A DNA stretch of 64,000 bases from Rhodoferax sp. (GTDB taxonomy: Bacteria; Pseudomonadota; Gammaproteobacteria; Burkholderiales; Burkholderiaceae_C), in NCBI RefSeq assembly GCF_028688795.1, contig NZ_JAQTXM010000013.1:62001-126000 (forward strand). Direction: 5' to 3'. How positions within the stretch are numbered: position 1 is the first letter of the stretch; every line of letters starts with the position of its first letter. The notes beneath the pieces were generated by a model. The model had not been told where the DNA came from. It saw nothing but the letters and a program-made list of their open reading frames with translations, and did not search any database. A program made the translations under genes and the position numbers. Shown here in pieces: positions 1 through 64,000 of the stretch.

Positions 1-1236
1 ACGCGGCGCAGCGGGAAGCTGCTGGCCGTGGTCTACATCGACCTGGACGGCTTCAAGTCCATCAACGATCACTATGGCCATGCGGCCGGTGACCAAATGC
101 TGATTGCCGTGGCCAAACACATGCAAGCGGCCATGCGTGAGGGCGACACGCTGGCCCGGGTCGGTGGTGATGAGTTTGCCGCCGTGCTGCTTGACCTGGA
201 AAACACCGAGGCCTGCTTGCCTTTGCTGGAGCGTTTGCTGGACTCAGTTGCGCTGCCTTTACACCTGCCTGAGTACACGCTGCAGGTGTCGGCCAGCCTG
301 GGCGTCAGCTTTTACCCGCAGGCGCAAGAGATTGAAGCCGATCAATTGCTGCGCCAGGCCGACCAGGCCATGTACCAGGCCAAGTTGTCGGGCAAAGACC
401 GCTATCAGGTGTTTGATACCGCACAAGACATTAGCTTGCGCAGCTGGCATGAAGACCTGAGCCACATTCACCAGGCGCTGGGGAACCACGAGTTTGTGCT
501 CTATTACCAGCCCAAGGTAAACATGCGCACCGGGCAGGTGATGGGGGTTGAAGCGCTGATTCGCTGGCAACACCCCGCACAGGGGTTGCTGGCGCCGGCG
601 GCGTTTTTGCCGGTGATTGAAAACCATCCGCTGGCCATTGAGGTGGGTGAGTGGGTGATGGATGCCGCCTTGACGCAAATGGAACTCTGGCAGGCCCAAG
701 GGGTGGCGCTGCCAGTGAGCGTTAACGTGGGTGCCCTGCAGTTGCAGCAGCCAGATTTCTTGGCGCGCCTGAAAGCCCTGCTGGCGCGCCACCCCTTGGT
801 GAACCCGGCGCACCTTGAGTTAGAAATACTGGAAACCAGTGCGCTGCAAGACGTGGTGTATGTGTCTGGCCTGATTGAAGCCTGCCGCCAGCTTGGTGTG
901 ACGTTTGCACTGGATGACTTTGGCACGGGTTATTCGTCATTGATCTACCTGAAGCGCCTGCGGGTTGCCTTGCTCAAGATTGACCAGGGTTTTGTGCGCG
1001 ACATGCTGCACGACCCGGATGACCAGGCCATTTTGCAAGGCATTGTCGGTTTGGCCGGCGCCTTTCATTGCGCCGTGATTGCCGAGGGGGTTGAAACTGT
1101 GGCGCATGGCAGGCTGTTGCTGCAGTTGGGGTGTGAACTGGCGCAGGGATTTGGCATTGCAAAGCCCATGCCGGCTGCCGATTTGCCCGCCTGGGCCGCT
1201 GGCTGGCAGCCCGATGCGGCTTGGCGCGAGGCATGA
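1..1236 (+). CDS. GGDEF-EAL cyclic-di-GMP protein, 5' end outside window
   Basis: The frame is open from base 1 (the codons before the first GTG still read as GGDEF domain), so the real start lies upstream; 411 residues are visible. The first 125 residues are a GGDEF domain with an intact RVGGDEF active site and an RxxD inhibitory site just before it (REGD). Residues about 145-400 are an EAL domain with the signature VEALIRWQHP, the metal-site DDFGTGYSS and EGVET. Both catalytic signatures are complete, so the protein could both make and degrade c-di-GMP; in such tandem proteins one activity usually dominates, and which one cannot be told here. Any sensory domain is outside the window. A small remnant of a second GGDEF domain lies 24 bases after the stop codon. 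Confidence 0.92.
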   Translation, partial: TRRSGKLLAVVYIDLDGFKSINDHYGHAAGDQMLIAVAKHMQAAMREGDTLARVGGDEFAAVLLDLENTEACLPLLERLLDSVALPLHLPEYTLQVSASLGVSFYPQAQEIEADQLLRQADQAMYQAKLSGKDRYQVFDTAQDISLRSWHEDLSHIHQALGNHEFVLYYQPKVNMRTGQVMGVEALIRWQHPAQGLLAPAAFLPVIENHPLAIEVGEWVMDAALTQMELWQAQGVALPVSVNVGALQLQQPDFLARLKALLARHPLVNPAHLELEILETSALQDVVYVSGLIEACRQLGVTFALDDFGTGYSSLIYLKRLRVALLKIDQGFVRDMLHDPDDQAILQGIVGLAGAFHCAVIAEGVETVAHGRLLLQLGCELAQGFGIAKPMPAADLPAWAAGWQPDAAWREA

Positions 1237-1260
1237 CCTTTGTTGTTATAGCTATCCGCC

Positions 1261-1317
1261 ATGTACCAAGCCAAGGACAAGGGGCGCAACCGGGTCGCGT
1301 TTGACGCGCCGGCGTGA
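1261..1317 (+). pseudogene. C-terminal scrap of a second GGDEF domain
   Basis: An 18-codon frame reads MYQAKDKGRNRVAFDAPA and then stops. This is the typical end of a diguanylate cyclase domain (A-D-x-A-M-Y-x-A-K-x-x-G-R-N-R). The in-frame codons before it give only L-S-A before a TAG at 1249-1251, so nothing of the rest of the domain survives. It has no ribosome-binding site and is best read as what is left of a deleted or recombined GGDEF gene, next to an intact one. It is not expected to be expressed. Confidence 0.65.
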
Positions 1318-1466
1318 GCTGCGGGCTGTTCAACAGTTCAACGTCATTTGTTGGCTATGTGTGCCATCGCACGGATGGCTGGCCTCGGGTCGGGCACCAT
1401 GCTCAACATGGCGTAAGCTGTGTTGGATTGAATACACAGCCCGTGCCTGAATATTTACATGAATAT

Positions 1467-1514
1467 GGGCTGAACCCCTTATTAAATAAGCGCAGATAGC
1501 TATATTTTAAATAG
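1467..1514 (-). repeat. Dispersed AT-rich palindromic repeat, copy 1
   Basis: Read on the minus strand it gives TAGCTATCTGCGCTTATTTA followed by ATAAGGGGTTCAGCCC, the same layout as the other copies (TAGCTGCT, CGCTTAT, ATAAGGGCT, AGCC). It is intergenic, 40 bases upstream of the REC-PAS gene. Confidence 0.6.
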
Positions 1515-1552
1515 CATATGAAAATTCAAGAAGCAATGACAAGGAAACAACC

Positions 1553-2374
1553 ATGCCCATGACCGTCGATATTCTCAAAGCCCGCATTCTGATCGTGGAC
1601 GACCAGCCGGCCAATGTGCAACTGTTGGAGCAGTTGCTGGGTGATGCCGGCTACACCGATGTCACTGCCACCATGAAACCCGAAGAGGTCTGCGCGCTAC
1701 ACCGCAAAACCCCGTTCGATGTGATCTTGCTTGACCTGCAAATGCCGGTCATGGACGGTTTTCAGGTGATGGAAGGGCTTAAGACCAGCATCGTCGACGA
1801 CTACCTGCCAGTGATTGTGCTGACCGCCCAGCCCGGCCACAAACTGCGCGCTCTGGCTGCGGGTGCCAAAGACTTCATCAGCAAGCCGTTTGACCTGGTG
1901 GAGGTGAAAACCCGTCTGCACAACATGCTTGAAGTGCGACTGCTTTACAAAAAACTTGCCGACTACAACAAGGTGCTGGAGGCCACCGTGGCCGAGCGCA
2001 CCGCTGAGCTGCGCGAGAGCGAGGCGCGTTACCGCAGCCTGACCGAGCTGGCTTCAGACTGGTACTGGGAGCAGGACGAGGACGGCAATTTCACCAAAGT
2101 CTCAGGACCGGTGCTGGAGATGCTGGGCGTGCAGGTGGAGAAGTTGCGCAGCGACGCAGGCCCGACGCTGGCAAGCGGCTGGGACGAGGCCGAGCGCGCC
2201 AAATTGCGCGCCACCATTGCCAACCGCGAGCCCTTTCTGGACTACGTGTTTCACCGCGTGGGCCCGGACGGCAGCCAGCAGACCTTTCAGGTCAGCGGTG
2301 AGCCCATGTTCAACAGCAACAGCCGCTTTGTGGGCTACCGTGGCATTGGGGTGGAGCTCACTGCAACGCATTAG
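1553..2374 (+). CDS. Response regulator: REC domain plus PAS domain
   Basis: The 273-residue protein starts with a CheY-like receiver domain (residues about 10-125) with the acidic pair VDD at 15-17, the phospho-acceptor Asp61 in ILLDLQMPVMDGF and the conserved Lys111 in ISKPF. A coiled linker (about 130-160, TVAERTAELRESEARYRSL) leads into a PAS domain (about 160-270). There is no DNA-binding, HD-GYP or GGDEF output; the receiver resembles those of RpfG-type regulators. The start has an AAGGA site at suitable spacing; a second ATG two codons later is also possible. It probably passes a signal by protein-protein contact, or is a shortened version of a longer signalling protein. Confidence 0.85.
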   Translation: MPMTVDILKARILIVDDQPANVQLLEQLLGDAGYTDVTATMKPEEVCALHRKTPFDVILLDLQMPVMDGFQVMEGLKTSIVDDYLPVIVLTAQPGHKLRALAAGAKDFISKPFDLVEVKTRLHNMLEVRLLYKKLADYNKVLEATVAERTAELRESEARYRSLTELASDWYWEQDEDGNFTKVSGPVLEMLGVQVEKLRSDAGPTLASGWDEAERAKLRATIANREPFLDYVFHRVGPDGSQQTFQVSGEPMFNSNSRFVGYRGIGVELTATH

Positions 2375-2475
2375 CGGTCAATAGCAAGGCGTTCAGTGCA
2401 GACATACATATGATAAATCGCATGTTTTCCTGTCGGCATCACGTCCAAAATAACCATTAGATCAGGCGAATACAC

Positions 2476-3201
2476 ATGGCTTTACCGCAAACCACAAACC
2501 CGAGCCCCAAACAAAACCACCTGCTGGCAGCCTTGACTGCTGCGGATTTTGAGCGCCTGGCCCCGCAATTGGAACTGGTGCAACTGGCGCTTGGACAGAT
2601 GCTGTATGACCCCGGCACACAAATGCGCCACGCTTTCTTTCCCACCACCTCCATCGTGTCCTTGCACTATGTGACCGAAACAGGTGCCTCTGCTGAGACC
2701 GCTGGTGTGGGGAATGAAGGTGTGGTGGGCATTGCCCTGTTCATGGGCGGCGACACCACGTCAAGCTCGGCCGTGGTTCAAACTGCAGGCCAGGCCTACC
2801 GGCTGGACCGCCATGTTTTGAAAGAGGAATTTGACAAAGGCGGCGCGTTGCAGCGTTTGTTGTTGCGCTACACCCAGGCGCTGATGACGCAAATGGCCCA
2901 AACCGCCACTTGCAACCGCCACCATTCAGTAGAGCAGCAACTGTGCCGCTGGCTGTTGCTGACACTTGACCGCCTGCCTGACCGTGAACTGGTCATGACC
3001 CAGGAACTGGTAGCCAGCATGCTGGGCGTGCGCCGCGAAAGCGTGACCGATGCCGCCGGCCACCTGCAAAGTATGGGCTACATCCGCTACCGCCGCGGCC
3101 ATATTGGTGTGCTGGACCGTGCCGGCCTGCAGACCGCCGCTTGCGAGTGTTATGGCGTGGTCAAAAAAGAGCTGGACCGACTGCTGAGCGACGTGAACTA
3201 A
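2476..3201 (+). CDS. Crp/Fnr-family transcriptional regulator
   Basis: The 241-residue protein has an N-terminal cyclic-nucleotide-binding-like beta barrel (about 20-130) and a C-terminal winged helix-turn-helix (about 165-225) with ELVASMLGVRRESVTDAAGHL as recognition region. The barrel lacks the cysteines of an Fnr iron-sulfur cluster and the RE..SA cAMP signature of Crp, so its ligand is unknown. This subtype (with the FFPTTSIVS segment) is common in Burkholderiales and is often linked to stress or light responses, which is family knowledge, not evidence here. Its own promoter region is 100 bases long. It converges on the lipoprotein gene at 3249. Confidence 0.88.
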   Translation: MALPQTTNPSPKQNHLLAALTAADFERLAPQLELVQLALGQMLYDPGTQMRHAFFPTTSIVSLHYVTETGASAETAGVGNEGVVGIALFMGGDTTSSSAVVQTAGQAYRLDRHVLKEEFDKGGALQRLLLRYTQALMTQMAQTATCNRHHSVEQQLCRWLLLTLDRLPDRELVMTQELVASMLGVRRESVTDAAGHLQSMGYIRYRRGHIGVLDRAGLQTAACECYGVVKKELDRLLSDVN

Positions 3202-3220
3202 CTGCGGCACGGCAGCGTCA

Positions 3221-3241
3221 CTGCGAGCGTTGCGCTCGCAG
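3221..3241. terminator. Perfect hairpin between convergent genes
   Basis: CTGCGAGCG-TTG-CGCTCGCAG is a perfect 9-bp stem with a 3-base loop. An outer pair, GGCACGGC at 3206-3213 with GCCGTGCC at 3257-3264, encloses it. No T-run follows on either strand, so it may stabilise or stop transcripts from both convergent genes in a factor-dependent manner. Confidence 0.55.
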
Positions 3242-3248
3242 CAACAGG

Positions 3249-3719
3249 TCAATAGCGCCGTGCCACGCCGTTGTCAATTTGCACCCGGTCACCCACGCGA
3301 ATGTCATCTGCGCTGCTCTGGGTGATGGCCTGATAGGTGCCGTTGTTCAGGCGAATGTTGAGCTTGTAGGCGTTCACTTGCTGGGTGCCCTGGTTCTTTT
3401 CCATTTGGTTGCCCACATACGCGCCGCCTGCGGCACCCAACACGGTGGCGGCAGTGTTGCCGCTACCACCGCCTACTTGATGCCCCAGAATGCCGCCGAC
3501 CAAGGCGCCTGCAATGGTGCCCGCGCCAACGCCAGTGGTGGGCGCTACGTTTTGTTGCACCAACTCAATCGACTGCACCACGCCATACTGGGTGTACACG
3601 TTGGTGCTTTGGGGGTAGGTGGTGGCTGCTGGTGTGGCGGTGTTCATGTTGCCGCAGGCACTGAGCGCCAAAACGGCAGAGACGCCGACGGCGAGTTTTA
3701 ATTGGTTGATGGTTTTCAT
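3249..3719 (-). CDS. Glycine-zipper lipoprotein (17-kDa antigen / SlyB type)
   Basis: The 156-residue protein has a lipoprotein signal with lipobox LSAC (Cys22). Residues about 60-105 are a glycine-zipper segment (GAGTIAGALVGGILGHQVGG), like the Rickettsia 17-kDa surface antigen and SlyB/PcP outer-membrane lipoproteins. The C-terminal part (YKLNIRLNNGTY...VGDRVQI) is the usual small beta domain of this family. It follows the BON-domain lipoprotein gene by 12 bases on the same strand, so the two are probably one envelope-stress operon under the promoter upstream of 4310. Confidence 0.88.
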   Translation of the reverse strand: MKTINQLKLAVGVSAVLALSACGNMNTATPAATTYPQSTNVYTQYGVVQSIELVQQNVAPTTGVGAGTIAGALVGGILGHQVGGGSGNTAATVLGAAGGAYVGNQMEKNQGTQQVNAYKLNIRLNNGTYQAITQSSADDIRVGDRVQIDNGVARRY

Positions 3720-3731
3720 GGTGTGGTTCCT

Positions 3732-4310
3732 TTACTTTTTGATGCTCATCTCGTTGCTGACCTTGGTGACGCCTTCGACGCCACGGCTGAGTTCCAGGGC
3801 ACGGTCAATTTGCTCCTGGTTATTGACAAAGCCGCTCAACTGGACTTCGCCGTTGCGAGTGATCACGGCAATGTCAGCGCTTTTGACGCCTTCATCGGCC
3901 ATCAGCACGGTTTTGACCCGGGTGGTTGTTAACGTGTCGTCAACCTTGGTGCCAATGGTGGTGGGCGAGCCCTTGAGGCTAACCTTGTTGTCAATGGCCT
4001 GCACCCCAGGCACTGCGCGCGCCACTGTCACAGCATGGTCAATTTGGGCTTGGTTGTCAACAAAGCCGCTCAACATCACCTCACCTTTTCGGGTTTCCAC
4101 CTTGATGTCCAGGCTTTTGATGTCAATGTTGTCCATCAGTGCCGCCTTGACACGGGTGGTGAGCAGGCTGTCGTCAATGGCCGTGCCCACCGTGGCGGCG
4201 CTGCCTGGCGGGGTGATAGGGGTCTCTGTCTGGTTGCAGCCCACCAAGTAGAAGCTCATCACACCTGCCAGCGCCAGGGTCAGGTTGTGTTTGCCAAAAG
4301 TAGTTGTCAT
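3732..4310 (-). CDS. Lipoprotein with two BON domains (OsmY type)
   Basis: Starting at the ATG at 4310 the protein has 192 residues; longer in-frame extensions upstream have no signal peptide and cover the promoter. MTTTFGKHN... leads to a lipobox-like LVGC at about residue 22. Two BON domains follow (about 45-110 and 120-185), each with the pattern TTRVKAAL...V.....GEV.LSGFV.N..Q...A. BON proteins sit in the periplasm or at the outer membrane and bind lipids; OsmY of E. coli is the best known example and is induced by osmotic stress. A stress-motif copy lies 69 bases upstream (4379-4395). Confidence 0.88.
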   Translation of the reverse strand: MTTTFGKHNLTLALAGVMSFYLVGCNQTETPITPPGSAATVGTAIDDSLLTTRVKAALMDNIDIKSLDIKVETRKGEVMLSGFVDNQAQIDHAVTVARAVPGVQAIDNKVSLKGSPTTIGTKVDDTLTTTRVKTVLMADEGVKSADIAVITRNGEVQLSGFVNNQEQIDRALELSRGVEGVTKVSNEMSIKK

Positions 4311-4378
4311 GAGTTGGGTTCTCCGGGTGAAAAGGTCAATCGGTACACGCTGTACTGTGGGCGCCTGCACGGGTTTTC

Positions 4379-4396
4379 TCTGTGCGTTGGCGAACA
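4379..4396 (-). promoter_or_regulatory. Shared stress-gene upstream motif, copy 1
   Basis: On the minus strand this reads GTTCGCCAACGCACAGA, 69 bases ahead of the ATG of the BON lipoprotein. All 17 bases are identical to the copy at 21443-21459 and nearly identical to that at 11226. Orientation toward the gene is the same at every copy. Confidence 0.5.
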
Positions 4397-4476
4397 CTGG
4401 TGACGCAATTTGTAGCGGGCCTGTGTGGCCTTGCGCACAGACCAACCGCGTGGCTTGTCCTAGTCTCTGGCCCTTC

Positions 4477-5310
4477 ATGAAAACAAACCTGACTCCGCTC
4501 GCACCCAAACCTTTCCCGGCAGCACTGGCGCACGTGGGCCACAGCGCTGCCAGCGTGTATGAGCAGGCGGGCGCCATGCTGGCGTTCATTGGCGAGACGG
4601 CACAGGTATTTGCCGGCTGGCTGGCTCACCCAGGGCGCATTCGCTGGCGCGTGGTGCTGTTCAACCTGCGCACCGCTGGCTTTGATGCACTGCCCATCGT
4701 GGGTCTGTTGTCATTTCTATTGGGCGTGGTGGTGGCTTACCAGGGGGCCGACCAACTCCGTCAGTATGGCGCCAATATTTTTGTCGCCGACTTGGTGGGG
4801 TTGTCGATGCTGCGCGAATTTGCGCCCCTGATCACCGCCATCATCGTGGCCGGGCGGTCGGGCTCGGCCTACGCGGCGCAAATTGGCACCATGTCGGTCA
4901 CCGAAGAAATTGACGCCATGCGCACCATTGGCATTGAGCCGCACGAGCTGCTGGTGTTGCCCAAGGTTTTTGCGCTGGTGATTGCGCTGCCTTTGCTCAC
5001 TGTGTTTGCCGATGTGCTGGGCGTGTTGGGCGGCATGGTTATGGCTAAGACGCAGCTGGGGGTGGGCTTTGGTGAATTTACCGACCGCTTTGCCAAGGCG
5101 GTCAGCATCACTTCGTATTTGGTGGGCATTGGCAAGGCACCGGTATTTGCCGCCATCATTGCCATGGTGGGCTGCTTTCAGGGCTTTCGCACGCGTGGCG
5201 GGGCCGACAGCGTGGGGCGGCAGACCACACGCAGCGTGGTGCAGTCGATTTTTCTGGTGATCGTGGCCGATGCCTTGTTCTCGGTGGCCTTCAGCGTGCT
5301 GGACCTCTGA
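4477..5310 (+). CDS. mlaE: MlaE-family ABC transporter permease
   Basis: From the ATG at 4477 the protein has 277 residues, near the family's 260; the longer upstream extension overlaps the divergent promoter and has no MlaE-like sequence. The core (about 65-275) shows the family pattern LPIVGLLSFLLGVVVAYQGADQL, the conserved EIDAMRTIGI segment, and about five hydrophobic helices. MlaE is the inner-membrane part of the Mla system, which moves phospholipids between the two membranes in Gram-negative bacteria. It is followed one base later by mlaF. No mlaC or mlaB is found here. Confidence 0.9.
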   Translation: MKTNLTPLAPKPFPAALAHVGHSAASVYEQAGAMLAFIGETAQVFAGWLAHPGRIRWRVVLFNLRTAGFDALPIVGLLSFLLGVVVAYQGADQLRQYGANIFVADLVGLSMLREFAPLITAIIVAGRSGSAYAAQIGTMSVTEEIDAMRTIGIEPHELLVLPKVFALVIALPLLTVFADVLGVLGGMVMAKTQLGVGFGEFTDRFAKAVSITSYLVGIGKAPVFAAIIAMVGCFQGFRTRGGADSVGRQTTRSVVQSIFLVIVADALFSVAFSVLDL

Positions 5311-5311
5311 C

Positions 5312-6157
5312 ATGGCAAGCCCGCCACCGACCGTGTCTTCCAGCGCAACCGCCACCGACCTGGTGATTGACATCAGCGATCTGTCAACCCGCTTTGGTGA
5401 CCACGTGGTGCACCGCAACATCAACCTGCAGGTGCGCCGTGCGGAGGTGTTTGCCATCATTGGTGGCAGTGGTTCGGGTAAATCGACCTTGCTGCGCGAG
5501 ATGATTTTGCTGCAACAGCCCAGTTCGGGCCACATCAAGGTGCTGGGGGTTGACTTGAAAGGCCTGTCGCGTGAAGCCGCCTTGGGCTTGCGTCTGCGCT
5601 GGGGCGTGATGTTTCAGCACGGCGGCTTGTTTGGCTCACTCACGGTGCTGGAAAACATTGGCTTGCCGCTGCGCGAACACACCAAATTGAGCGATGCCGA
5701 AATTGATGTCATCGCGGCTGCCAAGCTGGCGCTGACCGGACTGAAGCCCGAGGTGGGCGCGCAGTACCCGGCGCAGCTCAGTGGCGGCATGATGAAACGC
5801 GCTTCGTTGGCCAGAGCGCTGGCGCTTGACCCTGAGCTGCTGTTTCTGGATGAACCCACCGCCGGGCTGGACCCGCAAAGCGCCGGCGGCGCGGATGAAC
5901 TGGTGCTGCGCCTGCGCGACCAGGGTGGTCTGACCATTGTGATGATTTCGCACGACCTGGATTTGCTCTGGCAAGTGACCGACCGCGTTGCCGTGCTGGG
6001 TGACGGCACGCTGCAGGCGGTGGGCGCCATGGCTGAACTCTCTCAAATGGATAACCCGCTGATCAGGCCATTTTTTGAAGGCGCGCGTGGCCGTGCGGCG
6101 CAAACCGCTGCGCAGCATCCTGTGCAACCCAAGGAGTCATCATCGAAACCAAAGTGA
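5312..6157 (+). CDS. mlaF: MlaF-family ABC ATP-binding protein
   Basis: The 281-residue ATPase has Walker A GGSGSGKST (about residue 50), signature LSGGMMKR (about 155), Walker B LLFLDEPTAGLD (about 175) and a switch His in ISHDLD. The form LSGGMMKR is typical of Mla/Ttg2 ATPases. It starts one base after mlaE and its stop overlaps the beginning of mlaD. A C-terminal tail of about 25 residues (AAQTAAQHPVQPKES) is low-complexity. It would power MlaE-mediated lipid transport at the inner membrane. Confidence 0.93.
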   Translation: MASPPPTVSSSATATDLVIDISDLSTRFGDHVVHRNINLQVRRAEVFAIIGGSGSGKSTLLREMILLQQPSSGHIKVLGVDLKGLSREAALGLRLRWGVMFQHGGLFGSLTVLENIGLPLREHTKLSDAEIDVIAAAKLALTGLKPEVGAQYPAQLSGGMMKRASLARALALDPELLFLDEPTAGLDPQSAGGADELVLRLRDQGGLTIVMISHDLDLLWQVTDRVAVLGDGTLQAVGAMAELSQMDNPLIRPFFEGARGRAAQTAAQHPVQPKESSSKPK

Positions 6158-7083
6158 ACTACACCGCAGTGGGTGCCTTTGTGCTGCTGCTTGGCGCCGC
6201 GCTGATCGCCGGCGTGCTGTGGCTGGCCTCGGGCGGCAACTGGCAGAAACAATACGACGTGTACCTGGCCGTGTTGGACGAGTCCGTGGCTGGCCTGAAC
6301 CTGAACGCACCGGTGAAATACAACGGGGTGAACGTAGGCAAGGTGCAAGACATTGAGCTTGACAGCGCCAACCCGCAGCGGGTGAAGCTGTTGTTTGCCA
6401 TTGAGCATGGCACGCCCGTCCGGGAGGACACCGTGGCGGTGCTGAAAACACAGGGTTTGACCGGTATTGCCTATGTGGAACTTAGTGGTGGCACGGCAGG
6501 CTCGCCGCCGTTGCAAGCGAAGGCCGGCAGCCGCTACCCGCAGATTTTGACCAAGCCATCGCTGTCGGCGCGGTTGGAAAACGTGCTGACCAGCGTGCTG
6601 GGCAAGCTTGACAGTACCTCGGACGGCATCAACGCCTTGCTGAGTGCAGAAAACCAGGCAGCGTTCAAGGGCGCGCTGGCCGACATGGCGCTGGTGGCAC
6701 GCACCGTGGCGGCGCGCAAAGACGACATTGACCGCGGTTTGACCCAGGCCGCCAACACCTTCGAGCGCACCGCCAAAGTCACGGCGCAACTGGAGCCGGT
6801 GCTGGCGCGCATTGGGCGCAGTGCCGACGCCATAGAAAAAATGGGCGTGGAAGTGGCGCGCACCAGTGTCAGCACCGGGCGTACCGTGGATGCCATGGGG
6901 GCTGACGTGAAACGCTTCAGCGCCGACACCTTGCCCGAACTGGAGCGCCTGATGGGTGAGCTGAGTGCGCTGACCACCTCCTTGCGGCGCCTCAGCGACC
7001 AGACCGAACGTGACCCACGTGGCTTGATTTTTGGTCGTCAATCTGTGCCTGCGGGCCCGGGAGAAAAAGGAGTTTCACCATGA
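6142..7083 (+). CDS. mlaD: MlaD-family MCE-domain lipid-binding protein, unusual start
   Basis: The protein begins with a single membrane anchor (VGAFVLLLGAALIAGVLWLA) followed by an MCE domain (about residues 40-120, with LNLNAPVKYNGVNVGKV) and a long helical region (about 170-300) that in the family forms the hexameric shuttle. The start is odd: the ribosome site AAGGAG (6131-6136) is 5 bases from an ATC at 6142, which would give I-E-T-K-V-N-Y-T, matching the METKVNYT beginning I know from related proteins. The only conventional start is GTG at 6154, 17 bases from that site, giving 309 residues and overlapping the mlaF stop. I place it at 6142 tentatively. The stop overlaps the next ATG (ATGA). 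Confidence 0.85.
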   Translation: METKVNYTAVGAFVLLLGAALIAGVLWLASGGNWQKQYDVYLAVLDESVAGLNLNAPVKYNGVNVGKVQDIELDSANPQRVKLLFAIEHGTPVREDTVAVLKTQGLTGIAYVELSGGTAGSPPLQAKAGSRYPQILTKPSLSARLENVLTSVLGKLDSTSDGINALLSAENQAAFKGALADMALVARTVAARKDDIDRGLTQAANTFERTAKVTAQLEPVLARIGRSADAIEKMGVEVARTSVSTGRTVDAMGADVKRFSADTLPELERLMGELSALTTSLRRLSDQTERDPRGLIFGRQSVPAGPGEKGVSP

Positions 7084-7856
7084 ATGGTTTGCGGACAAAT
7101 TCGTCGTCGCAAGGCGGGCTGCGACATGGCGGCCCGTGGCTGCATGGAATACCGCGCTTGGCCCGCCATGGCGGCAAGGCTGCCGGTGCGTCATTGCTTG
7201 GCATCATCGCCATGGGCGTGGCAGCGTTGGCGCTGAGTGCATGTAGCGTGCTGGGCCCTACGGCAACTCCAGCCACCGCTTTTTATGCGCTTGACCGCAC
7301 GCAAGGGGCAACGCCAGCCCAGCCCGGTACCGCAGTTGCTACGCCGGCAACGGTTGGGACGGCTGCGACGGTGACCTTGCTGATCAATCCTCCACATGCG
7401 GCTGCAGGCTTTGACAGTTCACGCATCATTTACCTGCGCGAGCCGCACAAACTGGACTACTTTGCACAAAGCCAATGGGTTGACCCACCCGCGCGCATGG
7501 TGGGGCCGCTGTTGGTGGCTGCCATTGAGAAAACCGGGGCTTTTCGGGCGGTGGTGTTGCTGCCCGGGGCTGCCGCGGGTGAGGTGCGACTTGACACCGA
7601 CATTGTTCGCTTGCAACACGAGTTTCAAACCCGTCCGAGCCAGGTGCGTTTTACCTTGCGCGCCACGCTGCTGGAGGAGCGCACCCGTCGGGTGCTCGCC
7701 TGGCAAGAGTTTGAAGCGGTGGTGCCCGCCATCTCAGAGGATGCCTATGGCGGCGTGCTGGCTGCCAACCGTGCGGTGCAAACCGTGGTGGACCAGTTGG
7801 CGGTATTTGTGGCGGCTAAAGCAGGCGCCGCCACCACTGTGCCAGCCACTCCTTGA
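7080..7856 (+). CDS. ABC-transport auxiliary lipoprotein (PqiC / DUF330 type)
   Basis: The 258-residue product carries an unusually long N-terminal leader with a hydrophobic stretch and lipobox ALSAC at about residues 51-55. The rest matches the ABC-type transport auxiliary lipoprotein family: FYALDR near the start, IIYLREPHKLDYFAQSQWVDPP, and AEV-like VEIAKTGAF... segments. In PqiABC and related MCE systems this lipoprotein sits in the outer membrane and works with the MCE protein. AAGGAG precedes the start, which overlaps the mlaD stop, so mlaE-F-D and this gene form one operon. Its last 41 bases overlap the convergent phospholipase D gene. Confidence 0.85.
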   Translation: MNGLRTNSSSQGGLRHGGPWLHGIPRLARHGGKAAGASLLGIIAMGVAALALSACSVLGPTATPATAFYALDRTQGATPAQPGTAVATPATVGTAATVTLLINPPHAAAGFDSSRIIYLREPHKLDYFAQSQWVDPPARMVGPLLVAAIEKTGAFRAVVLLPGAAAGEVRLDTDIVRLQHEFQTRPSQVRFTLRATLLEERTRRVLAWQEFEAVVPAISEDAYGGVLAANRAVQTVVDQLAVFVAAKAGAATTVPATP

Positions 7857-9204
7857 GCTTGAACTCAAGGGAGCGTTTGGCCCAGGCCTCTGGCGTGATG
7901 TGAATGGAGGCGGCCAGGTCTTTTTCAAACATGGCCTGCATTTGTGCGGCAAAGTCAGGCCCCAGAACCACCGCGTTGACCTCGTCGTTGTCCAGAAAAC
8001 TTCGCCAATCGAGGTTGGTGGAGCCCACGGTTGACCAGACCCCGTCGACGATGGCAGTCTTTGAGTGCAACAACTCGCCTTGGCGCTCATAAATTTGCAC
8101 GCCGCCCTGGAGCAGTTCTTGGTAATGGGCGCGCCCGGCATGAAACACCAGCTCAGAGTCTGAGTGGCTGGGCAATATCAGCTTGACCTCGACACCTCGT
8201 GCCGCCGCATTGTTCAACGCGGTGAGCAATTGCGGGTCGGGCACAAAGTAAGCATTGGTCAGGCGCACGTGTTTTTCGGCGTTGCCAATGGCTGAGATCA
8301 GCGTCAGGTAAATCTGGCTGTAGGGGTCGTCCGGCGTGCTGGCAATGGCACGCACGATGTCTTTGCCTTGGGGCTTGAGCGTGGGGAAGTAGGTTTTGTC
8401 AGCCAGCGCCGGGCCATGCTGCTTGCGCCAGGTTTCCAGGAACATTTTCTGGAACTCAGCCACCACCGGGCCTGTAATTTGCAGGTCGGTGTCACGCCAG
8501 GCCACGGTGTTGGTGTCTTTTTTGCCGGGTCGCTTGATGACTGAGCCTGATGAATAGACGTTGCTGATGTTGATGCCACCCAGGAACACAACGCGCCCGT
8601 CCACGATCAGCAGTTTGCGATGGTCCCGGTTGTTGATCAGCCAGGCGCCTTTGGCTTGCAGTGGGTTGATGGGGTTGAACTCAAGCACCGCAATGCCCGC
8701 TTGAGTCAGTTGCTCAAAAAATGCCTTGGGGGTGTTGAAGCCGCCCACGCTGTCGTAAATCAGATTGACCTGCACACCGCGTGCCTGGGCCGCCAGCAGT
8801 TCAGTGGCAAATTTGTGTCCGGTGGCATCGTCTTCAATGATGTACGACTCCAGGTTGATGTGGTCTTTGGCCTGGGCAATGGCAGCAAACATGGCAGCGT
8901 AGGTGGCGGCACCGTCTTGCAACAAGGTCACGTGGTTGCCGAGTGTGAGCGGGCTGTCACTGATGGCTTGCTCCAGCGCCAGTTGTTTGTCCAGAATGTC
9001 AATGTCGCCCGATTTGCGTTTGAGCGCGGTCACGATGGCAGCGCTTTTTTTCATGGACACTGGGCCGCTCGCATTCTCAAACCGGGCCGCTTGCGCGCTG
9101 TGCCTCGCAATCAAGGCATCGGCATCGGGCAGGGTTGCGCAGCCGGCCAGCCCCAGTGCAAAAAACAGGGATAAAGCCGCTAAACCAAGTGCATTGAGTT
9201 TCAT
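7816..9204 (-). CDS. Phospholipase D / cardiolipin synthase-like lipoprotein (ClsC type)
   Basis: From the ATG at 9204 the protein has 462 residues. It has a lipoprotein signal (LGLAGC at about residue 21) and two phospholipase D half-sites, NNRDHRKLLIVDG (about 210) and LLHSKTAIVDG (about 385), each with the HxK(x)4D motif. Two PLD motifs without N-terminal membrane helices match the ClsC-like branch of cardiolipin synthases, although a periplasmic phospholipase is also possible. The start overlaps the stop of the AsmA-family gene by four bases (ATGA), so the two are co-translated. Both could modify or sense envelope lipids. Confidence 0.88.
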   Translation of the reverse strand: MKLNALGLAALSLFFALGLAGCATLPDADALIARHSAQAARFENASGPVSMKKSAAIVTALKRKSGDIDILDKQLALEQAISDSPLTLGNHVTLLQDGAATYAAMFAAIAQAKDHINLESYIIEDDATGHKFATELLAAQARGVQVNLIYDSVGGFNTPKAFFEQLTQAGIAVLEFNPINPLQAKGAWLINNRDHRKLLIVDGRVVFLGGINISNVYSSGSVIKRPGKKDTNTVAWRDTDLQITGPVVAEFQKMFLETWRKQHGPALADKTYFPTLKPQGKDIVRAIASTPDDPYSQIYLTLISAIGNAEKHVRLTNAYFVPDPQLLTALNNAAARGVEVKLILPSHSDSELVFHAGRAHYQELLQGGVQIYERQGELLHSKTAIVDGVWSTVGSTNLDWRSFLDNDEVNAVVLGPDFAAQMQAMFEKDLAASIHITPEAWAKRSLEFKLKEWLAQWWRRLL

Positions 9205-11138
9205 TTTTTGCCTTGCAACCATTGCGCACAATCACTGTCCTGGCCGGGGCCGGCATCTATCAGGGGCAGCAGCGCCAGTAGCGGGTTGACCACACCCAGG
9301 GCGATGGCACCCAATGCGCGTGCTGCCATGCGGCCCTGATCCACCTGAACGATCGGTTTGGCAAAATTGCCGCTGATGTAAATCGGGCTGCGCAAGGCCA
9401 GCGGGCTGGTGTTTTTGGTTTTTTGGGTCAAGGTTATATCCAGCTTTTCTTGCGCCAGGTCGATGCTGCCACTGCCCAGCAGCGTGGTCACTTGGGTGTC
9501 GAGCAGCAGTGTGTCGACCGCCATGTTGCCGGCCTTGACATCAAAATTGGCCACGGCGCAGCGCAGTTTGACCTGCTTGTCGCCGGCGACAGTGAGCCGG
9601 AGGATTTCCCAAAGGTGCAGGCCGGCTTTTTCCATCATCAGCTGGCTGATTTCCCCACCAGAGACCAACAAGGCGACGCTGCCATTGGCATGGGCCAGCA
9701 TGCTGCCGACAGAATTGCCGTTGCCAGCCAGGGTCATGTTGCCGCCAATCTGGCTGACACTGGCTTGGCCTTTTTGCTCGTCCGGCAACAGCTTGGCCAG
9801 CGAGAGCCGCTTGATTTGCACCTGGGCCTTGGCTTGAATCGGGTCATGGCGCCCATCGAGCGTGATGGCGGCATTGAGTTGGCCACCCGCCACGTCAAAT
9901 TTCAATGGGTCAAGCGTCATCACCGAATCTTTGAGCATCAGGTGGGTGGTGAGTGCCTCCAGTGGCATGTAGCTGGCCTGGCGCAGCGACTTGGCGCTGA
10001 AATTCACGTCGGCATCCACCGTGTCCCAGTTTTCGAATTTGAAGGGCAAGTCTGGAATCACGCGCTTGGATTTCGGTGTGATGGCCCCGGCTGCGCCTGT
10101 GAGCGCCACGGCTTGCTTGGCCGCGTTGACACTGCCAGGGCGCGCGCCAATGACCGGGCCCAGGTCTTCCAGGGTGAGCTTGGTAGAGACCAGATCACCG
10201 GTCAACAAGGGTCGTTTGCCACCGGTCTTGACCTGCCACCAGCCGGCCAGATCGCTGGTGCCCACGCGGGCGGAGAAGTCGCTGTAGCGCAGCATGTTGC
10301 CCTTGCGCACCAGATGCCCTTGGGCCACATAGTCGCGCGTGGCGGGCAGGGCGATGCCGGTCAGGGGGAGCAGCTGGTTCAGGTTGTCGCCACTGAGGGT
10401 CAGTTGCATGTCGATTGCGCTGAATTTGACCAGACTGGTGATGTGACCCTCGGCCTGAATGCGGGTTTGGCCCACGGTGGCATCCACTTTCAGGCCATAG
10501 GGCGTGCCCTCATCGCGCAGGGCCAGCACCGTGTCCCCGGTGCCTTTGGCCACCAGCGGTAAGCCTTTGAATTTGCCTTTGACGCTGAAGTTCACCCCGG
10601 CCGCGCCGTTGCTCTCCGTTGGCGCTGCGGGCGTGGAAAGCTCGGCCTGAATGCTGGTTTTGCCCTTGGCGTCGTCGTAAGCAATGACGCCTTGGTCAAG
10701 TGTCAGGCGGTCAATCAGGATGCTGGCGCCTTCGTCTTGCTGGTTCAGGTCAAGCAGCCAGGTCTTGCGGCCATCTGGGCCAAGTTCCAGGGACACCAGT
10801 GGGCGCACCAAGTGCAGGTCTGTCATCACCAGGTTTTGCAGCAACAGTTGTGGCAAATGGACAGAAAACGCCACCAGGTCGGCGTTCAGCATTTGGGGCT
10901 GTGCTGCCCAGGAGGGGTTGGCAAACGTGACGCCGTTGGCCTCAATGCGTGGCCAGGGCCAGCCCAGCGCCACGTGCAGGTCGCCCTTGATTTGCAGGAC
11001 GCGCCCGGTTTGCGCCAGCACTTTTTTTTCAAGCGGCGCGCGCAGCCAGTTCCAGCCAGCCATGGCAATGAATAAAACAGCCAGGATGACCAATGCCAGC
11101 AACACGCTGGCCGCCCATTTGAGCGTTCGTAAAATCAT
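9201..11138 (-). CDS. AsmA-family protein
   Basis: The chosen ATG (11138) gives 645 residues and places the signal anchor ILRTLKWAASVLLALVILAV at the very start; an upstream in-frame ATG adds 18 polar residues. The family pattern is present: N-terminal anchor, LLQNLVMTDLHLVRPLVSLE early, and at the C-terminus about residues 430-620 VGSMLAHANGSVALLVSGGEISQLMMEKAGL and GSGSIDLAQEKLDITLTQKTKN...PIYISG. AsmA-like proteins are bridge-like envelope lipid carriers or assembly factors. It is the first gene of a two-gene operon with the phospholipase D gene. Confidence 0.88.
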   Translation of the reverse strand: MILRTLKWAASVLLALVILAVLFIAMAGWNWLRAPLEKKVLAQTGRVLQIKGDLHVALGWPWPRIEANGVTFANPSWAAQPQMLNADLVAFSVHLPQLLLQNLVMTDLHLVRPLVSLELGPDGRKTWLLDLNQQDEGASILIDRLTLDQGVIAYDDAKGKTSIQAELSTPAAPTESNGAAGVNFSVKGKFKGLPLVAKGTGDTVLALRDEGTPYGLKVDATVGQTRIQAEGHITSLVKFSAIDMQLTLSGDNLNQLLPLTGIALPATRDYVAQGHLVRKGNMLRYSDFSARVGTSDLAGWWQVKTGGKRPLLTGDLVSTKLTLEDLGPVIGARPGSVNAAKQAVALTGAAGAITPKSKRVIPDLPFKFENWDTVDADVNFSAKSLRQASYMPLEALTTHLMLKDSVMTLDPLKFDVAGGQLNAAITLDGRHDPIQAKAQVQIKRLSLAKLLPDEQKGQASVSQIGGNMTLAGNGNSVGSMLAHANGSVALLVSGGEISQLMMEKAGLHLWEILRLTVAGDKQVKLRCAVANFDVKAGNMAVDTLLLDTQVTTLLGSGSIDLAQEKLDITLTQKTKNTSPLALRSPIYISGNFAKPIVQVDQGRMAARALGAIALGVVNPLLALLPLIDAGPGQDSDCAQWLQGKK

Positions 11139-11225
11139 GGTTGATGTCTTCAAAAAAATAGAGTTGATGGTGTTTGGTGCAGGCGCATGCATCGTGCAGG
11201 CTAAGGCATCGGCGCGTTGGCTTCA

Positions 11226-11243
11226 GTACGCCAACGCACTGAC
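11226..11243 (+). promoter_or_regulatory. Shared stress-gene upstream motif, copy 2
   Basis: GTACGCCAACGCACTGAC, 15 of the first 17 bases equal to the copies at 4379 and 21443, placed 54 bases before the ATG of the YXWGXW gene and in the same orientation. Confidence 0.45.
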
Positions 11244-11295
11244 ACCGAAGCGCCAAACCTTGAACATGGCGTTTTAACCTACTTTGGGGATATTT

Positions 11296-11703
11296 ATGAA
11301 ACCAACGCGTATTGTTCGGAATTTGGCGCTTGCGCTGGCATTGGCCGCCGGCAGCACGGCCTTTGCACAGGTCAGCATCAATATTGTGCTGGCGCCGCCT
11401 GCGCCTTTGTTTGAGGAAGCGCCACACCTGCGGCCAGGCTATGTGTGGGCCCCAGGTTATTGGGCCTGGAACAACGACCGTCATGTGTGGGTGCGCGGGC
11501 GTTCCATGCTGCAGCGCCCGGGCTACGTCTGGCAGCCTGACCGCTGGGAACAGCGCAACGGTACCTTTTACCGTCAGGCAGGGCGCTGGGAACACGGCGC
11601 GCCGGTGCCACCCGTCAAGGCACAAAAGCCGCAAAAGCCAAAGAAACCCAAGCATGACAACGGTAACCGCCATGATGACAAAAAGGGTCATGGTCGTCAT
11701 TGA
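11296..11703 (+). CDS. Secreted YXWGXW-repeat protein
   Basis: The 135-residue protein has a Sec signal peptide ending AGSTAFAQ. Two aromatic repeats follow: RPGYVWAPGYWAWNNDRHVWVRG and RPGYVWQPDRWEQRNGTFYRQAGRWE, which are the YXWGXW (BcpO-related) type. The last 30 residues are Lys/His-rich (KPQKPKKPKHDNGNRHDD). Such proteins are small periplasmic proteins of unknown function in Betaproteobacteria. An upstream motif copy groups it with the BON and CsbD genes. The in-frame TTG four codons earlier lacks support. Confidence 0.85.
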   Translation: MKPTRIVRNLALALALAAGSTAFAQVSINIVLAPPAPLFEEAPHLRPGYVWAPGYWAWNNDRHVWVRGRSMLQRPGYVWQPDRWEQRNGTFYRQAGRWEHGAPVPPVKAQKPQKPKKPKHDNGNRHDDKKGHGRH

Positions 11704-11711
11704 TGGCACCT

Positions 11712-11766
11712 CTTCACGTTAGGCGCACGTGAAGAAGCCCCGTGATCCGATAGGCGAATCCGGGGC
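11712..11766. terminator. Two adjacent hairpins between convergent genes
   Basis: The first stem is CTTCACGT (11712-11719) with ACGTGAAG (11727-11734). The second pairs GCCCCG-GAT (11737-11744) with ATC-CGGGGC (11758-11766). On the minus strand the second stem is followed by TTCTT, so it is best suited to end the csbD transcript; the first would end the YXWGXW transcript. Confidence 0.5.
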
Positions 11767-11820
11767 GACAACCTTTAAAGCCAGGGCCAGGCGCAGCGTG
11801 AGCTGCTGTTGTGTGTGTTG

Positions 11821-12042
11821 CTATTCCTTGGGAAACCACGCATCCGTGGCTTTGCGTTCCCATTCGGCAATTTGCTTTTCGGCTTCTTCCTTCGCCACGC
11901 CATAACGTTCTTGGATTTTGCCGGCGAGCTGGTCGCGGCGGCCAGCGACAACATCAAAGTCGTCATCGGTCAGCTTGCCCCATTGCTCTTTGGCTTGGCC
12001 GGTGACTTGTTTCCAGTTGCCTTGAATTCGATCCCAGTTCAT
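11821..12042 (-). CDS. CsbD-family stress protein
   Basis: A 73-residue protein that fits the CsbD family closely: MNWDRIQGNWKQVTGQAKEQWGKLTDDDFDVVAGRRDQLAGKIQERYG. These small hydrophilic helical proteins are general-stress proteins (SigB-dependent in Bacillus); their molecular role is unknown. It follows the BON gene by 53 bases on the same strand, so the two are likely co-transcribed. Confidence 0.93.
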   Translation of the reverse strand: MNWDRIQGNWKQVTGQAKEQWGKLTDDDFDVVAGRRDQLAGKIQERYGVAKEEAEKQIAEWERKATDAWFPKE

Positions 12043-12095
12043 AAAATTTCCTTTACCTTACGTTGATCACTGACCGCGTTGAGCCTGAATCAGGC

Positions 12096-12410
12096 TCAAG
12101 GACGAACGGCAATCTCGTTCTTGACAGATTTCACGTTTTTGACACCGCGGGCAATGTTTTCAGCCTCGCTCTTTTCAGTGGTGCTCTTGGCAAAGCCAGA
12201 CAGCATCACGGTGCCGTTCAGGGTTTCAACGCTGATGGAAGACGCGCTAACCAGCTTGCTTTCAGCCATGCGGGCTTTGACCAAGGTGGTGATGCCTGCA
12301 TCGTCGACATAAGCGCCGACAGTTTCCTGGCCACGGCTCACCGCGCAACCGGCAGTGGTGAGGAGGGCTGCGGCCATCATGGCGGCGACGAGTGTGGTTT
12401 TAATTTGCAT
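12096..12410 (-). CDS. Single BON-domain lipoprotein
   Basis: Using the ATG at 12410 gives 104 residues; the frame's earlier start adds four residues before the signal. Signal and lipobox LLTTAGC (about residue 21) precede one BON domain (about 38-104: ITTLVKARMAESKLVSASSISVETLNGTVMLSGFAKS). It is shorter than the two-BON protein at 3732 but clearly related. A palindromic motif at 12515-12532 lies about 105 bases upstream. CsbD follows in the same direction. Confidence 0.9.
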   Translation of the reverse strand: MQIKTTLVAAMMAAALLTTAGCAVSRGQETVGAYVDDAGITTLVKARMAESKLVSASSISVETLNGTVMLSGFAKSTTEKSEAENIARGVKNVKSVKNEIAVRP

Positions 12411-12514
12411 AAGAAACTCCAAAGGATATGGATGGTGAAAGCCCCACCACCGATGGGCGATTCGCTGAGCTTTTCCCAGTCGATGAGCGAACTGTAAAAG
12501 TTGCGCGCAGCTTC

Positions 12515-12532
12515 TTCCGTGCGCTAGCGCAC
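12515..12532 (-). promoter_or_regulatory. Shared stress-gene upstream motif, degenerate copy
   Basis: Minus strand GTGCGCTAGCGCACGGAA matches the motif at 13 of 18 bases and contains the perfect palindrome GTGCGCTAGCGCAC. It directly follows the end of the glucan synthase gene, so it could instead be a weak stem-loop at that gene's 3' end. Confidence 0.3.
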
Positions 12533-15500
12533 TTAGAGCTCAGAAAGTTCTGTTGGGTGTGGCAGGGGAATCACAAAGCACGTTTTAGCTGGTAGATTTT
12601 GCCAATCAAGCTCTTGGCCCGGGTTGAGTAACTGTGCGCCCCACTGTTCCGTGGCTTGCAGCGCGGCAGACGCGCTGGCGCGTACCAAAATGAAGCGCAT
12701 CTCTTGCTGCCCGCGAACCAGGGTGATTTCAGCTTGTGGCCAGCGCGACGGCAGGCAAGGGGTGAACGTCAAGGTTTTGGCCCGCTGGCGCAACCCAAAT
12801 ATGGACTCGATGCCCGCGCGGTGCAGCCAGGCGGCCGCACCGGTGTACCAGCTCCAGCCACCGCGCCCCACATAGGGCGGCTGGGTGTAGACGTCGCCGG
12901 CCATCACGTAGGGCTCCAGCCCATAAGCTAGGCCATGGGTTGGGTGAGCGGCACGGTGCGCTGGGCTCAGGTAGGTGAAGTAGCGGTAAGCAAGGTCAGC
13001 TTGGCTCGCGTCCAGCGTTGTTGTTGTTGTTGCGAGTTTGGCCTGCGCCATCAGCGCCCAAACGCCGGCATGTGAATACTGGCCACCGTTTTCACGCACG
13101 CCGGGCGGGTAGGCCTGGATGTAACCAGCGCTCGGCACGGCATGGGCCAGCGGCGGGTCTAGCAGCTTGATCAGGCCAGATTCGGTATCCACCAGATACT
13201 GCTCAACAGCGGCCATTGCCTTGCTTTGCTGGTTCAAAGGGGCAGCGCCTGACAACACCGACCAGGCTTGCGCAATCAGGTCAATTTTTGCTTCGGGGTT
13301 GTCTTTGGAACCAAGTGCCTGGCCATCGTCAAAATACGCCCGCTTGAACCATTCACCATCCCAGGCGGTGTTGTTCAATGCGTTGCGCCAGCCCACGGCG
13401 GCGGCTTCCCATCGGGCGGCGCGTTGAGCGTCGCCGCGCTGGCGTGCCAGCGGGGCAAAGTTTTCGACCAACTGGCACAAAAACCAGCCCAGCCAAACTG
13501 ACTCGCCACGGCCTTCTATGCCGACGCGGTTCATACCGTCGTTCCAGTCGCCGCTGCCCATCAAGGGCAAGCCATGCACACCCACGGCCAGGCTGCGGTC
13601 AATGGCCCGGGCCGCGTGCTCAAACACCGAGGCATGGTCTGCGCTGGTGGTGGGGGCAAAGTAAGCGTCTTCTGCCCCTGCAGGTATGGCCATGCCCTCA
13701 AGAAATGGCACCTGTTCATCGAGCAGCGCAGCATCGCCCGTGGTCTGCAGGTAATACACGCACGCATGGGCCAACCAAAGCAGGTCGTCAGAGAAATGGG
13801 TGCGCACGCCCACCCCCAGTGGCTCGTGCCACCAATGCTGCACATCGCCTTGTATAAATTGGCGTGAGGCATTCAAGATGATTTGTGCGCGCAGCACGTC
13901 AGGCGCAGCCCAGGCCAGTGCCATGGCGTCCTGCAACTGGTCGCGAAACCCGGTGGCGCCTCCGGCTTGGTAGAAGCCGGCCTTGGCCCACAAGCGGCAT
14001 GACACGGCTTGGTACAGCAGCCAACGGTTCACCATCACGTCAAACAAGGGGTCGGGCGTGCTCACGGTGGTGGCGCCTAGCAAGTGTTGCCAGTTGTCTT
14101 GTACCTTTTGCCGACGTTGCGCTGCTGGGGTCTGGGTGGCCAGGGTGGCCAATTGGCGCGCTGCGTCGGACGTCTGGGCGTAACCCAATAAAAACGTGCG
14201 GGTGACTTTGCTGCCACCCTCCAGCTTGATGCGTGTGGTCAGCGCGGCGCAGGGGTCAAGCCCGTCGCCGCTGCGCTGGCCAAAGTGGTCGGGGATGACC
14301 AGGCGGCCACGGGCATCAAAGAACTCACGGCGGTCACAGGTCCAGTCCTCGGCATCGTCGGCGTCTCCGGCCATGCCAAAGAAGGCGGTGCCACCGCCAA
14401 AACCAGCACTGGCGTCACGCTGCGTGCTCAGCATGGCGGTCAATTTCTGTGCATTGGCTGGCAAGCGCTGGTGAAACGATGCTGTGCGCACCGTGCCGCG
14501 GTCACTGCGGTTGGCGCCCATCAGCCACTCCACCATACCGATCAGGCGCAAATGCTGGGTTTTGTGTCCACGGTTGAGTAGCGTGACTTCAATTTGTTTG
14601 ACGCTGGTTTGGGCGTCTACGCACCACGCCACGCTCACCTGCAAATCGCCGTGGCGGTGGCTGATGGTGCTCACCCCCTGGCCATGCAGCACCTGAAACG
14701 TGAGGCTCAGGGGAACGCCTGCCGACGGCGACAGGGGCCAGACCTCGCTGGTTTTGGTGTTTTGCAACAAGAACCACTCTGACGGTGGGTCACCCACAGG
14801 GTCATTTGACCAGGCCGTGAGCTGGTTCAGCCGGCTGTTGACGGCCCAGGTGTAGCCGCCGCCGGCTTCTGAAATCTGCGCGCCAAAGTTGGCGTTGGAC
14901 AGCACGTTGATCCAGGGGCGCAGCGGACGCTGGGTGGCGCTGACTTCAAAGGCAAATTCGCCCGTGGCGTTAGTAAACTTGCCCTGCGATGGCGCGCCCG
15001 CCGTGTGGCTGGTGGTCATGTCCAGTGCGCTGGTGGATGTGTCAAGCCGCAGCAGTTGGACCAGTTCGTGCCGGCGGTTGAGTTCCTGCACATGAAAGGC
15101 CAGGGGGCGGCCATCAGCGTGCAGTAGCACGCGGGACAGGCTGTGCAGGGTGCTTAACTCGTCATGCGACAGCTCAGTGGCAGGGATTAAATGGAAACCG
15201 GTGGTGGCCTGGCCACCGTTGGCGTTGCAGTCGGCCACATGGCGCTCGCGCAGCGCGCCGATTTCCCGTTGCAGTGGCATCAGGTAAGAGGCAGGCTCTG
15301 AATTCACTACCACTAGGTCACAGGCCTGTCGACTCCAGGCCCACAGGTTTAGCGCCTGCGACATGGCGCGCAGCAAGCCCAAGCCCTGGGTGGCACCGGT
15401 CAACACCAGGATGATCGGTCGGTCGCCCGAGATGCCAAAGCGCCACAGCAAGCGGCGGTCACACACCTCGGTGGCGGCGCTCTCAGGGCGCACGGCCCGG

Positions 15501-18500
15501 GCTTGCACTCGTGTCAGGCTCAAGGCAAGGGCGGTGCTGAGGGTTTGCATGGCAGCAAAATTCTCAGGCGAGATGCGCAGGGCGCGTAGCCGGATGCTGG
15601 TCATGGTGGCGGACATCAGCGACGCCCGTTGCACATGGCTGGTCAGGCGGTATTTGTCGATCACGGCGTGCAAGGTTTGCGTGTTGAGTGAGGCTGTTGT
15701 GGCAAAGGTGATGCGGGCTTTGGCACCCGGTGCAATGCGAAGGGTGACGGCCAGGGCACAGACCGGGTCAAGACCGGTGTTGAGCACCACCGGTTGACCA
15801 TCAAGGGCCTCTGGCACAGGGTCCAGACCTGCCAGCAACTGGCTGCTGCCCTGGTTTCGCCCTTGCCAGCGCTGGCGATCCGTGGCCAGGCGCACCTGGC
15901 TAACGGCGCCACTGATGTCGGTTAAAAAGTGAGCGACTTTCATACCTTGCTCGGTGGGCAGGCGGGGCTTGCGCTCAAACTGCAGCGCCTGCTGGGACGC
16001 CAGCCACTGCGCCGTGACAAACAGGTTGGTGAAGGCTGGGTGGGCTTCGTCGGCACGGGTGTCGGACAGCGTCACCTCAAAGGCCGATGTCAGTTCAATT
16101 TCCAGCGTTTGTTGGCTCAGGTTGCTCAGCTCCACCTGCCTGAACTCAATGTCATCCTCAGGGCTGACCCACACCGTGGTGTGCGCCTGCAGCTCTGACC
16201 ATTGGGCGTCAAAACTCACCCGGTCGGCATGAAACACAGTTTGGTAAAACGCTGCCGGGTCGGGCGTTGGGTGCTGGGTGACCGAGTAGGGCTGGCTTTG
16301 CCCGTGCCACTGGACAAAGAAAAAGCTGCCCAGTGCATCGCGCAGCGCATCATCCCGCCAGCGCGTGATGCCAGTCTGATCCCAGCGACTTAAACCAGCC
16401 CCATTGGCGCGCAGCAACACGCTGTAGCGCCCGTTGGACAGGATGTGCGAGGGTTCAATAGCGTTGCTGCCCGGAAGTACTTCGCGAAATAGCCCGGGTG
16501 CGCGTCGCCGTTGGGGTTTGGGCTGAAGGGCAATGGGTAAGGCCCGCAGCACCGGTATTTCACGCGGCACCCGTTCATGCAGCAGCGAAGACACCGCCTG
16601 CACATGCGCATTGGCCATGCCCCAGCGCAGCGCAGCGCCTTGCAGGAGCACATTGGCCAGCGCCACGATGCTCATGCCCTGGTGATGCGCCATGACGGTG
16701 TCCACCGGTGTGAATGGCTCGTTGCTGGTGCGCCCGGGTGCTGAGTAGTCAAGCGCTTCAATGAAGCCATAGCGACCGCGCGCCCCGATTTCTTGCAACA
16801 GCCTGAAGTTTGCATACGCGCAGTGCGGTGCGATTTGTGCCGCCAGCGCGGTGGCATAGGGTGCAATCACCAGTTCATCAGGTGGCGTCAGGCGCAAGGC
16901 CAGCCTGGGCACGCCATGCGGTGCGTATTGGTAGGCCAGGGTGACATCACTGGCGGCATAGGCTGATTCGGAAATGCCCCAGGGCACGTTTTGCGCTTTG
17001 GCATAGGCCATTTGTTCACGCAATGCCGCCTGGCTGGCTTCATGCAGCACGCTGCCATAAGGCTCTTGGAGCACCACGCCCGGCATGAGGTACTCAAACA
17101 TGGAGCCGCTCCAGGAGCGCAGCCCGGCGCTGGCGCCCACGGCAAAAAATTGCCGCCCCAAAGCGCTCCAGTGCCGCACCGGCGCGTCACCTTTGGCAAT
17201 GGCCAACAGACTGGTGAGCCGGGACTCTGAGGCCAGCAAGTCATAAAAGCCGGCATCGAGCTGGTGCTCGGCCACGCGGTAGCCAATGTGAAACAGGTGG
17301 CGTCTGCGGCTGTACAAAAAGCTGAAGTCGGCTTGCCAGGCCAATTGCTCAAGCGCGGTTGCGAGCTGGTGCAGGCGTTGGCTTGCCGTGGGCGCATTGG
17401 GTGTTGTTACAGCCTGTGCGAGAGCGTCCAAGTTGGCCGACGCCTGGGTGCTGCGCAGGTCAGCCAGCAGCCATTTGAGTTCAGAGCGCTCTGTTGTTGA
17501 TAGTGACTCACGCTTATTAATAAAGGGCTGTAGCCTAATTTTGCATATATTTATGGCCACTTGAGCAAGCGCTGGGTCATAAGGTGAGGGCGCCAGCTCC
17601 CGGCACGCTTGGGCCACCGCCAGCAGGTGACCGCTGAGGTTGCCGCTGTCTACGGTCGAAACGTAACACGGCAGCAGCGGCTCGCCGCTTTGTGTGTCGT
17701 ACCAGTTCATGAAGTGGCCGCGGTGGCGTTGCAGCGTGAGCAGCGAACCGAGTGTGGCGTCCAGGCGGGTCAGCAGGTCTTGGGTGCCAATCCAGCCAAA
17801 CTGGCGGGCGCAGGCCACGCTCAGCAAATACAGGCCGATGTTGGTTGGCGAGGTGCGGTGGGCCACCATGTCGTAGGGCGTGGACTGCAGGTTGTCGGGC
17901 GGCAGGTGGCGGTCTTGCGGTCCCACGCAGCGTTCAAAAAACCGCCAGGTGTCGCGCGCAACCCCTGCCAAGTAATCCCGCTCGGCCTGCGGCAGCTGCA
18001 CGTCGTCGTCAACAGCATAGGTTTTGCTCACCCACCAAGTCCACACGGGTGAGGCCGCCCACAACAGGCACAGCGCGCCAGCCAAGATGGGGGTTGGTGT
18101 GCCCGCCCACAGCAAGGCGCCCAGCAGGGCCAGGGCCGCCAGCGGCTCTGTGCGGTGTTGGCGCAAGATGCCCCGAAAATCAGTCTTGGCACTTGCTTGG
18201 GCGGCGGCGGCGGTGGTCCACTGCAACAGATGGCGGTGGCTGATGCCCATGCGGTAAAGCGCATGCGCAATGGCGTCAAGCGACAGCAGCGCATGCTGCA
18301 ACAGCTGCGCCAACAGCCACAGGCCGCCACACAGCGCGCGAGCCAGATCAATCGCAGCCGCGCGGTAAAAATGGCCCTTGGCGACACTGTCCTGGCTCGG
18401 CGAAAATCCCGCCACGGCGCCCATCACCGGCCCGCCGGAAAAAGCTGCCAGCACCAGCGCCAAGGCCACCCAGGGTGACATGGCCAGGCCCAGCAGCGAG

Positions 18501-20989
18501 GCCAGCAACAAGGCCAAAGACATGGGTGCCACCAGGGAGCGGCGCAGGTTGTCGGCCATTTTCCAGAGGTTGATGGCGCTCAGCTTGTAGCGCTTGGACT
18601 GTAGCAAAAATGGCAGCAATTGCCAGTCGCCACGGGTCCAACGGTGCACCCTTGAGGCCGCCACATCAGAATGAAAAGGTGCATCTTCAAGCACGGCAAG
18701 GTCGCTTACTGCCGCGCAGCGCGCGATGGCGCCTTCGAGCAAGTCATGGCTCAAAACCTGGCCTTGAGGCAGGCGGTTGGCCAGCACGGCATGCAGGGCA
18801 CGCACATTGAGCAGCCCTTTGCCGGTGAAGGTGCCCTCGGAGAACACATCCTGGTAAATCTCGGAACTGGCGGCACTGTAGGGGTCAATGCCGGATTGGC
18901 CGGCAAATAACCAGTGGTAAAGCGTGAATTCCCGCACGGCTGGCAGCGGCATGGCCACCCGGGGTTGCAAGATGCCATAGCCGCGCACAATTTTTTGGCC
19001 GGTGGCGTCCAGCTGCGGCTGGTTGAGCGGGTGTGCGGCGATGCCCACCAGCTCGCGTAGCCGACCGGGGGGCAGCTGGGTGTCGCTGTCCAGGGTCACG
19101 ATGTAAGGCGTGCCGGGCGCCATGCGGGACGTATCGCCCAAATCCAGAAATACGCCGTGTGTGTGCTGCGCCAGGGCGGTGACCAACAGTTCCAGCTTGC
19201 CCCGTTTGCGTTCCCAGCCAATCCAGCGCTGCTCCGATTCACTGAAAAGCCGGGCCCGGTGCAACACAATGAAGCGCGGTGCCTGGCTCGTCTCATCGGC
19301 GTTTCTGGGGTACTGCAAGTTCAGGTTTTGCACACCTTGCGTGGCGTTGGCCAAGTTGGCTTCGTCTGACGCAAGCTGCGCTGAGTCGGCATCGGCCCAA
19401 TCGGTCAGCAGCGCAAACTGGGCGTTTGGCTCCGGGTTGGCCAGGTAATGCAGTTGCAGGCGGTTCACCAGTTCCAGGGTGGATGCCGCACTGGTCAGCA
19501 TGCCTGGTATCACCACCATCACCCGGTGTTCGGGCGGTATGCCTTGCGCCAATGCCAGCCGTGGCAGGTGTTGGGGTCGAACCGATTCGCTGATCAGGCG
19601 GTGAACCATGGCCACCACCGCCTCAGAGGCGGGAAACAGCGCCAGCAGCATGACCAGTAATGTCATGCCGCCTGAGTCTGCCGAACTGTGGCGCAGCAAG
19701 AGCCACAACACAAAACCCAAAGTGGCAAACAGAATGCCCAGGTAGCCAGGCAAAACCAAACGGCTGGCACGCAATTGCCAGCGCAGCGTGGCGGGTGCGT
19801 GCAAGCCGAGGGCCTGCCACAAAGCTGGCTGGCCAGAACCACGCAACCAGTGAGCAGCCACGCCGTGGGTTGGATCGGTGTTTGTCGGCGCATTCACCAG
19901 CCCAAGCAGGCTGCGTGCGACCGCGATTTCAGACCGATGGCTGCGTTTGGCCAGGCGCTCGATGGCATGCAGGGTCTGGTCGCGTGTGGTGTTGTCTTCG
20001 GCTTCAAAGACGGCTGAAGCCAACAGCAGTTGCATCAGCACGCTGGTGCGGGCAATGATGTTTGGCCAGTCGGCGTCGCCAATGGCCCGCAGCGAGGTAA
20101 TGGCGTTGCTCATGCTGAGGTTGTCGGCGGCCTGGTCGGCCCCCTGCTGTAGCTGCAGGGTCGCCAGGTCGGGCAGGGCATTGCGCAGCCATTCCTGAAA
20201 TTTGTCTTGCTCAGGCGTTGGTTCAGTCGGGCGCAGGTCGTTCAGTCGTTGCGCCAGTTGCACTAAAAAGACCCGACCAACGCCGCGCGCATTGAGCAGG
20301 TCCAGCAGTTCGTTGAGCGTGTCGGGTGTGTAACTGTCAATCTTGTCAAAACACAGGTTGGCGGCTTCGCGCGCGGCCTTGTTGGTCGACACGCGCTCGG
20401 CCAGCCGACGCAGGTTTTCGACCAGCACCACCCGCAAAGTGGTGGGCAGCGCCCACATCTCGCTTAGATTGAGTTCGCGCGTTTCCTGGTAGGCGCTTAA
20501 AAATTCCACCAGCATGGCTTCGTCAAAGGCACCGTCGGTGTGCGCCACGAAGGCCCAGGCCACGCCATAGATGCGGGGCAGCCCGACCAGCGGTTCGTCA
20601 AGCAGTTTGGGCAAGGCCGAGTAATAGCTGCGCGGCAGGTCAGCCGTGACCTCAGTGAGCTGGGCCTCAATCAGGTGAAAGTTGTCCAGCAACCATTCGG
20701 CCGCCGGGCTGATGTCATACCCCGTGCTGGCCTGGACGCTGATGTAATGGTGCGCCTCGCGCAGCGCGGTGAGGTTGTTTTTGATGCGAGGAAAAAAACT
20801 GCCGGAACCCGTGGCGGACTGGACCGCGCGATGCGTTTGCCCCAAGCTGCGGCCATGCTGCGCAAAGCGCTGCGGGCCAAAGATTTCTGAACGTATGGGG
20901 GGCTCAACGGCACCGCGCGCAGCATCAAGAATTTGTAAAAAAATGGGCGACGCTTCAGGTACCAGCTCGCTCAGGGTAGGGCTTGCCAT
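12533..20989 (-). CDS. ndvB: Cyclic beta-1,2-glucan synthase (NdvB/Cgs family)
   Basis: This single uninterrupted frame encodes 2818 residues, close to the roughly 2800 of Brucella Cgs and rhizobial NdvB. Order: soluble N-terminal region (1-400), hydrophobic helices near 405-455, a GT84 glycosyltransferase with TLDSDTQLPPG near 633 and RWTRGDWQLLPFL near 790, more helices near 820-855 and 945-985, a glucoamylase-like region (about 1000-1450), and C-terminal GH94-type phosphorylase domains (about 1500-2750) with GSGDWNDGMNRVG near 2480. Cgs primes on itself, elongates and cyclises glucan, then the GH94 part sets ring size. Cyclic glucans accumulate in the periplasm and help osmotic adaptation. 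The ATG at 20989 is chosen; TTG at 21007 would overlap the preceding gene. One repeat copy lies in frame at 17497-17550. Confidence 0.93.
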   Translation of the reverse strand: MASPTLSELVPEASPIFLQILDAARGAVEPPIRSEIFGPQRFAQHGRSLGQTHRAVQSATGSGSFFPRIKNNLTALREAHHYISVQASTGYDISPAAEWLLDNFHLIEAQLTEVTADLPRSYYSALPKLLDEPLVGLPRIYGVAWAFVAHTDGAFDEAMLVEFLSAYQETRELNLSEMWALPTTLRVVLVENLRRLAERVSTNKAAREAANLCFDKIDSYTPDTLNELLDLLNARGVGRVFLVQLAQRLNDLRPTEPTPEQDKFQEWLRNALPDLATLQLQQGADQAADNLSMSNAITSLRAIGDADWPNIIARTSVLMQLLLASAVFEAEDNTTRDQTLHAIERLAKRSHRSEIAVARSLLGLVNAPTNTDPTHGVAAHWLRGSGQPALWQALGLHAPATLRWQLRASRLVLPGYLGILFATLGFVLWLLLRHSSADSGGMTLLVMLLALFPASEAVVAMVHRLISESVRPQHLPRLALAQGIPPEHRVMVVIPGMLTSAASTLELVNRLQLHYLANPEPNAQFALLTDWADADSAQLASDEANLANATQGVQNLNLQYPRNADETSQAPRFIVLHRARLFSESEQRWIGWERKRGKLELLVTALAQHTHGVFLDLGDTSRMAPGTPYIVTLDSDTQLPPGRLRELVGIAAHPLNQPQLDATGQKIVRGYGILQPRVAMPLPAVREFTLYHWLFAGQSGIDPYSAASSEIYQDVFSEGTFTGKGLLNVRALHAVLANRLPQGQVLSHDLLEGAIARCAAVSDLAVLEDAPFHSDVAASRVHRWTRGDWQLLPFLLQSKRYKLSAINLWKMADNLRRSLVAPMSLALLLASLLGLAMSPWVALALVLAAFSGGPVMGAVAGFSPSQDSVAKGHFYRAAAIDLARALCGGLWLLAQLLQHALLSLDAIAHALYRMGISHRHLLQWTTAAAAQASAKTDFRGILRQHRTEPLAALALLGALLWAGTPTPILAGALCLLWAASPVWTWWVSKTYAVDDDVQLPQAERDYLAGVARDTWRFFERCVGPQDRHLPPDNLQSTPYDMVAHRTSPTNIGLYLLSVACARQFGWIGTQDLLTRLDATLGSLLTLQRHRGHFMNWYDTQSGEPLLPCYVSTVDSGNLSGHLLAVAQACRELAPSPYDPALAQVAINICKIRLQPFINKRESLSTTERSELKWLLADLRSTQASANLDALAQAVTTPNAPTASQRLHQLATALEQLAWQADFSFLYSRRRHLFHIGYRVAEHQLDAGFYDLLASESRLTSLLAIAKGDAPVRHWSALGRQFFAVGASAGLRSWSGSMFEYLMPGVVLQEPYGSVLHEASQAALREQMAYAKAQNVPWGISESAYAASDVTLAYQYAPHGVPRLALRLTPPDELVIAPYATALAAQIAPHCAYANFRLLQEIGARGRYGFIEALDYSAPGRTSNEPFTPVDTVMAHHQGMSIVALANVLLQGAALRWGMANAHVQAVSSLLHERVPREIPVLRALPIALQPKPQRRRAPGLFREVLPGSNAIEPSHILSNGRYSVLLRANGAGLSRWDQTGITRWRDDALRDALGSFFFVQWHGQSQPYSVTQHPTPDPAAFYQTVFHADRVSFDAQWSELQAHTTVWVSPEDDIEFRQVELSNLSQQTLEIELTSAFEVTLSDTRADEAHPAFTNLFVTAQWLASQQALQFERKPRLPTEQGMKVAHFLTDISGAVSQVRLATDRQRWQGRNQGSSQLLAGLDPVPEALDGQPVVLNTGLDPVCALAVTLRIAPGAKARITFATTASLNTQTLHAVIDKYRLTSHVQRASLMSATMTSIRLRALRISPENFAAMQTLSTALALSLTRVQARAVRPESAATEVCDRRLLWRFGISGDRPIILVLTGATQGLGLLRAMSQALNLWAWSRQACDLVVVNSEPASYLMPLQREIGALRERHVADCNANGGQATTGFHLIPATELSHDELSTLHSLSRVLLHADGRPLAFHVQELNRRHELVQLLRLDTSTSALDMTTSHTAGAPSQGKFTNATGEFAFEVSATQRPLRPWINVLSNANFGAQISEAGGGYTWAVNSRLNQLTAWSNDPVGDPPSEWFLLQNTKTSEVWPLSPSAGVPLSLTFQVLHGQGVSTISHRHGDLQVSVAWCVDAQTSVKQIEVTLLNRGHKTQHLRLIGMVEWLMGANRSDRGTVRTASFHQRLPANAQKLTAMLSTQRDASAGFGGGTAFFGMAGDADDAEDWTCDRREFFDARGRLVIPDHFGQRSGDGLDPCAALTTRIKLEGGSKVTRTFLLGYAQTSDAARQLATLATQTPAAQRRQKVQDNWQHLLGATTVSTPDPLFDVMVNRWLLYQAVSCRLWAKAGFYQAGGATGFRDQLQDAMALAWAAPDVLRAQIILNASRQFIQGDVQHWWHEPLGVGVRTHFSDDLLWLAHACVYYLQTTGDAALLDEQVPFLEGMAIPAGAEDAYFAPTTSADHASVFEHAARAIDRSLAVGVHGLPLMGSGDWNDGMNRVGIEGRGESVWLGWFLCQLVENFAPLARQRGDAQRAARWEAAAVGWRNALNNTAWDGEWFKRAYFDDGQALGSKDNPEAKIDLIAQAWSVLSGAAPLNQQSKAMAAVEQYLVDTESGLIKLLDPPLAHAVPSAGYIQAYPPGVRENGGQYSHAGVWALMAQAKLATTTTTLDASQADLAYRYFTYLSPAHRAAHPTHGLAYGLEPYVMAGDVYTQPPYVGRGGWSWYTGAAAWLHRAGIESIFGLRQRAKTLTFTPCLPSRWPQAEITLVRGQQEMRFILVRASASAALQATEQWGAQLLNPGQELDWQNLPAKTCFVIPLPHPTELSEL
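17497..17550 (+). repeat. Dispersed AT-rich repeat inside the glucan synthase gene
   Basis: Plus strand CGCTTATTAATAAAGGGCTG followed by TAGCC and a T-rich tail matches the intergenic copy at 22037 closely. Here it is translated in the minus frame as about 18 residues (ICKIRLQPFINKRESLS) without breaking the frame, near residue 1155 of the protein. Confidence 0.6.
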
Positions 20990-20994
20990 ACGCG

Positions 20995-21237
20995 CTAAAG
21001 CACCCAATACCCAACACCAAAAAGCACAGCCACAACCACCAGGGTGGTGACGAAGCGTGTGACAACAAAGCCGTTAATGGACTGCGCCACACGATTGATG
21101 GTCATTAGATGCCGATGCATTTGTGGGCAGTCGCCCAGGTGCGCACGCAGCACCCGCAGGTCAGCGCTAGTCGAATTGGTGGCGTCGGTGTGTGACGCCG
21201 TGCACCATGCGTGGTGAGAAGTCATTGGGTTGTGCAT
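20995..21237 (-). CDS. Small hypothetical membrane protein
   Basis: From the ATG at 21237 (GGAG at good spacing) an 80-residue protein is predicted: a hydrophilic first half with several His and two Cys residues, and one C-terminal membrane helix (FVTTLVVVAVLFGVGYWVL). It ends five bases before the glucan synthase ATG, so the two are almost certainly co-transcribed and perhaps coupled in translation. I do not recognise the family. Being a single-pass tail-anchored protein beside a large membrane synthase, it could be an accessory subunit; this is a guess from position only. Confidence 0.65.
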   Translation of the reverse strand: MHNPMTSHHAWCTASHTDATNSTSADLRVLRAHLGDCPQMHRHLMTINRVAQSINGFVVTRFVTTLVVVAVLFGVGYWVL

Positions 21238-21442
21238 AGTAGGTTCTCCACCAACGCAGCGCTGCGGCTGTGCTGGTTCAGGGTTGATGTGTACTGGCGA
21301 TGTCAATGCCAACACGGCAAAGGTGAATCGCCAAGCCAAGTATGGGCATGTGCCGGTGCTGGGTCTGTACGCCAACCAACACATAACGACAGCAAGACGC
21401 GTTGCGCAGGCATGTAGCGCGGCAACGCTTGTTTTGAATTCG

Positions 21443-21460
21443 GTTCGCCAACGCACAGAC
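21443..21460 (+). promoter_or_regulatory. Shared stress-gene upstream motif, copy 3
   Basis: GTTCGCCAACGCACAGAC, 57 bases ahead of the ATG at 21516; 17 bases identical to the copy at 4379. A partial second copy, GTACGCCAACCAACACAT, lies upstream at 21367-21384. Confidence 0.5.
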
Positions 21461-21515
21461 CGTGTTGCGGTGCAGCACTTATCGTCAGCCCATTGTGAAA
21501 ACCCAAGGAAAGACG

Positions 21516-22019
21516 ATGCAAAGCCCCAACCTGTTGCGAGCGGCTCTGGCACCAACGGGCCGCTTCGGCCGTGCGACACCAGAGACTCAAAATGCAGCCA
21601 CCCAACTGGCGCAAGACGTTGACAAAAACAACCAGTTTGTTGCGCTGCTCAATGCCTTTCGGCGCAGTGGCGGGTTGGCCAGGGCGCAAGAGGTTGCCGG
21701 GCGATTCCAGTTGTATGGTGGCCGCGAAGTGTGTCCACTGGAAGGCTGGATCACCAAGCGTGAGGTGATTTGTATCGAGTGGCAGGGCAGGCGTTGGCTA
21801 CCGCTGTTTCAGTTCAATCCGGTGGGCTTGAGCTTACGTGCGGGCCTACCCGCTGTCTTGGCTGAGCTGGTCGGGGTTTACGACGATTGGCAGCTTGCCA
21901 GCTGGTTTGCCCAGCCCAACCCCTGGCTGGGTGATTGCGCTGCGGCAGATATTTTGGCGGTGTCGGCACCGCAAGTGCTCGAAGCGGCGCGAGCCGTGCG
22001 CTTTGAGGATGTCGGGTAA
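21516..22019 (+). CDS. Hypothetical protein with MbcA/ParS-like C-terminus
   Basis: The ATG at 21516 (AAGGAAAGACG upstream) gives 167 residues. Residues about 40-100 (RSGGLARAQEVAGRFQLYGG...WQGRRWLPLFQFNP) and the C-terminal 60 (DDWQLASWFAQPNPWLGDCAAADILAVSAPQVLEAARA) resemble the toxin-binding domain of Xre/MbcA/ParS antitoxins, including the NP.LG pattern. No RES-domain toxin lies next to it, so a toxin-antitoxin role is doubtful. A perfect stress motif copy precedes it. Function unknown. Confidence 0.7.
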   Translation: MQSPNLLRAALAPTGRFGRATPETQNAATQLAQDVDKNNQFVALLNAFRRSGGLARAQEVAGRFQLYGGREVCPLEGWITKREVICIEWQGRRWLPLFQFNPVGLSLRAGLPAVLAELVGVYDDWQLASWFAQPNPWLGDCAAADILAVSAPQVLEAARAVRFEDVG

Positions 22020-22036
22020 GCGGTTTTTTGCTACAT

Positions 22037-22090
22037 AAAATATAGCTTCTTGCGCATGTTTAATAAGGGCTGCAGCCTTGTTTTATATAT
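22037..22090 (+). repeat. Dispersed AT-rich palindromic repeat, intergenic copy
   Basis: TAGCTTCTTGCGCATGTTTA then ATAAGGGCTGCAGCC and a T/A-rich tail. It fills the gap between two convergent genes. On the minus strand a T-run follows GACCGCC, so it may also help terminate the ATPase transcript. Confidence 0.65.
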
Positions 22091-22109
22091 AAAAAAAGGC
22101 GGTCATGGT

Positions 22110-24806
22110 TTATAGCGTGTCGGGTGTCGGGGCCAGGGTTGGGTTGCTCCGCCGGCGCCAGGCTTTTTCGATCTCAACCACAATGCCCACCACGGCCGAC
22201 GCCGCCAGGCAGATGGCAAGTTCAGTCAGGCTCAGGGGCTCGGTCTTGAAGATTGGGTTCAATACCGGCACATAAATGGTTGCCATTTGCAGCAAAAAAG
22301 TCAGCAGCACGGCACCCAACAAAGGCTTGTTGCTGCCCAGACCGAGCTGCCACAGACTGTCCCGCTCGGAGCGAATCGCCATCACGTGCGCCATTTGTGA
22401 CAGGGTCAGCACGGTGAATACCATGGTTTGCCAGTGCGCATGACCAGTGGACAGGGCCCAGGCCTGCACACCCAGGCACAGGCCGGCTATCAGCAGGCCA
22501 ATACCCAGAATGTGCTGCCACATGCCGTTGGCAAACAGGCTCTCGGCTTGCGCACGGGGTGGGCGTTGCATGACGCCGCGTTCGGCCGGTTCAGCCGCCA
22601 GCGCCAAGCCGGGCAGGCCATCAGTCACCAGATTGACCCACAGAATATGAATGGGCAGCAGCGGAATTGGCAACAACAGCATGGGCGCCAAAAAAAGCGT
22701 CCAGATTTCGCCGGAGTTGCCGGTCATGGCGTAGCGCACAAACTTTCGGATGTTGTCGTAAATGCGCCGGCCCTCGCGCACGGCCGCCACGATGGTTGCA
22801 AAGTTGTCGTCCAGCAGCACCATGCTGGCGGCCTCACGCGCCACGTCTGTGCCGCCCTTGCCCATGGCCACACCAATGTCGGCGCGCTGCAAGGCGGGGG
22901 CATCGTTCACGCCATCACCGGTCATGGCAACGATCTGGCCCTGGGCCTGAAGGGCTTCCACAATGCGGATTTTTTGTGCCGGGTCGACCCTGGCATAGAC
23001 GCGCACCTGCGCCACTTTTGAGCGCAGCGCCGCATCGTCGAGTGTGCCCAGGTCTTGCCCAGTCAGCACCTCGGCCTGGGCGTTGGCCACGATGCCCAGG
23101 CGCTGCGCAATGGCGCGTGCTGTGGCGGGGTGGTCACCGGTGATCATCACCGGCGAGATGCCGGCGCTGATGCAGTCGCGCACCGCCGCGGCAGCCTCAA
23201 GGCGCGGTGGGTCAATCAGTGCGATCAGTCCCAGAAACTGCAGCTGCTGTTCGATGCCATCAGCTGCCTTTAGATCTGGCAAGTGGGCATGGTCACGCCG
23301 CGCCAAAGCCAACACGCGCAAGCCCTGCGCGGCCAGGGTATTGGCTTGGGTGATCACCGCGTTTGAGTCAAGCGTCTGTGGGCCCGCCGGTGACCATTGG
23401 GCGTTACAACATGCCAACACCGATTCAGGTGCGCCTTTGGTGTAGCCGACAAAGCCCACACCGCCGCGGTGCAGGGTGGTCATGCGCATGCGTTCAGAAT
23501 CAAATGGCAATTCTTTCAAACGTGGCCAGGCAGCTTCAAGCGTTGCCTTGTCGACGCCGCCGGACTGTGCAGCCATGACCAAAGCTGTCTCAGTTGGGTC
23601 GCCCTGCCAGTCGGGCGCCGGGTTGCTGCTATTTGGGTGCGCGTCGTTGCACAGGGCCGCAGCGCGCAGGGCTTCCAGTAGCACCGGCCCGGGTGGCCCT
23701 TCACCGGGTAGCCAGGGCTTGCCGCTGACCCACGCTAATTCGGCATGCATTTTGTTTTGCGTCAGGGTGCCAGTTTTGTCAGAGCAAATGGTGGTGACCG
23801 AACCCAGGGTTTCGACCGATGGCAACCGTTTGACCAGCGCGTGCACCGCCACCATGCGTTTTGCGCCCAAGGCCAGCAGCACCGACACCACGGCTGGCAA
23901 AGCCTCGGGGATAGCGGCCACCGCCAGGCTGATGGCGGTCAGGGCCATCAGCAGTGCTTGTTCGCCGCGCCAAATGCCTGCGACAAAGATCACCACACAA
24001 ATGCCAATCACCACCAATGCCAGCCGTTTGCCAAAGGCGGCGAGACGCCGCTGTAGCGGGGTGCTGCGGTCGTCCTGATCCAGCAATTTGGCGACCTTGC
24101 CAAGTTCTGTGGCTGGGCCAGTGGCCACCACCAGGCCGCGCGCCCGGCCATGGGTGGCGGTGGTGCCCTTGAATGCCATGTTGAGGCGATCGCCCAAAGC
24201 GCTGTCGGCGGTGTCAGGCAAAGCGGCTGTGTGTTTGGCCACCGTGACCGATTCGCCGGTGAGCGCCGATTCGTCTACCTGCAGTTGTGCGGTGCGGATC
24301 AGCCGCAGGTCTGCAGGAATTTTGTTGCCTGCCTCCAGCAACACAATGTCACCTGGCACCAGACTGCGCGCTGGCACTTGCTGGGCCTGACTGTTGCGCA
24401 GCACGGTGGCCTGGGACGCTGCCAATTGTTTGAGTGCCGCCATGGCCTGGTCGGCGCGCCAGCTTTGCACAAAACCAATGACAGCGTTGAGCAGCACGAT
24501 CACCAGAATGGCCATGGTGTCGATCAGGTCGCCAATCAGGCCGGACACCACCGCTGCTGCCAGCAGCACCAGCACCATGAAGTCGGTGAACTGTGCGGCG
24601 AACAAGGCCAGTGGCTGGCGGCGTGCCGCAGTGGGTAACTCGTTGGGCCCATGGTGGCGGAGTCTACGTTCAGCCTCGGCCGCCTGCAGGCCATGGTCTG
24701 GATTGACGGCTTGCTCAGTGGTGAGCTCGTGCACCTCGCGCTGGTGCCAGGAATCCGGGGCCTTGGCTAAAGGGTCATCAGTGGCTTCCTGCACGCGGGT
24801 GGTCAT
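22110..24806 (-). CDS. P-type cation-transporting ATPase (P2A, Ca2+-like)
   Basis: At 898 residues with ten or so membrane helices it fits the P2 class. The actuator motif TGES (LTGESVTVAKHT, about 180), PEALPA in helix 4 (about 310), phosphorylation site SDKTGTLTQNKM (about 345), KGAPE in the nucleotide domain (about 485) and TGDGVNDAPALQRADIG (about 630) are all present. The PEALP helix-4 motif (PEGLP in SERCA) points to Ca2+ or a related cation. C-terminal helices carry the usual cation-ATPase domain. It is on the same strand as, and 39 bases after, cbpM, so it may end that operon. Confidence 0.92.
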   Translation of the reverse strand: MTTRVQEATDDPLAKAPDSWHQREVHELTTEQAVNPDHGLQAAEAERRLRHHGPNELPTAARRQPLALFAAQFTDFMVLVLLAAAVVSGLIGDLIDTMAILVIVLLNAVIGFVQSWRADQAMAALKQLAASQATVLRNSQAQQVPARSLVPGDIVLLEAGNKIPADLRLIRTAQLQVDESALTGESVTVAKHTAALPDTADSALGDRLNMAFKGTTATHGRARGLVVATGPATELGKVAKLLDQDDRSTPLQRRLAAFGKRLALVVIGICVVIFVAGIWRGEQALLMALTAISLAVAAIPEALPAVVSVLLALGAKRMVAVHALVKRLPSVETLGSVTTICSDKTGTLTQNKMHAELAWVSGKPWLPGEGPPGPVLLEALRAAALCNDAHPNSSNPAPDWQGDPTETALVMAAQSGGVDKATLEAAWPRLKELPFDSERMRMTTLHRGGVGFVGYTKGAPESVLACCNAQWSPAGPQTLDSNAVITQANTLAAQGLRVLALARRDHAHLPDLKAADGIEQQLQFLGLIALIDPPRLEAAAAVRDCISAGISPVMITGDHPATARAIAQRLGIVANAQAEVLTGQDLGTLDDAALRSKVAQVRVYARVDPAQKIRIVEALQAQGQIVAMTGDGVNDAPALQRADIGVAMGKGGTDVAREAASMVLLDDNFATIVAAVREGRRIYDNIRKFVRYAMTGNSGEIWTLFLAPMLLLPIPLLPIHILWVNLVTDGLPGLALAAEPAERGVMQRPPRAQAESLFANGMWQHILGIGLLIAGLCLGVQAWALSTGHAHWQTMVFTVLTLSQMAHVMAIRSERDSLWQLGLGSNKPLLGAVLLTFLLQMATIYVPVLNPIFKTEPLSLTELAICLAASAVVGIVVEIEKAWRRRSNPTLAPTPDTL

Positions 24807-24845
24807 GGCTGTTGCTGAAGGCTTGCAGTGGTGAGCCGCAACATG

Positions 24846-25175
24846 TCAAGCTTGCCGTACGTTCGCGGGTACCAGCGCCTGCAGCGATTGCACCTGGCGC
24901 TCCAGCAGTTCAATCTGAATCAGCTGGCCCAGCAAAATGGCGACGGTGAACACATCCAGGTCAAAGTCAACCCGCATCTTGGCGGCCTTGCGCAGTGGCA
25001 CGACCCACTGGGCACTGAAGGCCCGCTCGGGCGCGCTGGTTAACGGTACCAGTGCGTTGTAGTCCACCAGTTCATCGAGCTCTGCCGCGCTCAGGCCGCA
25101 ACACTCAGCCAGTTCATACAGGGTCACGGTGGTGCTGGCATCCAGGCTGAAGAATTCCGTCGGGTTTTGTGACAT
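24846..25175 (-). CDS. cbpM: Chaperone modulator CbpM
   Basis: A 109-residue MerR-like protein with the helix-turn-helix-type start TLYELAECCGLSAAELDELVDYNALVP and a helical C-terminal part. It directly follows cbpA (15 bases), the arrangement seen in E. coli, where CbpM binds the J domain of CbpA and blocks its co-chaperone activity. Confidence 0.9.
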   Translation of the reverse strand: MSQNPTEFFSLDASTTVTLYELAECCGLSAAELDELVDYNALVPLTSAPERAFSAQWVVPLRKAAKMRVDFDLDVFTVAILLGQLIQIELLERQVQSLQALVPANVRQA

Positions 25176-25190
25176 GGGTGCTCCTTTGGG

Positions 25191-26075
25191 CTAGACCGCG
25201 CGAGGGTTGAAACTTGAAACCTTGGCCAATTCCTGGAATAGCTCGCGCTCACGAGGTGTCAGTGTGGTGGGCACGTCAATGCGAACCATGGCGTACAGGT
25301 CGCTGTGGCCGGCTGCCAGGCCCCGGCCACGCAGGCGCAGTTTGCGCCCTGAGCGTGTGCCTGGTGGCACGGTCAGCAGCACGGGTTGGTCCAGCGTGGG
25401 TACTTCAACTTCAGCCCCCAGGGCAGCCTCCCATGGCGCCAGCGCCAGGTCAAAGTACAGGTCATGGTGGTCGGGCCGGAACACCTTGTGTGGCGCCAGA
25501 TTGATGTGCAGGTAAATGTCGCCGTCGGGCCCGCCGTTGTGGCCCTTGCCGCCTTTGCCGCGCAAGCGCAGCTTTTGGTCCTGGCAGGCGCCTGGCGGAA
25601 TGGTGACTTGCAGCGTGTGCTCACCGGTGCCGTCTGCCACGCTCAGGTTGACCGAGGTGCCATGTTGGGCCATTTCGAGTGAGATGCTCACCGAAGTCTC
25701 AAAGTCCTGGCCCTTGCTCGGCATGGGTTTGTGCGGCTGTCCTCTTTGTCCACGTCCCATGGCGGCTAGCAAGTCTGCCAGGTCCAGGTCTTCAAACGAC
25801 ATGCCGCCGGTTGCAAAGTCTTCTTGCCATTGCGGTGGTGGCCTGAAGTCAGCGCCGGCTTTTGGGTGCCCCAACTCGTCGTATGCAGCGCGCTTGGTTT
25901 CATCTTTCAGTGTGGCGTAGGCCTCGCCAATTTCCTTGAATCGAACCTCGGCGTCCGGCGCCTTGGACATGTCCGGGTGGTGCGTGCGGGCCAGTTTGCG
26001 GTAAGCCTTCTTGATGTCATCCAGGCTGGCGTTGCGCGGCACGCCCAGAATCTCGTAGTAGTCTTTGTATTTCAT
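25191..26075 (-). CDS. cbpA: DnaJ-class co-chaperone CbpA
   Basis: The ATG at 26075 gives 294 residues and the canonical J-domain start [12 protein letters not shown]; the frame's longer start adds 17 unrelated residues. J domain (1-70) with HPD; G/F-rich linker (about 75-110); then two DnaJ C-terminal substrate-binding domains without a zinc-finger, as in CbpA. CbpA works with DnaK and also binds curved DNA in E. coli. It is followed by cbpM, its inhibitor. Confidence 0.93.
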
Positions 26076-26132
26076 GGTGTGGTCAGTTTGAAAGCAAGGT
26101 GCCAGTGATGTGTTGCGTTTGCGCAAGCCATG

Positions 26133-27197
26133 TCATCGTGTGCTGCCAAAGATATGCCAGACCGCAATGAACATGGCGGCAATCAGTGGGCCCAGCACAA
26201 AACCATTGACGCCAAACACCGCCATGCCGCCCAGCGTGGTGATCATCACCACATAGTCGGGCATGCGGGTGTCTTTGCCCACCAGAATAGGCCGCAGCAG
26301 GTTGTCCACCAAGCCAATGACCAACACGCCGTAGGCCATGAGCGCTAAACCCTGCCAAATGGCACCAGTGGACAGCAGGTAAAAGGCTACCGGCAGCCAC
26401 ACCAAGGCCGCGCCAATGGCCGGCAAGAGTGACAGGGCTGCCATCACCACGGCCCAAAGCAAGGCGCCGCCAATGCCAAGAAACCAGAAGGCCAGCCCGC
26501 CCAAGGCACCTTGAATGGCGGCTACCAACAAGTTGCCTTTGACCGTGGCACGCACCACCGTGGCAAACTTTTCCCAAAGCTGTTGTTTGTGGGGGGGCGC
26601 CAGCGCAATCACCTGCCCAATCGCCCGCAACACGGTGTTGCCATCGCGGATCAGGAAAAAGGCCAAGTACAGCGCAATGAACAGGCTGACCACAAACTGG
26701 AATGTGTTTTGCCCAATATTGAACACCTGGGTGGCGGCAAACTCAGAACCCTGAGCCATGGCCGTGGTGATGCGGCGTTGCAGGGTGTTGAAGCTGACCA
26801 GTCCCAGGCGGTCCAGCACGGCTGTGACCCAGTCGGGCAGTTGGTCAAAAATGTGACGGAAATACTTCGCCGGGTTGACCTCGCCAGACTGCAGGCGCAG
26901 GTAAATGCTGGAGGTTTCCTGCGCCAGGGCAACCATGACCAGCGTGGCGGGCAAAACCACAATCAGGATCACAACCGCCATGGTGCACAGCGCGGCCAGC
27001 GTGGGCCGGCGGCCCATCCGCACCAGCAACCAGCGGTACAGCGGCGTAAACAGCAACGCCAGAATCACGCCCCACATGATGGCCGCATAAAACGGCAACA
27101 AAATGACGACCAGCGCTGCCGAAGCAGCCACCAGCAGGGGTAAAAGTGCCCGGTTTGGATTTGGGTTTGGGTTGGGTGAGGTTGGGGTGATGTTCAC
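26133..27197 (-). CDS. AI-2E / PerM-family transporter
   Basis: The 354-residue protein has about seven to eight hydrophobic helices and the family pattern: paired helices at the N-terminus (LLPLLVAASAALVVILLPFYAAIMWGVILALLF), a soluble mid region with QLPDWV..., and IALYLAFFLIRDG...VRATVKGNLLVAAIQGALGGLAFW. Members export autoinducer-2 (TqsA) or act as Na+/H+ antiporters; which applies here cannot be told. The first residues are a repeated PNPNPNPN stretch. It sits 57 bases upstream of cbpA on the same strand. Confidence 0.85.
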   Translation of the reverse strand: MNITPTSPNPNPNPNRALLPLLVAASAALVVILLPFYAAIMWGVILALLFTPLYRWLLVRMGRRPTLAALCTMAVVILIVVLPATLVMVALAQETSSIYLRLQSGEVNPAKYFRHIFDQLPDWVTAVLDRLGLVSFNTLQRRITTAMAQGSEFAATQVFNIGQNTFQFVVSLFIALYLAFFLIRDGNTVLRAIGQVIALAPPHKQQLWEKFATVVRATVKGNLLVAAIQGALGGLAFWFLGIGGALLWAVVMAALSLLPAIGAALVWLPVAFYLLSTGAIWQGLALMAYGVLVIGLVDNLLRPILVGKDTRMPDYVVMITTLGGMAVFGVNGFVLGPLIAAMFIAVWHIFGSTR

Positions 27198-27247
27198 GCC
27201 AAGCCTTTAGTTGATTGACTGGCTTAGCATGTTACGGAGCTAGCGGT

Positions 27248-27529
27248 TCAGCGGCGGCCCCGGCTGGAGCTCAGCAGACCAACCAGTGCCATCAGCGCCG
27301 CACCGGTGGCAGCAGCGATCAGGATCGACTTCACTGGCTCATGCTTGATGTAGCTGATGGTGCTGTCAGACGCATGACCAGCCTTCAGACGCAATTGGTG
27401 CGAGGTGTCCAGCACGCTTTCCAGCGCGTTGTTGGCCAGGTGCTGGGTGGCTTTGAGAGCTTGGTCTGCAGCATGCGAGGTCTGGTCGATCAGGTTGTTG
27501 GATTTGTCAGCGAGTGTGTTGTTAAACAT
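27248..27529 (-). CDS. DUF883 (ElaB/YqjD)-type small membrane protein
   Basis: A 93-residue protein with an amphipathic helical first part (QTSHAADQALKATQHLANNALESVLDTSHQLRLKAG) and a C-terminal membrane helix followed by RGRR. This is the ElaB/YqjD layout, a family of inner-membrane proteins that bind stationary-phase ribosomes in E. coli. AAGGA precedes the start. It is downstream of the DUF1328 gene and upstream of the AI-2E permease gene on the same strand. Confidence 0.85.
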   Translation of the reverse strand: MFNNTLADKSNNLIDQTSHAADQALKATQHLANNALESVLDTSHQLRLKAGHASDSTISYIKHEPVKSILIAAATGAALMALVGLLSSSRGRR

Positions 27530-27599
27530 GTTGAGTCCTTGAAGTGGTTGGATAAAAAAGAGAGATCCGACGGGTATCGACCAGCGTGGTGACGCTGCC

Positions 27600-27764
27600 T
27601 TAACCCTTTTTGATCAGTCCGAACAAAAAACTGGCAACGGCCAAGATCAAAAAGATAAAGAACAGAATCTTGGCAATGCCTACCGCACCGGCAGCAATGC
27701 CACCAAAGCCGAACAGTGCGGCAATCAAGGCGATGACGAAAAATACAACGGCATAGTGCAGCAT
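27600..27764 (-). CDS. DUF1328 small membrane protein
   Basis: The 54-residue frame from the ATG at 27764 reads [20 protein letters not shown] and continues with a second hydrophobic helix and the end GLIKKG, the standard DUF1328 (YtjA) pattern: two helices joined by a Gly-rich turn. Such proteins are common stress-induced small membrane proteins of unknown role. The longer frame that starts farther upstream has no family sequence and contains the regulatory motif. Confidence 0.9.
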
Positions 27765-27848
27765 GGGGGTACTCCTTGATAAATAGGGTAGCGGCCCAAC
27801 ACAATATTGGACCCGCATGACTGCACGATACGTGGATGTAAAGGCTGC

Positions 27849-27866
27849 GTCCGTTCGCTGGCGCAC
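27849..27866 (-). promoter_or_regulatory. Shared stress-gene upstream motif, copy 4
   Basis: Minus strand GTGCGCCAGCGAACGGAC matches the motif at 14 of 18 bases and lies 85 bases ahead of the DUF1328 start, pointing toward it. Confidence 0.4.
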
Positions 27867-27921
27867 ACAGCGTGCTGGGTTGGTTAAACGGCCAGGACGC
27901 GTCTGTGAGTCAGCCAGTCGC

Positions 27922-30312
27922 CTATGGCTGGGTGCTTTGCTGGCGTACAAACCGGTCAAATTCATCGGCCGGCAGAGGGCGGCTAAAGTAATAGCCCTGC
28001 ACCTCGTCACATCCCTGCAGGTGCAGGTAGGCCAACTGGTCCGCGGTTTCCACCCCTTCAGCGATGGTTTTCAGCCCCAGGCTACTGGCCAGGTTGATGA
28101 TGGCGGTGACGATGGCCTTGTCATCTGCGTCTTCGTTGAGGTCGTGCACAAATGATTGATCGATCTTGAGCTTGTAAACCTTGAATTTTTTCAGGTAGCT
28201 CAGGCTGGAATAGCCGGTACCAAAGTCATCAATCGACATGCGTATGCCACGTTCATGCAGTCGGTTCATGACCGCAATGGCGTGCAGCGGGTTTTCCATG
28301 GCGGTGGCCTCGGTCAGCTCCAGCTCCAGGTATTCGTGGGACAACTCGGCTTCGTCCAGAATGCGGGCAACCAGCTCGGGCAAGTTGGGGTGACGAAACT
28401 GCACCGCCGACAGGTTGACCGCCATGACCATGGGCGGCAGCCCGCCCTTGATCCAACTGCGCAACTGCGAGACCGCCGTGCGCAGCACCCACTCACCAAT
28501 GGCCAGAATTTGCCCACTTTCTTCAGCCAGCGGTATGAACTCTGCTGGCGAAATGGGACCCAATTCAGGCTGGTGCCAACGCAACAGGGCCTCGGCGCCC
28601 ATCACCCGGCCATCTTTCATGGCCACTTGCGGCTGGTAGTGCAGGTGCAGTTCATTGCGCGCCAGTGCATGGTGCAAGGCATTGACCAATTGCAGGCTGC
28701 GGGCCGAATTGGCCTGCATTTCCTGGGTAAAAAAACGGAAATCGTTGCGGGCAGCGCGCTTGACACGGTACATGGCCGTGTCCGCATTTTTGGACAGGGT
28801 CTCAAAGTCTTCACCATCGTCCGGGTACATGGCGATGCCAATTGAGATCGTTGTCACCAGCTCGTAGGCTTCAATTTGCGTGGGCCGTGCCGCCGCAGCG
28901 ATCAGCTTGACAGCCACTTGCCGCGCCCCTTCCTGGTCGGTGCCGGGTAGCAGCAAGATGAACTCATCGCCCCCCATGCGCGACAAGGTGTCTTCTTCAC
29001 GCAGAGTGCTTTTGAGGCGACCCGCCACCGCCAACAGCAATTGGTCTCCCACACTGTGGCCCAGCGTGTCGTTGATGTTTTTGAAGTGGTCAATGTCCAG
29101 AAACATCAGGGTCATGGCCTCGCCATTGCGCTGGGCCAGGTTCAAGGCTGACTTGAAGCGGCTTTGCAACTGGGTGCGGTTGGGCAGCCCGGTGAGCTGG
29201 TCAAACAGGGCCAGCTGCTCAATCTGCGCGTCGGCACGGCGTTTTTCCGTCATGTCGCGGGTGATGGTCAAAATGCAATCTACGTCCTTGAAACGCACCA
29301 CTTCGGCAGACATCAAGCCATGGCAGATGCTGCCGTCTTTGCGCACAAAATCTGCCTCAAGGTTTTGGCAGCGGCCATCGCGGCGCAGGCTATCAACCAG
29401 TCGTTGGCGATCAGCCGGGCTGCGCCAAATGTTGAGTTCTATCGCCGTTTTGCCCACCACCTCGGCATGGGTCCAGCCAGTAATGCGCTCAAAGCCATGG
29501 TTGACATCGAGGTAAAGGCCATCGGTTTTGCGTGTGATGTTGACGGCATCCGGGCTGGTTTGAAAGGCTTTGCGGTAGCGCTCCTCGCTGTCGCGCAGGG
29601 CGTCTAGCGTCTGGACGCGTTGGGCCTCATCGACAAAACGGTCGAGGGCAAAACTGATGTCCATCGCCATTTCCAGTAGCAGTTGCTGCGCAGCGTCATC
29701 AAACGCGTTTTTTGTGCTGGCATAAACCGAAAACAGGCCAATGGTTTCACCTTTGCGATTGAGCGGGATGGCGGCCGATGCGCCCCAGCCAAATTCAGCA
29801 CCACGCGCATGCCATGGTTGGGTTGCCGGGTCGTTCTGAAAATCCTGGCACCAACAGGGCTGGTTTTGCCGAATGGCAATGCCTGTTGGGCCCTGTCCCT
29901 GCGCCAGGGTGGGGTCTACCGACAACTCCAGCCCTTCCAGGTAATCAACGCCCGCGCCAAAGGATGCCACCGGTTTGACGCAGCCATCGGCCTTGTCCAC
30001 CACCCCAATCCAGGCCATCTTCATGCCGCCGAAGTTCACCGCGTCCCGGCACAGGATGGGAAACAACTCGGCCGTGTTGTTGCACCGCACAATGGCCTGG
30101 TTGCATTGACTTAAAGCCGCATAGAGCCTGGAGATTCGCTCAACTTTTTGCTCGGCGAGTTTGCGGTCTTTGACATCGCGCGACAGCGCATTGATCTGGG
30201 TGTTCAAATTGTCTTGCAGGGCGCGTGCGCGCTGGGTGTTCACCATTGCCTGTCGTGCCAGCAACGCCAGCAAGAAGCCAATCAGCAAACCGAGCGTCAG
30301 CGTCACGTCCAT
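27922..30312 (-). CDS. GAF-PAS-GGDEF-EAL cyclic-di-GMP protein
   Basis: A 796-residue protein: one N-terminal membrane helix ([18 protein letters not shown]), a coiled segment, GAF domain (about 65-225), PAS domain (about 245-365), GGDEF (about 380-535; RMGGDEF intact, with RxxD I-site REED) and EAL (about 555-790; [24 protein letters not shown]). Both catalytic sites look complete. The gene follows the LuxR-type response regulator gene by 83 bases on the same strand, so the permease-kinase system may include it as an output. AAGGAG precedes the start. Confidence 0.9.
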
Positions 30313-30395
30313 AACAATACAACTCCTTGACTATTCTGGGGTGTTGATTACCCCATGCTTAAAAGGGTTATTGTCGATGCTTTTTTCAGTTTAAG

Positions 30396-31364
30396 TTAGG
30401 CCTCAAGTTGCAACTGCAATTGCCGCAGGCGCCGCATCACCATGCCGGCTGCGGCGGTGCGGGTTTCCACCCCGAGCTTGGCAAAAATGCGCTCCAGATG
30501 TTTTTTGACCGTCATTGGGCTGCTGCCCAGAATGTCGCCAATGTCGCGGTTGATCTTGCCCTTGACCACCCAGTACAGCACCTCGGCTTCTTTCGGGGTG
30601 AGCTTGAAGCTCAGGGCAATGGCGTCAATCACGCTTTCATCTGACACCTCTTGCATGATGATGAGCCAGTCGCCACCGCCCTCGCTGTCGCCAATTTGCT
30701 GGTGCAGGCGAAAGCTCAGCCGCCGGGCGTCTTGCTCAACGCTCAGGCGGGGCGGCTCAATGCCGATCAGGCCGAGTGCCACATGACGCCTGAGCCATTG
30801 CAGCACCGGGATCGGCGTGGTGGGGGCGTCGGTACCGTAGTAGCGCTGCAGCAGGTCGCGCGCCAGCGGGGTTTGCCACATCAGGCGGCCATCACTCACC
30901 CGTACCGTGATGCTGGCGTAACCGAAGGCATCCAGCGCGCTGCGTGCCTGGCGCCGCTCCCGCGCGCTTTGCAGGTGCACGGCCATGCGCGCCAGCACTT
31001 CCTTGGGTTTGATGGGTTTGGTGACATAGTCCACGCCGCCAGCGTCCAGTGCGGCCACCAGATGCTCGGTCTCGGTCAGGCCGGTCATGAAGATGATGGG
31101 AATGTGCGCCGTTTGTGGTGAGGCCTTGAGCTGGCGCGCCACCTCAAAACCGTCCATGCCAGGCATCATGGCATCCAGCAACACGATGTCGGGCAGGGCT
31201 TGCGCAACCCGTTGCAGGGCCGCTGCGCCACTTAAGGCCACCAGCACGGTGTAGCCGGACTCATCCAGTGCGTCGTGCAGCATGGACAGGTTGTCGGGTA
31301 CATCGTCCACGATCAGCACCAGGTCGCTGTTGGCACGGTCCAGGGTTTTGTCAAGATGGGGCAT
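30396..31364 (-). CDS. LuxR-family response regulator partner of the permease-kinase
   Basis: The 322-residue protein has a receiver domain (residues 15-135) with Asp64 in IVLLDAMMPGMDGF and Lys116 in DYVTKPI, a middle region of about 120 residues with no family I can name, and a LuxR-type helix-turn-helix (about 250-315: LTPKEAEVLYWVVKGKINRDIGDIL..TVKKHLERIFAKLGV). It starts 32 bases after the permease-kinase gene, so they form one operon. Its likely targets are the divergent urease operon or its own operon; this is inferred from position. Confidence 0.92.
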   Translation of the reverse strand: MPHLDKTLDRANSDLVLIVDDVPDNLSMLHDALDESGYTVLVALSGAAALQRVAQALPDIVLLDAMMPGMDGFEVARQLKASPQTAHIPIIFMTGLTETEHLVAALDAGGVDYVTKPIKPKEVLARMAVHLQSARERRQARSALDAFGYASITVRVSDGRLMWQTPLARDLLQRYYGTDAPTTPIPVLQWLRRHVALGLIGIEPPRLSVEQDARRLSFRLHQQIGDSEGGGDWLIIMQEVSDESVIDAIALSFKLTPKEAEVLYWVVKGKINRDIGDILGSSPMTVKKHLERIFAKLGVETRTAAAGMVMRRLRQLQLQLEA

Positions 31365-31396
31365 GGCAGGTGCAAAAAGGTGTCATTGTGTGCCCG

Positions 31397-34300
31397 TTAG
31401 TCGGTGATGGCGGCCTGTGTCAGCTCGTCGCGCATGGTCTCAAACTGAAACTGGCGGGCCAGTTCGCGCATGTGGGCGAGAAAGGGCGCGTGCATTGGTT
31501 GTGCGATCTGCAAGTCATCAAGCTGGTTCAGGATGCCGCGGTAGTAGCCTAGGTTGACCATCTCAAGCAAGGCCTGCAGGTGTTCGGCTTGTGGGTGGCT
31601 CATTGCGGGTGAGGGCGTGGGCGGCAGGGTGGTTGGGCTGGTGTCAAGCCAGCTGAGGTGCAGGCGCTGTTCAAGCCAGTCCAGCAGGTCGGTGTGGCGC
31701 ACTGGTTTCAAAATGAAGTCTTCACTGGGAACGCCCACGGCGTTGTCCAGGCCACGGTCAAAGGCATTGGCCGACACGATGGCGATGTTGGGGTGCCAGT
31801 CAGGGTTGAGTTGGTTCAATTCGCGGATGCGGCGAATGGTCTCCCAGCCGTCGATGCCGGGCATGGCCAGGTCCATCAGAATCACGTCTGGCTGCAAGCC
31901 TGCGGCCAGCAGGTCAAGGCAGTCATGGCCGCTGGCGGCGGTGCGCACCTCAAAACCAATGGGCTGCAGCACCTGGCTCAGCAGTTCGCGGTCCGCGGCT
32001 TCGTTGTCAACCACCAGAATGCGCCGGCGCGGCCCGCTGTAGCCTACGCGTGGCCGGCGCACAAAAAACCGGTTTTGGTGCTTTGAGGCGGGCGAGTACA
32101 CGGTGCTGCCCAGGGGCATGCGCACCTCAGGTAAAAACAACTTGACCTTGAACACCGAACCGATGCCAGGCGTGCTGGTGACGGTCATCTCGCCTCCCAT
32201 CAAATCGGTCAACATTTTGGCAATGGTCAGGCCCATGCCGGCACCGGGGGCTGACCCCGCTGCACTTTGGGTGCGGGCAAAAGGCTCAAAAATGAAGTCA
32301 AGCTCTTGCGCGGTCAGGCCAGGGCCGGTGTCTTCGATGTCGATTACCGCCATTTCTCGGGCGTAGCGCACGCGCATGAGCACCTGGCCTTTTGTGGTGA
32401 ATTTGATGGCATTGCCCAGCAGATTGATCAAGATTTGACGTACCCGCTTTTCATCGGCCCGCACCACGGGTGGCAATACATTGGCCATATCGCACTGAAA
32501 AGACAGCCCTTTGGCCAGCGCCTCTAGTTCAAACAGGCTGGCAATGTCTCCGACCAGCTCGGCAAAGGGCATGGGTTTGACGTTGAGAGTGAGTTTGCCG
32601 CTCTCAATGTGCGCGATGTCCAGCGTGCCCTCAATCAGTGACAGCAAATGTTCGCCGCCGCGCTTGATCACCGCCACCGCCTGTTTTCGGTGCGCCGGGA
32701 TGCTGTCATCCTCGCCCATCAGCTGCGCGTAGCCCAGAATGCTGTTGAGTGGGGTGCGCAGCTCATGGCTGATGGCGCTGATGTAGCGGCTCTTGGCCTG
32801 GTTGGCCTGGTCCGCCGCCTGGCGCGCCTGTTCTGCCACCTGTTTGGCCTGTTGCAGGGCTTCGTCGGTTTGGCGGTGCAGTTCAATTTCACGCAGCAGC
32901 AGCTTGGTTTGCCGGTTGGATTCGTCCTGTGCCACGCGTCGGCTCTGGTGCGCCAACACGCCCCACCAGGCCACCAGGCCGGCAATCAATATCAGCGCTG
33001 CGTAGGCTTTGACAAAGCCCGAGCGCAGCGTTTCAACTGAGGCCCGCAGCATCTGGGGGTCGAAAATTGACTGGACCAGGGCCCGCTTTTCCTGGTGGTA
33101 AAGCAAGCCAAACACGGCTGCCAGCAGTGGTGCAATCACCAGCATCAGCAGCAAAAAGTAGCCCAAGCCCTTGTCCAGATGGGGCCAACTGCGCTGCGGC
33201 AACAACCAGCGTAGCGCGCCAGACCATTGCGCTCCCAAGCTGGCGTGTGGTTTGCACAGGTCGCCGCAGCGGGCATCGAGCGTGCAGCACAGCGAGCAAA
33301 TGGCGCCTTGGTAAGCGGGGCAGTGCGCCATGTCAGGCGCTTCGTAGTCGCGCTCGCAAATGACGCAGCGGCTGACGCTGTAGCGCTGGTACCTGTCAGG
33401 GTCTTGGGCTGGCGTTTGTGGCCGTGCAAGGTAGTATTTGCCGCCAGTAGCCCAGGCGATCAGTGGGGTGGCGATGAGCGCCGTGCCCATGGCAATCAGT
33501 GCTGAAAACGCCTGCGCCATGGGCCCGAAAAAGCCAAGGTGGGCTGCTACTGACAGGGCCGATGCAAGCGCCATGGAACCCACTCCGACCGGGTTGATGT
33601 CATACAGGTGTGCCCGCTTGAACTCAATGCCTTTGGGGCTCAGGCCCAGCGGCTTGTTGATGACCAGGTCAGCCACCACGGTCATCATCCAGGCAATGGC
33701 AATGTTGGAATACAGCCCCAACACATCACCCAGCGCCTGAAACACGTTCATTTCCATCAGCATGAAAGCAATTAACGTGTTGAACACCACCCACACCACG
33801 CGCCCGGGGTGGCTGTGCGTCAGCCGCGAGAAAAAGTTGCTCCAAGCCAGCGACCCGGCGTACGCGTTGGTGACGTTGATCTTGAGTTGCGACACCACCA
33901 CGAACAGCGCGGTGGCCGCCACCGCCCAGCGGTAGTCCATAAACACGTATTCATATGCAGCCAGGTACATCTGGTTGGGGTCAAGCGCCCGGTCTGTCGG
34001 CACCGCGTGGCTGATGGCCAGATAAGCCAACAGCACGCCGCCGAGCATTTTGAGCACACCCACCAGCACCCAACCGGGGCCGCCCACCAGTACGCTGGCC
34101 CACCAGCGCCTGCGGTTTGCGCGGGTAAGAGCTGGCATGAAGCGCAAATAATCAGCTTGCTCGCCCATTTGAGTCATCAAGGCCACCCCCACGGTGAGGG
34201 CTGCACCAAACAAGGGCAGGCTAAAGGCGTTTGATGCCCCTTTGTCCCCAACATAGTGCATTACGCCGGCAAACGCGGTGGGTTCTTTCCAAAGCACAAA

Positions 34301-34918
34301 GCCAAACGGCAGCAGCCACATCAACAGCCACAGCGGCTGTGTCCACACTTGCAGTCGGCTGATGGTCGACACCCCATGGGTCACCAGCGGAATGACGGCC
34401 AACGCGCACAGCAGGTAGCCCCAGATGGGGGGAATGCCCAGCGCGAGTTCCAGTGCGTAGGCCATCACTGCGGCTTCCAGGGCAAAAAAGATGAAGGTGA
34501 ATGAGGCGTAAATCAGCGAGGTCAGCGTCGAGCCAATGTAGCCAAAACCCGCACCGCGGGTGAGCAAATCCATGTCCACCCCATATTTGGCAGCGTAAAT
34601 GCTGATGGGCAGGCCCGCCAGAAAAATGATCAACCCGGTGGCGAGAATCGCCCAGAACGCATTGGCAAAGCCATACCGCACCAGCAGCGTGGCACCGATT
34701 GCCTCCAATATCAAAAACGCAGCAGCACCCCCAAGCGCTGTCTGGGCTACACGCCATTCAGACCACTTTCTGAAACCCTGTGGGGCAAAACGCAGGGCAT
34801 AGTCCTCCATTGTTTCTGCTGCCACCCAGGCGTTGTAATCCCGGCGCACCAGCGTGATGCGCTGCGGCGCATGGGGTTCAGCTGCCGTTGTGGGCGTGGG
34901 GTGGGGCTCGGTGTTCAC
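31397..34918 (-). CDS. Hybrid histidine kinase with NCS1-type permease as sensor
   Basis: At 1173 residues, this joins a full transporter to a kinase. Residues about 30-505 are an NCS1 (cytosine/purine/allantoin permease) domain with about twelve helices and family landmarks GAGFGYIGSTLTSLIYASF, VSQLKINVTNAYAGSLAWSN and YDINPVGVGSM. Residues about 515-560 form a Cys-rich cluster (CVIC...HC...CSLCC...C...C), likely metal-binding. Two more helices (about 585-610, 645-665) and a coiled segment lead to HisKA (SHELRTP, His near 718), HATPase (NAIKF, DTGPGLT), and a receiver with Asp in ILMDLAMPGIDGW near 1016. A C-terminal helical region of about 75 residues follows. Transport or binding of a nucleobase-like solute would set kinase activity. 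Divergent from ureA. Confidence 0.9.
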   Translation of the reverse strand: MNTEPHPTPTTAAEPHAPQRITLVRRDYNAWVAAETMEDYALRFAPQGFRKWSEWRVAQTALGGAAAFLILEAIGATLLVRYGFANAFWAILATGLIIFLAGLPISIYAAKYGVDMDLLTRGAGFGYIGSTLTSLIYASFTFIFFALEAAVMAYALELALGIPPIWGYLLCALAVIPLVTHGVSTISRLQVWTQPLWLLMWLLPFGFVLWKEPTAFAGVMHYVGDKGASNAFSLPLFGAALTVGVALMTQMGEQADYLRFMPALTRANRRRWWASVLVGGPGWVLVGVLKMLGGVLLAYLAISHAVPTDRALDPNQMYLAAYEYVFMDYRWAVAATALFVVVSQLKINVTNAYAGSLAWSNFFSRLTHSHPGRVVWVVFNTLIAFMLMEMNVFQALGDVLGLYSNIAIAWMMTVVADLVINKPLGLSPKGIEFKRAHLYDINPVGVGSMALASALSVAAHLGFFGPMAQAFSALIAMGTALIATPLIAWATGGKYYLARPQTPAQDPDRYQRYSVSRCVICERDYEAPDMAHCPAYQGAICSLCCTLDARCGDLCKPHASLGAQWSGALRWLLPQRSWPHLDKGLGYFLLLMLVIAPLLAAVFGLLYHQEKRALVQSIFDPQMLRASVETLRSGFVKAYAALILIAGLVAWWGVLAHQSRRVAQDESNRQTKLLLREIELHRQTDEALQQAKQVAEQARQAADQANQAKSRYISAISHELRTPLNSILGYAQLMGEDDSIPAHRKQAVAVIKRGGEHLLSLIEGTLDIAHIESGKLTLNVKPMPFAELVGDIASLFELEALAKGLSFQCDMANVLPPVVRADEKRVRQILINLLGNAIKFTTKGQVLMRVRYAREMAVIDIEDTGPGLTAQELDFIFEPFARTQSAAGSAPGAGMGLTIAKMLTDLMGGEMTVTSTPGIGSVFKVKLFLPEVRMPLGSTVYSPASKHQNRFFVRRPRVGYSGPRRRILVVDNEAADRELLSQVLQPIGFEVRTAASGHDCLDLLAAGLQPDVILMDLAMPGIDGWETIRRIRELNQLNPDWHPNIAIVSANAFDRGLDNAVGVPSEDFILKPVRHTDLLDWLEQRLHLSWLDTSPTTLPPTPSPAMSHPQAEHLQALLEMVNLGYYRGILNQLDDLQIAQPMHAPFLAHMRELARQFQFETMRDELTQAAITD

Positions 34919-34948
34919 ATCTTGGAAGTGCAGTATTCATGCCACGGC

Positions 34949-34965
34949 TGAACCCATGCGGTTCA
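34949..34965. promoter_or_regulatory. Dyad TGAACC-N5-GGTTCA between permease-kinase and ureA
   Basis: A perfect 6-5-6 inverted repeat (TGAACC-CATGC-GGTTCA) in the 97-base divergent region, 31 bases upstream of the kinase start and 51 upstream of ureA. Position and symmetry fit an operator for one or both transcripts. The binding protein is unknown; the LuxR-type partner regulator is one candidate. Confidence 0.4.
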
Positions 34966-35015
34966 ATCCGCAGCGCACGTTGGGTATCAGGCACGGGATT
35001 TGCTGATGCAGCTAC

Positions 35016-35318
35016 ATGGAACTTACCCCAAGAGAAAAAGACAAGCTGCTCATCTTCACCGCTGGCCTGCTGGCCGAGCGCCGCAAGGCCCGTGGCTTGA
35101 AGCTGAATTACCCCGAGGCCTTGGCCCTGATCAGCGCTGCTGTCATGGAAGGTGCCCGCGACGGCCAAACTGTGGCCGAGCTGATGAGTTTCGGGCGCAC
35201 CCTGCTGACCCGCGCTGATGTGATGGACGGCATTGCCGAGATGATCCCCGACATTCAGGTAGAGGCCACGTTCCCTGACGGCACCAAACTGGTCACGGTG
35301 CACCAGCCGATTGTGTAG
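35016..35318 (+). CDS. ureA: Urease gamma subunit
   Basis: A 100-residue protein of full family length: [40 protein letters not shown], and the C-terminal [15 protein letters not shown]. Together with UreB and UreC it forms the urease core that hydrolyses urea to ammonia and carbamate in the cytoplasm. It is the first gene of the cluster here; ureD, which normally precedes it, is missing and its place is taken by the divergent permease-kinase gene. Confidence 0.97.
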
Positions 35319-35380
35319 CCGCCACTGTGGCGCTATTCTTCAAGTTTCGTCACATTTTTAGTTCAAGGAACTCACCCATC

Positions 35381-35995
35381 ATGAAAACCTCACCCTTCAA
35401 GAGCTTGCTAAAAGCTACATTTTTCATAGCTGCTTGCACCTTATCAACATGGGCTACGGCCCATACAGGTTTCGATGGCCAAGCACATCCGAGTTTTTTC
35501 ACCGGGTTTGCTCACCCCGTGTTTGGGCTCGATCACTTGGCGGCCATGGTGGCTGTGGGTGTGTGGGGTGCGCTCACCGCACGCCGCGCCGGCGCTGAAC
35601 TGCTCTGGGGTCCGCTGGGCTTTGCCAACATGTTGTTGGTTGGGGCCATGCTGGGCTTGCAGGGCGTTGAGCTGCCAGCGGTTGAGCCCATGATTGCGGC
35701 GTCCTTGTTGGTGCTGGGCCTGCTGGTGGTGTCCCGTCTGCGTCTGCCGGGCGTGGCGGCAGCTTTGCTGGTGGGTTGCTTTGCCCTCTTTCACGGACTG
35801 GCGCACGGGCTTGGGTTGGCTGGCAGCGCCAGTGCATTTCAAACACTGGCGGGCATGTTGACGGCCACCGTGTTCTTGCACTCGGCTGGACTTGGCATGG
35901 GCTGGGCCTTGCGCAGTGCCAACATTTGGGTGTCCCGCGCCGCTGGGGTTGGGGTGGCCGGGTTTGGCAGTGTCTTGCTGCTGCAACTGGTTTGA
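35381..35995 (+). CDS. ureJ: HupE/UreJ nickel-permease-like protein
   Basis: From the ATG at 35381 (AAGGAA upstream) the protein has 204 residues, a signal peptide, about six membrane helices and the family metal motif [16 protein letters not shown] (about residues 46-61), plus FHGLAHG later. HupE/UreJ proteins are thought to bring nickel into the cell for hydrogenase or urease. The gene lies between ureA and ureB, as in many Betaproteobacteria. The hydrophobic core and cleavage region of its signal peptide are encoded by a copy of the dispersed repeat (35420-35466). Confidence 0.93.
35420..35466 (+). repeat. Dispersed AT-rich repeat inside the ureJ signal sequence
   Basis: ATAGCTGCTTGCACCTTATC then AACATGGGCTACGGCC matches the repeat core (TAGCTGCTTGCGCTTAT, ATAAGGGCTACAGCC). 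It is translated in frame as [15 protein letters not shown], covering the end of the signal-peptide core and the probable cleavage site. Confidence 0.55.
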
Positions 35996-36003
35996 GGCGC
36001 CCC

Positions 36004-36309
36004 ATGATTCCCGGCGAACTATTCACTGATGGCCCCGAACACGTGCTCAACCCCGGGCGGCGCACACACACACTGGTGGTGGTGAACGCGTCAGAGCGAC
36101 CGATTCAGGTCGGCTCGCACTACCACTTTGCCGAGACCAACGGCGCGCTGGGCTTTGACCGAGTGGCAGCGCACGGCATGCGGCTGAACATTCCCTCCGG
36201 CTCGGCGGTGCGCTTTGAGCCAGGGCAGCAGCGCACGGTAGAGCTGGTGGACTTCGCTGGCAGCCGCGTGGTGTACGGCTTTCGTGGCCTGGTGATGGGA
36301 TCACTCTGA
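36004..36309 (+). CDS. ureB: Urease beta subunit
   Basis: The ATG at 36004 gives 101 residues, the usual length: [61 protein letters not shown] and [12 protein letters not shown]. It starts 8 bases after the ureJ stop. The beta subunit packs against UreC in the core trimer. Confidence 0.97.
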
Positions 36310-36320
36310 ATTTATGGTGT

Positions 36321-36370
36321 TTTATGCCTCTAGCCCTTATGAAATAAGCGTTGGCAGCTCTCTTTTTTGA
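36321..36370 (-). repeat. Dispersed AT-rich palindromic repeat between ureB and ureC
   Basis: Minus strand GAGCTGCCAACGCTTATTTC then ATAAGGGCTAGAGGC. It fills almost the entire gap and ends 10 bases before the ureC ATG, contributing the bases around the ureC ribosome site (GAAGGTATTGC). Confidence 0.65.
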
Positions 36371-36380
36371 AGGTATTGCA

Positions 36381-38168
36381 ATGGCCACGATTGGAAGACG
36401 CGCTTACGCGGAAATATTTGGCCCCACCGTGGGCGACCGGGTTCGCCTGGCTGACACCAACTTGGTCATCGAGGTCGAAGCCGACCTGACCCTGCGCGCG
36501 GGCGGCTACGGTGAAGAGGTGAAATTTGGCGGCGGCAAAACCATCCGCGACGGCATGGCGCAAAGCCAGCGCACCCGCGACGGGTCAGGCGCTGGGCCGC
36601 AAGGCGGTGGCGCGGTGGACTGCGTAATGACCAACGCGCTGATCATCGACCACTGGGGCATCGTCAAGGCCGACATTGGCTTGAAAGGCGGGCGCATTGT
36701 GGCCATTGGCAAGGCCGGCAACCCCGACACCCAACCCGGCGTGGACATCGTCATTGGCCCCGGCACCGAGGTCATCAGCTGCGAAGGCAACATCGTCACC
36801 GCAGGCGGCATCGACAGCCACATCCACTTCATTTGCCCACAGCAGATTGAAGAAGCCCTGGCATCAGGTGTGACCACCATGCTGGGCGGCGGCACCGGCC
36901 CTGCCACCGGCACCTTTGCCACCACCTGCACACCAGGTGCATGGAACATTGAGCGCATGCTGCAGGCGGCAGATGCCTTCCCCATGAACCTGGGTTTTTT
37001 GGGCAAAGGCAATGCCAGCCTGCCCGACGCGCTGCACGAGCAGGTGAACGCCGGGGTCATTGGTTTGAAGCTGCACGAAGACTGGGGCACCACGCCAGCC
37101 GCCATCAGCAATTGCCTGGACGTGGCCGACGAAGCTGATGTGCAGGTGGCGATCCACTCTGACACCTTGAACGAGTCCGGCTTTGTGGAAAACACCATCG
37201 CCGCCACAAAAGGCCGGAGCCTGTGCGCGTTTCACACCGAAGGCGCAGGCGGTGGCCATGCGCCCGATATTTTGCGGGTGGTGGGCGAGGCCAACTTTTT
37301 ACCGTCCAGCACCAACCCGACCATGCCCTACACCGTCAACACACTCGACGAGCATGTGGACATGCTGATGGTTTGTCACCACCTGGACGCTGGCATTGCC
37401 GAGGATTTGGCCTTTGCCGAGAGCCGCATCCGCAAGGAGACTATTGCCGCCGAAGACGTGTTGCACGATCTGGGTGCCATCAGCATGATGAGCAGCGACA
37501 GCCAGGCCATGGGGCGGGTCGGTGAGGTCATCATCCGCACCTGGCAGACGGCGCACAAGATGAAGGCGCAACGCGGCTGGCTGGCACCGCCACTGGTACT
37601 GGGGGAAAACCGGGGTCCGGGCGCGCTGGTTGAACATGACCAGCGCAACGACAACTTCCGCGCCAAGCGCTTTATTGCCAAATACACCATCAACCCGGCC
37701 ATTGCCCACGGCATCAGTCATGAGGTGGGCAGCATCGAAGTGGGCAAATGGGCGGATCTGGTGGTGTGGAAGCCGGCCTTTTTTGGCGTCAAGCCGGCCC
37801 TGATTCTGAAAGGTGGCTTCATCGCTATGGCTGCCATGGGTGACCCGAATGCCAGCATTCCTACACCCCAGCCGGTGCATTACCGGCCGATGTTTGGCGC
37901 CTTTGGCGGTGCGCTGGCCAAAGGCTCGATCACGTTTGTGTCACAAGCCGGTCAGAACGCGGGCATCAAGGAACGGTTTGGGCTGACCAAAAACGTGAGC
38001 GCGGTGCGGAATATTCGCGGCATCCGCAAAGAGCACATGGTGCACAACCACTATTTGCCGCAGATGGAGATTGATGCCCAAACCTACAGCGTTCGCGCCG
38101 ATGGCCAGTTGCTCAGCTGCGAGCCTGCGGTGAGTTTGCCGATGACGCAGCGGTATTTTTTGTTTTGA
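36381..38168 (+). CDS. ureC: Urease alpha (catalytic) subunit
   Basis: The ATG at 36381 gives 595 residues, about 25 more than the Klebsiella enzyme; part of the excess is a Gly-rich loop near residue 75 ([14 protein letters not shown]). All active-site landmarks are present: HxH in [14 protein letters not shown], the Lys to be carbamylated in [12 protein letters not shown], the ligand His in [11 protein letters not shown] and [13 protein letters not shown], the flap VCHHLD, and the Asp ligand in [12 protein letters not shown]. The dinickel site should therefore be functional once matured by UreE-F-G and UreD. Its last 56 bases overlap the convergent AbrB-type gene. Confidence 0.97.
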
Positions 38169-38343
38169 TATACGGGATTGCTGGAGTATCTGTTTCAGCT
38201 GGATGAGGGGACAACATGAAGCCGCTAGCTGTTTCCGTCATGAAAATCGTATCGTCCACCGTCAAATTCCAACGCGAAAGCAACGCATCAGGCAGAACCA
38301 ATCCTAAAGAATCGCCAACTTCTACCAATTCTGTTTTAAACAT
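38113..38343 (-). CDS. Orphan AbrB/MazE-type DNA-binding protein, shortened
   Basis: The 76-residue protein begins as a typical SpoVT-AbrB domain ([46 protein letters not shown]) of the kind used by antitoxins. After about residue 48 the family's usual C-terminal helix is replaced by a sequence read across the end of ureC ([20 protein letters not shown]). No toxin gene is adjacent. It is probably a stranded antitoxin-like remnant in the ureC-ureE gap, though the DNA-binding half is intact and has an AGGGG ribosome site, so expression is possible. Confidence 0.65.
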
Positions 38344-38353
38344 TGTTGTCCCC
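38207..38353. repeat. Inverted repeat flanking the AbrB-type gene
   Basis: GGGGACAACA at 38207-38216 is repeated inverted as TGTTGTCCCC at 38344-38353. The right arm contains the ribosome site and start of the AbrB-type gene; the left arm lies inside the same gene. The arms are 127 bases apart. Confidence 0.5.
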
Positions 38354-38455
38354 TAAATGTGACTGTCGTTCGTATGCGTCCACCAGCTTTCTTGACGCTT
38401 GTCGGGCACTATACAACGCTGGAAAATCCCAATCCGCCAATCACGGAATCGCTCA

Positions 38456-39037
38456 ATGCTCCACATCTCCAAACTCATCCCCCAAGGCGCTGGCCTGGCC
38501 GCAGCCTTGCTCAAACGCGCCAGCACCATCGAACTGGACTGGGACGTTCGCCAGAAAAGCCGCTTTGAAGCCACCGACTCCACCGGACGCCAACTGGGCA
38601 TCTTTCTGCCACGCGGCACGGTGGCGCGCGGGGGGGACGTGTTGGTGGCGCACGATGGCTCGCTGATCAAAGTGTGGGCGGCGCCGCAAACCGTGTTGAA
38701 AATCACGCACGACCTCAACCACGGCACGGCGTTTGACCTGATTCGCGCCGCTTACCATCTGGGCAACCGGCATGTGCCGATTGAGCTCAAGCCTGATCAC
38801 CTGAAGATTGAGCACGACCATGTGCTGGCCGACATGCTGCGGGCCATGCACCTGATCGTGACCGAAGTAACCGAGCCGTTTGAGCCAGAAAACGGTGCCT
38901 ACGCCACCGGTGGGCACTTTGGTGGTCACCACCATGACCATGACCACAGCCACGATCACGTCCACACGCCTACGCCAAACAACGCTGAAGGGCCTAAGCC
39001 ACACGTGCACGGCCCGGATTGCGGCCATGACCACTGA
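38456..39037 (+). CDS. ureE: Urease accessory protein UreE
   Basis: From the ATG at 38456 the protein has 193 residues: N-terminal peptide-binding-like domain (TIELDWDVRQKSRFEATDSTGRQLGIFLPRGTVARGGDVLVA), a metal-binding middle domain with the conserved AYHLGNRHVPIEL and the MLRAMHLIVTEVTEPFEPENGAY segment, and a long His-rich C-terminus (GHHHDHDHSHDHVH ... HVHGPDCGHDH). UreE delivers nickel to the UreD-F-G-apourease complex, and the His tail stores nickel. It lies 287 bases after ureC because the AbrB-type gene is inserted between them, and 12 bases before ureF. Confidence 0.95.
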   Translation: MLHISKLIPQGAGLAAALLKRASTIELDWDVRQKSRFEATDSTGRQLGIFLPRGTVARGGDVLVAHDGSLIKVWAAPQTVLKITHDLNHGTAFDLIRAAYHLGNRHVPIELKPDHLKIEHDHVLADMLRAMHLIVTEVTEPFEPENGAYATGGHFGGHHHDHDHSHDHVHTPTPNNAEGPKPHVHGPDCGHDH

Positions 39038-39049
39038 AGCCGCGGCAAG

Positions 39050-39727
39050 ATGCAAGACAGCAGCCTGATCCAACTCATGTGGCTGGCCTCGCCAGCCTTG
39101 CCCATTGGCGGATTTTCATACTCTGAATGCCTTGAAGCCGCCGTTGATGCTGCGCTGGTAGCTACAGAAAATGAAGCATCTGATTGGCTGCTGGACCAGC
39201 TTGAATTGAGCCTGGCACGCAGTGATCTGGCCGTGTTGGCGCAGGCCATCCCCGCCTGGCAATCCGGTGACGGGCAACGCATCGAGGCACTCAACGCCTG
39301 GGTACATCACACCCGGGAAAGCAGCGAACTGCGCGCCCAGTCTGAGCAAATGGGCCGCAGCCTGCTGGAGTGGCTGCGTAACCACACCACGGCTACCGCC
39401 GACCAGATTAAGCTGCTGGCTGACCTGCAACCCACCTACCCAATGGCGTTTGCGCTGGCTGCGGCCAGCACTGCGGCGCCGATGCGAGACTGCCTGCTGG
39501 CCTACGCCTTTGGCTGGGCAGAGAACATGGTGCAAGCCGCCATCAAATCAGTACCACTGGGGCAAAGCGCGGGGCAGCGCATCCTTTCAAAGCTGGCTGC
39601 CGAGATTCCGGCGGCGGTAGACCACGCACTGGCCTTGCCAGACGATGCGCGTCAAGCCTTCTCACCCATGCTGGCCATACTGAGCGCCCAGCATGAGGTG
39701 CAGTATTCAAGGCTTTTCAGGTCTTAG
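39050..39727 (+). CDS. ureF: Urease accessory protein UreF
   Basis: The 225-residue all-helical protein has the family start [27 protein letters not shown], the middle ...[24 protein letters not shown] and the late [28 protein letters not shown]. UreF binds UreD and acts as the GTPase-activity gate for UreG during nickel insertion. With UreD absent from the window, this complex must rely on a ureD elsewhere. A repeat copy starts immediately at the stop codon. Confidence 0.95.
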
Positions 39728-39768
39728 CCCATATAAATAAAGCGTTAGAAGCTCACTATTAAATAGCA
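39721..39768 (-). repeat. Dispersed AT-rich palindromic repeat between ureF and ureG
   Basis: Minus strand GAGCTTCTAACGCTTTATTT then ATATGGGCTAAGAC. It overlaps the ureF stop codon region and occupies the full 51-base gap before ureG. Confidence 0.6.
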
Positions 39769-39778
39769 AACATAAGCC

Positions 39779-40435
39779 ATGAACACACCTTTGCATCACA
39801 TTAGAAACCGCACCAAAAACCTGCCTCCCTTGCGCGTTGGCATTGGCGGGCCGGTGGGCTCCGGTAAAACCACGCTGCTGGAGATGCTGTGCAAAGCCAT
39901 GCGCGACAAATACGACCTGGTGGCCATCACCAACGACATTTACACCAAGGAAGATCAGCGCCTGCTCACCGTGAGCGGCGCGTTGCCGGCTGACCGCATC
40001 ATGGGTGTAGAAACCGGCGGCTGCCCGCACACCGCCATTCGCGAAGACTGCTCCATCAACCTCGAAGCCATTGACCGCATGCTGGCCGAACACCCCAACG
40101 CCGACATCGTGTTCATCGAGAGCGGTGGGGACAACCTGGCCGCCACCTTCAGCCCTGAGCTCTCGGACCTCACCATTTACGTGATTGACGTGGCCGCCGG
40201 TGAAAAAATCCCTCGCAAAGGTGGCCCGGGCATCACCAAAAGTGATTTGTTTGTCATTAACAAGACCGACCTGGCGCCCTACGTGGGCGCGAATCTTGAC
40301 GTGATGGCCGCAGACACCACCCGCATGCGCACCACGCCCAAGGGGCTCAAGCCCTTTGTCATGACCAACCTGAAGACCTTGAGCGGGTTAGATGAGGTGA
40401 TGGCCTTCATCACCGCCAAGGGCATGCTGGCCTGA
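39779..40435 (+). CDS. ureG: Urease accessory GTPase UreG
   Basis: A 218-residue SIMIBI-class GTPase: P-loop [13 protein letters not shown], nickel-site Cys-Pro-His in [29 protein letters not shown] and the guanine motif NKTD. UreG dimers carry nickel to the urease complex in exchange for GTP hydrolysis. It is the last ure gene; the next gene, a rhomboid protease, starts 40 bases later on the same strand. Confidence 0.97.
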
Positions 40436-40475
40436 GGGCGAATTGAGTCCAACACGCCCGGTGTTTAATCGGGGC

Positions 40476-41618
40476 ATGAAGAGTGCCTCCTATGTTCCTC
40501 GCGAGAGCCTGACTGAGCAGCTGCACAGCAGCATGGCGCGCACGCCGCTAACGCACGCCATTTTGCTGGTCAATCTGCTGGTGTTCTTGGCCATGCTGAG
40601 CCAGGGGGCAGGGTTATGGCACACCTCGACCGTTGTGCCTTTGGCCTGGGGGGCGAATTTTGGCCCGGCAACCCAAGACGGCCAGTGGTGGCGCCTGTTC
40701 ACTGCGCTTTTTGTTCACTTTGGCCTGTTGCATCTGGGCATGAATATGTGGGCGCTGCGCGATGTTGGGCGACTGGTGGAGCGGTTGGCTGGCCCCTGGC
40801 GTTTTGTTGCACTCTATGTGGGCAGTGGCCTTCTTGGCAATTTGCTGTCACTGGTAGTGCAAGGCAACAAGGCGGTGTCAGGGGGGGCATCTGGTGCGAT
40901 TTTTGGTCTTTATGGGGCCTTGCTGGTGCTTTTATGGAGCGAACGCCGGCGCGTTGATCGGGCAGAGTTCAGGTGGTTGTTTGGCTGGGCCAGTGTGTTC
41001 ATCGTGTTGATGCTGGGCCTGGGCTGGGTGATTCCGGGCATTGACAACGCGGCGCACGGTGGGGGCTTGGTGGCAGGTGCGTTGCTGGCCCATGCAATGG
41101 CCAGGCCCTGGACCGTTGGCCGGCCGCTTGGCTGGCTTGGCCCGGGGCTGGCGGGCTGTGTGTTGCTGCTTGGCGCAGGCTGGCTGACCGCGCACATCCC
41201 ACCACCCCGCTACCTGATGAGCGAAGAAACCAAAGCGCAGGACGCTATCAAAGAATTTGCGCAGGCTGACCAGCGCATTCGTTTTCAGAGGGACGAGATT
41301 CTTGCGCGAGCGCCCCGGCAAAGACTGACGTTTGACCAACTGGCTGGGCGCATTGACAGCACTGTCACCTCGGGTTATGAGCGCAGTTTTGAACAACTGA
41401 TGGCAGCCACCCCTGACAGCAATGCGCCGTCTGCGGCAGCGCTTGGGGCACTGCAACTGTATGCGCAGCAGCAGGCCCAGACCTCGCGGGAGCTGGTGCA
41501 AGGCCTGCGTGCCCATGATCCTGAAAAAATTCAGGCGGCTTTGCGCAAAACCCAGCGCAGGCCAACGCTGGCCTTGGCTGTGGCCTCAGCGGCCGTTGCT
41601 GCTTCAGCACCACGCTAG
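40476..41618 (+). CDS. Rhomboid-family intramembrane serine protease with C-terminal extension
   Basis: The ATG at 40476 gives 380 residues; a TTG 33 bases upstream (40443) is possible. About six helices; rhomboid signatures are the HFGLLHLGMNMWAL segment (HxxxN), catalytic Ser in SGGASGAIFG and catalytic His in DNAAHGGGLVAG. The last 140 residues (from about LMSEETKAQDAIKEFAQ) are a soluble helical tail not needed for catalysis and of unknown role. Rhomboids cleave membrane proteins within helices. It is probably not functionally tied to urease although it may be read from the same transcript. Confidence 0.87.
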   Translation: MKSASYVPRESLTEQLHSSMARTPLTHAILLVNLLVFLAMLSQGAGLWHTSTVVPLAWGANFGPATQDGQWWRLFTALFVHFGLLHLGMNMWALRDVGRLVERLAGPWRFVALYVGSGLLGNLLSLVVQGNKAVSGGASGAIFGLYGALLVLLWSERRRVDRAEFRWLFGWASVFIVLMLGLGWVIPGIDNAAHGGGLVAGALLAHAMARPWTVGRPLGWLGPGLAGCVLLLGAGWLTAHIPPPRYLMSEETKAQDAIKEFAQADQRIRFQRDEILARAPRQRLTFDQLAGRIDSTVTSGYERSFEQLMAATPDSNAPSAAALGALQLYAQQQAQTSRELVQGLRAHDPEKIQAALRKTQRRPTLALAVASAAVAASAPR

Positions 41619-41762
41619 GGTCTCCGTCATGAGATAAGTGTTTGCTTATGTGGCTCAGCACACATACGCCGCACTGGTGGTTGACATATAAACAGTTATC
41701 GCTTGCCTTGTCACTGTGGGCATGCCCTGACCTATCAGAACAAAACCAAGACGCACCAAAGA

Positions 41763-42710
41763 ATGACCGTGATGACAAGCCCAAAAGTCTCCACAATTTC
41801 AGAATCAATCCAGTCCGTGCTGGAAGACACCGCTGAGTGGCAACGACAAGAATCCTTGCTCATCACCCGCGCCCTGCAAAAAGCCATCCTCAGCAGCGCC
41901 AACTTCTCCAGCATTGCCACCGATGCAAAAGGTGTGATCCAGATTTTTAATGTGGGTGCCGAAGCCATGCTGGGCTACGCGCCAGCGGATGTGCTTAACA
42001 AAATCACCCCAGTTGACATTTCTGATCCGCATGAGCTGGTGGCGCGTGCCAAGGCACTGAGCATTGAGCTTGAAACGCCCATTGCACCGGGTTTTGAAGC
42101 CCTGGTGTTTAAGGCGTCGCGCGGCATTGAAGACATTTACGAGTTGACCTACATCCGCAAGGACGGCAGCCGTTTTCCGGCGGTGGTGTCGGTGACAGCG
42201 CTGCATGATGACCAGGATGTCATCATTGGCTATCTGCTGATTGGCACCGACAACACGGCGCGCAAGCAGATTGAGGCTGAGCAAAGGGTGCTGGGCCAGC
42301 GTCTGCGTGACCACCAGTTTTACACCCGTTCATTGTTTGAGGCCAACATCGATGCGCTGATGACCACTGACCCGGCCGGCATCATTACCGACGTCAACAA
42401 ACAAATGGAGTTGCTGACCGGTTGTACGCGTGATGAGTTGATTGGTGCGCCCTTCAAGAATTCCTTCACCGACCCGGGTCGGGCTGAAGACGCCATCATG
42501 CTGGCGCTGACCAAGAGGAAAGTCACCAACTACGAGCTCACCGCCCGCGACCGCGACGGCAAAGAAACCGTGGTGTCGTACAACGCCACCACTTTTTATG
42601 ACCGTGACCGCCGCCTGCAGGGTGTGTTTGCTGCTGCACGTGACATCACCGAACTCAAATTGGCCGAGAAAAAAATCCTTGAGTTGGCCTTGCACGACTC
42701 GTTGACGTGA
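41763..42710 (+). CDS. Two-PAS signalling protein, cut at a lost GGDEF domain
   Basis: The 315-residue protein (ATG 41763; another ATG nine bases later) has two PAS domains (about 45-165 and 180-300), the second ending in the PAC sequence GVFAAARDITELKLAEKKI. The last residues, LELALHDSLT, are the conserved linker that in diguanylate cyclases continues as GLPNR into GGDEF. Here a TGA follows immediately and 43 bases later another gene begins, with no GGDEF sequence left. It is either a truncated cyclase or a sensor that no longer has its own output. Upstream 75 bases are AT-rich. Confidence 0.8.
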   Translation: MTVMTSPKVSTISESIQSVLEDTAEWQRQESLLITRALQKAILSSANFSSIATDAKGVIQIFNVGAEAMLGYAPADVLNKITPVDISDPHELVARAKALSIELETPIAPGFEALVFKASRGIEDIYELTYIRKDGSRFPAVVSVTALHDDQDVIIGYLLIGTDNTARKQIEAEQRVLGQRLRDHQFYTRSLFEANIDALMTTDPAGIITDVNKQMELLTGCTRDELIGAPFKNSFTDPGRAEDAIMLALTKRKVTNYELTARDRDGKETVVSYNATTFYDRDRRLQGVFAAARDITELKLAEKKILELALHDSLT

Positions 42711-42753
42711 GTACCATCACATCCCCGGGTTAGCCCTCTCGTTTGCAACACCA

Positions 42754-43413
42754 ATGCCCGTTCTAGAAATTTCCACCGCAAGGCTTCCTGCCGTTCTTCA
42801 GATCGACGGCCTCTGTTTTGAGTATCCGCAGCGCCCGCTTTTCACTGGGTTGACAGCCAGTGTTCCGTGTGGGGTTTGCCTGGTGGTGGGGGGCGACGGC
42901 AGTGGGAAAACCACCTTGCTGCGCTTGCTGGCCGGTGAGCTGGAGGCGCAGGCGGGAACGCTGCAAATCAACGGTGTCCAATTGGCTGGCGAGCGTCTGG
43001 TTTATTTGCAACAGGTGTTCTGGGCCGACCCCCGAACCACTGAGCATGACCAGATCACAGCGCTGCAATACCTTGCGTTACAGCGCCAACGCTACCCCGG
43101 TTTTTTGCCAGCAGATTCTGCGCGCTTGACCCAGCTGGTGTGCGGGCTGTCGCTGGTAGAGCACCTCGAAAAGCCGCTTTACATGCTGTCTACTGGTTCC
43201 AAACGCAAGGTCTGGCTGCTGGCCGCGTTTGCAGCAGGTGCGGTCGTTACCTTGCTAGACGCGCCTTTTTCTGCGCTGGACAAAGCGTCCATTGCTTTTG
43301 TATTGCGCCTATTGGCAGGTGTGGCAAGTGACCCAACGCACAGCTGGGTCGTGGCGCACCATGACGTGCTGGACGGCCTGCCGTTGTCGCAGGTCATTGA
43401 GTTGGCCGACTAA
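42754..43413 (+). CDS. Orphan ABC ATP-binding protein (CcmA-like) with altered Walker B
   Basis: A 219-residue single ATPase domain: Walker [13 protein letters not shown]-loop YLQQVFW, signature LSTGSKRKV (like CcmA-type LSTGQ) and a Walker B VVTLLDAPFSALD in which the catalytic Glu is Ala. Switch His is present in VVAHHD. Loss of the Glu usually cripples or abolishes ATP hydrolysis, so this subunit may be regulatory or degenerate. No permease gene is beside it. The neighbours do not indicate a substrate. Confidence 0.75.
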   Translation: MPVLEISTARLPAVLQIDGLCFEYPQRPLFTGLTASVPCGVCLVVGGDGSGKTTLLRLLAGELEAQAGTLQINGVQLAGERLVYLQQVFWADPRTTEHDQITALQYLALQRQRYPGFLPADSARLTQLVCGLSLVEHLEKPLYMLSTGSKRKVWLLAAFAAGAVVTLLDAPFSALDKASIAFVLRLLAGVASDPTHSWVVAHHDVLDGLPLSQVIELAD

Positions 43414-43414
43414 T

Positions 43415-44053
43415 TTACGCTTTGCGCCACACGCTGGCCAGCCAGGGCTGCTGCTCAATTGGTAAACCGGGTGGACGGTAGTAATGCATCAACTCGGTAA
43501 AGCCTGCCGCCGTCATGTAGCGGCGCCAATGGGCGAGGTCATGGTAGGCGCCATAGCGTTCACCGTTGAACCCCTCGTCGTTTTGGCCACGGGGGTTAGA
43601 GCTGAACAACACGCCTTGCGGCTTTAGCGTGGCATACAACTGTGCCAATACCTGTGGCAAGGCCTGGCTCGGTACGTGAAACAGGGACGCATTGGCAAAC
43701 ACGCCATCAAAGTGGTCGGCGGGCAAGTCAAGCGCCAGAAAGTCCTGCTGCCACACCTCGCAGCCGCTGTAGGCGCGCGCCATGTCGGCAAAACGCGCGG
43801 CACCTTCCAGTCCCACAGCCCGGTGCCCCAACGCGCTGAAAACCTTCAGGTCTCGCCCCGGGCCGCAGCCAAAGTCCAGAATGGTGAAGGGCGCTGCTGA
43901 CTGAATGTGCCGGAGCAAGGCGTCCATGTTCTGGCGCACATCGTGGTCGCGTGTGCCAGCAAAGAAGTCTTCGGCGTTGTTGTTGTAGTGGGCCATGGTG
44001 CGCTGGCTAACCTCGTTGAGGGCGTCAGCGGGCAAATAAGTAGGTTGGGTCAT
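43415..44053 (-). CDS. Class I SAM-dependent methyltransferase
   Basis: A 212-residue protein with Rossmann motif I ILDFGCGPGRDLKVF, motif II VGLEGAARFADMAR and FDGVFANASLFHVP. The pattern is that of small-molecule methyltransferases with a Tam/UbiE-like fold; the substrate cannot be predicted. It follows the NlpC/P60 gene by nine bases on the same strand, so they are one operon, and converges with the ABC ATPase gene one base away. Confidence 0.85.
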   Translation of the reverse strand: MTQPTYLPADALNEVSQRTMAHYNNNAEDFFAGTRDHDVRQNMDALLRHIQSAAPFTILDFGCGPGRDLKVFSALGHRAVGLEGAARFADMARAYSGCEVWQQDFLALDLPADHFDGVFANASLFHVPSQALPQVLAQLYATLKPQGVLFSSNPRGQNDEGFNGERYGAYHDLAHWRRYMTAAGFTELMHYYRPPGLPIEQQPWLASVWRKA

Positions 44054-44062
44054 GGGGTTCGG

Positions 44063-44566
44063 CTACGGACGGCGAAACGCCACTTGTTGGGTTGCCCAGT
44101 ATTTTGAATTCAGGCGGTCAAGCCTGACTTCGCCACCGGTTGATGGTGCGTGGACAAAGCGCCCCTCACCGACATAAATGCCAGCGTGCGTGGCCACGCT
44201 GCTCTGGGCAAAAAGAACCAGATCGCCAGAGCGGATGTTGTCACTGGACACGGGCTGCCCCCAAAGCTGCATTCTGGCAACGGTTCGCGGCGGCGCAACC
44301 CCAGCCCTTGACTGGTAGACATGGCCAATCAGTCCGCTGCAGTCAAAGCCGGCGTCAGGCGTATTGCCACCATAGCGGTACGGGGTGCCAACAAGGCCGA
44401 CGGCATACAGTGTCACATCATTGGCAAGCTCCGGCGAGAGGCGCGAGGGAACTTGCGGGGAATTGCTGAAAACCTGAGCGCGCTGGGGCCGTGGCGCAGT
44501 GCCGCAGCCGCTAAGCACCAATGCAAATGGCAAACACACCTGAAAAAAGCCACGCCTTTTGAACAT
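44063..44566 (-). CDS. NlpC/P60-family lipoprotein
   Basis: From the ATG at 44566 the protein has 167 residues, with a lipoprotein signal (LVLSGC, Cys21) and an NlpC/P60 domain (about 50-165): catalytic Cys in AGFDCSGLIGHVY, catalytic His in VATHAGIYVGEGRFVHAPS. Members are cell-wall endopeptidases that cut peptide stems (Spr/NlpC type in E. coli). A GTG two codons upstream is an alternative start. Confidence 0.92.
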   Translation of the reverse strand: MFKRRGFFQVCLPFALVLSGCGTAPRPQRAQVFSNSPQVPSRLSPELANDVTLYAVGLVGTPYRYGGNTPDAGFDCSGLIGHVYQSRAGVAPPRTVARMQLWGQPVSSDNIRSGDLVLFAQSSVATHAGIYVGEGRFVHAPSTGGEVRLDRLNSKYWATQQVAFRRP

Positions 44567-44664
44567 GTTCACACCTATTCAGTTAACAAAAATGTAAGCG
44601 GGGCTGGGCAAGACCAGGCCAAGGGATCTGAGTTGCTTGAGTTCATGCATGGCGCATCGTAATC

Positions 44665-44680
44665 TGGCTTTGTGCCTGCC
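44665..44680 (+). promoter_or_regulatory. Possible sigma-54 promoter of urtA
   Basis: TGGCTTTGTGCCTGCC has the -24 TGGC and -12 TGC of sigma-54 promoters at the standard spacing, 154 bases before the urtA ATG, and nitrogen control of urea uptake is often NtrC/sigma-54 dependent. The match is only partial and I see no clear NtrC site, so the call is tentative. Confidence 0.3.
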
Positions 44681-44833
44681 ATCAAGACTGGCGGACATCC
44701 CCTGTACGCCACCTGGCGTATTTCCCAATCCCCCATGAGTCCTTAAAGTCACCCCATCGCTCAAGAAAGCGCCTGTTTTCAACTGCAGGCAACACTCGGC
44801 GACAACGGTTTCATCAACTTTGGAGTAGCACAC

Positions 44834-46105
44834 ATGTCAACTTTGAATTCACGTCGTTTTACCCTCAAGGCACTCACCGCTGCGGTCGCCCTCACCACCC
44901 TGTCTGTGCTGCCCGCTTATGCCGCCGACACCATCAAGGTCGGTATTTTGCACAGCTTGTCTGGCACCATGGCCATCTCTGAAACTGTGTTGAAAGACAC
45001 CGTGCTGATGGCTATTGACGAGATCAACGCCAAGGGCGGCGTGCTCGGCAAGAAGCTCGAACCCGTGGTGGTTGACCCGGCTTCCAACTGGCCGTTGTTT
45101 GCTGAAAAAACCAAACAGCTGCTCGGTCAGGACAAGGTCGCCGTGATTTTTGGCTGCTGGACATCAGTGAGCCGCAAATCCGTGTTGCCGGTGGTTGAAG
45201 AAATGAACGGCCTGCTGTTTTACCCGGTGCAGTACGAAGGTGAAGAGTTGTCCAAAAATGTGTTTTACACCGGTGCCGCGCCTAACCAGCAAGCCATTCC
45301 TGCGGTGGACTATTTGATGAGCAAAGACGGTGGCGCCGCCAAGCGTTGGGTCTTGCTGGGCACCGACTACGTGTACCCACGCACCACCAACAAGATTTTG
45401 CGCGCTTACCTCAAATCCAAGGGCGTGGCTGACAAGGACATTGACGAAAAGTACACACCGTTTGGCCACAGCGATTACCAAACCATCGTGGCTGACATCA
45501 AGAAATTTTCAGCCGGTGGCAAGACCGCCGTGGTGTCGACCATCAATGGCGACTCCAACGTGCCGTTCTACAAAGAACTCGGCAACGCCGGTCTGAAGGC
45601 CAAAGATGTGCCTGTGGTGGCGTTCAGCGTGGGCGAGGAAGAGTTGCGCGGTGTAGATACCAAGCCGCTGGTGGGCCACCTGGCCGCCTGGAACTACTTT
45701 CAGTCCATCAAGAACCCGACCAACACCGAGTTCATCAAGAAGTGGTCCGACTATGCCAAGGCCAAGAAGCTGCCCGGATCTGACAAACCTTTGACCAACG
45801 ACCCGATGGAAGCCACCTACATCGGCATCAACATGTGGAAACAGGCTGTCGAAAAGGCCAAGTCGACTGACGTTGACAAGGTCATCGCCGCCATGGCTGG
45901 TCAGACCTTTAAGGCACCCAGTGGCATCGTGAGCAAGATGGATGAGAAGAACCACCACCTGCACAAGAGCGTGTTCATCGGCGAGATCAAGGCTGACGGC
46001 CAGTTCAACGTGGTTTGGAAGACACCAGGCCCAGTGAAAGCCAAGCCATGGAGCCCGTACATCGAAGGCAATGCCGGCAAGCCCGACGAGCCTGCGAAGA
46101 AGTAA
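44834..46105 (+). CDS. urtA: Urea ABC transporter substrate-binding protein UrtA
   Basis: A 423-residue periplasmic binding protein. The signal SRRFTLKALTAAVALTTLSV has a twin-arginine motif and ends in AYAA. The mature part is that of UrtA/FmdD-type urea or short-chain amide binders: TIKVGILHSLSGTMAISETVLKD, VIFGCWTSVSRKSVLPVVEE, LLFYPVQYEGEE. It captures urea for UrtBCDE at very low concentration. The start follows GGAG at good distance. It is separated from urtB by 250 bases containing the hairpin element. Confidence 0.96.
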   Translation: MSTLNSRRFTLKALTAAVALTTLSVLPAYAADTIKVGILHSLSGTMAISETVLKDTVLMAIDEINAKGGVLGKKLEPVVVDPASNWPLFAEKTKQLLGQDKVAVIFGCWTSVSRKSVLPVVEEMNGLLFYPVQYEGEELSKNVFYTGAAPNQQAIPAVDYLMSKDGGAAKRWVLLGTDYVYPRTTNKILRAYLKSKGVADKDIDEKYTPFGHSDYQTIVADIKKFSAGGKTAVVSTINGDSNVPFYKELGNAGLKAKDVPVVAFSVGEEELRGVDTKPLVGHLAAWNYFQSIKNPTNTEFIKKWSDYAKAKKLPGSDKPLTNDPMEATYIGINMWKQAVEKAKSTDVDKVIAAMAGQTFKAPSGIVSKMDEKNHHLHKSVFIGEIKADGQFNVVWKTPGPVKAKPWSPYIEGNAGKPDEPAKK

Positions 46106-46147
46106 GTAGCGGTGGGGTGCCAGGTCGGGCTTGAGGTGCGTGTGAAC

Positions 46148-46237
46148 TCAGGACGGCGTGGTACTCAGCTCCGCGGCTGTCCCCCGGCCTTCGGCCTCCT
46201 CCTTGATGCCGCTGCGCTAAGAACCACGCCGTCCTGA
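46148..46237. repeat. 90-nt extended inverted-repeat element between urtA and urtB
   Basis: The 15-base arms TCAGGACGGCGTGGT (46148-46162) and ACCACGCCGTCCTGA (46223-46237) are perfectly complementary. Inside, CTCAGCTCCGCGGC pairs with GCCGCTGCGCTAAG with few mismatches, and the tip is GGCC-TTC-GGCC. So nearly all of the segment can fold into one long hairpin. The pyrimidine-rich centre (CCCCCGGCCTTCGGCCTCCT) resembles repeated elements I associate with Comamonadaceae. It has no reading frame. It may be a non-autonomous repeat, or limit transcription from urtA into urtB. Confidence 0.75.
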
Positions 46238-46355
46238 TTTAGCCAACAGCTGAGTGCGCCAAGGTCAGGGTACCCATTTTTTGCTTACCCGCACCGTCGG
46301 TCCCCCGCAGGTCTGCCTCAAGGTCTTTGACCAATAGAAACCAAGCAAAGAACCC

Positions 46356-47924
46356 ATGCGACATTACTTAGCCATCGCCGCGTTGCTGCTCACCGCCCAG
46401 GTTCATGCCTTGACGGCTGACCAGGTCAAGGGCATTACCGTTGGTGAAGCCGACAGCCGCGTTGAAGCGTTGGGCAAAGCCATGCTCATCGCCGATGACA
46501 AGACCACTGCCTTTCTGCAGGCGCTGTCGGACGATGCGGTGAAGGTCGCTGGCGACAAGATACTGGTGATCCAGGGCGACAAGGTGGTCGACGCGGTCAC
46601 CGGCATAGAGGCACCGTTGCCCGCAGATGCCGAGGATGTCATCAACAACAACCGCATGCGTGGCGAGCTGGATTCGGCACTGGCAGCGCTCAAATTGTTT
46701 TCCAAAGACGACAAGATCCGCGCCGCCGCCGTGAAGCAGCTGCAAAGTGACGCGGATGAGTCCAAACTGCCGCTGATTGAAAAAGCCCTGGCCACCGAAC
46801 AAAACCCTGGCATCAAAGACGAGCTGGGCATGGTGCGTGCCGCGGCTCTGTTGAATAGCACAGATAAAGCCCGGCGCATGGAAGCCGCCAAACTGCTGGC
46901 CACCAGCGGCCAGGCCAACACCAAAACCATGCTGCTGGCGCGACTTGAGCTTGAGACTGAGTCCGACGTGAAGGCCGCTCTTGGCACGGCGCTGCGGCAG
47001 GTGGAAGCTGCGTTGGCCTGGGGTGACAAGCTGGGCGCGGTTTTTAGTGGCATCAGTCTGGGAAGCATTTTGCTGTTGGTGGCGCTGGGCTTGGCCATCA
47101 CCTACGGGCTAATGGGCGTGATCAACATGGCCCATGGTGAGCTGATGATGATTGGTGCCTACGCCACCTATGTGGTGCAGGGGCTGTTTCAAAAATACCT
47201 GCCCGGTGCCTTTGACTGGTATTTGCTGGCCGCTGTCCCAGTGGCGTTCATGGCCTCGGCGTTGATGGGAGCTGCGCTGGAGCGCAGCGTGATTCGTTTT
47301 CTGTATGGCCGCCCCCTGGAAACATTGCTTGCCACCTGGGGTATCAGCCTGATGTTGATGCAAGGGGTGCGCAGCCTGTTTGGTGCGCAAAACGTGGGGG
47401 TGGAAAACCCGTCGTGGATGAGTGGTGGCGTGCAGGTGCTGGGCAATTTGTCACTGCCGTTTAACCGGCTGGTGATCATTGGTTTTGCGATATTTGTGCT
47501 GGCTGCGGTGGCTTGGCTGATTGGTAAAACGCGGCTAGGCCTGTTTGTGCGCGGCGTCACTCAAAACCGGCCGATTGCGTCATGCATGGGGGTGAACACC
47601 GCACGCATTGACACCTACGCCTTCGCCTTGGGATCGGGCATTGCAGGGTTGGCTGGTTGCGCCTTGAGCCAGGTGGGCAATGTGGGGCCAGACCTGGGGC
47701 AAGGCTACATCGTCGATGCCTTCATGGTGGTGGTGCTCGGCGGCGTTGGGCAGCTGGCGGGCACGGTTTACGCGGCGTTGGGCTTGGGGCTGCTGAACAA
47801 GTTCCTGGAGGGCTGGGCGGGTGCCGTGCTGGCCAAAATAGCGGTGCTGGTGTTCATCATCATCTTTATTCAAAAGCGCCCGCAAGGCATCTTTGCCATG
47901 AAAGGCCGCTCGGCGGAAGCTTGA
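46356..47924 (+). CDS. urtB: Urea ABC transporter permease UrtB
   Basis: A 522-residue protein, the long UrtB form: a signal peptide, an extracytoplasmic helical-repeat domain (about 20-225: VKQLQSDADESKLPLIEKALATEQ...ARRMEAAKLL), then a LivH-type permease (about 230-520) with ITYGLMGVINMAHGELMMIGAYA and AFMVVVLGGVGQLAGT. The short-chain amino-acid LivH lacks the N-terminal domain. It is followed two bases later by urtC. Confidence 0.95.
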   Translation: MRHYLAIAALLLTAQVHALTADQVKGITVGEADSRVEALGKAMLIADDKTTAFLQALSDDAVKVAGDKILVIQGDKVVDAVTGIEAPLPADAEDVINNNRMRGELDSALAALKLFSKDDKIRAAAVKQLQSDADESKLPLIEKALATEQNPGIKDELGMVRAAALLNSTDKARRMEAAKLLATSGQANTKTMLLARLELETESDVKAALGTALRQVEAALAWGDKLGAVFSGISLGSILLLVALGLAITYGLMGVINMAHGELMMIGAYATYVVQGLFQKYLPGAFDWYLLAAVPVAFMASALMGAALERSVIRFLYGRPLETLLATWGISLMLMQGVRSLFGAQNVGVENPSWMSGGVQVLGNLSLPFNRLVIIGFAIFVLAAVAWLIGKTRLGLFVRGVTQNRPIASCMGVNTARIDTYAFALGSGIAGLAGCALSQVGNVGPDLGQGYIVDAFMVVVLGGVGQLAGTVYAALGLGLLNKFLEGWAGAVLAKIAVLVFIIIFIQKRPQGIFAMKGRSAEA

Positions 47925-47926
47925 TC

Positions 47927-49084
47927 ATGAGTGCCACTATGAAACCTGTTCTCTTACCTGTTACCGCACCGTTGCTAAGCCGCACGGGCTGGGCCGCCTT
48001 TCTGGTGGCGCTGATTGTGGTGTGCGCGGTGGCGCCGCTGCTTAATTTATGGGTGTCTGCTGGCAGCGTGTTTCACCTGAGTGATTACGGTGTGGGCTTG
48101 GTGGGTCGCATCATGTGTTATGCCATTTGTGCGTTGGCCATGGACCTGATCTGGGGTTTCAGCGGAATCTTGAGCCTGGGTCACGGGTTGTTTTTTGCGC
48201 TGGGTGGATATGTGATGGGCATGTATTTGATGCGTCAGATTGGCGAGGATGGCAATTACAAAAGCAATTTGCCTGACTTCATGGTGTTTCTGGACTGGAA
48301 AACGCTGCCCTGGCATTGGACGTTTTCCGACAGCTTTGTGGCCACGCTGTTTCTGATCTTGGCTGTGCCGGGGCTGGTAGCGTTTGTGTTTGGCTACTTT
48401 GCCTTTCGCTCGCGCATCAAGGGCGTGTACTTCTCCATCATCACCCAGGCCATGACCTTTGCCGCGATGCTGCTGTTTTTCAGAAACGAGACTGGCTTTG
48501 GCGGCAACAATGGCTTTACCGATTTCAAGCGCATTCTGGAGATCCCGATTGCCACTCCAGGCATGCGCATGACGCTGTTTGTGTTGACTGGCATCACGCT
48601 GCTGGGCTTCTTTTTGATGGCACGCTGGCTCATCAACAGCAAATTTGGCCGGGTGTTGCAAGCGGTGCGCGATGCCGAGACGCGGGTCATGTTCAGCGGC
48701 TACAACCCATTGGGCTACAAGCTCACCATCTGGACCATTTCAGCCATGATGTGCGGCGTGGCCGGCGCACTGTATGTGCCGCAGGTGGGTATCATCAATC
48801 CGAGTGAAATGAGCCCGGCCAACTCGATTGAGATTGCCATCTGGGCGGCCGTGGGCGGGCGTGCCACGCTGATTGGGCCGATATTGGGCGCCTTCATTGT
48901 GAGTGGCGCCAAGAGCTGGCTAACGGTGGCCTACCCAGAGTTTTGGCTGTACTTCTTGGGGGCCTTGTTCATCGGGGTCACGCTGTTTTTGCCGGATGGC
49001 GTCGTGGGGCTGGCCAAACGAATATGGTCATGGCGGGGAGCGCCAGCAGCTCGGCAATCCACGGACTCAGGAGCCAAGCCATGA
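47927..49084 (+). CDS. urtC: Urea ABC transporter permease UrtC
   Basis: The ATG at 47927 gives 385 residues with about ten helices and the LivM-type patterns LIWGFSGILSLGHGLFFALGGY and RNETGFGGNNGFTDF. The C-terminal IWAAVGGRATLIGPILGAFIV is typical of UrtC. It forms the membrane channel with UrtB. Its stop overlaps the urtD start (ATGA). Confidence 0.95.
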   Translation: MSATMKPVLLPVTAPLLSRTGWAAFLVALIVVCAVAPLLNLWVSAGSVFHLSDYGVGLVGRIMCYAICALAMDLIWGFSGILSLGHGLFFALGGYVMGMYLMRQIGEDGNYKSNLPDFMVFLDWKTLPWHWTFSDSFVATLFLILAVPGLVAFVFGYFAFRSRIKGVYFSIITQAMTFAAMLLFFRNETGFGGNNGFTDFKRILEIPIATPGMRMTLFVLTGITLLGFFLMARWLINSKFGRVLQAVRDAETRVMFSGYNPLGYKLTIWTISAMMCGVAGALYVPQVGIINPSEMSPANSIEIAIWAAVGGRATLIGPILGAFIVSGAKSWLTVAYPEFWLYFLGALFIGVTLFLPDGVVGLAKRIWSWRGAPAARQSTDSGAKP

Positions 49085-49962
49085 CCCCGGAACTGATGGA
49101 ACAAAACGCGCGGCATGCAGAGCAGTACCGCGCGGCACACCCAGCCCAAAGTGGCAACACTGAATCGGGTGGCCGCGCTGCGGGTTTTGCGCGCCTGGCC
49201 ATTCCTGGTGAAGTGGACGTGACGCATGGCCGCATCTTGTACCTGGAAGACGTGAGCGTGAGTTTTGACGGCTTCAAGGCCATCAATAAACTCAGCCTGG
49301 ACATTGCGCCGGGGGAACTGCGCTGCATCATCGGCCCCAACGGTGCGGGCAAAACCACCATGATGGACATCATCACCGGCAAGACCCGTCCGGATGAGGG
49401 GCATGTGTTTTTTGGCAGCACGATCGATTTGCTGCGCTACAAGGAATCTGAAATCGCCCAGATGGGCATTGGCCGCAAGTTTCAAAAACCCACGGTGTTT
49501 GAGCAGCTCACGGTGTTTGAAAACCTGGAACTGGCCCTGAAGACCAACAAAGCCGTGACGGCCTCCATGCTGTTCAGGCTGGACTCTGCACAGAGCGACC
49601 GTTTGCTTGAGGTGTTGCACACCATCAACTTAAGCGACAGCCTGTCGCGTTTGGCTGGCAACTTGAGCCACGGCCAAAAACAGTGGCTTGAGATCGGTAT
49701 GCTGCTCATGCAAGACCCCAAACTGCTGCTGCTGGACGAACCCGTGGCGGGCATGACCGATGAAGAAACTGAGCGCACGGCCGAGCTTTTTTTAACACTC
49801 AAGGGCAAACACTCGTTGATGGTGGTGGAGCACGACATGAGCTTCATCAACACCATCTCAGACATCGTGACCGTGCTGTGTGATGGCTCAGTGTTGGCGC
49901 AAGGCACGCTGGCGCAGGTGCAGGCGAATGAGCGGGTGATTGAGGTTTATTTGGGCCGCTGA
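49081..49962 (+). CDS. urtD: Urea ABC transporter ATP-binding protein UrtD
   Basis: The ATG at 49081 overlaps the urtC stop and gives 293 residues. After about 45 poorly conserved residues comes a LivG-type ATPase: Walker A GPNGAGKTTMMD, RKFQKPTVFEQLTVFENLELAL, signature LSHGQKQWLEIG (the LSHGQ form is typical of UrtD), Walker B LLLLDEPVAGMTDEE, switch VVEHDM. Confidence 0.95.
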   Translation: MTPELMEQNARHAEQYRAAHPAQSGNTESGGRAAGFARLAIPGEVDVTHGRILYLEDVSVSFDGFKAINKLSLDIAPGELRCIIGPNGAGKTTMMDIITGKTRPDEGHVFFGSTIDLLRYKESEIAQMGIGRKFQKPTVFEQLTVFENLELALKTNKAVTASMLFRLDSAQSDRLLEVLHTINLSDSLSRLAGNLSHGQKQWLEIGMLLMQDPKLLLLDEPVAGMTDEETERTAELFLTLKGKHSLMVVEHDMSFINTISDIVTVLCDGSVLAQGTLAQVQANERVIEVYLGR

Positions 49963-49974
49963 GGCGACAAACAC

Positions 49975-50667
49975 ATGCTGAACGTCAAAAACATCAATCA
50001 ATATTACGGCGGCTCGCACATTTTGCGTGATGTCAACCTGACTGCCGAACTGGGCAAGGTCACTGTCATTCTTGGCCGCAACGGCGTAGGTAAAACCACA
50101 CTGCTTAAAAGCTTGATGGGGCTGGTGCCTATCAAGACCGGAAGCATCGAGTTTGACGGCAAGCCGATTCAAAACGCCACGCCCTACGAACGTGCGCGCG
50201 CCGGCATTGGCTTTGTGCCGCAAGGACGTGAAATATTTGGCCGCCTCACGGTGGAAGAAAATTTGCGCATGGGGCTGGCCTACAAACCTGCCAGCACGCC
50301 AATACCGCCAGAGCTGTTTGAGTTGTTTCCGGTCTTAAAACAGATGCTGCAACGCCGTGGCGGTGACCTGTCAGGCGGCCAGCAACAGCAATTGGCCATT
50401 GCCCGCGCGCTGGCCGCTGGCCCCAAGCTATTGATGCTGGACGAGCCCACCGAGGGCATTCAGCCCAGCATCATCAAGGACATTGGCCGTGTCATTCGCA
50501 TGTTGGCCGATCGGGGCACCATGGCGATTGTGCTGGTGGAGCAGTATTACGACTTTGCCCAGGAACTGGCCGACAACTACGTGGTAATGGAGCGCGGTGC
50601 CGTCAAAGCGCAGGGGCAGGGCGCCCACATGGAAGCCGATGGGGTGCGGCAAATGGTGGCGATTTGA
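49975..50667 (+). CDS. urtE: Urea ABC transporter ATP-binding protein UrtE
   Basis: A 230-residue LivF-type ATPase: MLNVKNINQYYGGSHILRDVNL, Walker A GRNGVGKTTLLKSL, FVPQGREIFGRLTVEENL, signature DLSGGQQQQLAIARAL, Walker B LLMLDEPTEGIQPS and VLVEQYYDFA. It completes the urtABCDE set; all five genes read in one direction. It converges with the LysR-family gene 59 bases downstream. Confidence 0.95.
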   Translation: MLNVKNINQYYGGSHILRDVNLTAELGKVTVILGRNGVGKTTLLKSLMGLVPIKTGSIEFDGKPIQNATPYERARAGIGFVPQGREIFGRLTVEENLRMGLAYKPASTPIPPELFELFPVLKQMLQRRGGDLSGGQQQQLAIARALAAGPKLLMLDEPTEGIQPSIIKDIGRVIRMLADRGTMAIVLVEQYYDFAQELADNYVVMERGAVKAQGQGAHMEADGVRQMVAI

Positions 50668-50726
50668 TCCGCCAGCCAGCGTGTCGACATACGCGTTGGC
50701 AGACATTGCCATTAGTCCCCAATACT

Positions 50727-51626
50727 TCACAAAGGGATGGCGGTCTGCATTTCTGCACACAAGTTGTAAAGCTGTTGTGCTGCGGGTGTGAGCACTGACG
50801 AGCGCCGTTTGATCAGGCCCATCTTGCGTTTAACCACTGGGTCGACCAGCGGCACACTCACCAGCAAAGGGTGATCTGCAGCTGGCATGGCCATGGCGGG
50901 TACAACGGCCACACCCAGCCCGGCTTCAACAAGGCCGATCATTGTTGTGCCATGCCGGGTTTCGTACATGGTCTGGGGTTTGTCTTTGACGCCGGCCATC
51001 GCCTGATCCAGCAATAGTCGGTTGCCTGAAGACTTGTTGGCTGAGATGAAGTCGTATTGCGCCAGTTCTGCCCAGGTGACTTGCGACTTTTTTGCCAAGG
51101 GGTGGTCGCGCCGGCAAGCCGCCACAAAGTGCTCTTCCAGCAGCGGCTCAAAGTCGACATCGTTTTCATGCGAGCCAACAAAGTTCAAACCGAAGTCAGC
51201 CTCACCGCGTGCCACGGCAATCAGGACTTCATTGGCACTGTCATCCATGATCTTGACGCGGATTTTGGGGAAGCGCTGGTGGTAAAGCGCAATCACACCC
51301 GTCAGAAAGTAGTTCACCGCCGAGGGCACACAGGCCACTGTGACCTCGCCCATTCTGGTGGCGGCCACCCCTCGGATTCCGAGCAGGGTGGTGTCGAGCG
51401 CATCAAGTATTTGTCTAAGTTGGCGATCGAAGTCACGCCCCACCGTTGTCAGATTGACGCGGCGGGTGGTGCGATCCAGTAGGCGCACCCCCAGCGCTTC
51501 CTCCAATTTCTCAATGCGTCGGCTGAACGCAGGTTGCGAGATATGGACGGATTCGGCCGCCTTGCGGAAGCTACCCAGTTCAGCCACGGCCTTGAAGGCC
51601 AACAAGTCATTCAGGTCAAAGTTCAC
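50727..51626 (-). CDS. LysR-family regulator of the tricarboxylate cluster
   Basis: The GTG at 51626 gives 299 residues beginning MNFDLNDLLAFKAVAELGSF, the normal place for this family's helix-turn-helix (20-60, ISQPAFSRRIEKLEEALGVRLLDRT). The ATG at 51674 would add 16 residues and would cover the operator at 51649-51671, so it is less likely. The remainder is a LysR substrate-binding domain (about 90-295). It is divergent from the porin and TRAP genes and is the likely inducer-dependent activator of that operon, with a tricarboxylate or a pathway intermediate as effector (inferred). Confidence 0.88.
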   Translation of the reverse strand: MNFDLNDLLAFKAVAELGSFRKAAESVHISQPAFSRRIEKLEEALGVRLLDRTTRRVNLTTVGRDFDRQLRQILDALDTTLLGIRGVAATRMGEVTVACVPSAVNYFLTGVIALYHQRFPKIRVKIMDDSANEVLIAVARGEADFGLNFVGSHENDVDFEPLLEEHFVAACRRDHPLAKKSQVTWAELAQYDFISANKSSGNRLLLDQAMAGVKDKPQTMYETRHGTTMIGLVEAGLGVAVVPAMAMPAADHPLLVSVPLVDPVVKRKMGLIKRRSSVLTPAAQQLYNLCAEMQTAIPL

Positions 51627-51648
51627 TGTCGTCTCGTTATTCAGGTTT

Positions 51649-51671
51649 ATTGATGCGTATTGTGGATCAAT
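51649..51671. promoter_or_regulatory. LysR-type operator, ATTGAT-N11-ATCAAT
   Basis: A perfect 6-base inverted repeat with 11 bases between arms, which is exactly the T-N11-A arrangement bound by LysR-family regulators. It lies 23 bases upstream of the LysR start and 131 upstream of the porin ATG in the divergent promoter region. Confidence 0.6.
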
Positions 51672-51801
51672 CATTCATAAATATGCAATTCACATAAGAA
51701 CCCAAGACAGCGATCATTCACCCCGCGTTTTGCCTTTCTTGACTTTCAAGCGGCAGAACGCCCAATGGCCATCAATTAAAACTATCTGGAAGACAAAATT
51801 C

Positions 51802-52881
51802 ATGAATCACCACCAACACGTCACAAAACTCTGCGCCTCGCTGGCGTTGCTGGCCAGCGCATGCGCCGCCAACGCGCAGAGCACGGTCACTATTTACGGC
51901 ATTGCGGATGCGAGCGTGCGTTATGTGGATGGCCTCAGCGCCAGCAATGCCGCTGCAGTAGGTTCGGCCACTGCGGTCAGCAGCGGTGTCAACAACACCA
52001 GTCGCTTTGGCTTTCGGGGCAGTGAAGACCTTGGCGGCGGCATGGCGGCCATCTTCAATCTGGAATCAGGCATCAACATCGACACCGGCGCGCAGACCAA
52101 TGCCACCAAGTTTTTTGATCGTGCCTCCTACATGGGTCTGAAGGCCAGTTGGGGAACGGTCACGATGGGCCGCCAGACCACCGTACTGGCGGACGCCCTG
52201 AGCCCCGTTGACCCCCTGGGTGTGCGCTTTGCTGGTTTCAATCCCAATGTGGGCATTGCCGCCTTGAGTTCCCACGGGCTTGGCATTGAATATGGCTCTG
52301 CGGGTGATACAAAGGGCTCTTATCGCCAAGATAACTCAGTCAAATATGCAGGCAAGTTCAGCGACCTGACCGTGCGCGCCATGCGTGCTTTTGGTGAGCA
52401 GTCAGGCAACTCGTCTGCCCTGTCTTCTTCAGGTCTGGGTTTTACTTACCAGACCGACAAGGTTGCGGCAACCCTGGGTTATGCCGAATTCGAAAGCACC
52501 ACAGGTCTGCAGCTCAAGGCGTATGTCGGCGGTATCAGCGGAAAGTTGGGCAACAACAAACTGTCCTTGACTTACGGCAGCAACGAAGCCGAAGTGTCGA
52601 GCACCAGCAAAACCAGTTACACAACATTGGGCCTGGGCGGCACCATGCCATTGACTGCCAGCATGGACCTGATCCTTGCCCACTACCGCGTCAACCGCGC
52701 GCGCACGGCAAAAGCGGACGATGGCTACAACCGCACTGTGGCTTTCCTTGAGTACAAACTTTCAAAGCGCACCAAGCTCTACGCTGAGCTGGATCGCACC
52801 AATTGGAAAACCGGTTTTGTGGCTGCGGCACTGCCACAAAGCGCCACTGGCGCGTCGCTGGGTGTGGTTCACAATTTTTGA
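51802..52881 (+). CDS. Gram-negative general porin
   Basis: The ATG at 51802 gives 359 residues: signal peptide ending ACAANAQ, then STVTIYGIADASVRYV and the family segment TSRFGFRGSEDLGGGMAAIFNLESG. The alternating pattern and the C-terminal Phe (GVVHNF) mark a 16-stranded trimeric porin of the Bordetella/Comamonas type. It stands first in the operon that includes the TRAP transporter, so it likely admits the same anionic substrate through the outer membrane. Confidence 0.92.
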   Translation: MNHHQHVTKLCASLALLASACAANAQSTVTIYGIADASVRYVDGLSASNAAAVGSATAVSSGVNNTSRFGFRGSEDLGGGMAAIFNLESGINIDTGAQTNATKFFDRASYMGLKASWGTVTMGRQTTVLADALSPVDPLGVRFAGFNPNVGIAALSSHGLGIEYGSAGDTKGSYRQDNSVKYAGKFSDLTVRAMRAFGEQSGNSSALSSSGLGFTYQTDKVAATLGYAEFESTTGLQLKAYVGGISGKLGNNKLSLTYGSNEAEVSSTSKTSYTTLGLGGTMPLTASMDLILAHYRVNRARTAKADDGYNRTVAFLEYKLSKRTKLYAELDRTNWKTGFVAAALPQSATGASLGVVHNF

Positions 52882-52940
52882 CAGTCGCAATGCATCATTT
52901 CAACGAATAATTTTATCCCCCAAAAATTCAGGAGACAAAC

Positions 52941-53972
52941 ATGACTTTCAACATCAACCGCCGCGTCGCAAACCGGGCGATCACCACGCTGACAGGCCTG
53001 GTCGCCATGACCGCTTTTTGTTTGCCAGCGACTGTGTTCGCGCAAACGCCCATCGTGATCAAGTTTTCTCACGTCGCAGCCATTGACACACCCAAAGGGC
53101 AGGCGGCCGAGTATTTCAAGAAGATTGTCGAAGAGCGCACCAACGGGCAAGTCAAGGTAGAGGTCTTTGCCAACAGCTCTTTGTTCAAGGACAAGGAAGA
53201 GCTCGAAGCCCTCCAAATGGGCACGGTGCAAATGCTGGCGCCCGTGCCTGGCAAATTTGGCCCACTGGGGGTCAAGGAATTCGAGGTGTTTGACCTGCCC
53301 TACATCTTCAAGGACATTGACGCTGTGCATCGCTTTGCACGCGGCCCGGGCGGCTCAGGTTTATTGAAAAAGCTGGAGTCTCGTGGCGTGACCGGACTGG
53401 CCTACTGGGACAACGGTTTTCGCGTGATGAGCGCCAACAAGCCGATCCACGTCCCCGCCGACATGAAGGGGCTGAAGATGCGCATCAACTCATCCAAGGT
53501 TAATGCCGCCATCATGAAGTCTGCTGGCGCACAGCCACAGAGTCTGGCATTTTCTGAGGTGTATCAGGCACTGCAAACCGGCGTGGTGGATGGCACCGAG
53601 GGTCCTTTGTCCAACTTGTACACGCAAAAGCAGTACGAGGTTCAAAAACACGTGACCTTGAGCTACCACACCATCAGCAACTACGTGGTGGTTGCCAACA
53701 AGAAGTTCTGGGATGGCTTGCCAGCCAACATCCGCACCACCCTTGAAGTAGCCATCAAAGATGCGACAGCGTTCAATGACAGCGTTGCCGAAAAAGACGA
53801 GGCCAGCTCGCTGGCTGCCATCAAGGCATCGGGCAAATCCACCGTGTATGTGCCCACCGCAGCAGAGCAGGAAGCCTGGGTCAAAGCCATGTTGCCGGTA
53901 CAGACCGAAATGGCTGACCGAGTAGGCGGCAAGGCCTTCATCGACTCGGTTCGTGCAGCGTCCGCGAACTAA
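52941..53972 (+). CDS. dctP: TRAP transporter solute-binding protein DctP
   Basis: A 343-residue periplasmic protein with a signal peptide ending TVFA. DctP features: IKFSHVAAIDTPKGQAAEYFKKIVEE, EVFANSSLFKDKEELEALQMG, and GLKMRINSSKVNAAIMKSAGAQP, whose Arg is the conserved carboxylate-binding residue. Specificity in this family is for C4- or larger carboxylates; from the downstream genes it should be a tricarballylate, aconitate, itaconate or related acid. An AGGAGA site precedes the start. Confidence 0.92.
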   Translation: MTFNINRRVANRAITTLTGLVAMTAFCLPATVFAQTPIVIKFSHVAAIDTPKGQAAEYFKKIVEERTNGQVKVEVFANSSLFKDKEELEALQMGTVQMLAPVPGKFGPLGVKEFEVFDLPYIFKDIDAVHRFARGPGGSGLLKKLESRGVTGLAYWDNGFRVMSANKPIHVPADMKGLKMRINSSKVNAAIMKSAGAQPQSLAFSEVYQALQTGVVDGTEGPLSNLYTQKQYEVQKHVTLSYHTISNYVVVANKKFWDGLPANIRTTLEVAIKDATAFNDSVAEKDEASSLAAIKASGKSTVYVPTAAEQEAWVKAMLPVQTEMADRVGGKAFIDSVRAASAN

Positions 53973-54059
53973 GCGCTGATTCACACCCTCATTGCCTGAG
54001 CAGTCCTCTTGTAGGACAGCCAGGCATGACCACGCCTGAATGGCGCATGGAGATACCTC

Positions 54060-54719
54060 ATGAAATTTCTTGACCGACTCGAAGAATGGCTGATTGCATT
54101 CCTCATTTCTGGCGCCACACTGGTGATTTTTGCCGCAGTGGTTCATCGTTTTCTGGCGTCCTGGAATATTCCGGTCGTGCAGGACCTGGCCTTGCAAATC
54201 GACATGACTTGGGCGCAAGAACTGTGCATCATCATGTTTGTCTGGATGGCCAAGTTTGGCGCGGCTTATGGCGTGCGCACCGGCATTCACGTGGGCGTGG
54301 ATGTACTGATCAATCGGCTCGGTGACAGCGCGCGCAGCCGCTTTGTGCTGTTTGGGTTGCTGTCCGGCGCACTTTTTACTTGCATCGTTGCGGTGCTTGG
54401 GGTGCGTTTTATCTGGGAAAACGGTGCGCACTACGCCTTCATGCATGCGCTGGGCCAAGCCTCACCCGAGCTGTTTCCCGGCCCCACCACCCCCGATCTG
54501 GAGTGGCAAACCTGGATCGTGTACTCGGCCATTCCGCTGGGTACCGCCTTGATGTGTTTTCGATTCCTGCAGGTTGCGTACACGTTTGCCCGCACTGGTG
54601 AATTGCCGCACCACGACCACAGCCATGTGGAGGGTTTGGACGATGTCGAGATCACCGACGAATTCCACCCGCATGAAGCACACACCTCACACCCAGGCAA
54701 CGCCAAAGGGAGCAAATAA
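54060..54719 (+). CDS. dctQ: TRAP transporter small permease DctQ with His-rich tail
   Basis: A 219-residue protein with four membrane helices and the DctQ pattern RLEEWLIAFLISGATLVIFAAVV, VQDLALQIDMTWAQELCIIMFVWMAKFGAAYGVRTG. The last 50 residues are cytoplasmic, acidic and His-rich (HHDHSHVEGLDD...EFHPHEAHTSHPG), which is longer than usual for DctQ and could bind metal. It precedes dctM by two bases. Confidence 0.9.
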   Translation: MKFLDRLEEWLIAFLISGATLVIFAAVVHRFLASWNIPVVQDLALQIDMTWAQELCIIMFVWMAKFGAAYGVRTGIHVGVDVLINRLGDSARSRFVLFGLLSGALFTCIVAVLGVRFIWENGAHYAFMHALGQASPELFPGPTTPDLEWQTWIVYSAIPLGTALMCFRFLQVAYTFARTGELPHHDHSHVEGLDDVEITDEFHPHEAHTSHPGNAKGSK

Positions 54720-54721
54720 CC

Positions 54722-56005
54722 ATGAGCACCGCTGTCATTTTGTTTTTGCTGGTCGCGCTCATGCTGACCGGCATGCCGATCTCCATCTCGCTGGGGTTGA
54801 CGGTTCTGTCATTCCTTTACCTGTTCACCGAGGTGCCGATTGAGTCGGTGGCATTGAAGTTGTTCACCGGCATCGAGAAGTTCGAGATCATGGCGATTCC
54901 GTTCTTTATTCTGGCTGGCAACTTTTTAACGCACGGGGGTGTGGCCCGGCGCATGATCAACTTTGCGACCTCCATGGTCGGCCATTTTTACGGTGGCCTG
55001 GGGCTGTCGGGGGTGGTGGCTTGTGCCTTGTTTGCCGCCATTTCGGGCTCATCGCCTGCCACCGTGGTGGCGATTGGCTCGATCTTGCTTCCAGCCATGG
55101 TCAAGGCCGGGTATCCGATGAAGTTTGGCGCCGGTGTGGTGACCACAGCCGGTGGCTTGGGCATTTTGATTCCGCCGTCGATTGCGATGATCATTTACGC
55201 GGTGGCCACCAACTCGTCGATTGGCGCGCTGTTCATGGCTGGGGTGATTCCCGGCATGGTGCTGGCCTTCTTGCTCGGTGCCACCACCTGGTATGTGGCG
55301 CGTAAAAACAACTACCCACGTCAGAAAAAGGCCAGTTGGGCTGAACGCTGGACGGCGCTGCGCGAAGCCATTTGGGGTGTGCTGCTGGTGTTTGTCGTGA
55401 TGGGGGGCATCTATTCAGGGGTCTTTACGCCCACCGAAGCAGCAGCAGTGGCGGCGGTCTACGCGTTTGTGATTGCGATTTTTGTCTACAAGGACATGCA
55501 GCTCAAAGACGTCACCAAGGTGCTGATCTCGTCGGCCAACATGAGCGCCATGTTGCTCTACATCATCACCAATGCGGCACTGTTCTCGTTTTTGATGTCC
55601 TACCAGCATGTGCCCGAAGAAATGGCTGGCTGGATGTTGTCTCAGGGGCTGGGGCCGATCGGGTTCCTGTTGATTGCCAACTTGTTGTTACTGGCTGCGG
55701 GCAACTTCATGGAACCGTCCTCCATCATCCTGATCCTGGCCCCCATCCTGTTTCCGATTGCCATCAAGTTGGGCATCGACCCGATCCACTTCGGCATCAT
55801 CATGGTGGTGAACATGGAAATCGGCATGTGCCACCCCCCGGTGGGGTTGAACCTGTACGTGGCGTCGGGCATCACCAAGATGGGCATCACCGAACTCACG
55901 GTGGCCGTCTGGCCCTGGCTGCTGACCATGCTGGCCTTCCTGGTACTGGTCACCTACTGGTCGCCACTGACCCTGTGGTTGCCAAAAACACTGGGAATGA
56001 TGTAA
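54722..56005 (+). CDS. dctM: TRAP transporter large permease DctM
   Basis: A 427-residue protein with about twelve helices: LFLLVALMLTGMPISISLGLTVLS, the ALFAAISGSSPATVVAIGSILLPAM motif, TTAGGLGILIPPSIAMIIYAV, GVFTPTEAAAVAAVYA and the C-terminal GMCHPPVGLNLYVASGI. Together with DctP and DctQ it imports organic acid driven by a sodium gradient. Confidence 0.95.
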   Translation: MSTAVILFLLVALMLTGMPISISLGLTVLSFLYLFTEVPIESVALKLFTGIEKFEIMAIPFFILAGNFLTHGGVARRMINFATSMVGHFYGGLGLSGVVACALFAAISGSSPATVVAIGSILLPAMVKAGYPMKFGAGVVTTAGGLGILIPPSIAMIIYAVATNSSIGALFMAGVIPGMVLAFLLGATTWYVARKNNYPRQKKASWAERWTALREAIWGVLLVFVVMGGIYSGVFTPTEAAAVAAVYAFVIAIFVYKDMQLKDVTKVLISSANMSAMLLYIITNAALFSFLMSYQHVPEEMAGWMLSQGLGPIGFLLIANLLLLAAGNFMEPSSIILILAPILFPIAIKLGIDPIHFGIIMVVNMEIGMCHPPVGLNLYVASGITKMGITELTVAVWPWLLTMLAFLVLVTYWSPLTLWLPKTLGMM

Positions 56006-56012
56006 CAAATCG

Positions 56013-56058
56013 TGCTCTAGCGCTTATGTAATAAGCGCTAGCAGCTCACTTTTTTATC
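56013..56058 (-). repeat. Dispersed AT-rich palindromic repeat, near-consensus copy
   Basis: Minus strand GAGCTGCTAGCGCTTATTAC then ATAAGCGCTAGAGC; the core AGCGCTTAT/ATAAGCGCT is a perfect palindrome. It fills the gap between dctM and the hydratase gene, ending at the latter's AGGAAA ribosome site. Confidence 0.75.
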
Positions 56059-56071
56059 AGGAAACAACCCC

Positions 56072-56917
56072 ATGAACCTCACTGACTGGATTGGCCGCAA
56101 CGAACGTGTGTGCGACACGGCCACTCCCACCCCCTACGCCGCGCTGTCGGCCACCTTTGACCGCGAAGCCACTCGTCCGCAAGTCGGCACGCCGCTGCCC
56201 CCGCTGTGGCACTGGTTGTACTTCTTGCCGCTGTATCGCCAATCCGAGATTGGTGCCGACGGCCATGCCAAGCGCGGTGGTTTCCTGCCCCCGGTGCCAC
56301 TTCCCCGGCGCATGTGGGCGGGCAGCCAGTTCAGCTTTCACCAGCCGTTGCGCATTGGCGACGCGCTGGAACGCACCTCGACCATTGCGGATGTGTCCGA
56401 GAAATCCGGCCGTACCGGCAAGCTGGTGTTTGTCAAGGTGCGCCACGAAATTCGCCGCGAAGGTGAGTCCGAGATCGCGCTCACCGAGTTTCATGACATC
56501 GTTTACCGCGAAGCCGCCAAGCCAGACGATGTGGCCCCGCCACCGAAAGCCGCACCGGCCACGGCCACTTGGGAGAAGAAGTGGGTGCCCGACGACGTGC
56601 TGCTGTTTCGCTACTCGGCTCTGACCTTCAACGGCCACCGCATCCACTACGACCGCAAATACGTGACCGAGGTCGAGGGCTATCCCGGCCTGATCGTGCA
56701 CGGCCCGATGGTGGCCACGCTGTTGCTGGACTTGTTGCGCCACCAGATGCCCGAGGCACAGGTGCTGAGCTACGAGTTCCGCGCCGTGCGCCCGGTGTTT
56801 GACATCAACCCTTTCTTTGTCTGCGGCGAGCCATCGGCTGACGGCAAAACCATCCATCTGTGGGCCAAAGACCATGAAGGTTGGCTGACCATGGATGCCA
56901 CGGCGGTCATCGCCTAA
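56072..56917 (+). CDS. MaoC-type hydratase, candidate itaconyl-CoA hydratase
   Basis: A 281-residue double-hotdog protein: MNLTDWIGRNERVCDTATPTPYAALSATFD resembles the mesaconyl-C4-CoA hydratase and itaconyl-CoA hydratase branch, with WHWLYFLPLYRQSEIGADGHAKRGGFLPPVPLPRRMWAGS (typical HTD2/MaoC layout) and a C-terminal hotdog motif YSALTFNGHRIHYDRKYVTEVEGYPGLIVHGP that carries the catalytic Asp/His. It hydrates an unsaturated dicarboxylyl-CoA. Placed before a CoA-transferase and a CitE lyase, it fits Ich of the itaconate pathway. Alternatives are mesaconyl-CoA and other C4/C5 enoyl-CoA substrates. Confidence 0.85.
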   Translation: MNLTDWIGRNERVCDTATPTPYAALSATFDREATRPQVGTPLPPLWHWLYFLPLYRQSEIGADGHAKRGGFLPPVPLPRRMWAGSQFSFHQPLRIGDALERTSTIADVSEKSGRTGKLVFVKVRHEIRREGESEIALTEFHDIVYREAAKPDDVAPPPKAAPATATWEKKWVPDDVLLFRYSALTFNGHRIHYDRKYVTEVEGYPGLIVHGPMVATLLLDLLRHQMPEAQVLSYEFRAVRPVFDINPFFVCGEPSADGKTIHLWAKDHEGWLTMDATAVIA

Positions 56918-56926
56918 GGAGTCAAC

Positions 56927-58108
56927 ATGCAACCTCTCAAAGGCATCACCGTGGTGACCCTGGAGCATGCCATTGCGGCACCGTTTGCCACCCGCCAGCT
57001 GGCCGATATGGGTGCACGTGTCATCAAGATCGAGCGCCCTGGCGTCGGCGACTTTGCCCGTGGCTACGACAACCGGGTGCGTGGCATTGCCTCGCACTTT
57101 GTCTGGACCAACCGCAGCAAGGAAAGCCTGACGCTCGATGTCAAACACCCCGAAGCGCAAAAAATCCTCAAACGCATCATCGAAGAAGATGCCGACGTGG
57201 TGGTGCAAAACCTGGCCCCCGGGGCTGCTGCTCGCCTGGGCCTGTCGTATGAAGCCCTGAGCGCGGTCAAACCCGAAATCATCGTTTGCGACATTTCGGG
57301 TTATGGCGACAACGGCCCGTACCGCGACAAAAAAGCTTACGACCTTTTGATCCAGAGCGAGGCCGGTTTTGTGTCTGTCACCGGTACCGAAGACACACCG
57401 TCCAAGGCCGGGCCGTCAATTGCCGACATCGCTGCGGGCATGTACGCCTATACCAACATCCTGGCAGCGCTGATGCACCGCCAGCAAACCGGCGAAGGCC
57501 AGCACATCGATATTTCGATGCTCGAAGCCCTCACCGAGTGGATGGGTTACCCGCTGTACTACAGCCTGGATGGCGCCCCACCACCCAAACGCACCGGCGC
57601 CAGCCACGCCACCATTTACCCCTACGGCCCGTTCCCCGCCGGTGACGGCAAAACCGTGATGCTGGGGCTGCAGAACGAGCGCGAGTGGAAGGCCTTTTGT
57701 GAGCAGGTGATGCAGCAGCCTGAGCTGGCCACAGACGAGCGTTTTGCCAGTAACCCCAAGCGGGTGGCCCAACGCGCCGCGCTGTACGCGCTGATCGTGC
57801 AGGCCTTCGCCAGCCTGAGCGCAGCACAGGTGGTGCAGCGTCTGGAAGCCGCGCAAATTGCCAATGCCCAGGTCAACACCATGGCCGAAGTCTGGGCGCA
57901 CCCGCAGCTTCAGGCACGCGGCCGTTGGACCTCGGTGGATACCTCGGTGGGCAGTGTGCCGGCCCTGTTGCCGCCAGGTTCATGGACCAAAGGGGCGCCG
58001 CGCATGGATGCTGTGCCCGCGCTGGGTCAGCATACCGACACCATCCTGACCGAGCTGGGCTACGGCGCCGAACAACTGGCCACCTTGCGCGCCGAAGGGG
58101 CGGTGTGA
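56927..58108 (+). CDS. Class III CoA-transferase, candidate itaconate CoA-transferase
   Basis: A 393-residue CaiB/BaiF protein with the start LKGITVVTLEHAIAAPFATRQLADMGARVIKIERPGVGDFARGYDN, catalytic Asp near 170 in KAYDLLIQSEAG, and GEGQHIDISMLEALTEWMGYPLYY. In this family CoA is moved from succinyl-CoA or another donor to a free carboxylic acid. Position between the hydratase and the CitE-type lyase fits itaconate activation (Ict). Its stop overlaps a possible GTG start of the next gene. Confidence 0.88.
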   Translation: MQPLKGITVVTLEHAIAAPFATRQLADMGARVIKIERPGVGDFARGYDNRVRGIASHFVWTNRSKESLTLDVKHPEAQKILKRIIEEDADVVVQNLAPGAAARLGLSYEALSAVKPEIIVCDISGYGDNGPYRDKKAYDLLIQSEAGFVSVTGTEDTPSKAGPSIADIAAGMYAYTNILAALMHRQQTGEGQHIDISMLEALTEWMGYPLYYSLDGAPPPKRTGASHATIYPYGPFPAGDGKTVMLGLQNEREWKAFCEQVMQQPELATDERFASNPKRVAQRAALYALIVQAFASLSAAQVVQRLEAAQIANAQVNTMAEVWAHPQLQARGRWTSVDTSVGSVPALLPPGSWTKGAPRMDAVPALGQHTDTILTELGYGAEQLATLRAEGAV

Positions 58109-58113
58109 GCACC

Positions 58114-58950
58114 ATGAACGCCACCCAAGCCCTCACTTACCTGTTTGTGCCAGGCAACCGGCCCGAGCGTTTTGCCAAGGCCTTGGCCAGTGGTGCGGAC
58201 CGGGTGATTCTGGATCTGGAAGATGCTGTTGCAACCGCCGACAAAGCCCATGCACGCGAGTCCATCGCCAGTTGGGTAGCAAGCTTGGCGAGCAACGATG
58301 TGGACCGCTTGCTGGTTCGTATCAACGATGTGACCAGTCCTTGTCATCTTGATGATGTTTTATGGCTGCAGACCACATGCATAAAGCACAGCATGCTATC
58401 AAAATGTGAAACAACTGAACAAGTGGCAAGTGTCCTGGCCCAAATGCCACCCGGCTCCCATGTGTTGCCCCTGATTGAAACGGTGCGCGGCGTGTTGGCT
58501 GCATCGGCAATTGCCGAAGCATCCAACGTTTCGCGGCTGGCTTTTGGTTCCTTGGACTACCTGCTTGATCTGGACCTGCCCGGCCCCGGCTTTGCGCTGG
58601 ATGCGGCAGCGCTTGCCATCGCCATGGCCTCACGCGCCGCCAACCTGCCACCCCCCGTGGCCGGGGTCACGCCCGAGCTGGATGCGGGTCAGGTGCAGAG
58701 TGATCTGGCCCATGCCCGGGCTTTGGGTTATGGCGCCAAGATGTGTATTCATCCGATGCAAGTCGCGGTGGTGCGCGAGGCCTTCACGCCCGACGCACCA
58801 ACTCTCGCCTGGGCGCAGCGTGTGCTCACCCAATGGCAGCAATCCAACGGGGCGGGTGTCATCCAGGTCGACGGCAAGATGGTCGACAAACCGGTGCTGC
58901 TACGCGCCGAACGTATTCTGGCCTCGGCAGGCCCATTTCAATCTCTTTAA
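58114..58950 (+). CDS. CitE-type lyase, candidate citramalyl-CoA lyase
   Basis: From the ATG at 58114 the protein has 278 residues (a GTG nine bases earlier overlaps the previous stop). The HpcH/HpaI-CitE fold is shown by LFVPGNRPERFAKALASGADRVILDLEDAV, RINDV, LPLIETVRGVLAA and AFGSLDYLLDLDLP (the metal and substrate residues) and GYGAKMCIHPMQVAVVREAF. It would cleave (S)-citramalyl-CoA to acetyl-CoA and pyruvate (Ccl). Alternatives are malyl-CoA or citryl-CoA lyase activity. The segment at about residues 82-98 is encoded by a repeat copy in place of the usual more conserved stretch. Confidence 0.87.
   Translation: MNATQALTYLFVPGNRPERFAKALASGADRVILDLEDAVATADKAHARESIASWVASLASNDVDRLLVRINDVTSPCHLDDVLWLQTTCIKHSMLSKCETTEQVASVLAQMPPGSHVLPLIETVRGVLAASAIAEASNVSRLAFGSLDYLLDLDLPGPGFALDAAALAIAMASRAANLPPPVAGVTPELDAGQVQSDLAHARALGYGAKMCIHPMQVAVVREAFTPDAPTLAWAQRVLTQWQQSNGAGVIQVDGKMVDKPVLLRAERILASAGPFQSL
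58357..58406 (-). repeat. Dispersed AT-rich repeat inside the CitE-type gene
   Basis: Minus strand TTTTGATAGCATGCTGTGCT then TTATGCATGTGGTCTGCAGCC matches the repeat (TTTTGATAGCTGCTTGCGCT, AAGGGCTGCAGCC). In the plus frame it encodes WLQTTCIKHSMLS, keeping the protein in frame. Confidence 0.55.
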
Positions 58951-58972
58951 CTTTTACAGACAGGGAAACCTC

Positions 58973-60325
58973 ATGGCCTCCACCATCATTGACTCACGGA
59001 TTTTTGGCGACATGTTCAGCGACGCACGTATGCGTGATGTCTGGTCAGACGAAAACCGCACCGCCAAATACCTCGATATCGAACGCGCCCTGGCCAAAGT
59101 GCAGGGCGAACTGGGCATCATCCCCAAAGAGGCCGCCGACGAGATCGTGAAACACTGCGAACTGTCCATGATCGACTGGGACAAGCTCAAGGCCAAAACC
59201 GAGCAGATTGGTTACCCCATCATCGCGGTGGTGAACCAGATCAACGCCAACTGCCGCGACGGCCTGGGCGAGTATTGCCACTGGGGTGCCACCACGCAAG
59301 ACATTACCGACACCGCGGCTGTTTTGCAAATGCGCGAAGGCCTGGCGCTGGTCGAGCAAGACCTGACCGACATTTCTGACGCTCTGGCCACCTTGGCCAA
59401 GACCTACCGCGACACCCCCGTCATTGGCCGCAGCAACCTGCAGCAGGCCACACCCATCACCTTTGGCTACAAGATGGCCAGCATTCTGGCGGGCATTGAA
59501 CGCCACCGCGAGCGCTTGAGCCAGCTCAAGCCGCGTGTGTTGATGGGTGAGTTTGGCGGCGCCTCCGGCACGCTGTCGTCGCTGGAAAAAGGCGCCATGG
59601 AAACCCAGGCTGGCTTGATGAAAGAGCTGGGGCTGGCGCAACCGCTGATTTCCTGGCACACGGTGCGCGACACCATTGCCGAAGTGGGCGCCTTCCTGGG
59701 CTTGGTCGGTGGGTCCCTCGGCAAGATCGCCATGGACGTGAAGCTGCTGATGCAGACCGAAGTGGGTGAGGTGTTTGAGCCCTATGCCCCAGGGCGCGGC
59801 TCGTCTTCCACCATGCCGCAAAAACGCAACCCGATCTCCTGCCTGTACATCCACGCTAACGTGTCGGTGGCGCGCCAACACGCTGCCGCCCTGATGGATG
59901 CCATGGTGGCTGACCATGAGCGTTCCACCGGCCCGTGGGAAATTGAATGGGTGTCGCTGCCAGAAATTTTCTGCCTGATGTCGGGCGCATTGAAGCAAAC
60001 CAAGTTTGTGCTGCAAGGCCTGGAGGTGGATGCCGCGCGCATGCGCGCCAACATGGACATCACCAACGGACTGGTGATGTCAGAAGCCGTGATGATGGGT
60101 CTTGGTCCCTACATCGGCCGCGAATACGCCCACGATCTGGTGTACGACCTGTGCCGTCAGGCCTTGAAAGAGAACCGGCCGCTGATCGACATTCTGGACG
60201 CGCACCCCGAGATCAACAAACATGTGACCCGCGCCCAATTGGAGGCCATGTGTGACCCAATCAACCACCTCGGCCAGGCCGGTGTGATGGTCGACCGGGT
60301 ACTGGCCGCGCGCCGGGGAGCCTGA
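58973..60325 (+). CDS. Fumarase/aspartase-superfamily lyase, candidate trans-aconitate decarboxylase
   Basis: The ATG at 58973 gives 450 residues (a longer upstream frame is the CitE region out of frame). Superfamily landmarks: HWGATTQDITDTAAVLQ, GRSNLQQATPITFGYK, GEFGGASGTLSS and the signature GRGSSSTMPQKRNPISC. It is closest in style to 3-carboxy-cis,cis-muconate cycloisomerase (PcaB/CMLE) and adenylosuccinate lyase. No protocatechuate genes lie nearby. Tad1 of Ustilago, a trans-aconitate decarboxylase, belongs to the same CMLE branch. Between a PrpF-type isomerase and itaconyl-CoA genes, this role fits well. Alternative: addition-elimination on another polycarboxylate. Confidence 0.8.
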   Translation: MASTIIDSRIFGDMFSDARMRDVWSDENRTAKYLDIERALAKVQGELGIIPKEAADEIVKHCELSMIDWDKLKAKTEQIGYPIIAVVNQINANCRDGLGEYCHWGATTQDITDTAAVLQMREGLALVEQDLTDISDALATLAKTYRDTPVIGRSNLQQATPITFGYKMASILAGIERHRERLSQLKPRVLMGEFGGASGTLSSLEKGAMETQAGLMKELGLAQPLISWHTVRDTIAEVGAFLGLVGGSLGKIAMDVKLLMQTEVGEVFEPYAPGRGSSSTMPQKRNPISCLYIHANVSVARQHAAALMDAMVADHERSTGPWEIEWVSLPEIFCLMSGALKQTKFVLQGLEVDAARMRANMDITNGLVMSEAVMMGLGPYIGREYAHDLVYDLCRQALKENRPLIDILDAHPEINKHVTRAQLEAMCDPINHLGQAGVMVDRVLAARRGA

Positions 60326-60331
60326 CCCACC

Positions 60332-61801
60332 ATGTCCGCCATGCCTAACCCTGACAAACAAACCACCGTGGATGTGCTGGTGATTGGTGGCGGCAACGCT
60401 GCCCTGTGTGCTGCGCTGATGGCCCGCGAGGCGGGTGCCAGTGTGCTGCTGCTGGAGTCTGCGCCCAAAGAATGGCGCGGCGGCAACTCGGCCCACACCC
60501 GCAACCTGCGTTGCATGCACGACGCGCCGCAAGACGTGCTGGTGGATGCCTATTCTGAAGAAGAGTTCTGGCAAGACCTGCTCAAAGTCACCGGTGGCCT
60601 GACCAACGAGCAGCTGGCCCGGCGCGTGATCCGCGACTCCAGCACCTGCCGCCCGTGGATGCGCAGCCACGGCGTGCACTTTCAGCCCTCACTCTCGGGC
60701 GCCTTACATACCGCCCGCACCAACGCCTTCTTCATGGGCGGTGGCAAAGCGCTGGTCAACGCTTACTTCCGCAGCGCGGAGAAGCTGGGGGTGCAGGTGC
60801 GCTATCAATCACCGGTCAACCGGCTCGAAATCAAGAACGGCCACTTTGTCGCCGCCCATGTGGAGGCCACTGGCCCGGATGGGCGCGTGCATTCCGAGCG
60901 CATCACGGCCCGCGCCTGTGTGCTGGCGGCCGGCGGCTTCGAGTCCAACCGCGCCTGGCTGCGCGAAGCCTGGGGCACCAATGAGCGGGGCGAAACCCCG
61001 TCCGACAACTTTTTGATTCGCGGCACCCAATTCAACCAGGGGGTGCTGCTGCGCCACCTGCTGAACGACCACGGGGCCGATGCGATTGGCGACCCCACGC
61101 AAGCCCACATGGTGGCCATTGACGCGCGTGCGCCGCTGTATGACGGCGGCATTTGCACCCGCATCGACTGCGTCTCACTGGGTGTGGTGGTGAACCGGGA
61201 TGCCGAGCGTTTTTACGACGAGGGAGAAGACTTTTGGCCCAAGCGCTACGCCATCTGGGGGCGGCTGGTGGCGCAGCAACCGGGGCAAACCGCTTATTCG
61301 ATCATTGATGCCAAAGCCATTGGCCGCTTCATGCCACCGGTGTTTCCCGGGGTCAAGGCCAACACACTGCAAGAGCTGGCGAACCAACTTGGTCTGGACA
61401 GCAACACCTTCATGCAAACGCTCAACGACTACAACAACGCCTGCCAAGCTGGCACGTTTGACCACACGGCGCTGGACAACTGCCACACCCAAGGCATCTT
61501 GCCCGCCAAGACCCACTGGGCCAGGCCCATCGACACCGCGCCGTTTTACGCCTACGCGCTGCGACCGGGTGTGACTTTTACCTACCTGGGTCTCAAGACC
61601 GATGAAACTTCAGCCGTGCGATTCAATGATGTGCCCAGCGACAACCTGTTTGTGGCCGGCGAAATGATGGCTGGCAATGTGCTGGGCAAGGGTTACACAG
61701 CCGGTGTCGGCATGTCGATTGGTACGGCTTTTGGCCGTATAGCCGGTATCCAATCTGCGCAAGCAGCTATTCAATCAGGAGCAAATCATGCGCGTGCTTG
61801 A
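60332..61801 (+). CDS. tcuA: FAD-dependent tricarballylate dehydrogenase TcuA
   Basis: A 489-residue flavoprotein of the fumarate-reductase/succinate-dehydrogenase type: [30 protein letters not shown] dinucleotide-binding site, [22 protein letters not shown], and the C-terminal FAD contact [34 protein letters not shown]. TcuA of Salmonella oxidises tricarballylate to cis-aconitate and passes electrons to TcuB. It overlaps tcuB by 14 bases. The last 15 residues come from a repeat copy (61733-61780). Confidence 0.9.
61733..61780 (-). repeat. Dispersed AT-rich repeat forming the TcuA C-terminus
   Basis: Minus strand TTGAATAGCTGCTTGCGCAG then ATTGGATACCGGCTATACGGCC matches the repeat (GATAGCTGCTTGCGC, ATAAGGGCTATAGCC). 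It encodes [15 protein letters not shown] at the end of TcuA and lies just before the tcuB start. Confidence 0.55.
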
Positions 61802-62960
61802 GACCCTGATCCAGGATGCCCGGCAACTCGCCGCAGGCCACGGTACAGCGTCCCCGGCGGTGACCGAGGTGGCGCGGCAAATGCAGATTTGCAACGCCTG
61901 CCGTTACTGCGAGGGTTTTTGTGCCGTGTTCCCGGCCATGACGCGGCGGCTGGAATTCGGCGCCGCCGACATTCATTACCTCGCCAACCTGTGCCACAAC
62001 TGTGGCGCCTGCCTGCACGCCTGCCAGTACGCGCCGCCGCATGAATTTGCGGTGAACGTGCCACAAGCGATGGCGAAGGTCCGCGGTGAGACTTATGTGG
62101 CCTACGCCTGGCCTGCTGCGTTGGGCAAGCTTTACCAACGCAACGCTTTAACGCTGTCACTCGCGCTGGCGGCTGGGCTGGCGCTGTTTCTGGTGTTGGC
62201 TCTGGCTCTGAACGGCAACCTGTGGGGTGGGCAGCTGTCGGGCAACTTCTACAACTTGTTCCCGCACAACCTGCTGGTGTCGATGTTTGCGCCGGTCTTT
62301 TTGTGGGCGGTGCTGGCCCTGGGCATTGGTGTGACGCGCTTCCTTCGCGATGTCTCACCCGCGACCACCGGCCAGCCGATTGCGGGTGGCGATGCCCTAC
62401 AAGCCACACATGATGTGCTCAAGCTCAAGTACTTGGACGGCGGTCACGGTGAGGGTTGCCACAACGAAGACGATGCCTACACCCTGTCACGCAGCCGGGC
62501 ACACCACCTGACCTTTTATGGCTTCATGCTGTGTTTTGCCGCCACCAGCCTGGCCACGGTTTACCACTATGCCTTTGGCTGGCATGCGCCGTATGACCTG
62601 CCGAGCTTGCCCAAGGTGCTGGGGGTTGTGGGCGGTGTCAGTCTGCTGCTGGGCACGGCAGGTCTGCTCAGGCTGAAGTTGCGCCGCCATCCCCTGCACG
62701 GTGATGCCGCCCAGAAACCAATGGACTACGGTTTTATTGCGCTGCTGTTTTTGACTAGCGCCACCGGCTTGTTGCTCTGGCTGGCGCGTGGCACACCTGC
62801 TTTGGCGCTGCTGCTGGCGTTGCACCTGGGCGTGGTGATGGCCTTGTTTGCCACCTTGCCCTATGGCAAGTTTGCCCATGGCATTTTCCGCACGGCGTCC
62901 CTGCTGCGCTACGCCGTCGAAAAACGCCAGCCCGGTACCCTGGCGCTGGGAGACGACTGA
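61788..62960 (+). CDS. tcuB: Iron-sulfur/haem membrane protein TcuB
   Basis: A 390-residue protein with two ferredoxin-type clusters in the N-terminal 90 residues ([15 protein letters not shown] and [15 protein letters not shown], eight Cys) and about six membrane helices with several His residues in the rest. TcuB (CitB family) re-oxidises the TcuA flavin and passes the electrons to the quinone pool. AGGAGC precedes the start within the tcuA end. The pair shows that the substrate is oxidised at the membrane. Confidence 0.92.
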
Positions 62961-62961
62961 C

Positions 62962-64000
62962 ATGACGCTGTCCATTCCTTGCGTGCTGATGCGCGCGGGC
63001 ACCTCACGTGGCCCGTTCTTTCTGCGTGACTGGTTGCCCGAAGGTGATGAGGCGCGCAACCAGGCGCTGATTGGTGCCATTGGGGCCTCCGACCCGCTAC
63101 AACTCGATGGTCTGGGCGGCGGCAGCACACTCAACAGCAAGGTGGCCATCGTTTCCAAATCCACCCAGTCGGATTGCGACCTGGACTACCTGTTTGCCCA
63201 GGTCGGTGTCGGCCACCAGTCGGTAGATACCCGGCCTAACTGCGGCAACATGTTGTCGGGTGTGGTGCCATTCGCCATCGACCAAGGCTTGATCCCGGCG
63301 CAAGATGGCAGCACCACTGCCCGTGTCTTCAACGTCAACACCGCATCGCGCATTGACGTGACCGTGTGTACACCCGGTGGCAAGGTCACTTATGAGGGAG
63401 ATGCACGTATTGACGGTGTGGCTGGCACCGCCGCGCCTGTGTTGTTGAATTTTCTGGACGCCTGGGGTTCCGTCACGGGACAGCTGTTTCCCACCGGGCA
63501 ACGCATTGATGTGATGGATGGACTGGCCGTGACCTGCATCGATGCGGCGATGCCCCTGATGATTCTGCGCGCCAGCGACCTGGGCTTGAGCGGGCGCGAA
63601 CGGCCCGCCGAACTTGACGCCAACACGGCACTGTTTACGCGCTTGGAATCCCTTCGCCTGCAAGCGGGTGTGCGCATGGGTTTGGGTGATGTGTCCAACA
63701 GCGTGGTGCCCAAGCCGGTGCTGGTGAGCGCTGGCGATGCACCCAACAGCATCACCTCGCGTTATTTCACACCGCGCAGATGCCATGCGTCGCACGCGGT
63801 GACCGGTGCCATCGGCGTGGCCACCGCGTTTGCCTTACCCGGCACAGTGGCCAGTGGTGCCCACATGATGCCGGGGCGCCATGCCTTGGTGGTGTTGCAC
63901 CCGGCGGGTCAAATCGACGTCGAGGTTGAGCTGCAGGGCGAGGGACAGCAAGCTGCGCTGCAAAGCGCGGCCCTGGTGCGCACCGTGCGCAAAATCATGC
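62962..64000 (+). CDS. PrpF-family isomerase, candidate aconitate delta-isomerase (3' end outside window)
   Basis: The frame is open from the ATG at 62962 to the last base (346 residues seen; the family has about 390). PrpF features: start IPCVLMRAGTSRGPFFLRDWLPEG, Lys60 in LGGGSTLNSKVAIV and Cys94 in RPNCGNMLSGVVPFAI, both in the substrate pocket, and PAQDGSTTARVFNVNT. PrpF proteins isomerise methylaconitates, 4-oxalomesaconate or, in Ustilago Adi1, cis-aconitate to trans-aconitate. The start is one base after the tcuB stop. Next to TcuA, which makes cis-aconitate, the Adi1-type reaction is the simplest assignment. Confidence 0.85.
   Translation, partial: MTLSIPCVLMRAGTSRGPFFLRDWLPEGDEARNQALIGAIGASDPLQLDGLGGGSTLNSKVAIVSKSTQSDCDLDYLFAQVGVGHQSVDTRPNCGNMLSGVVPFAIDQGLIPAQDGSTTARVFNVNTASRIDVTVCTPGGKVTYEGDARIDGVAGTAAPVLLNFLDAWGSVTGQLFPTGQRIDVMDGLAVTCIDAAMPLMILRASDLGLSGRERPAELDANTALFTRLESLRLQAGVRMGLGDVSNSVVPKPVLVSAGDAPNSITSRYFTPRRCHASHAVTGAIGVATAFALPGTVASGAHMMPGRHALVVLHPAGQIDVEVELQGEGQQAALQSAALVRTVRKIM

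Follow-up and report, generated by a model that had tools for sequence, protein, structure and literature searches.

Organization of the operon

The window analyzed here, a 64,000-nucleotide stretch of a Rhodoferax contig, carries an operon that extends from 51802 beyond the window end (64000), with its genes all in one direction, intergenic gaps of at most 87 bases from DctP onward, an overlap of 14 bases between TcuA and TcuB, and an overlap of 4 bases between the CaiB and CitE genes if the latter starts at the GTG at 58105. Every gene named in the original prediction was found, on the + strand and in the order claimed. Upstream and divergent lies a LysR-type regulator (50727..51674, - strand; Pfam LysR_substrate and HTH_1), which is present at 45% identity or more in 60 of 80 related loci and which, by sequence, is a probable sensor of the operon substrate. 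The operon opens with a Gram-negative porin (51802..52881, +; Pfam Porin_4), possibly the outer-membrane entry for the substrate, whose start near 51802 is an ATG picked by eye ahead of a signal-peptide-like stretch. A TRAP transporter follows, composed of a DctP-type solute-binding protein (52941..53972, +) with the PDB relatives DctP and IctP, the small permease DctQ (54060..54719, +; Pfam DctQ) and the large permease DctM (54722..56005, +; 514 bits, cut-off 268). Comparison of the DctP-type protein with IctP gives S91V, Q171N, N209G and V234S, the numbering having been assigned via spacing.

The next three genes encode a MaoC-type hydratase (56072..56917, +), a class III CoA-transferase of the CaiB type (56927..58108, +; Pfam CoA_transf_3, 374 bits) and a CitE-type lyase (58105..58950, +; start at GTG 58105 or ATG 58114, not at the first codon of the longer open frame), and these are proposed to be itaconyl-CoA hydratase (Ich), itaconate CoA-transferase (Ict) and (S)-citramalyl-CoA lyase (Ccl), respectively. 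The MaoC protein has no NCBIfam match and two PDB relatives at E <= 1e-5, with 248 bits each, namely 8khg and 8huc (a MaoC_dehydrat_N domain-containing protein by name); its nearest solved relative, 8khg, bears the name itaconyl-CoA hydratase. For the CitE protein, the best PDB matches are 9nzb and 8khl (acyl-CoA lyase beta chain by name, 176 bits) and the best NCBIfam model is RipC_Ccl, at 139 bits far under the cut-off of 375. The solved relatives of both proteins are probably P. aeruginosa Ich and Ccl. Like the CitE protein, the CoA-transferase misses every specific NCBIfam cut-off, its best model being succinate-glutarate CoA-transferase (273 bits, cut-off 750), and carries no itaconate-specific sequence signal.

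Downstream of the lyase discussed below lie TcuA, an FAD tricarballylate dehydrogenase (60332..61801, +; NCBIfam 766 bits, cut-off 369), and TcuB, its 4Fe-4S membrane electron carrier (61788..62960, +; NCBIfam 685 bits, cut-off 524), the two being adjacent. The last gene (62962..64000, +, continuing past the window end to contig position 126995; L002:13962-15995) encodes 677 residues, in which a PrpF-family isomerase, proposed to act on cis- and trans-aconitate, is fused to a TctC/Bug domain. It had further been claimed that each enzyme is present once, and this held for part of the set: the genome of the window has a single Ich-like and a single Ccl-like gene at E <= 0.001, both in the operon, and one Tad-type lyase, the next relative being only 24% identical, but PrpF has one unfused paralogue elsewhere.

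Affinity of the lyase to Tad1

Among 91 distinct PDB sequences matched by the lyase (58973..60325, +), the first is the Ustilago trans-aconitate decarboxylase Tad1, with 544 bits as against 462 for 3c8t and 379 for PcaB (1re5), and the alignment to Tad1 is gap-free over 437 residues at 56.5% identity. In two trees the lyase and Tad1 form one clade (support 100/98) apart from PcaB and from the THLQ lyase clade, and AU tests reject trees that join Tad1 to the THLQ clade (p 0.0027) or to PcaB (p 0.0064). In the first tree Tad1 stood beside the long row of L120, a Komagataeibacter sequence in which the Tad signature is present and the neighborhood context absent; a long-branch artefact was dismissed, as Tad1 stays in the clade without L120.

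The residues follow the same division. Twenty-five alignment columns, S154-N155 and S277 among them, are common to Tad1 and 97% or more of a set of 86 close sequences that includes the lyase itself, but to at most 15% of either comparison group. Both the lyase and Tad1 have SN where other clades have TH or TW, and in the PcaB clade TW and G occupy two motif positions in 14/14 sequences where the window lyase has SN and S. Lyase residues S277 (Tad-specific) and R317 (common to all clades compared) correspond to Tad1 S320 and R360, which, according to the entry titles, were mutated in PDB structures of S320A and of R360A with trans-aconitate bound, and neither is replaced in any of the 42 family loci. 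A predicted model of the lyase likewise had Tad1 structures as its first matches. Grouping with PcaB or a C-N lyase, which the prediction had named as speaking against it, was not what the analysis gave; with the lyase in a clade with Tad1 and its catalytic residues kept, trees, AU tests and motif residues together led to the rejection of these identities. The lyase is accordingly named here a proposed Tad1-type trans-aconitate decarboxylase.

It could nonetheless be argued that the lyase acts on another substrate, being either a C-N lyase or a cycloisomerase like PcaB, or else cleaving some undescribed tricarboxylate. The NCBIfam models that come closest to it bear the names 3-carboxy-cis,cis-muconate cycloisomerase and adenylosuccinate lyase, TIGR02426 is missed by only about 3 bits (352.4 vs 355.75), CitE is missing at some loci, and a 2025 paper on Cupriavidus itaconate genes, in its accessible text, sets what is probably this neighborhood in C. 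necator aside as “a different pathway.” However, all of those models remain below cut-off for the lyase (509 vs 595 bits for the other PcaB model), while 5/5 PcaB-clade sequences checked pass both PcaB models. Members of the THLQ clade score as the lyase does on TIGR02426: three of four sequences checked lie within 4 bits of its cut-off and the fourth 8 below, with L098 and L121 passing by 1 and 4 bits, and none of the four passes PRK09053. The phylogenetic and motif evidence given above, and a neighborhood shared by none of 24 control lyases, further argue against another substrate, which we regard as very unlikely.

Conservation of the neighborhood

Within the family, 43 of 299 genomes encode a Tad-type lyase, and the module, of variable completeness, occurs across Comamonadaceae and in Cupriavidus, Azospirillum and Bradyrhizobium. 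In 69 Tad-clade loci the sequence reaches 3.5 kb or more upstream of the lyase; 60 of these have both an Ich-like and an Ict-like gene beside it, and 51 have Ich, Ict and Ccl together. No Ich, Ict, Ccl, TcuAB or PrpF gene lies near the lyase in any of the 24 control loci, on which ground chance or lineage linkage was rejected. In the family sample of 42 loci, MaoC was found in 38, CaiB in 37, CitE in 29 and PrpF in 26; the two locus samples overlap by 12 loci and were drawn from related genomes. CitE was not found nearby in 16 of the 69 loci, four of which (L048, L053, L074, and L078) have none of Ich, Ict or Ccl nearby; among ten searched genomes of such CitE-less loci, nine have a CitE relative elsewhere and one, a small MAG, has none. 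What recurs widely is a core of PrpF, Ich, Ict, Ccl and Tad, of which only some loci have the full set. TcuAB is an addition of particular lineages: TcuA occurs in 17 of 80 loci, 15 of which also have PrpF. Tricarballylate is therefore probably a lineage-specific entry, with aconitate as the core substrate.

An alternate scenario would have TcuAB and PrpF deliver cis-aconitate to aconitase and the TCA cycle, while the lyase, Ict, Ich and Ccl, though in the same operon, would serve as a module of their own for itaconate or for overflow. Such a scheme equals the published bacterial trans-aconitate route of Bacillus TarA/TarB, as given in the accessible text of that report (PMC11495376). Of 14 searched genomes without TcuAB beside the lyase, nine have a TcuAB locus at another site and five show no TcuA at E <= 1e-60, and aconitase could also take the cis-aconitate made by TcuAB straight into the TCA cycle. 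However, the Tad-type lyase adjoins Ich and Ict at the great majority of loci, as counted above, and a decarboxylase would be superfluous in a module for itaconate only; we consider this scenario unlikely.

The PrpF::Bug fusion

The PrpF part passes the NCBIfam 4-oxalomesaconate tautomerase cut-off (483 vs 440 bits), and no protocatechuate- or gallate-type neighbors of PrpF are present within the operon. The unfused PrpF elsewhere in the genome has a higher tautomerase score and lies near PobA and an amidohydrolase, with LigB 9 kb on, and since it sits in this PobA/LigB locus, the operon's copy would be free for another job. A PrpF has been crystallized with trans-aconitate (2pw0, entry title), and the invariant catalytic K60 and C94 of the operon's protein match, by offset, LigU K66 and C100. 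We propose, from sequence comparison, that the PrpF part is an aconitate isomerase of the Adi1 kind.

PrpF and Bug share one frame in 40 of the 47 loci with a PrpF match, the window's own counted. As for the other seven, L022 and L042 are truncated where the available sequence stops, L004, L024 and L027 have only a distant PrpF (36-38%), and the Azospirillum loci L118 and L124 have PrpF unfused. There are 66 full-length single matches to the fusion (window's copy included, some genomes twice), one of them (L210) with a stop. Both domains retain their invariant residues, and this, together with the recurrence in a single frame, rules out an assembly artefact or a decaying fusion. The predicted structure (pLDDT 75, pTM 0.52) leaves the packing of the domains undefined, and no fusion of PrpF with a tripartite-tricarboxylate protein was reported in the accessible text of the open-access literature searched.

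If the lyase preferred cis-aconitate, PrpF would convert trans- to cis-aconitate and TcuAB would feed the lyase directly, the remainder being as in the route through trans-aconitate; consistent with this, the TcuAB product is cis-aconitate and PrpF accompanies TcuA at most of the loci that have it. However, Tad1, the closest characterized relative, is named for trans-aconitate, which is also the ligand of its R360A crystal, and the accessible text of Geiser et al. reports a trans-aconitate route. A preference for cis-aconitate is thus judged decidedly unlikely.

A proposed model of tricarboxylate catabolism through itaconate

Taken as a whole, the operon likely encodes a catabolic route for C6 tricarboxylates through itaconate, with reactions, transport substrate and regulation as would be expected from the gene content, the Tad1 affinity and residues of the lyase, and the neighborhood. 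Following uptake of a tricarboxylate through the porin and the TRAP transporter, TcuAB would oxidize tricarballylate and so yield cis-aconitate, which the PrpF part of PrpF::Bug would interconvert with trans-aconitate, and the Tad1-type lyase would convert trans-aconitate to itaconate and CO2. Itaconate could then be activated to its CoA form by Ict, itaconyl-CoA converted to (S)-citramalyl-CoA by Ich, and the latter split by Ccl into pyruvate and acetyl-CoA. Plant-derived trans-aconitate may enter directly at the lyase step, and in the lineage of the window, as in certain others, TcuAB would add tricarballylate to the substrates of the module. The predicted route from tricarballylate through aconitate to itaconate is in this form well supported by the lyase and its gene context, but must be qualified in that TcuAB is lineage-specific and that not every locus has a complete core.

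TcuAB makes cis-aconitate from tricarballylate, and TcuABC is the tricarballylate utilization system of Salmonella. The operon has TcuA and TcuB in common with it, but has a TRAP transporter and porin instead of TcuC, and the product is proposed to go onward to itaconate, not just to aconitase. With the Ustilago maydis itaconate cluster it shares a PrpF-family isomerase (Adi1) and a Tad1-type lyase leading from cis-aconitate to itaconate; however, that cluster makes and exports itaconate, whereas the operon has Ict, Ich and Ccl that would consume it, as well as TcuAB and uptake genes, and its PrpF carries a Bug domain; the likeness to Adi1 is at family level. The P. aeruginosa and Cupriavidus necator itaconate (methylsuccinate) cluster (ict-ich-ccl, mcd, msi, IctPQM) likewise has Ich- and Ccl-like genes, a CoA-transferase and a TRAP transporter, but the operon lacks Mcd and Msi (MmgE/PrpD) and has the Tad-type lyase, TcuAB and PrpF::Bug in addition. 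PcaB shares superfamily and fold with the lyase and differs in clade and motif residues. From the accessible text on Bacillus TarRAB (PMC11495376), the proposed substrate and the aconitate isomerase step are held in common, while the decarboxylative branch, LysR, TRAP and Bug set the operon apart, and no MFS importer is among its genes.

The accessible text of the open-access literature searched contained no report of a bacterial Tad1 homologue or of bacterial catabolism of aconitate to itaconate. If correct, the model adds a decarboxylative itaconate route to bacterial aconitate and tricarballylate use, the published trans-aconitate route being isomerization into the TCA cycle. Trans-aconitate is described, in the available portions of two reports, as a plant acid of sugarcane and sorghum (PMC8871043) and as an inhibitor of aconitase (PMC8050072); because of this inhibition, a route that bypasses aconitase would be physiologically sensible. 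The model also offers a function open to testing for a lyase that public records place in the adenylosuccinate lyase family or name PcaB, probably accounts for the Cupriavidus neighborhood left aside by the itaconate field, and, if true, makes bacterial trans-aconitate decarboxylases candidates for itaconate production. Finally, the model would suggest an origin for the fungal enzyme. More tentatively, and with some doubt, it is possible that the “fungal” trans-aconitate route is bacterial in origin, as a widespread catabolic module from aconitate via itaconate to pyruvate and acetyl-CoA, gated by a novel architecture in which a cytosolic aconitate isomerase is fused to a tricarboxylate-binding Bug domain; from such bacterial genes Ustilago Tad1, and perhaps Adi1, may have been recruited into itaconate synthesis.

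Operon organization and the proposed route

The window lies on a 129 kb contig from a genome of 5.0 Mb, and the originally predicted co-directional cluster is borne out, with genes for a porin, DctP, DctQ, DctM, MaoC, CaiB, CitE, the lyase (58973-60325, plus strand), TcuA, TcuB and PrpF in that order, divergent from a LysR gene (50727-51674, minus strand). From DctQ onward, intergenic gaps are at most 66 bases and two gene pairs overlap; the PrpF gene extends beyond the window end. Downstream, on the opposite strand, lies a gene for a PGA_cap (capsule synthesis-like) protein (16069-17055 of L002, the source contig stretch reaching past the window). The simplest account of the operon is a tricarballylate/aconitate route through itaconate, proceeding from tricarballylate to cis-aconitate, trans-aconitate, itaconate and on to pyruvate and acetyl-CoA. 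TcuAB enzymes convert tricarballylate to cis-aconitate; here aconitate would be the common entry point and TcuAB an addition. Both TcuA (766 bits, cut-off 369) and TcuB (685 bits, cut-off 524) score above their NCBIfam cut-offs, no specific cut-off is attained by CaiB, CitE or the lyase, which falls 3 bits short of the pcaB model TIGR02426, and the NCBIfam search gave no match for MaoC.

At E ≤ 1e-5, MaoC, the candidate itaconyl-CoA hydratase (Ich), has two PDB matches of 248 bits each: one, 8khg, bears the name itaconyl-CoA hydratase, the other, 8huc, is entered as a MaoC_dehydrat_N domain-containing protein. For CitE, the candidate citramalyl-CoA lyase (Ccl), the best PDB matches reach 176 bits; these are 9nzb and 8khl, both entered as acyl-CoA lyase beta chain. 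Since PMC12599236 has among its references a 2024 paper on the structures of Ich and Ccl from P. aeruginosa, we infer these entries to be such enzymes. Within the itaconate pathway only Ich and Ccl are pathway-specific, according to PMC12290011. CaiB, the candidate Ict, is a class III CoA-transferase, the specificity of which its sequence does not reveal. This genome has one copy each of the Ich-like and Ccl-like genes, both in the operon, and a second, unfused PrpF elsewhere.

The TRAP binding protein DctP (52941-53972) is similar to C4-dicarboxylate binders and IctP. With IctP residue numbers taken from PMC12599236 and placed by spacing, DctP agrees with IctP at K41, K94, R169, F192, N213 and Y236 and departs from it by S91V, Q171N, N209G and V234S; N171, G209 and S234 are present in all four relatives read. 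These binding-site changes suggest a ligand other than a C4-dicarboxylate, and hint weakly at a tricarboxylate.

The lyase belongs with Tad1

The closest matches of the lyase are from Comamonadaceae MAGs and isolates, and of 91 distinct PDB sequences matched (best 60 listed) the top one is Ustilago Tad1 (544 bits), followed by 3c8t (462 bits) and PcaB (379 and 344 bits). The window lyase and Tad1 are 56.5% identical over 437 residues with zero gaps. A grouping of the lyase with PcaB or a C-N lyase would have spoken against the prediction; instead, in two trees, of 63 and 34 sequences, Tad1 and the window's clade form one branch (100/98 in both), separate from PcaB and from the clade bearing RTHLQ, which we take to be the motif of C-N lyases in this superfamily. 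Five of five PcaB-clade sequences checked passed both NCBIfam PcaB models. Placement of Tad1 with the THLQ clade or with PcaB was rejected by the AU test (p 0.0027 and 0.0064, respectively). With PcaB as outgroup Tad1 is placed among bacterial sequences, which, with a single fungal sequence in the tree, no more than suggests a bacterial source of fungal Tad1.

When 86 close sequences, among them that of the window, were compared with 20 mid and 14 PcaB-clade sequences, 25 alignment columns were common to Tad1 and at least 97% of the close set and to at most 15% of either comparison group. Among them are S154-N155 (TH in 19/20 mid, TW in 14/14 PcaB-clade) and S277 (A in 19/20, G in 14/14), the sole mid exception at S277 and N155 being Komagataeibacter L120, which groups with Tad1. 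This plasmid lyase (L120:9001-10422), bearing the Tad1 signature, lies in an IS-rich stretch with none of the itaconate genes. By alignment S277 and R317 correspond to Tad1 S320 and R360, and PDB titles include Tad1_S320A and Tad1-R360A with trans-aconitate; S154, N155, S277 and R317 are kept in all 42 loci of the family sample. In a Foldseek search with the AlphaFold model of the lyase (pLDDT 84.7; below 50 at residues 1-3 and the two motif loops), the top 11 matches were all Tad1 chains.

Neighbourhoods in related genomes

A genome-contig scan confirmed 249 lyase relatives, of which the 80 top-ranking ones were kept, with identities of 85% or more and mostly Burkholderiales titles; MaoC was found at 67-68 of these, CaiB at 63, CitE at 56, PrpF at 43-44 and TcuA at 17, the ranges reflecting slightly different thresholds. 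Where at least 3.5 kb lay upstream, MaoC and CaiB occurred together in 60/69 loci and with CitE in 51/69, whereas MaoC, CaiB, CitE, TcuA, TcuB and PrpF were all absent from 24/24 control lyase loci (19 THLQ clade, 5 PcaB clade; Fisher p 3.5e-15, treating genomes as independent despite their relatedness). Of 299 sampled genomes of the window's family, 43 (counting the window's own) have a Tad-clade lyase (E ≤ 1e-160), and the 42 other loci, 12 of them shared with the 80-locus sample, have MaoC in 38, CaiB in 37, CitE in 29, PrpF in 26 and TcuA in 3. Five loci (L003, L006, L020, L022, L176) resemble the window in combining the full itaconate trio with TRAP, TcuAB and PrpF. Azospirillum plasmids carry unfused PrpF, DctA, Ich, Ict and the lyase, with no CitE found there, and a Bradyrhizobium plasmid carries DctA, Ich, Ict, Ccl and the lyase, with no PrpF found there.

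CitE was not found in 16/69 loci, and four (L048, L053, L074, L078) had none of MaoC, CaiB and CitE. A CitE relative (43-49% identity) lies elsewhere in nine of ten searched genomes without CitE at the lyase locus, the genome search of the tenth, a small MAG, finding none. Of 14 genomes in which the lyase has no TcuA next to it, nine have TcuAB at another site and five show no TcuA at E ≤ 1e-60. In a Cupriavidus genome (L218, G685:C56), TcuA and a CitE relative are separated by about 1.2 kb and stand on a contig other than that of the Ich-Ict-lyase cluster, an arrangement that looks like one pathway split over two loci.

As far as our searches of the open-access literature show, bacterial Tad1-type lyases tied to itaconate catabolism are new. 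PMC12290011 describes a C. necator neighbourhood with a second Ich, a CoA-transferase and an 'adenylosuccinate lyase family protein' but no Ccl homologue, and takes it as suggesting a different pathway. Because three Cupriavidus loci (L033, L044, L117) all have MaoC and the lyase but show no CitE close by, two of them also having CaiB, we infer that this protein is a Tad1-type lyase. Bacterial trans-aconitate use by isomerisation is described in PMC11495376, in the text of which a word search found neither itaconate nor Tad1.

A PrpF::Bug fusion

The operon PrpF (677 residues; window 62962-64000, L002:13962-15995) matches YbhH, LigU and PrpF structures over residues 4-353 and Bug/TctC solute-binding proteins over residues 375-671. 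This fusion, likewise new within the open-access literature searched, is conserved in Comamonadaceae and Cupriavidus loci, being in a single frame in 40/47 PrpF-bearing loci and in each of the 26 family-sample loci that have PrpF, one of them with a stop. As no signal peptide is visible by eye at the N-terminus, the Bug part, a binding domain of periplasmic type, should be cytosolic like the isomerase. Across 26 PrpF::Bug sequences there is no variation at K60, at C94 or at many positions of the Bug part, K60 and C94 corresponding by offset to LigU K66 and C100, positions mutated in PDB entries. The only annotated record examined, that of Variovorax L126, names the fusion 4-oxalomesaconate tautomerase, and the operon PrpF scores 483 bits against a cut-off of 440 with the NCBIfam model of that name. 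The genome's unfused PrpF, 49% identical to the operon copy, scores higher (527 bits) and lies at L228 (G000:C11, about 71300-83700) with TRAP genes, PobA (4-hydroxybenzoate 3-monooxygenase) and an amidohydrolase, LigB being 9 kb on; its score and neighbours thus fit a 4-oxalomesaconate tautomerase role, and the region is probably a protocatechuate 4,5-cleavage locus of this genome. The closest Adi1 homologue listed by Geiser et al. is an oxalomesaconate tautomerase.
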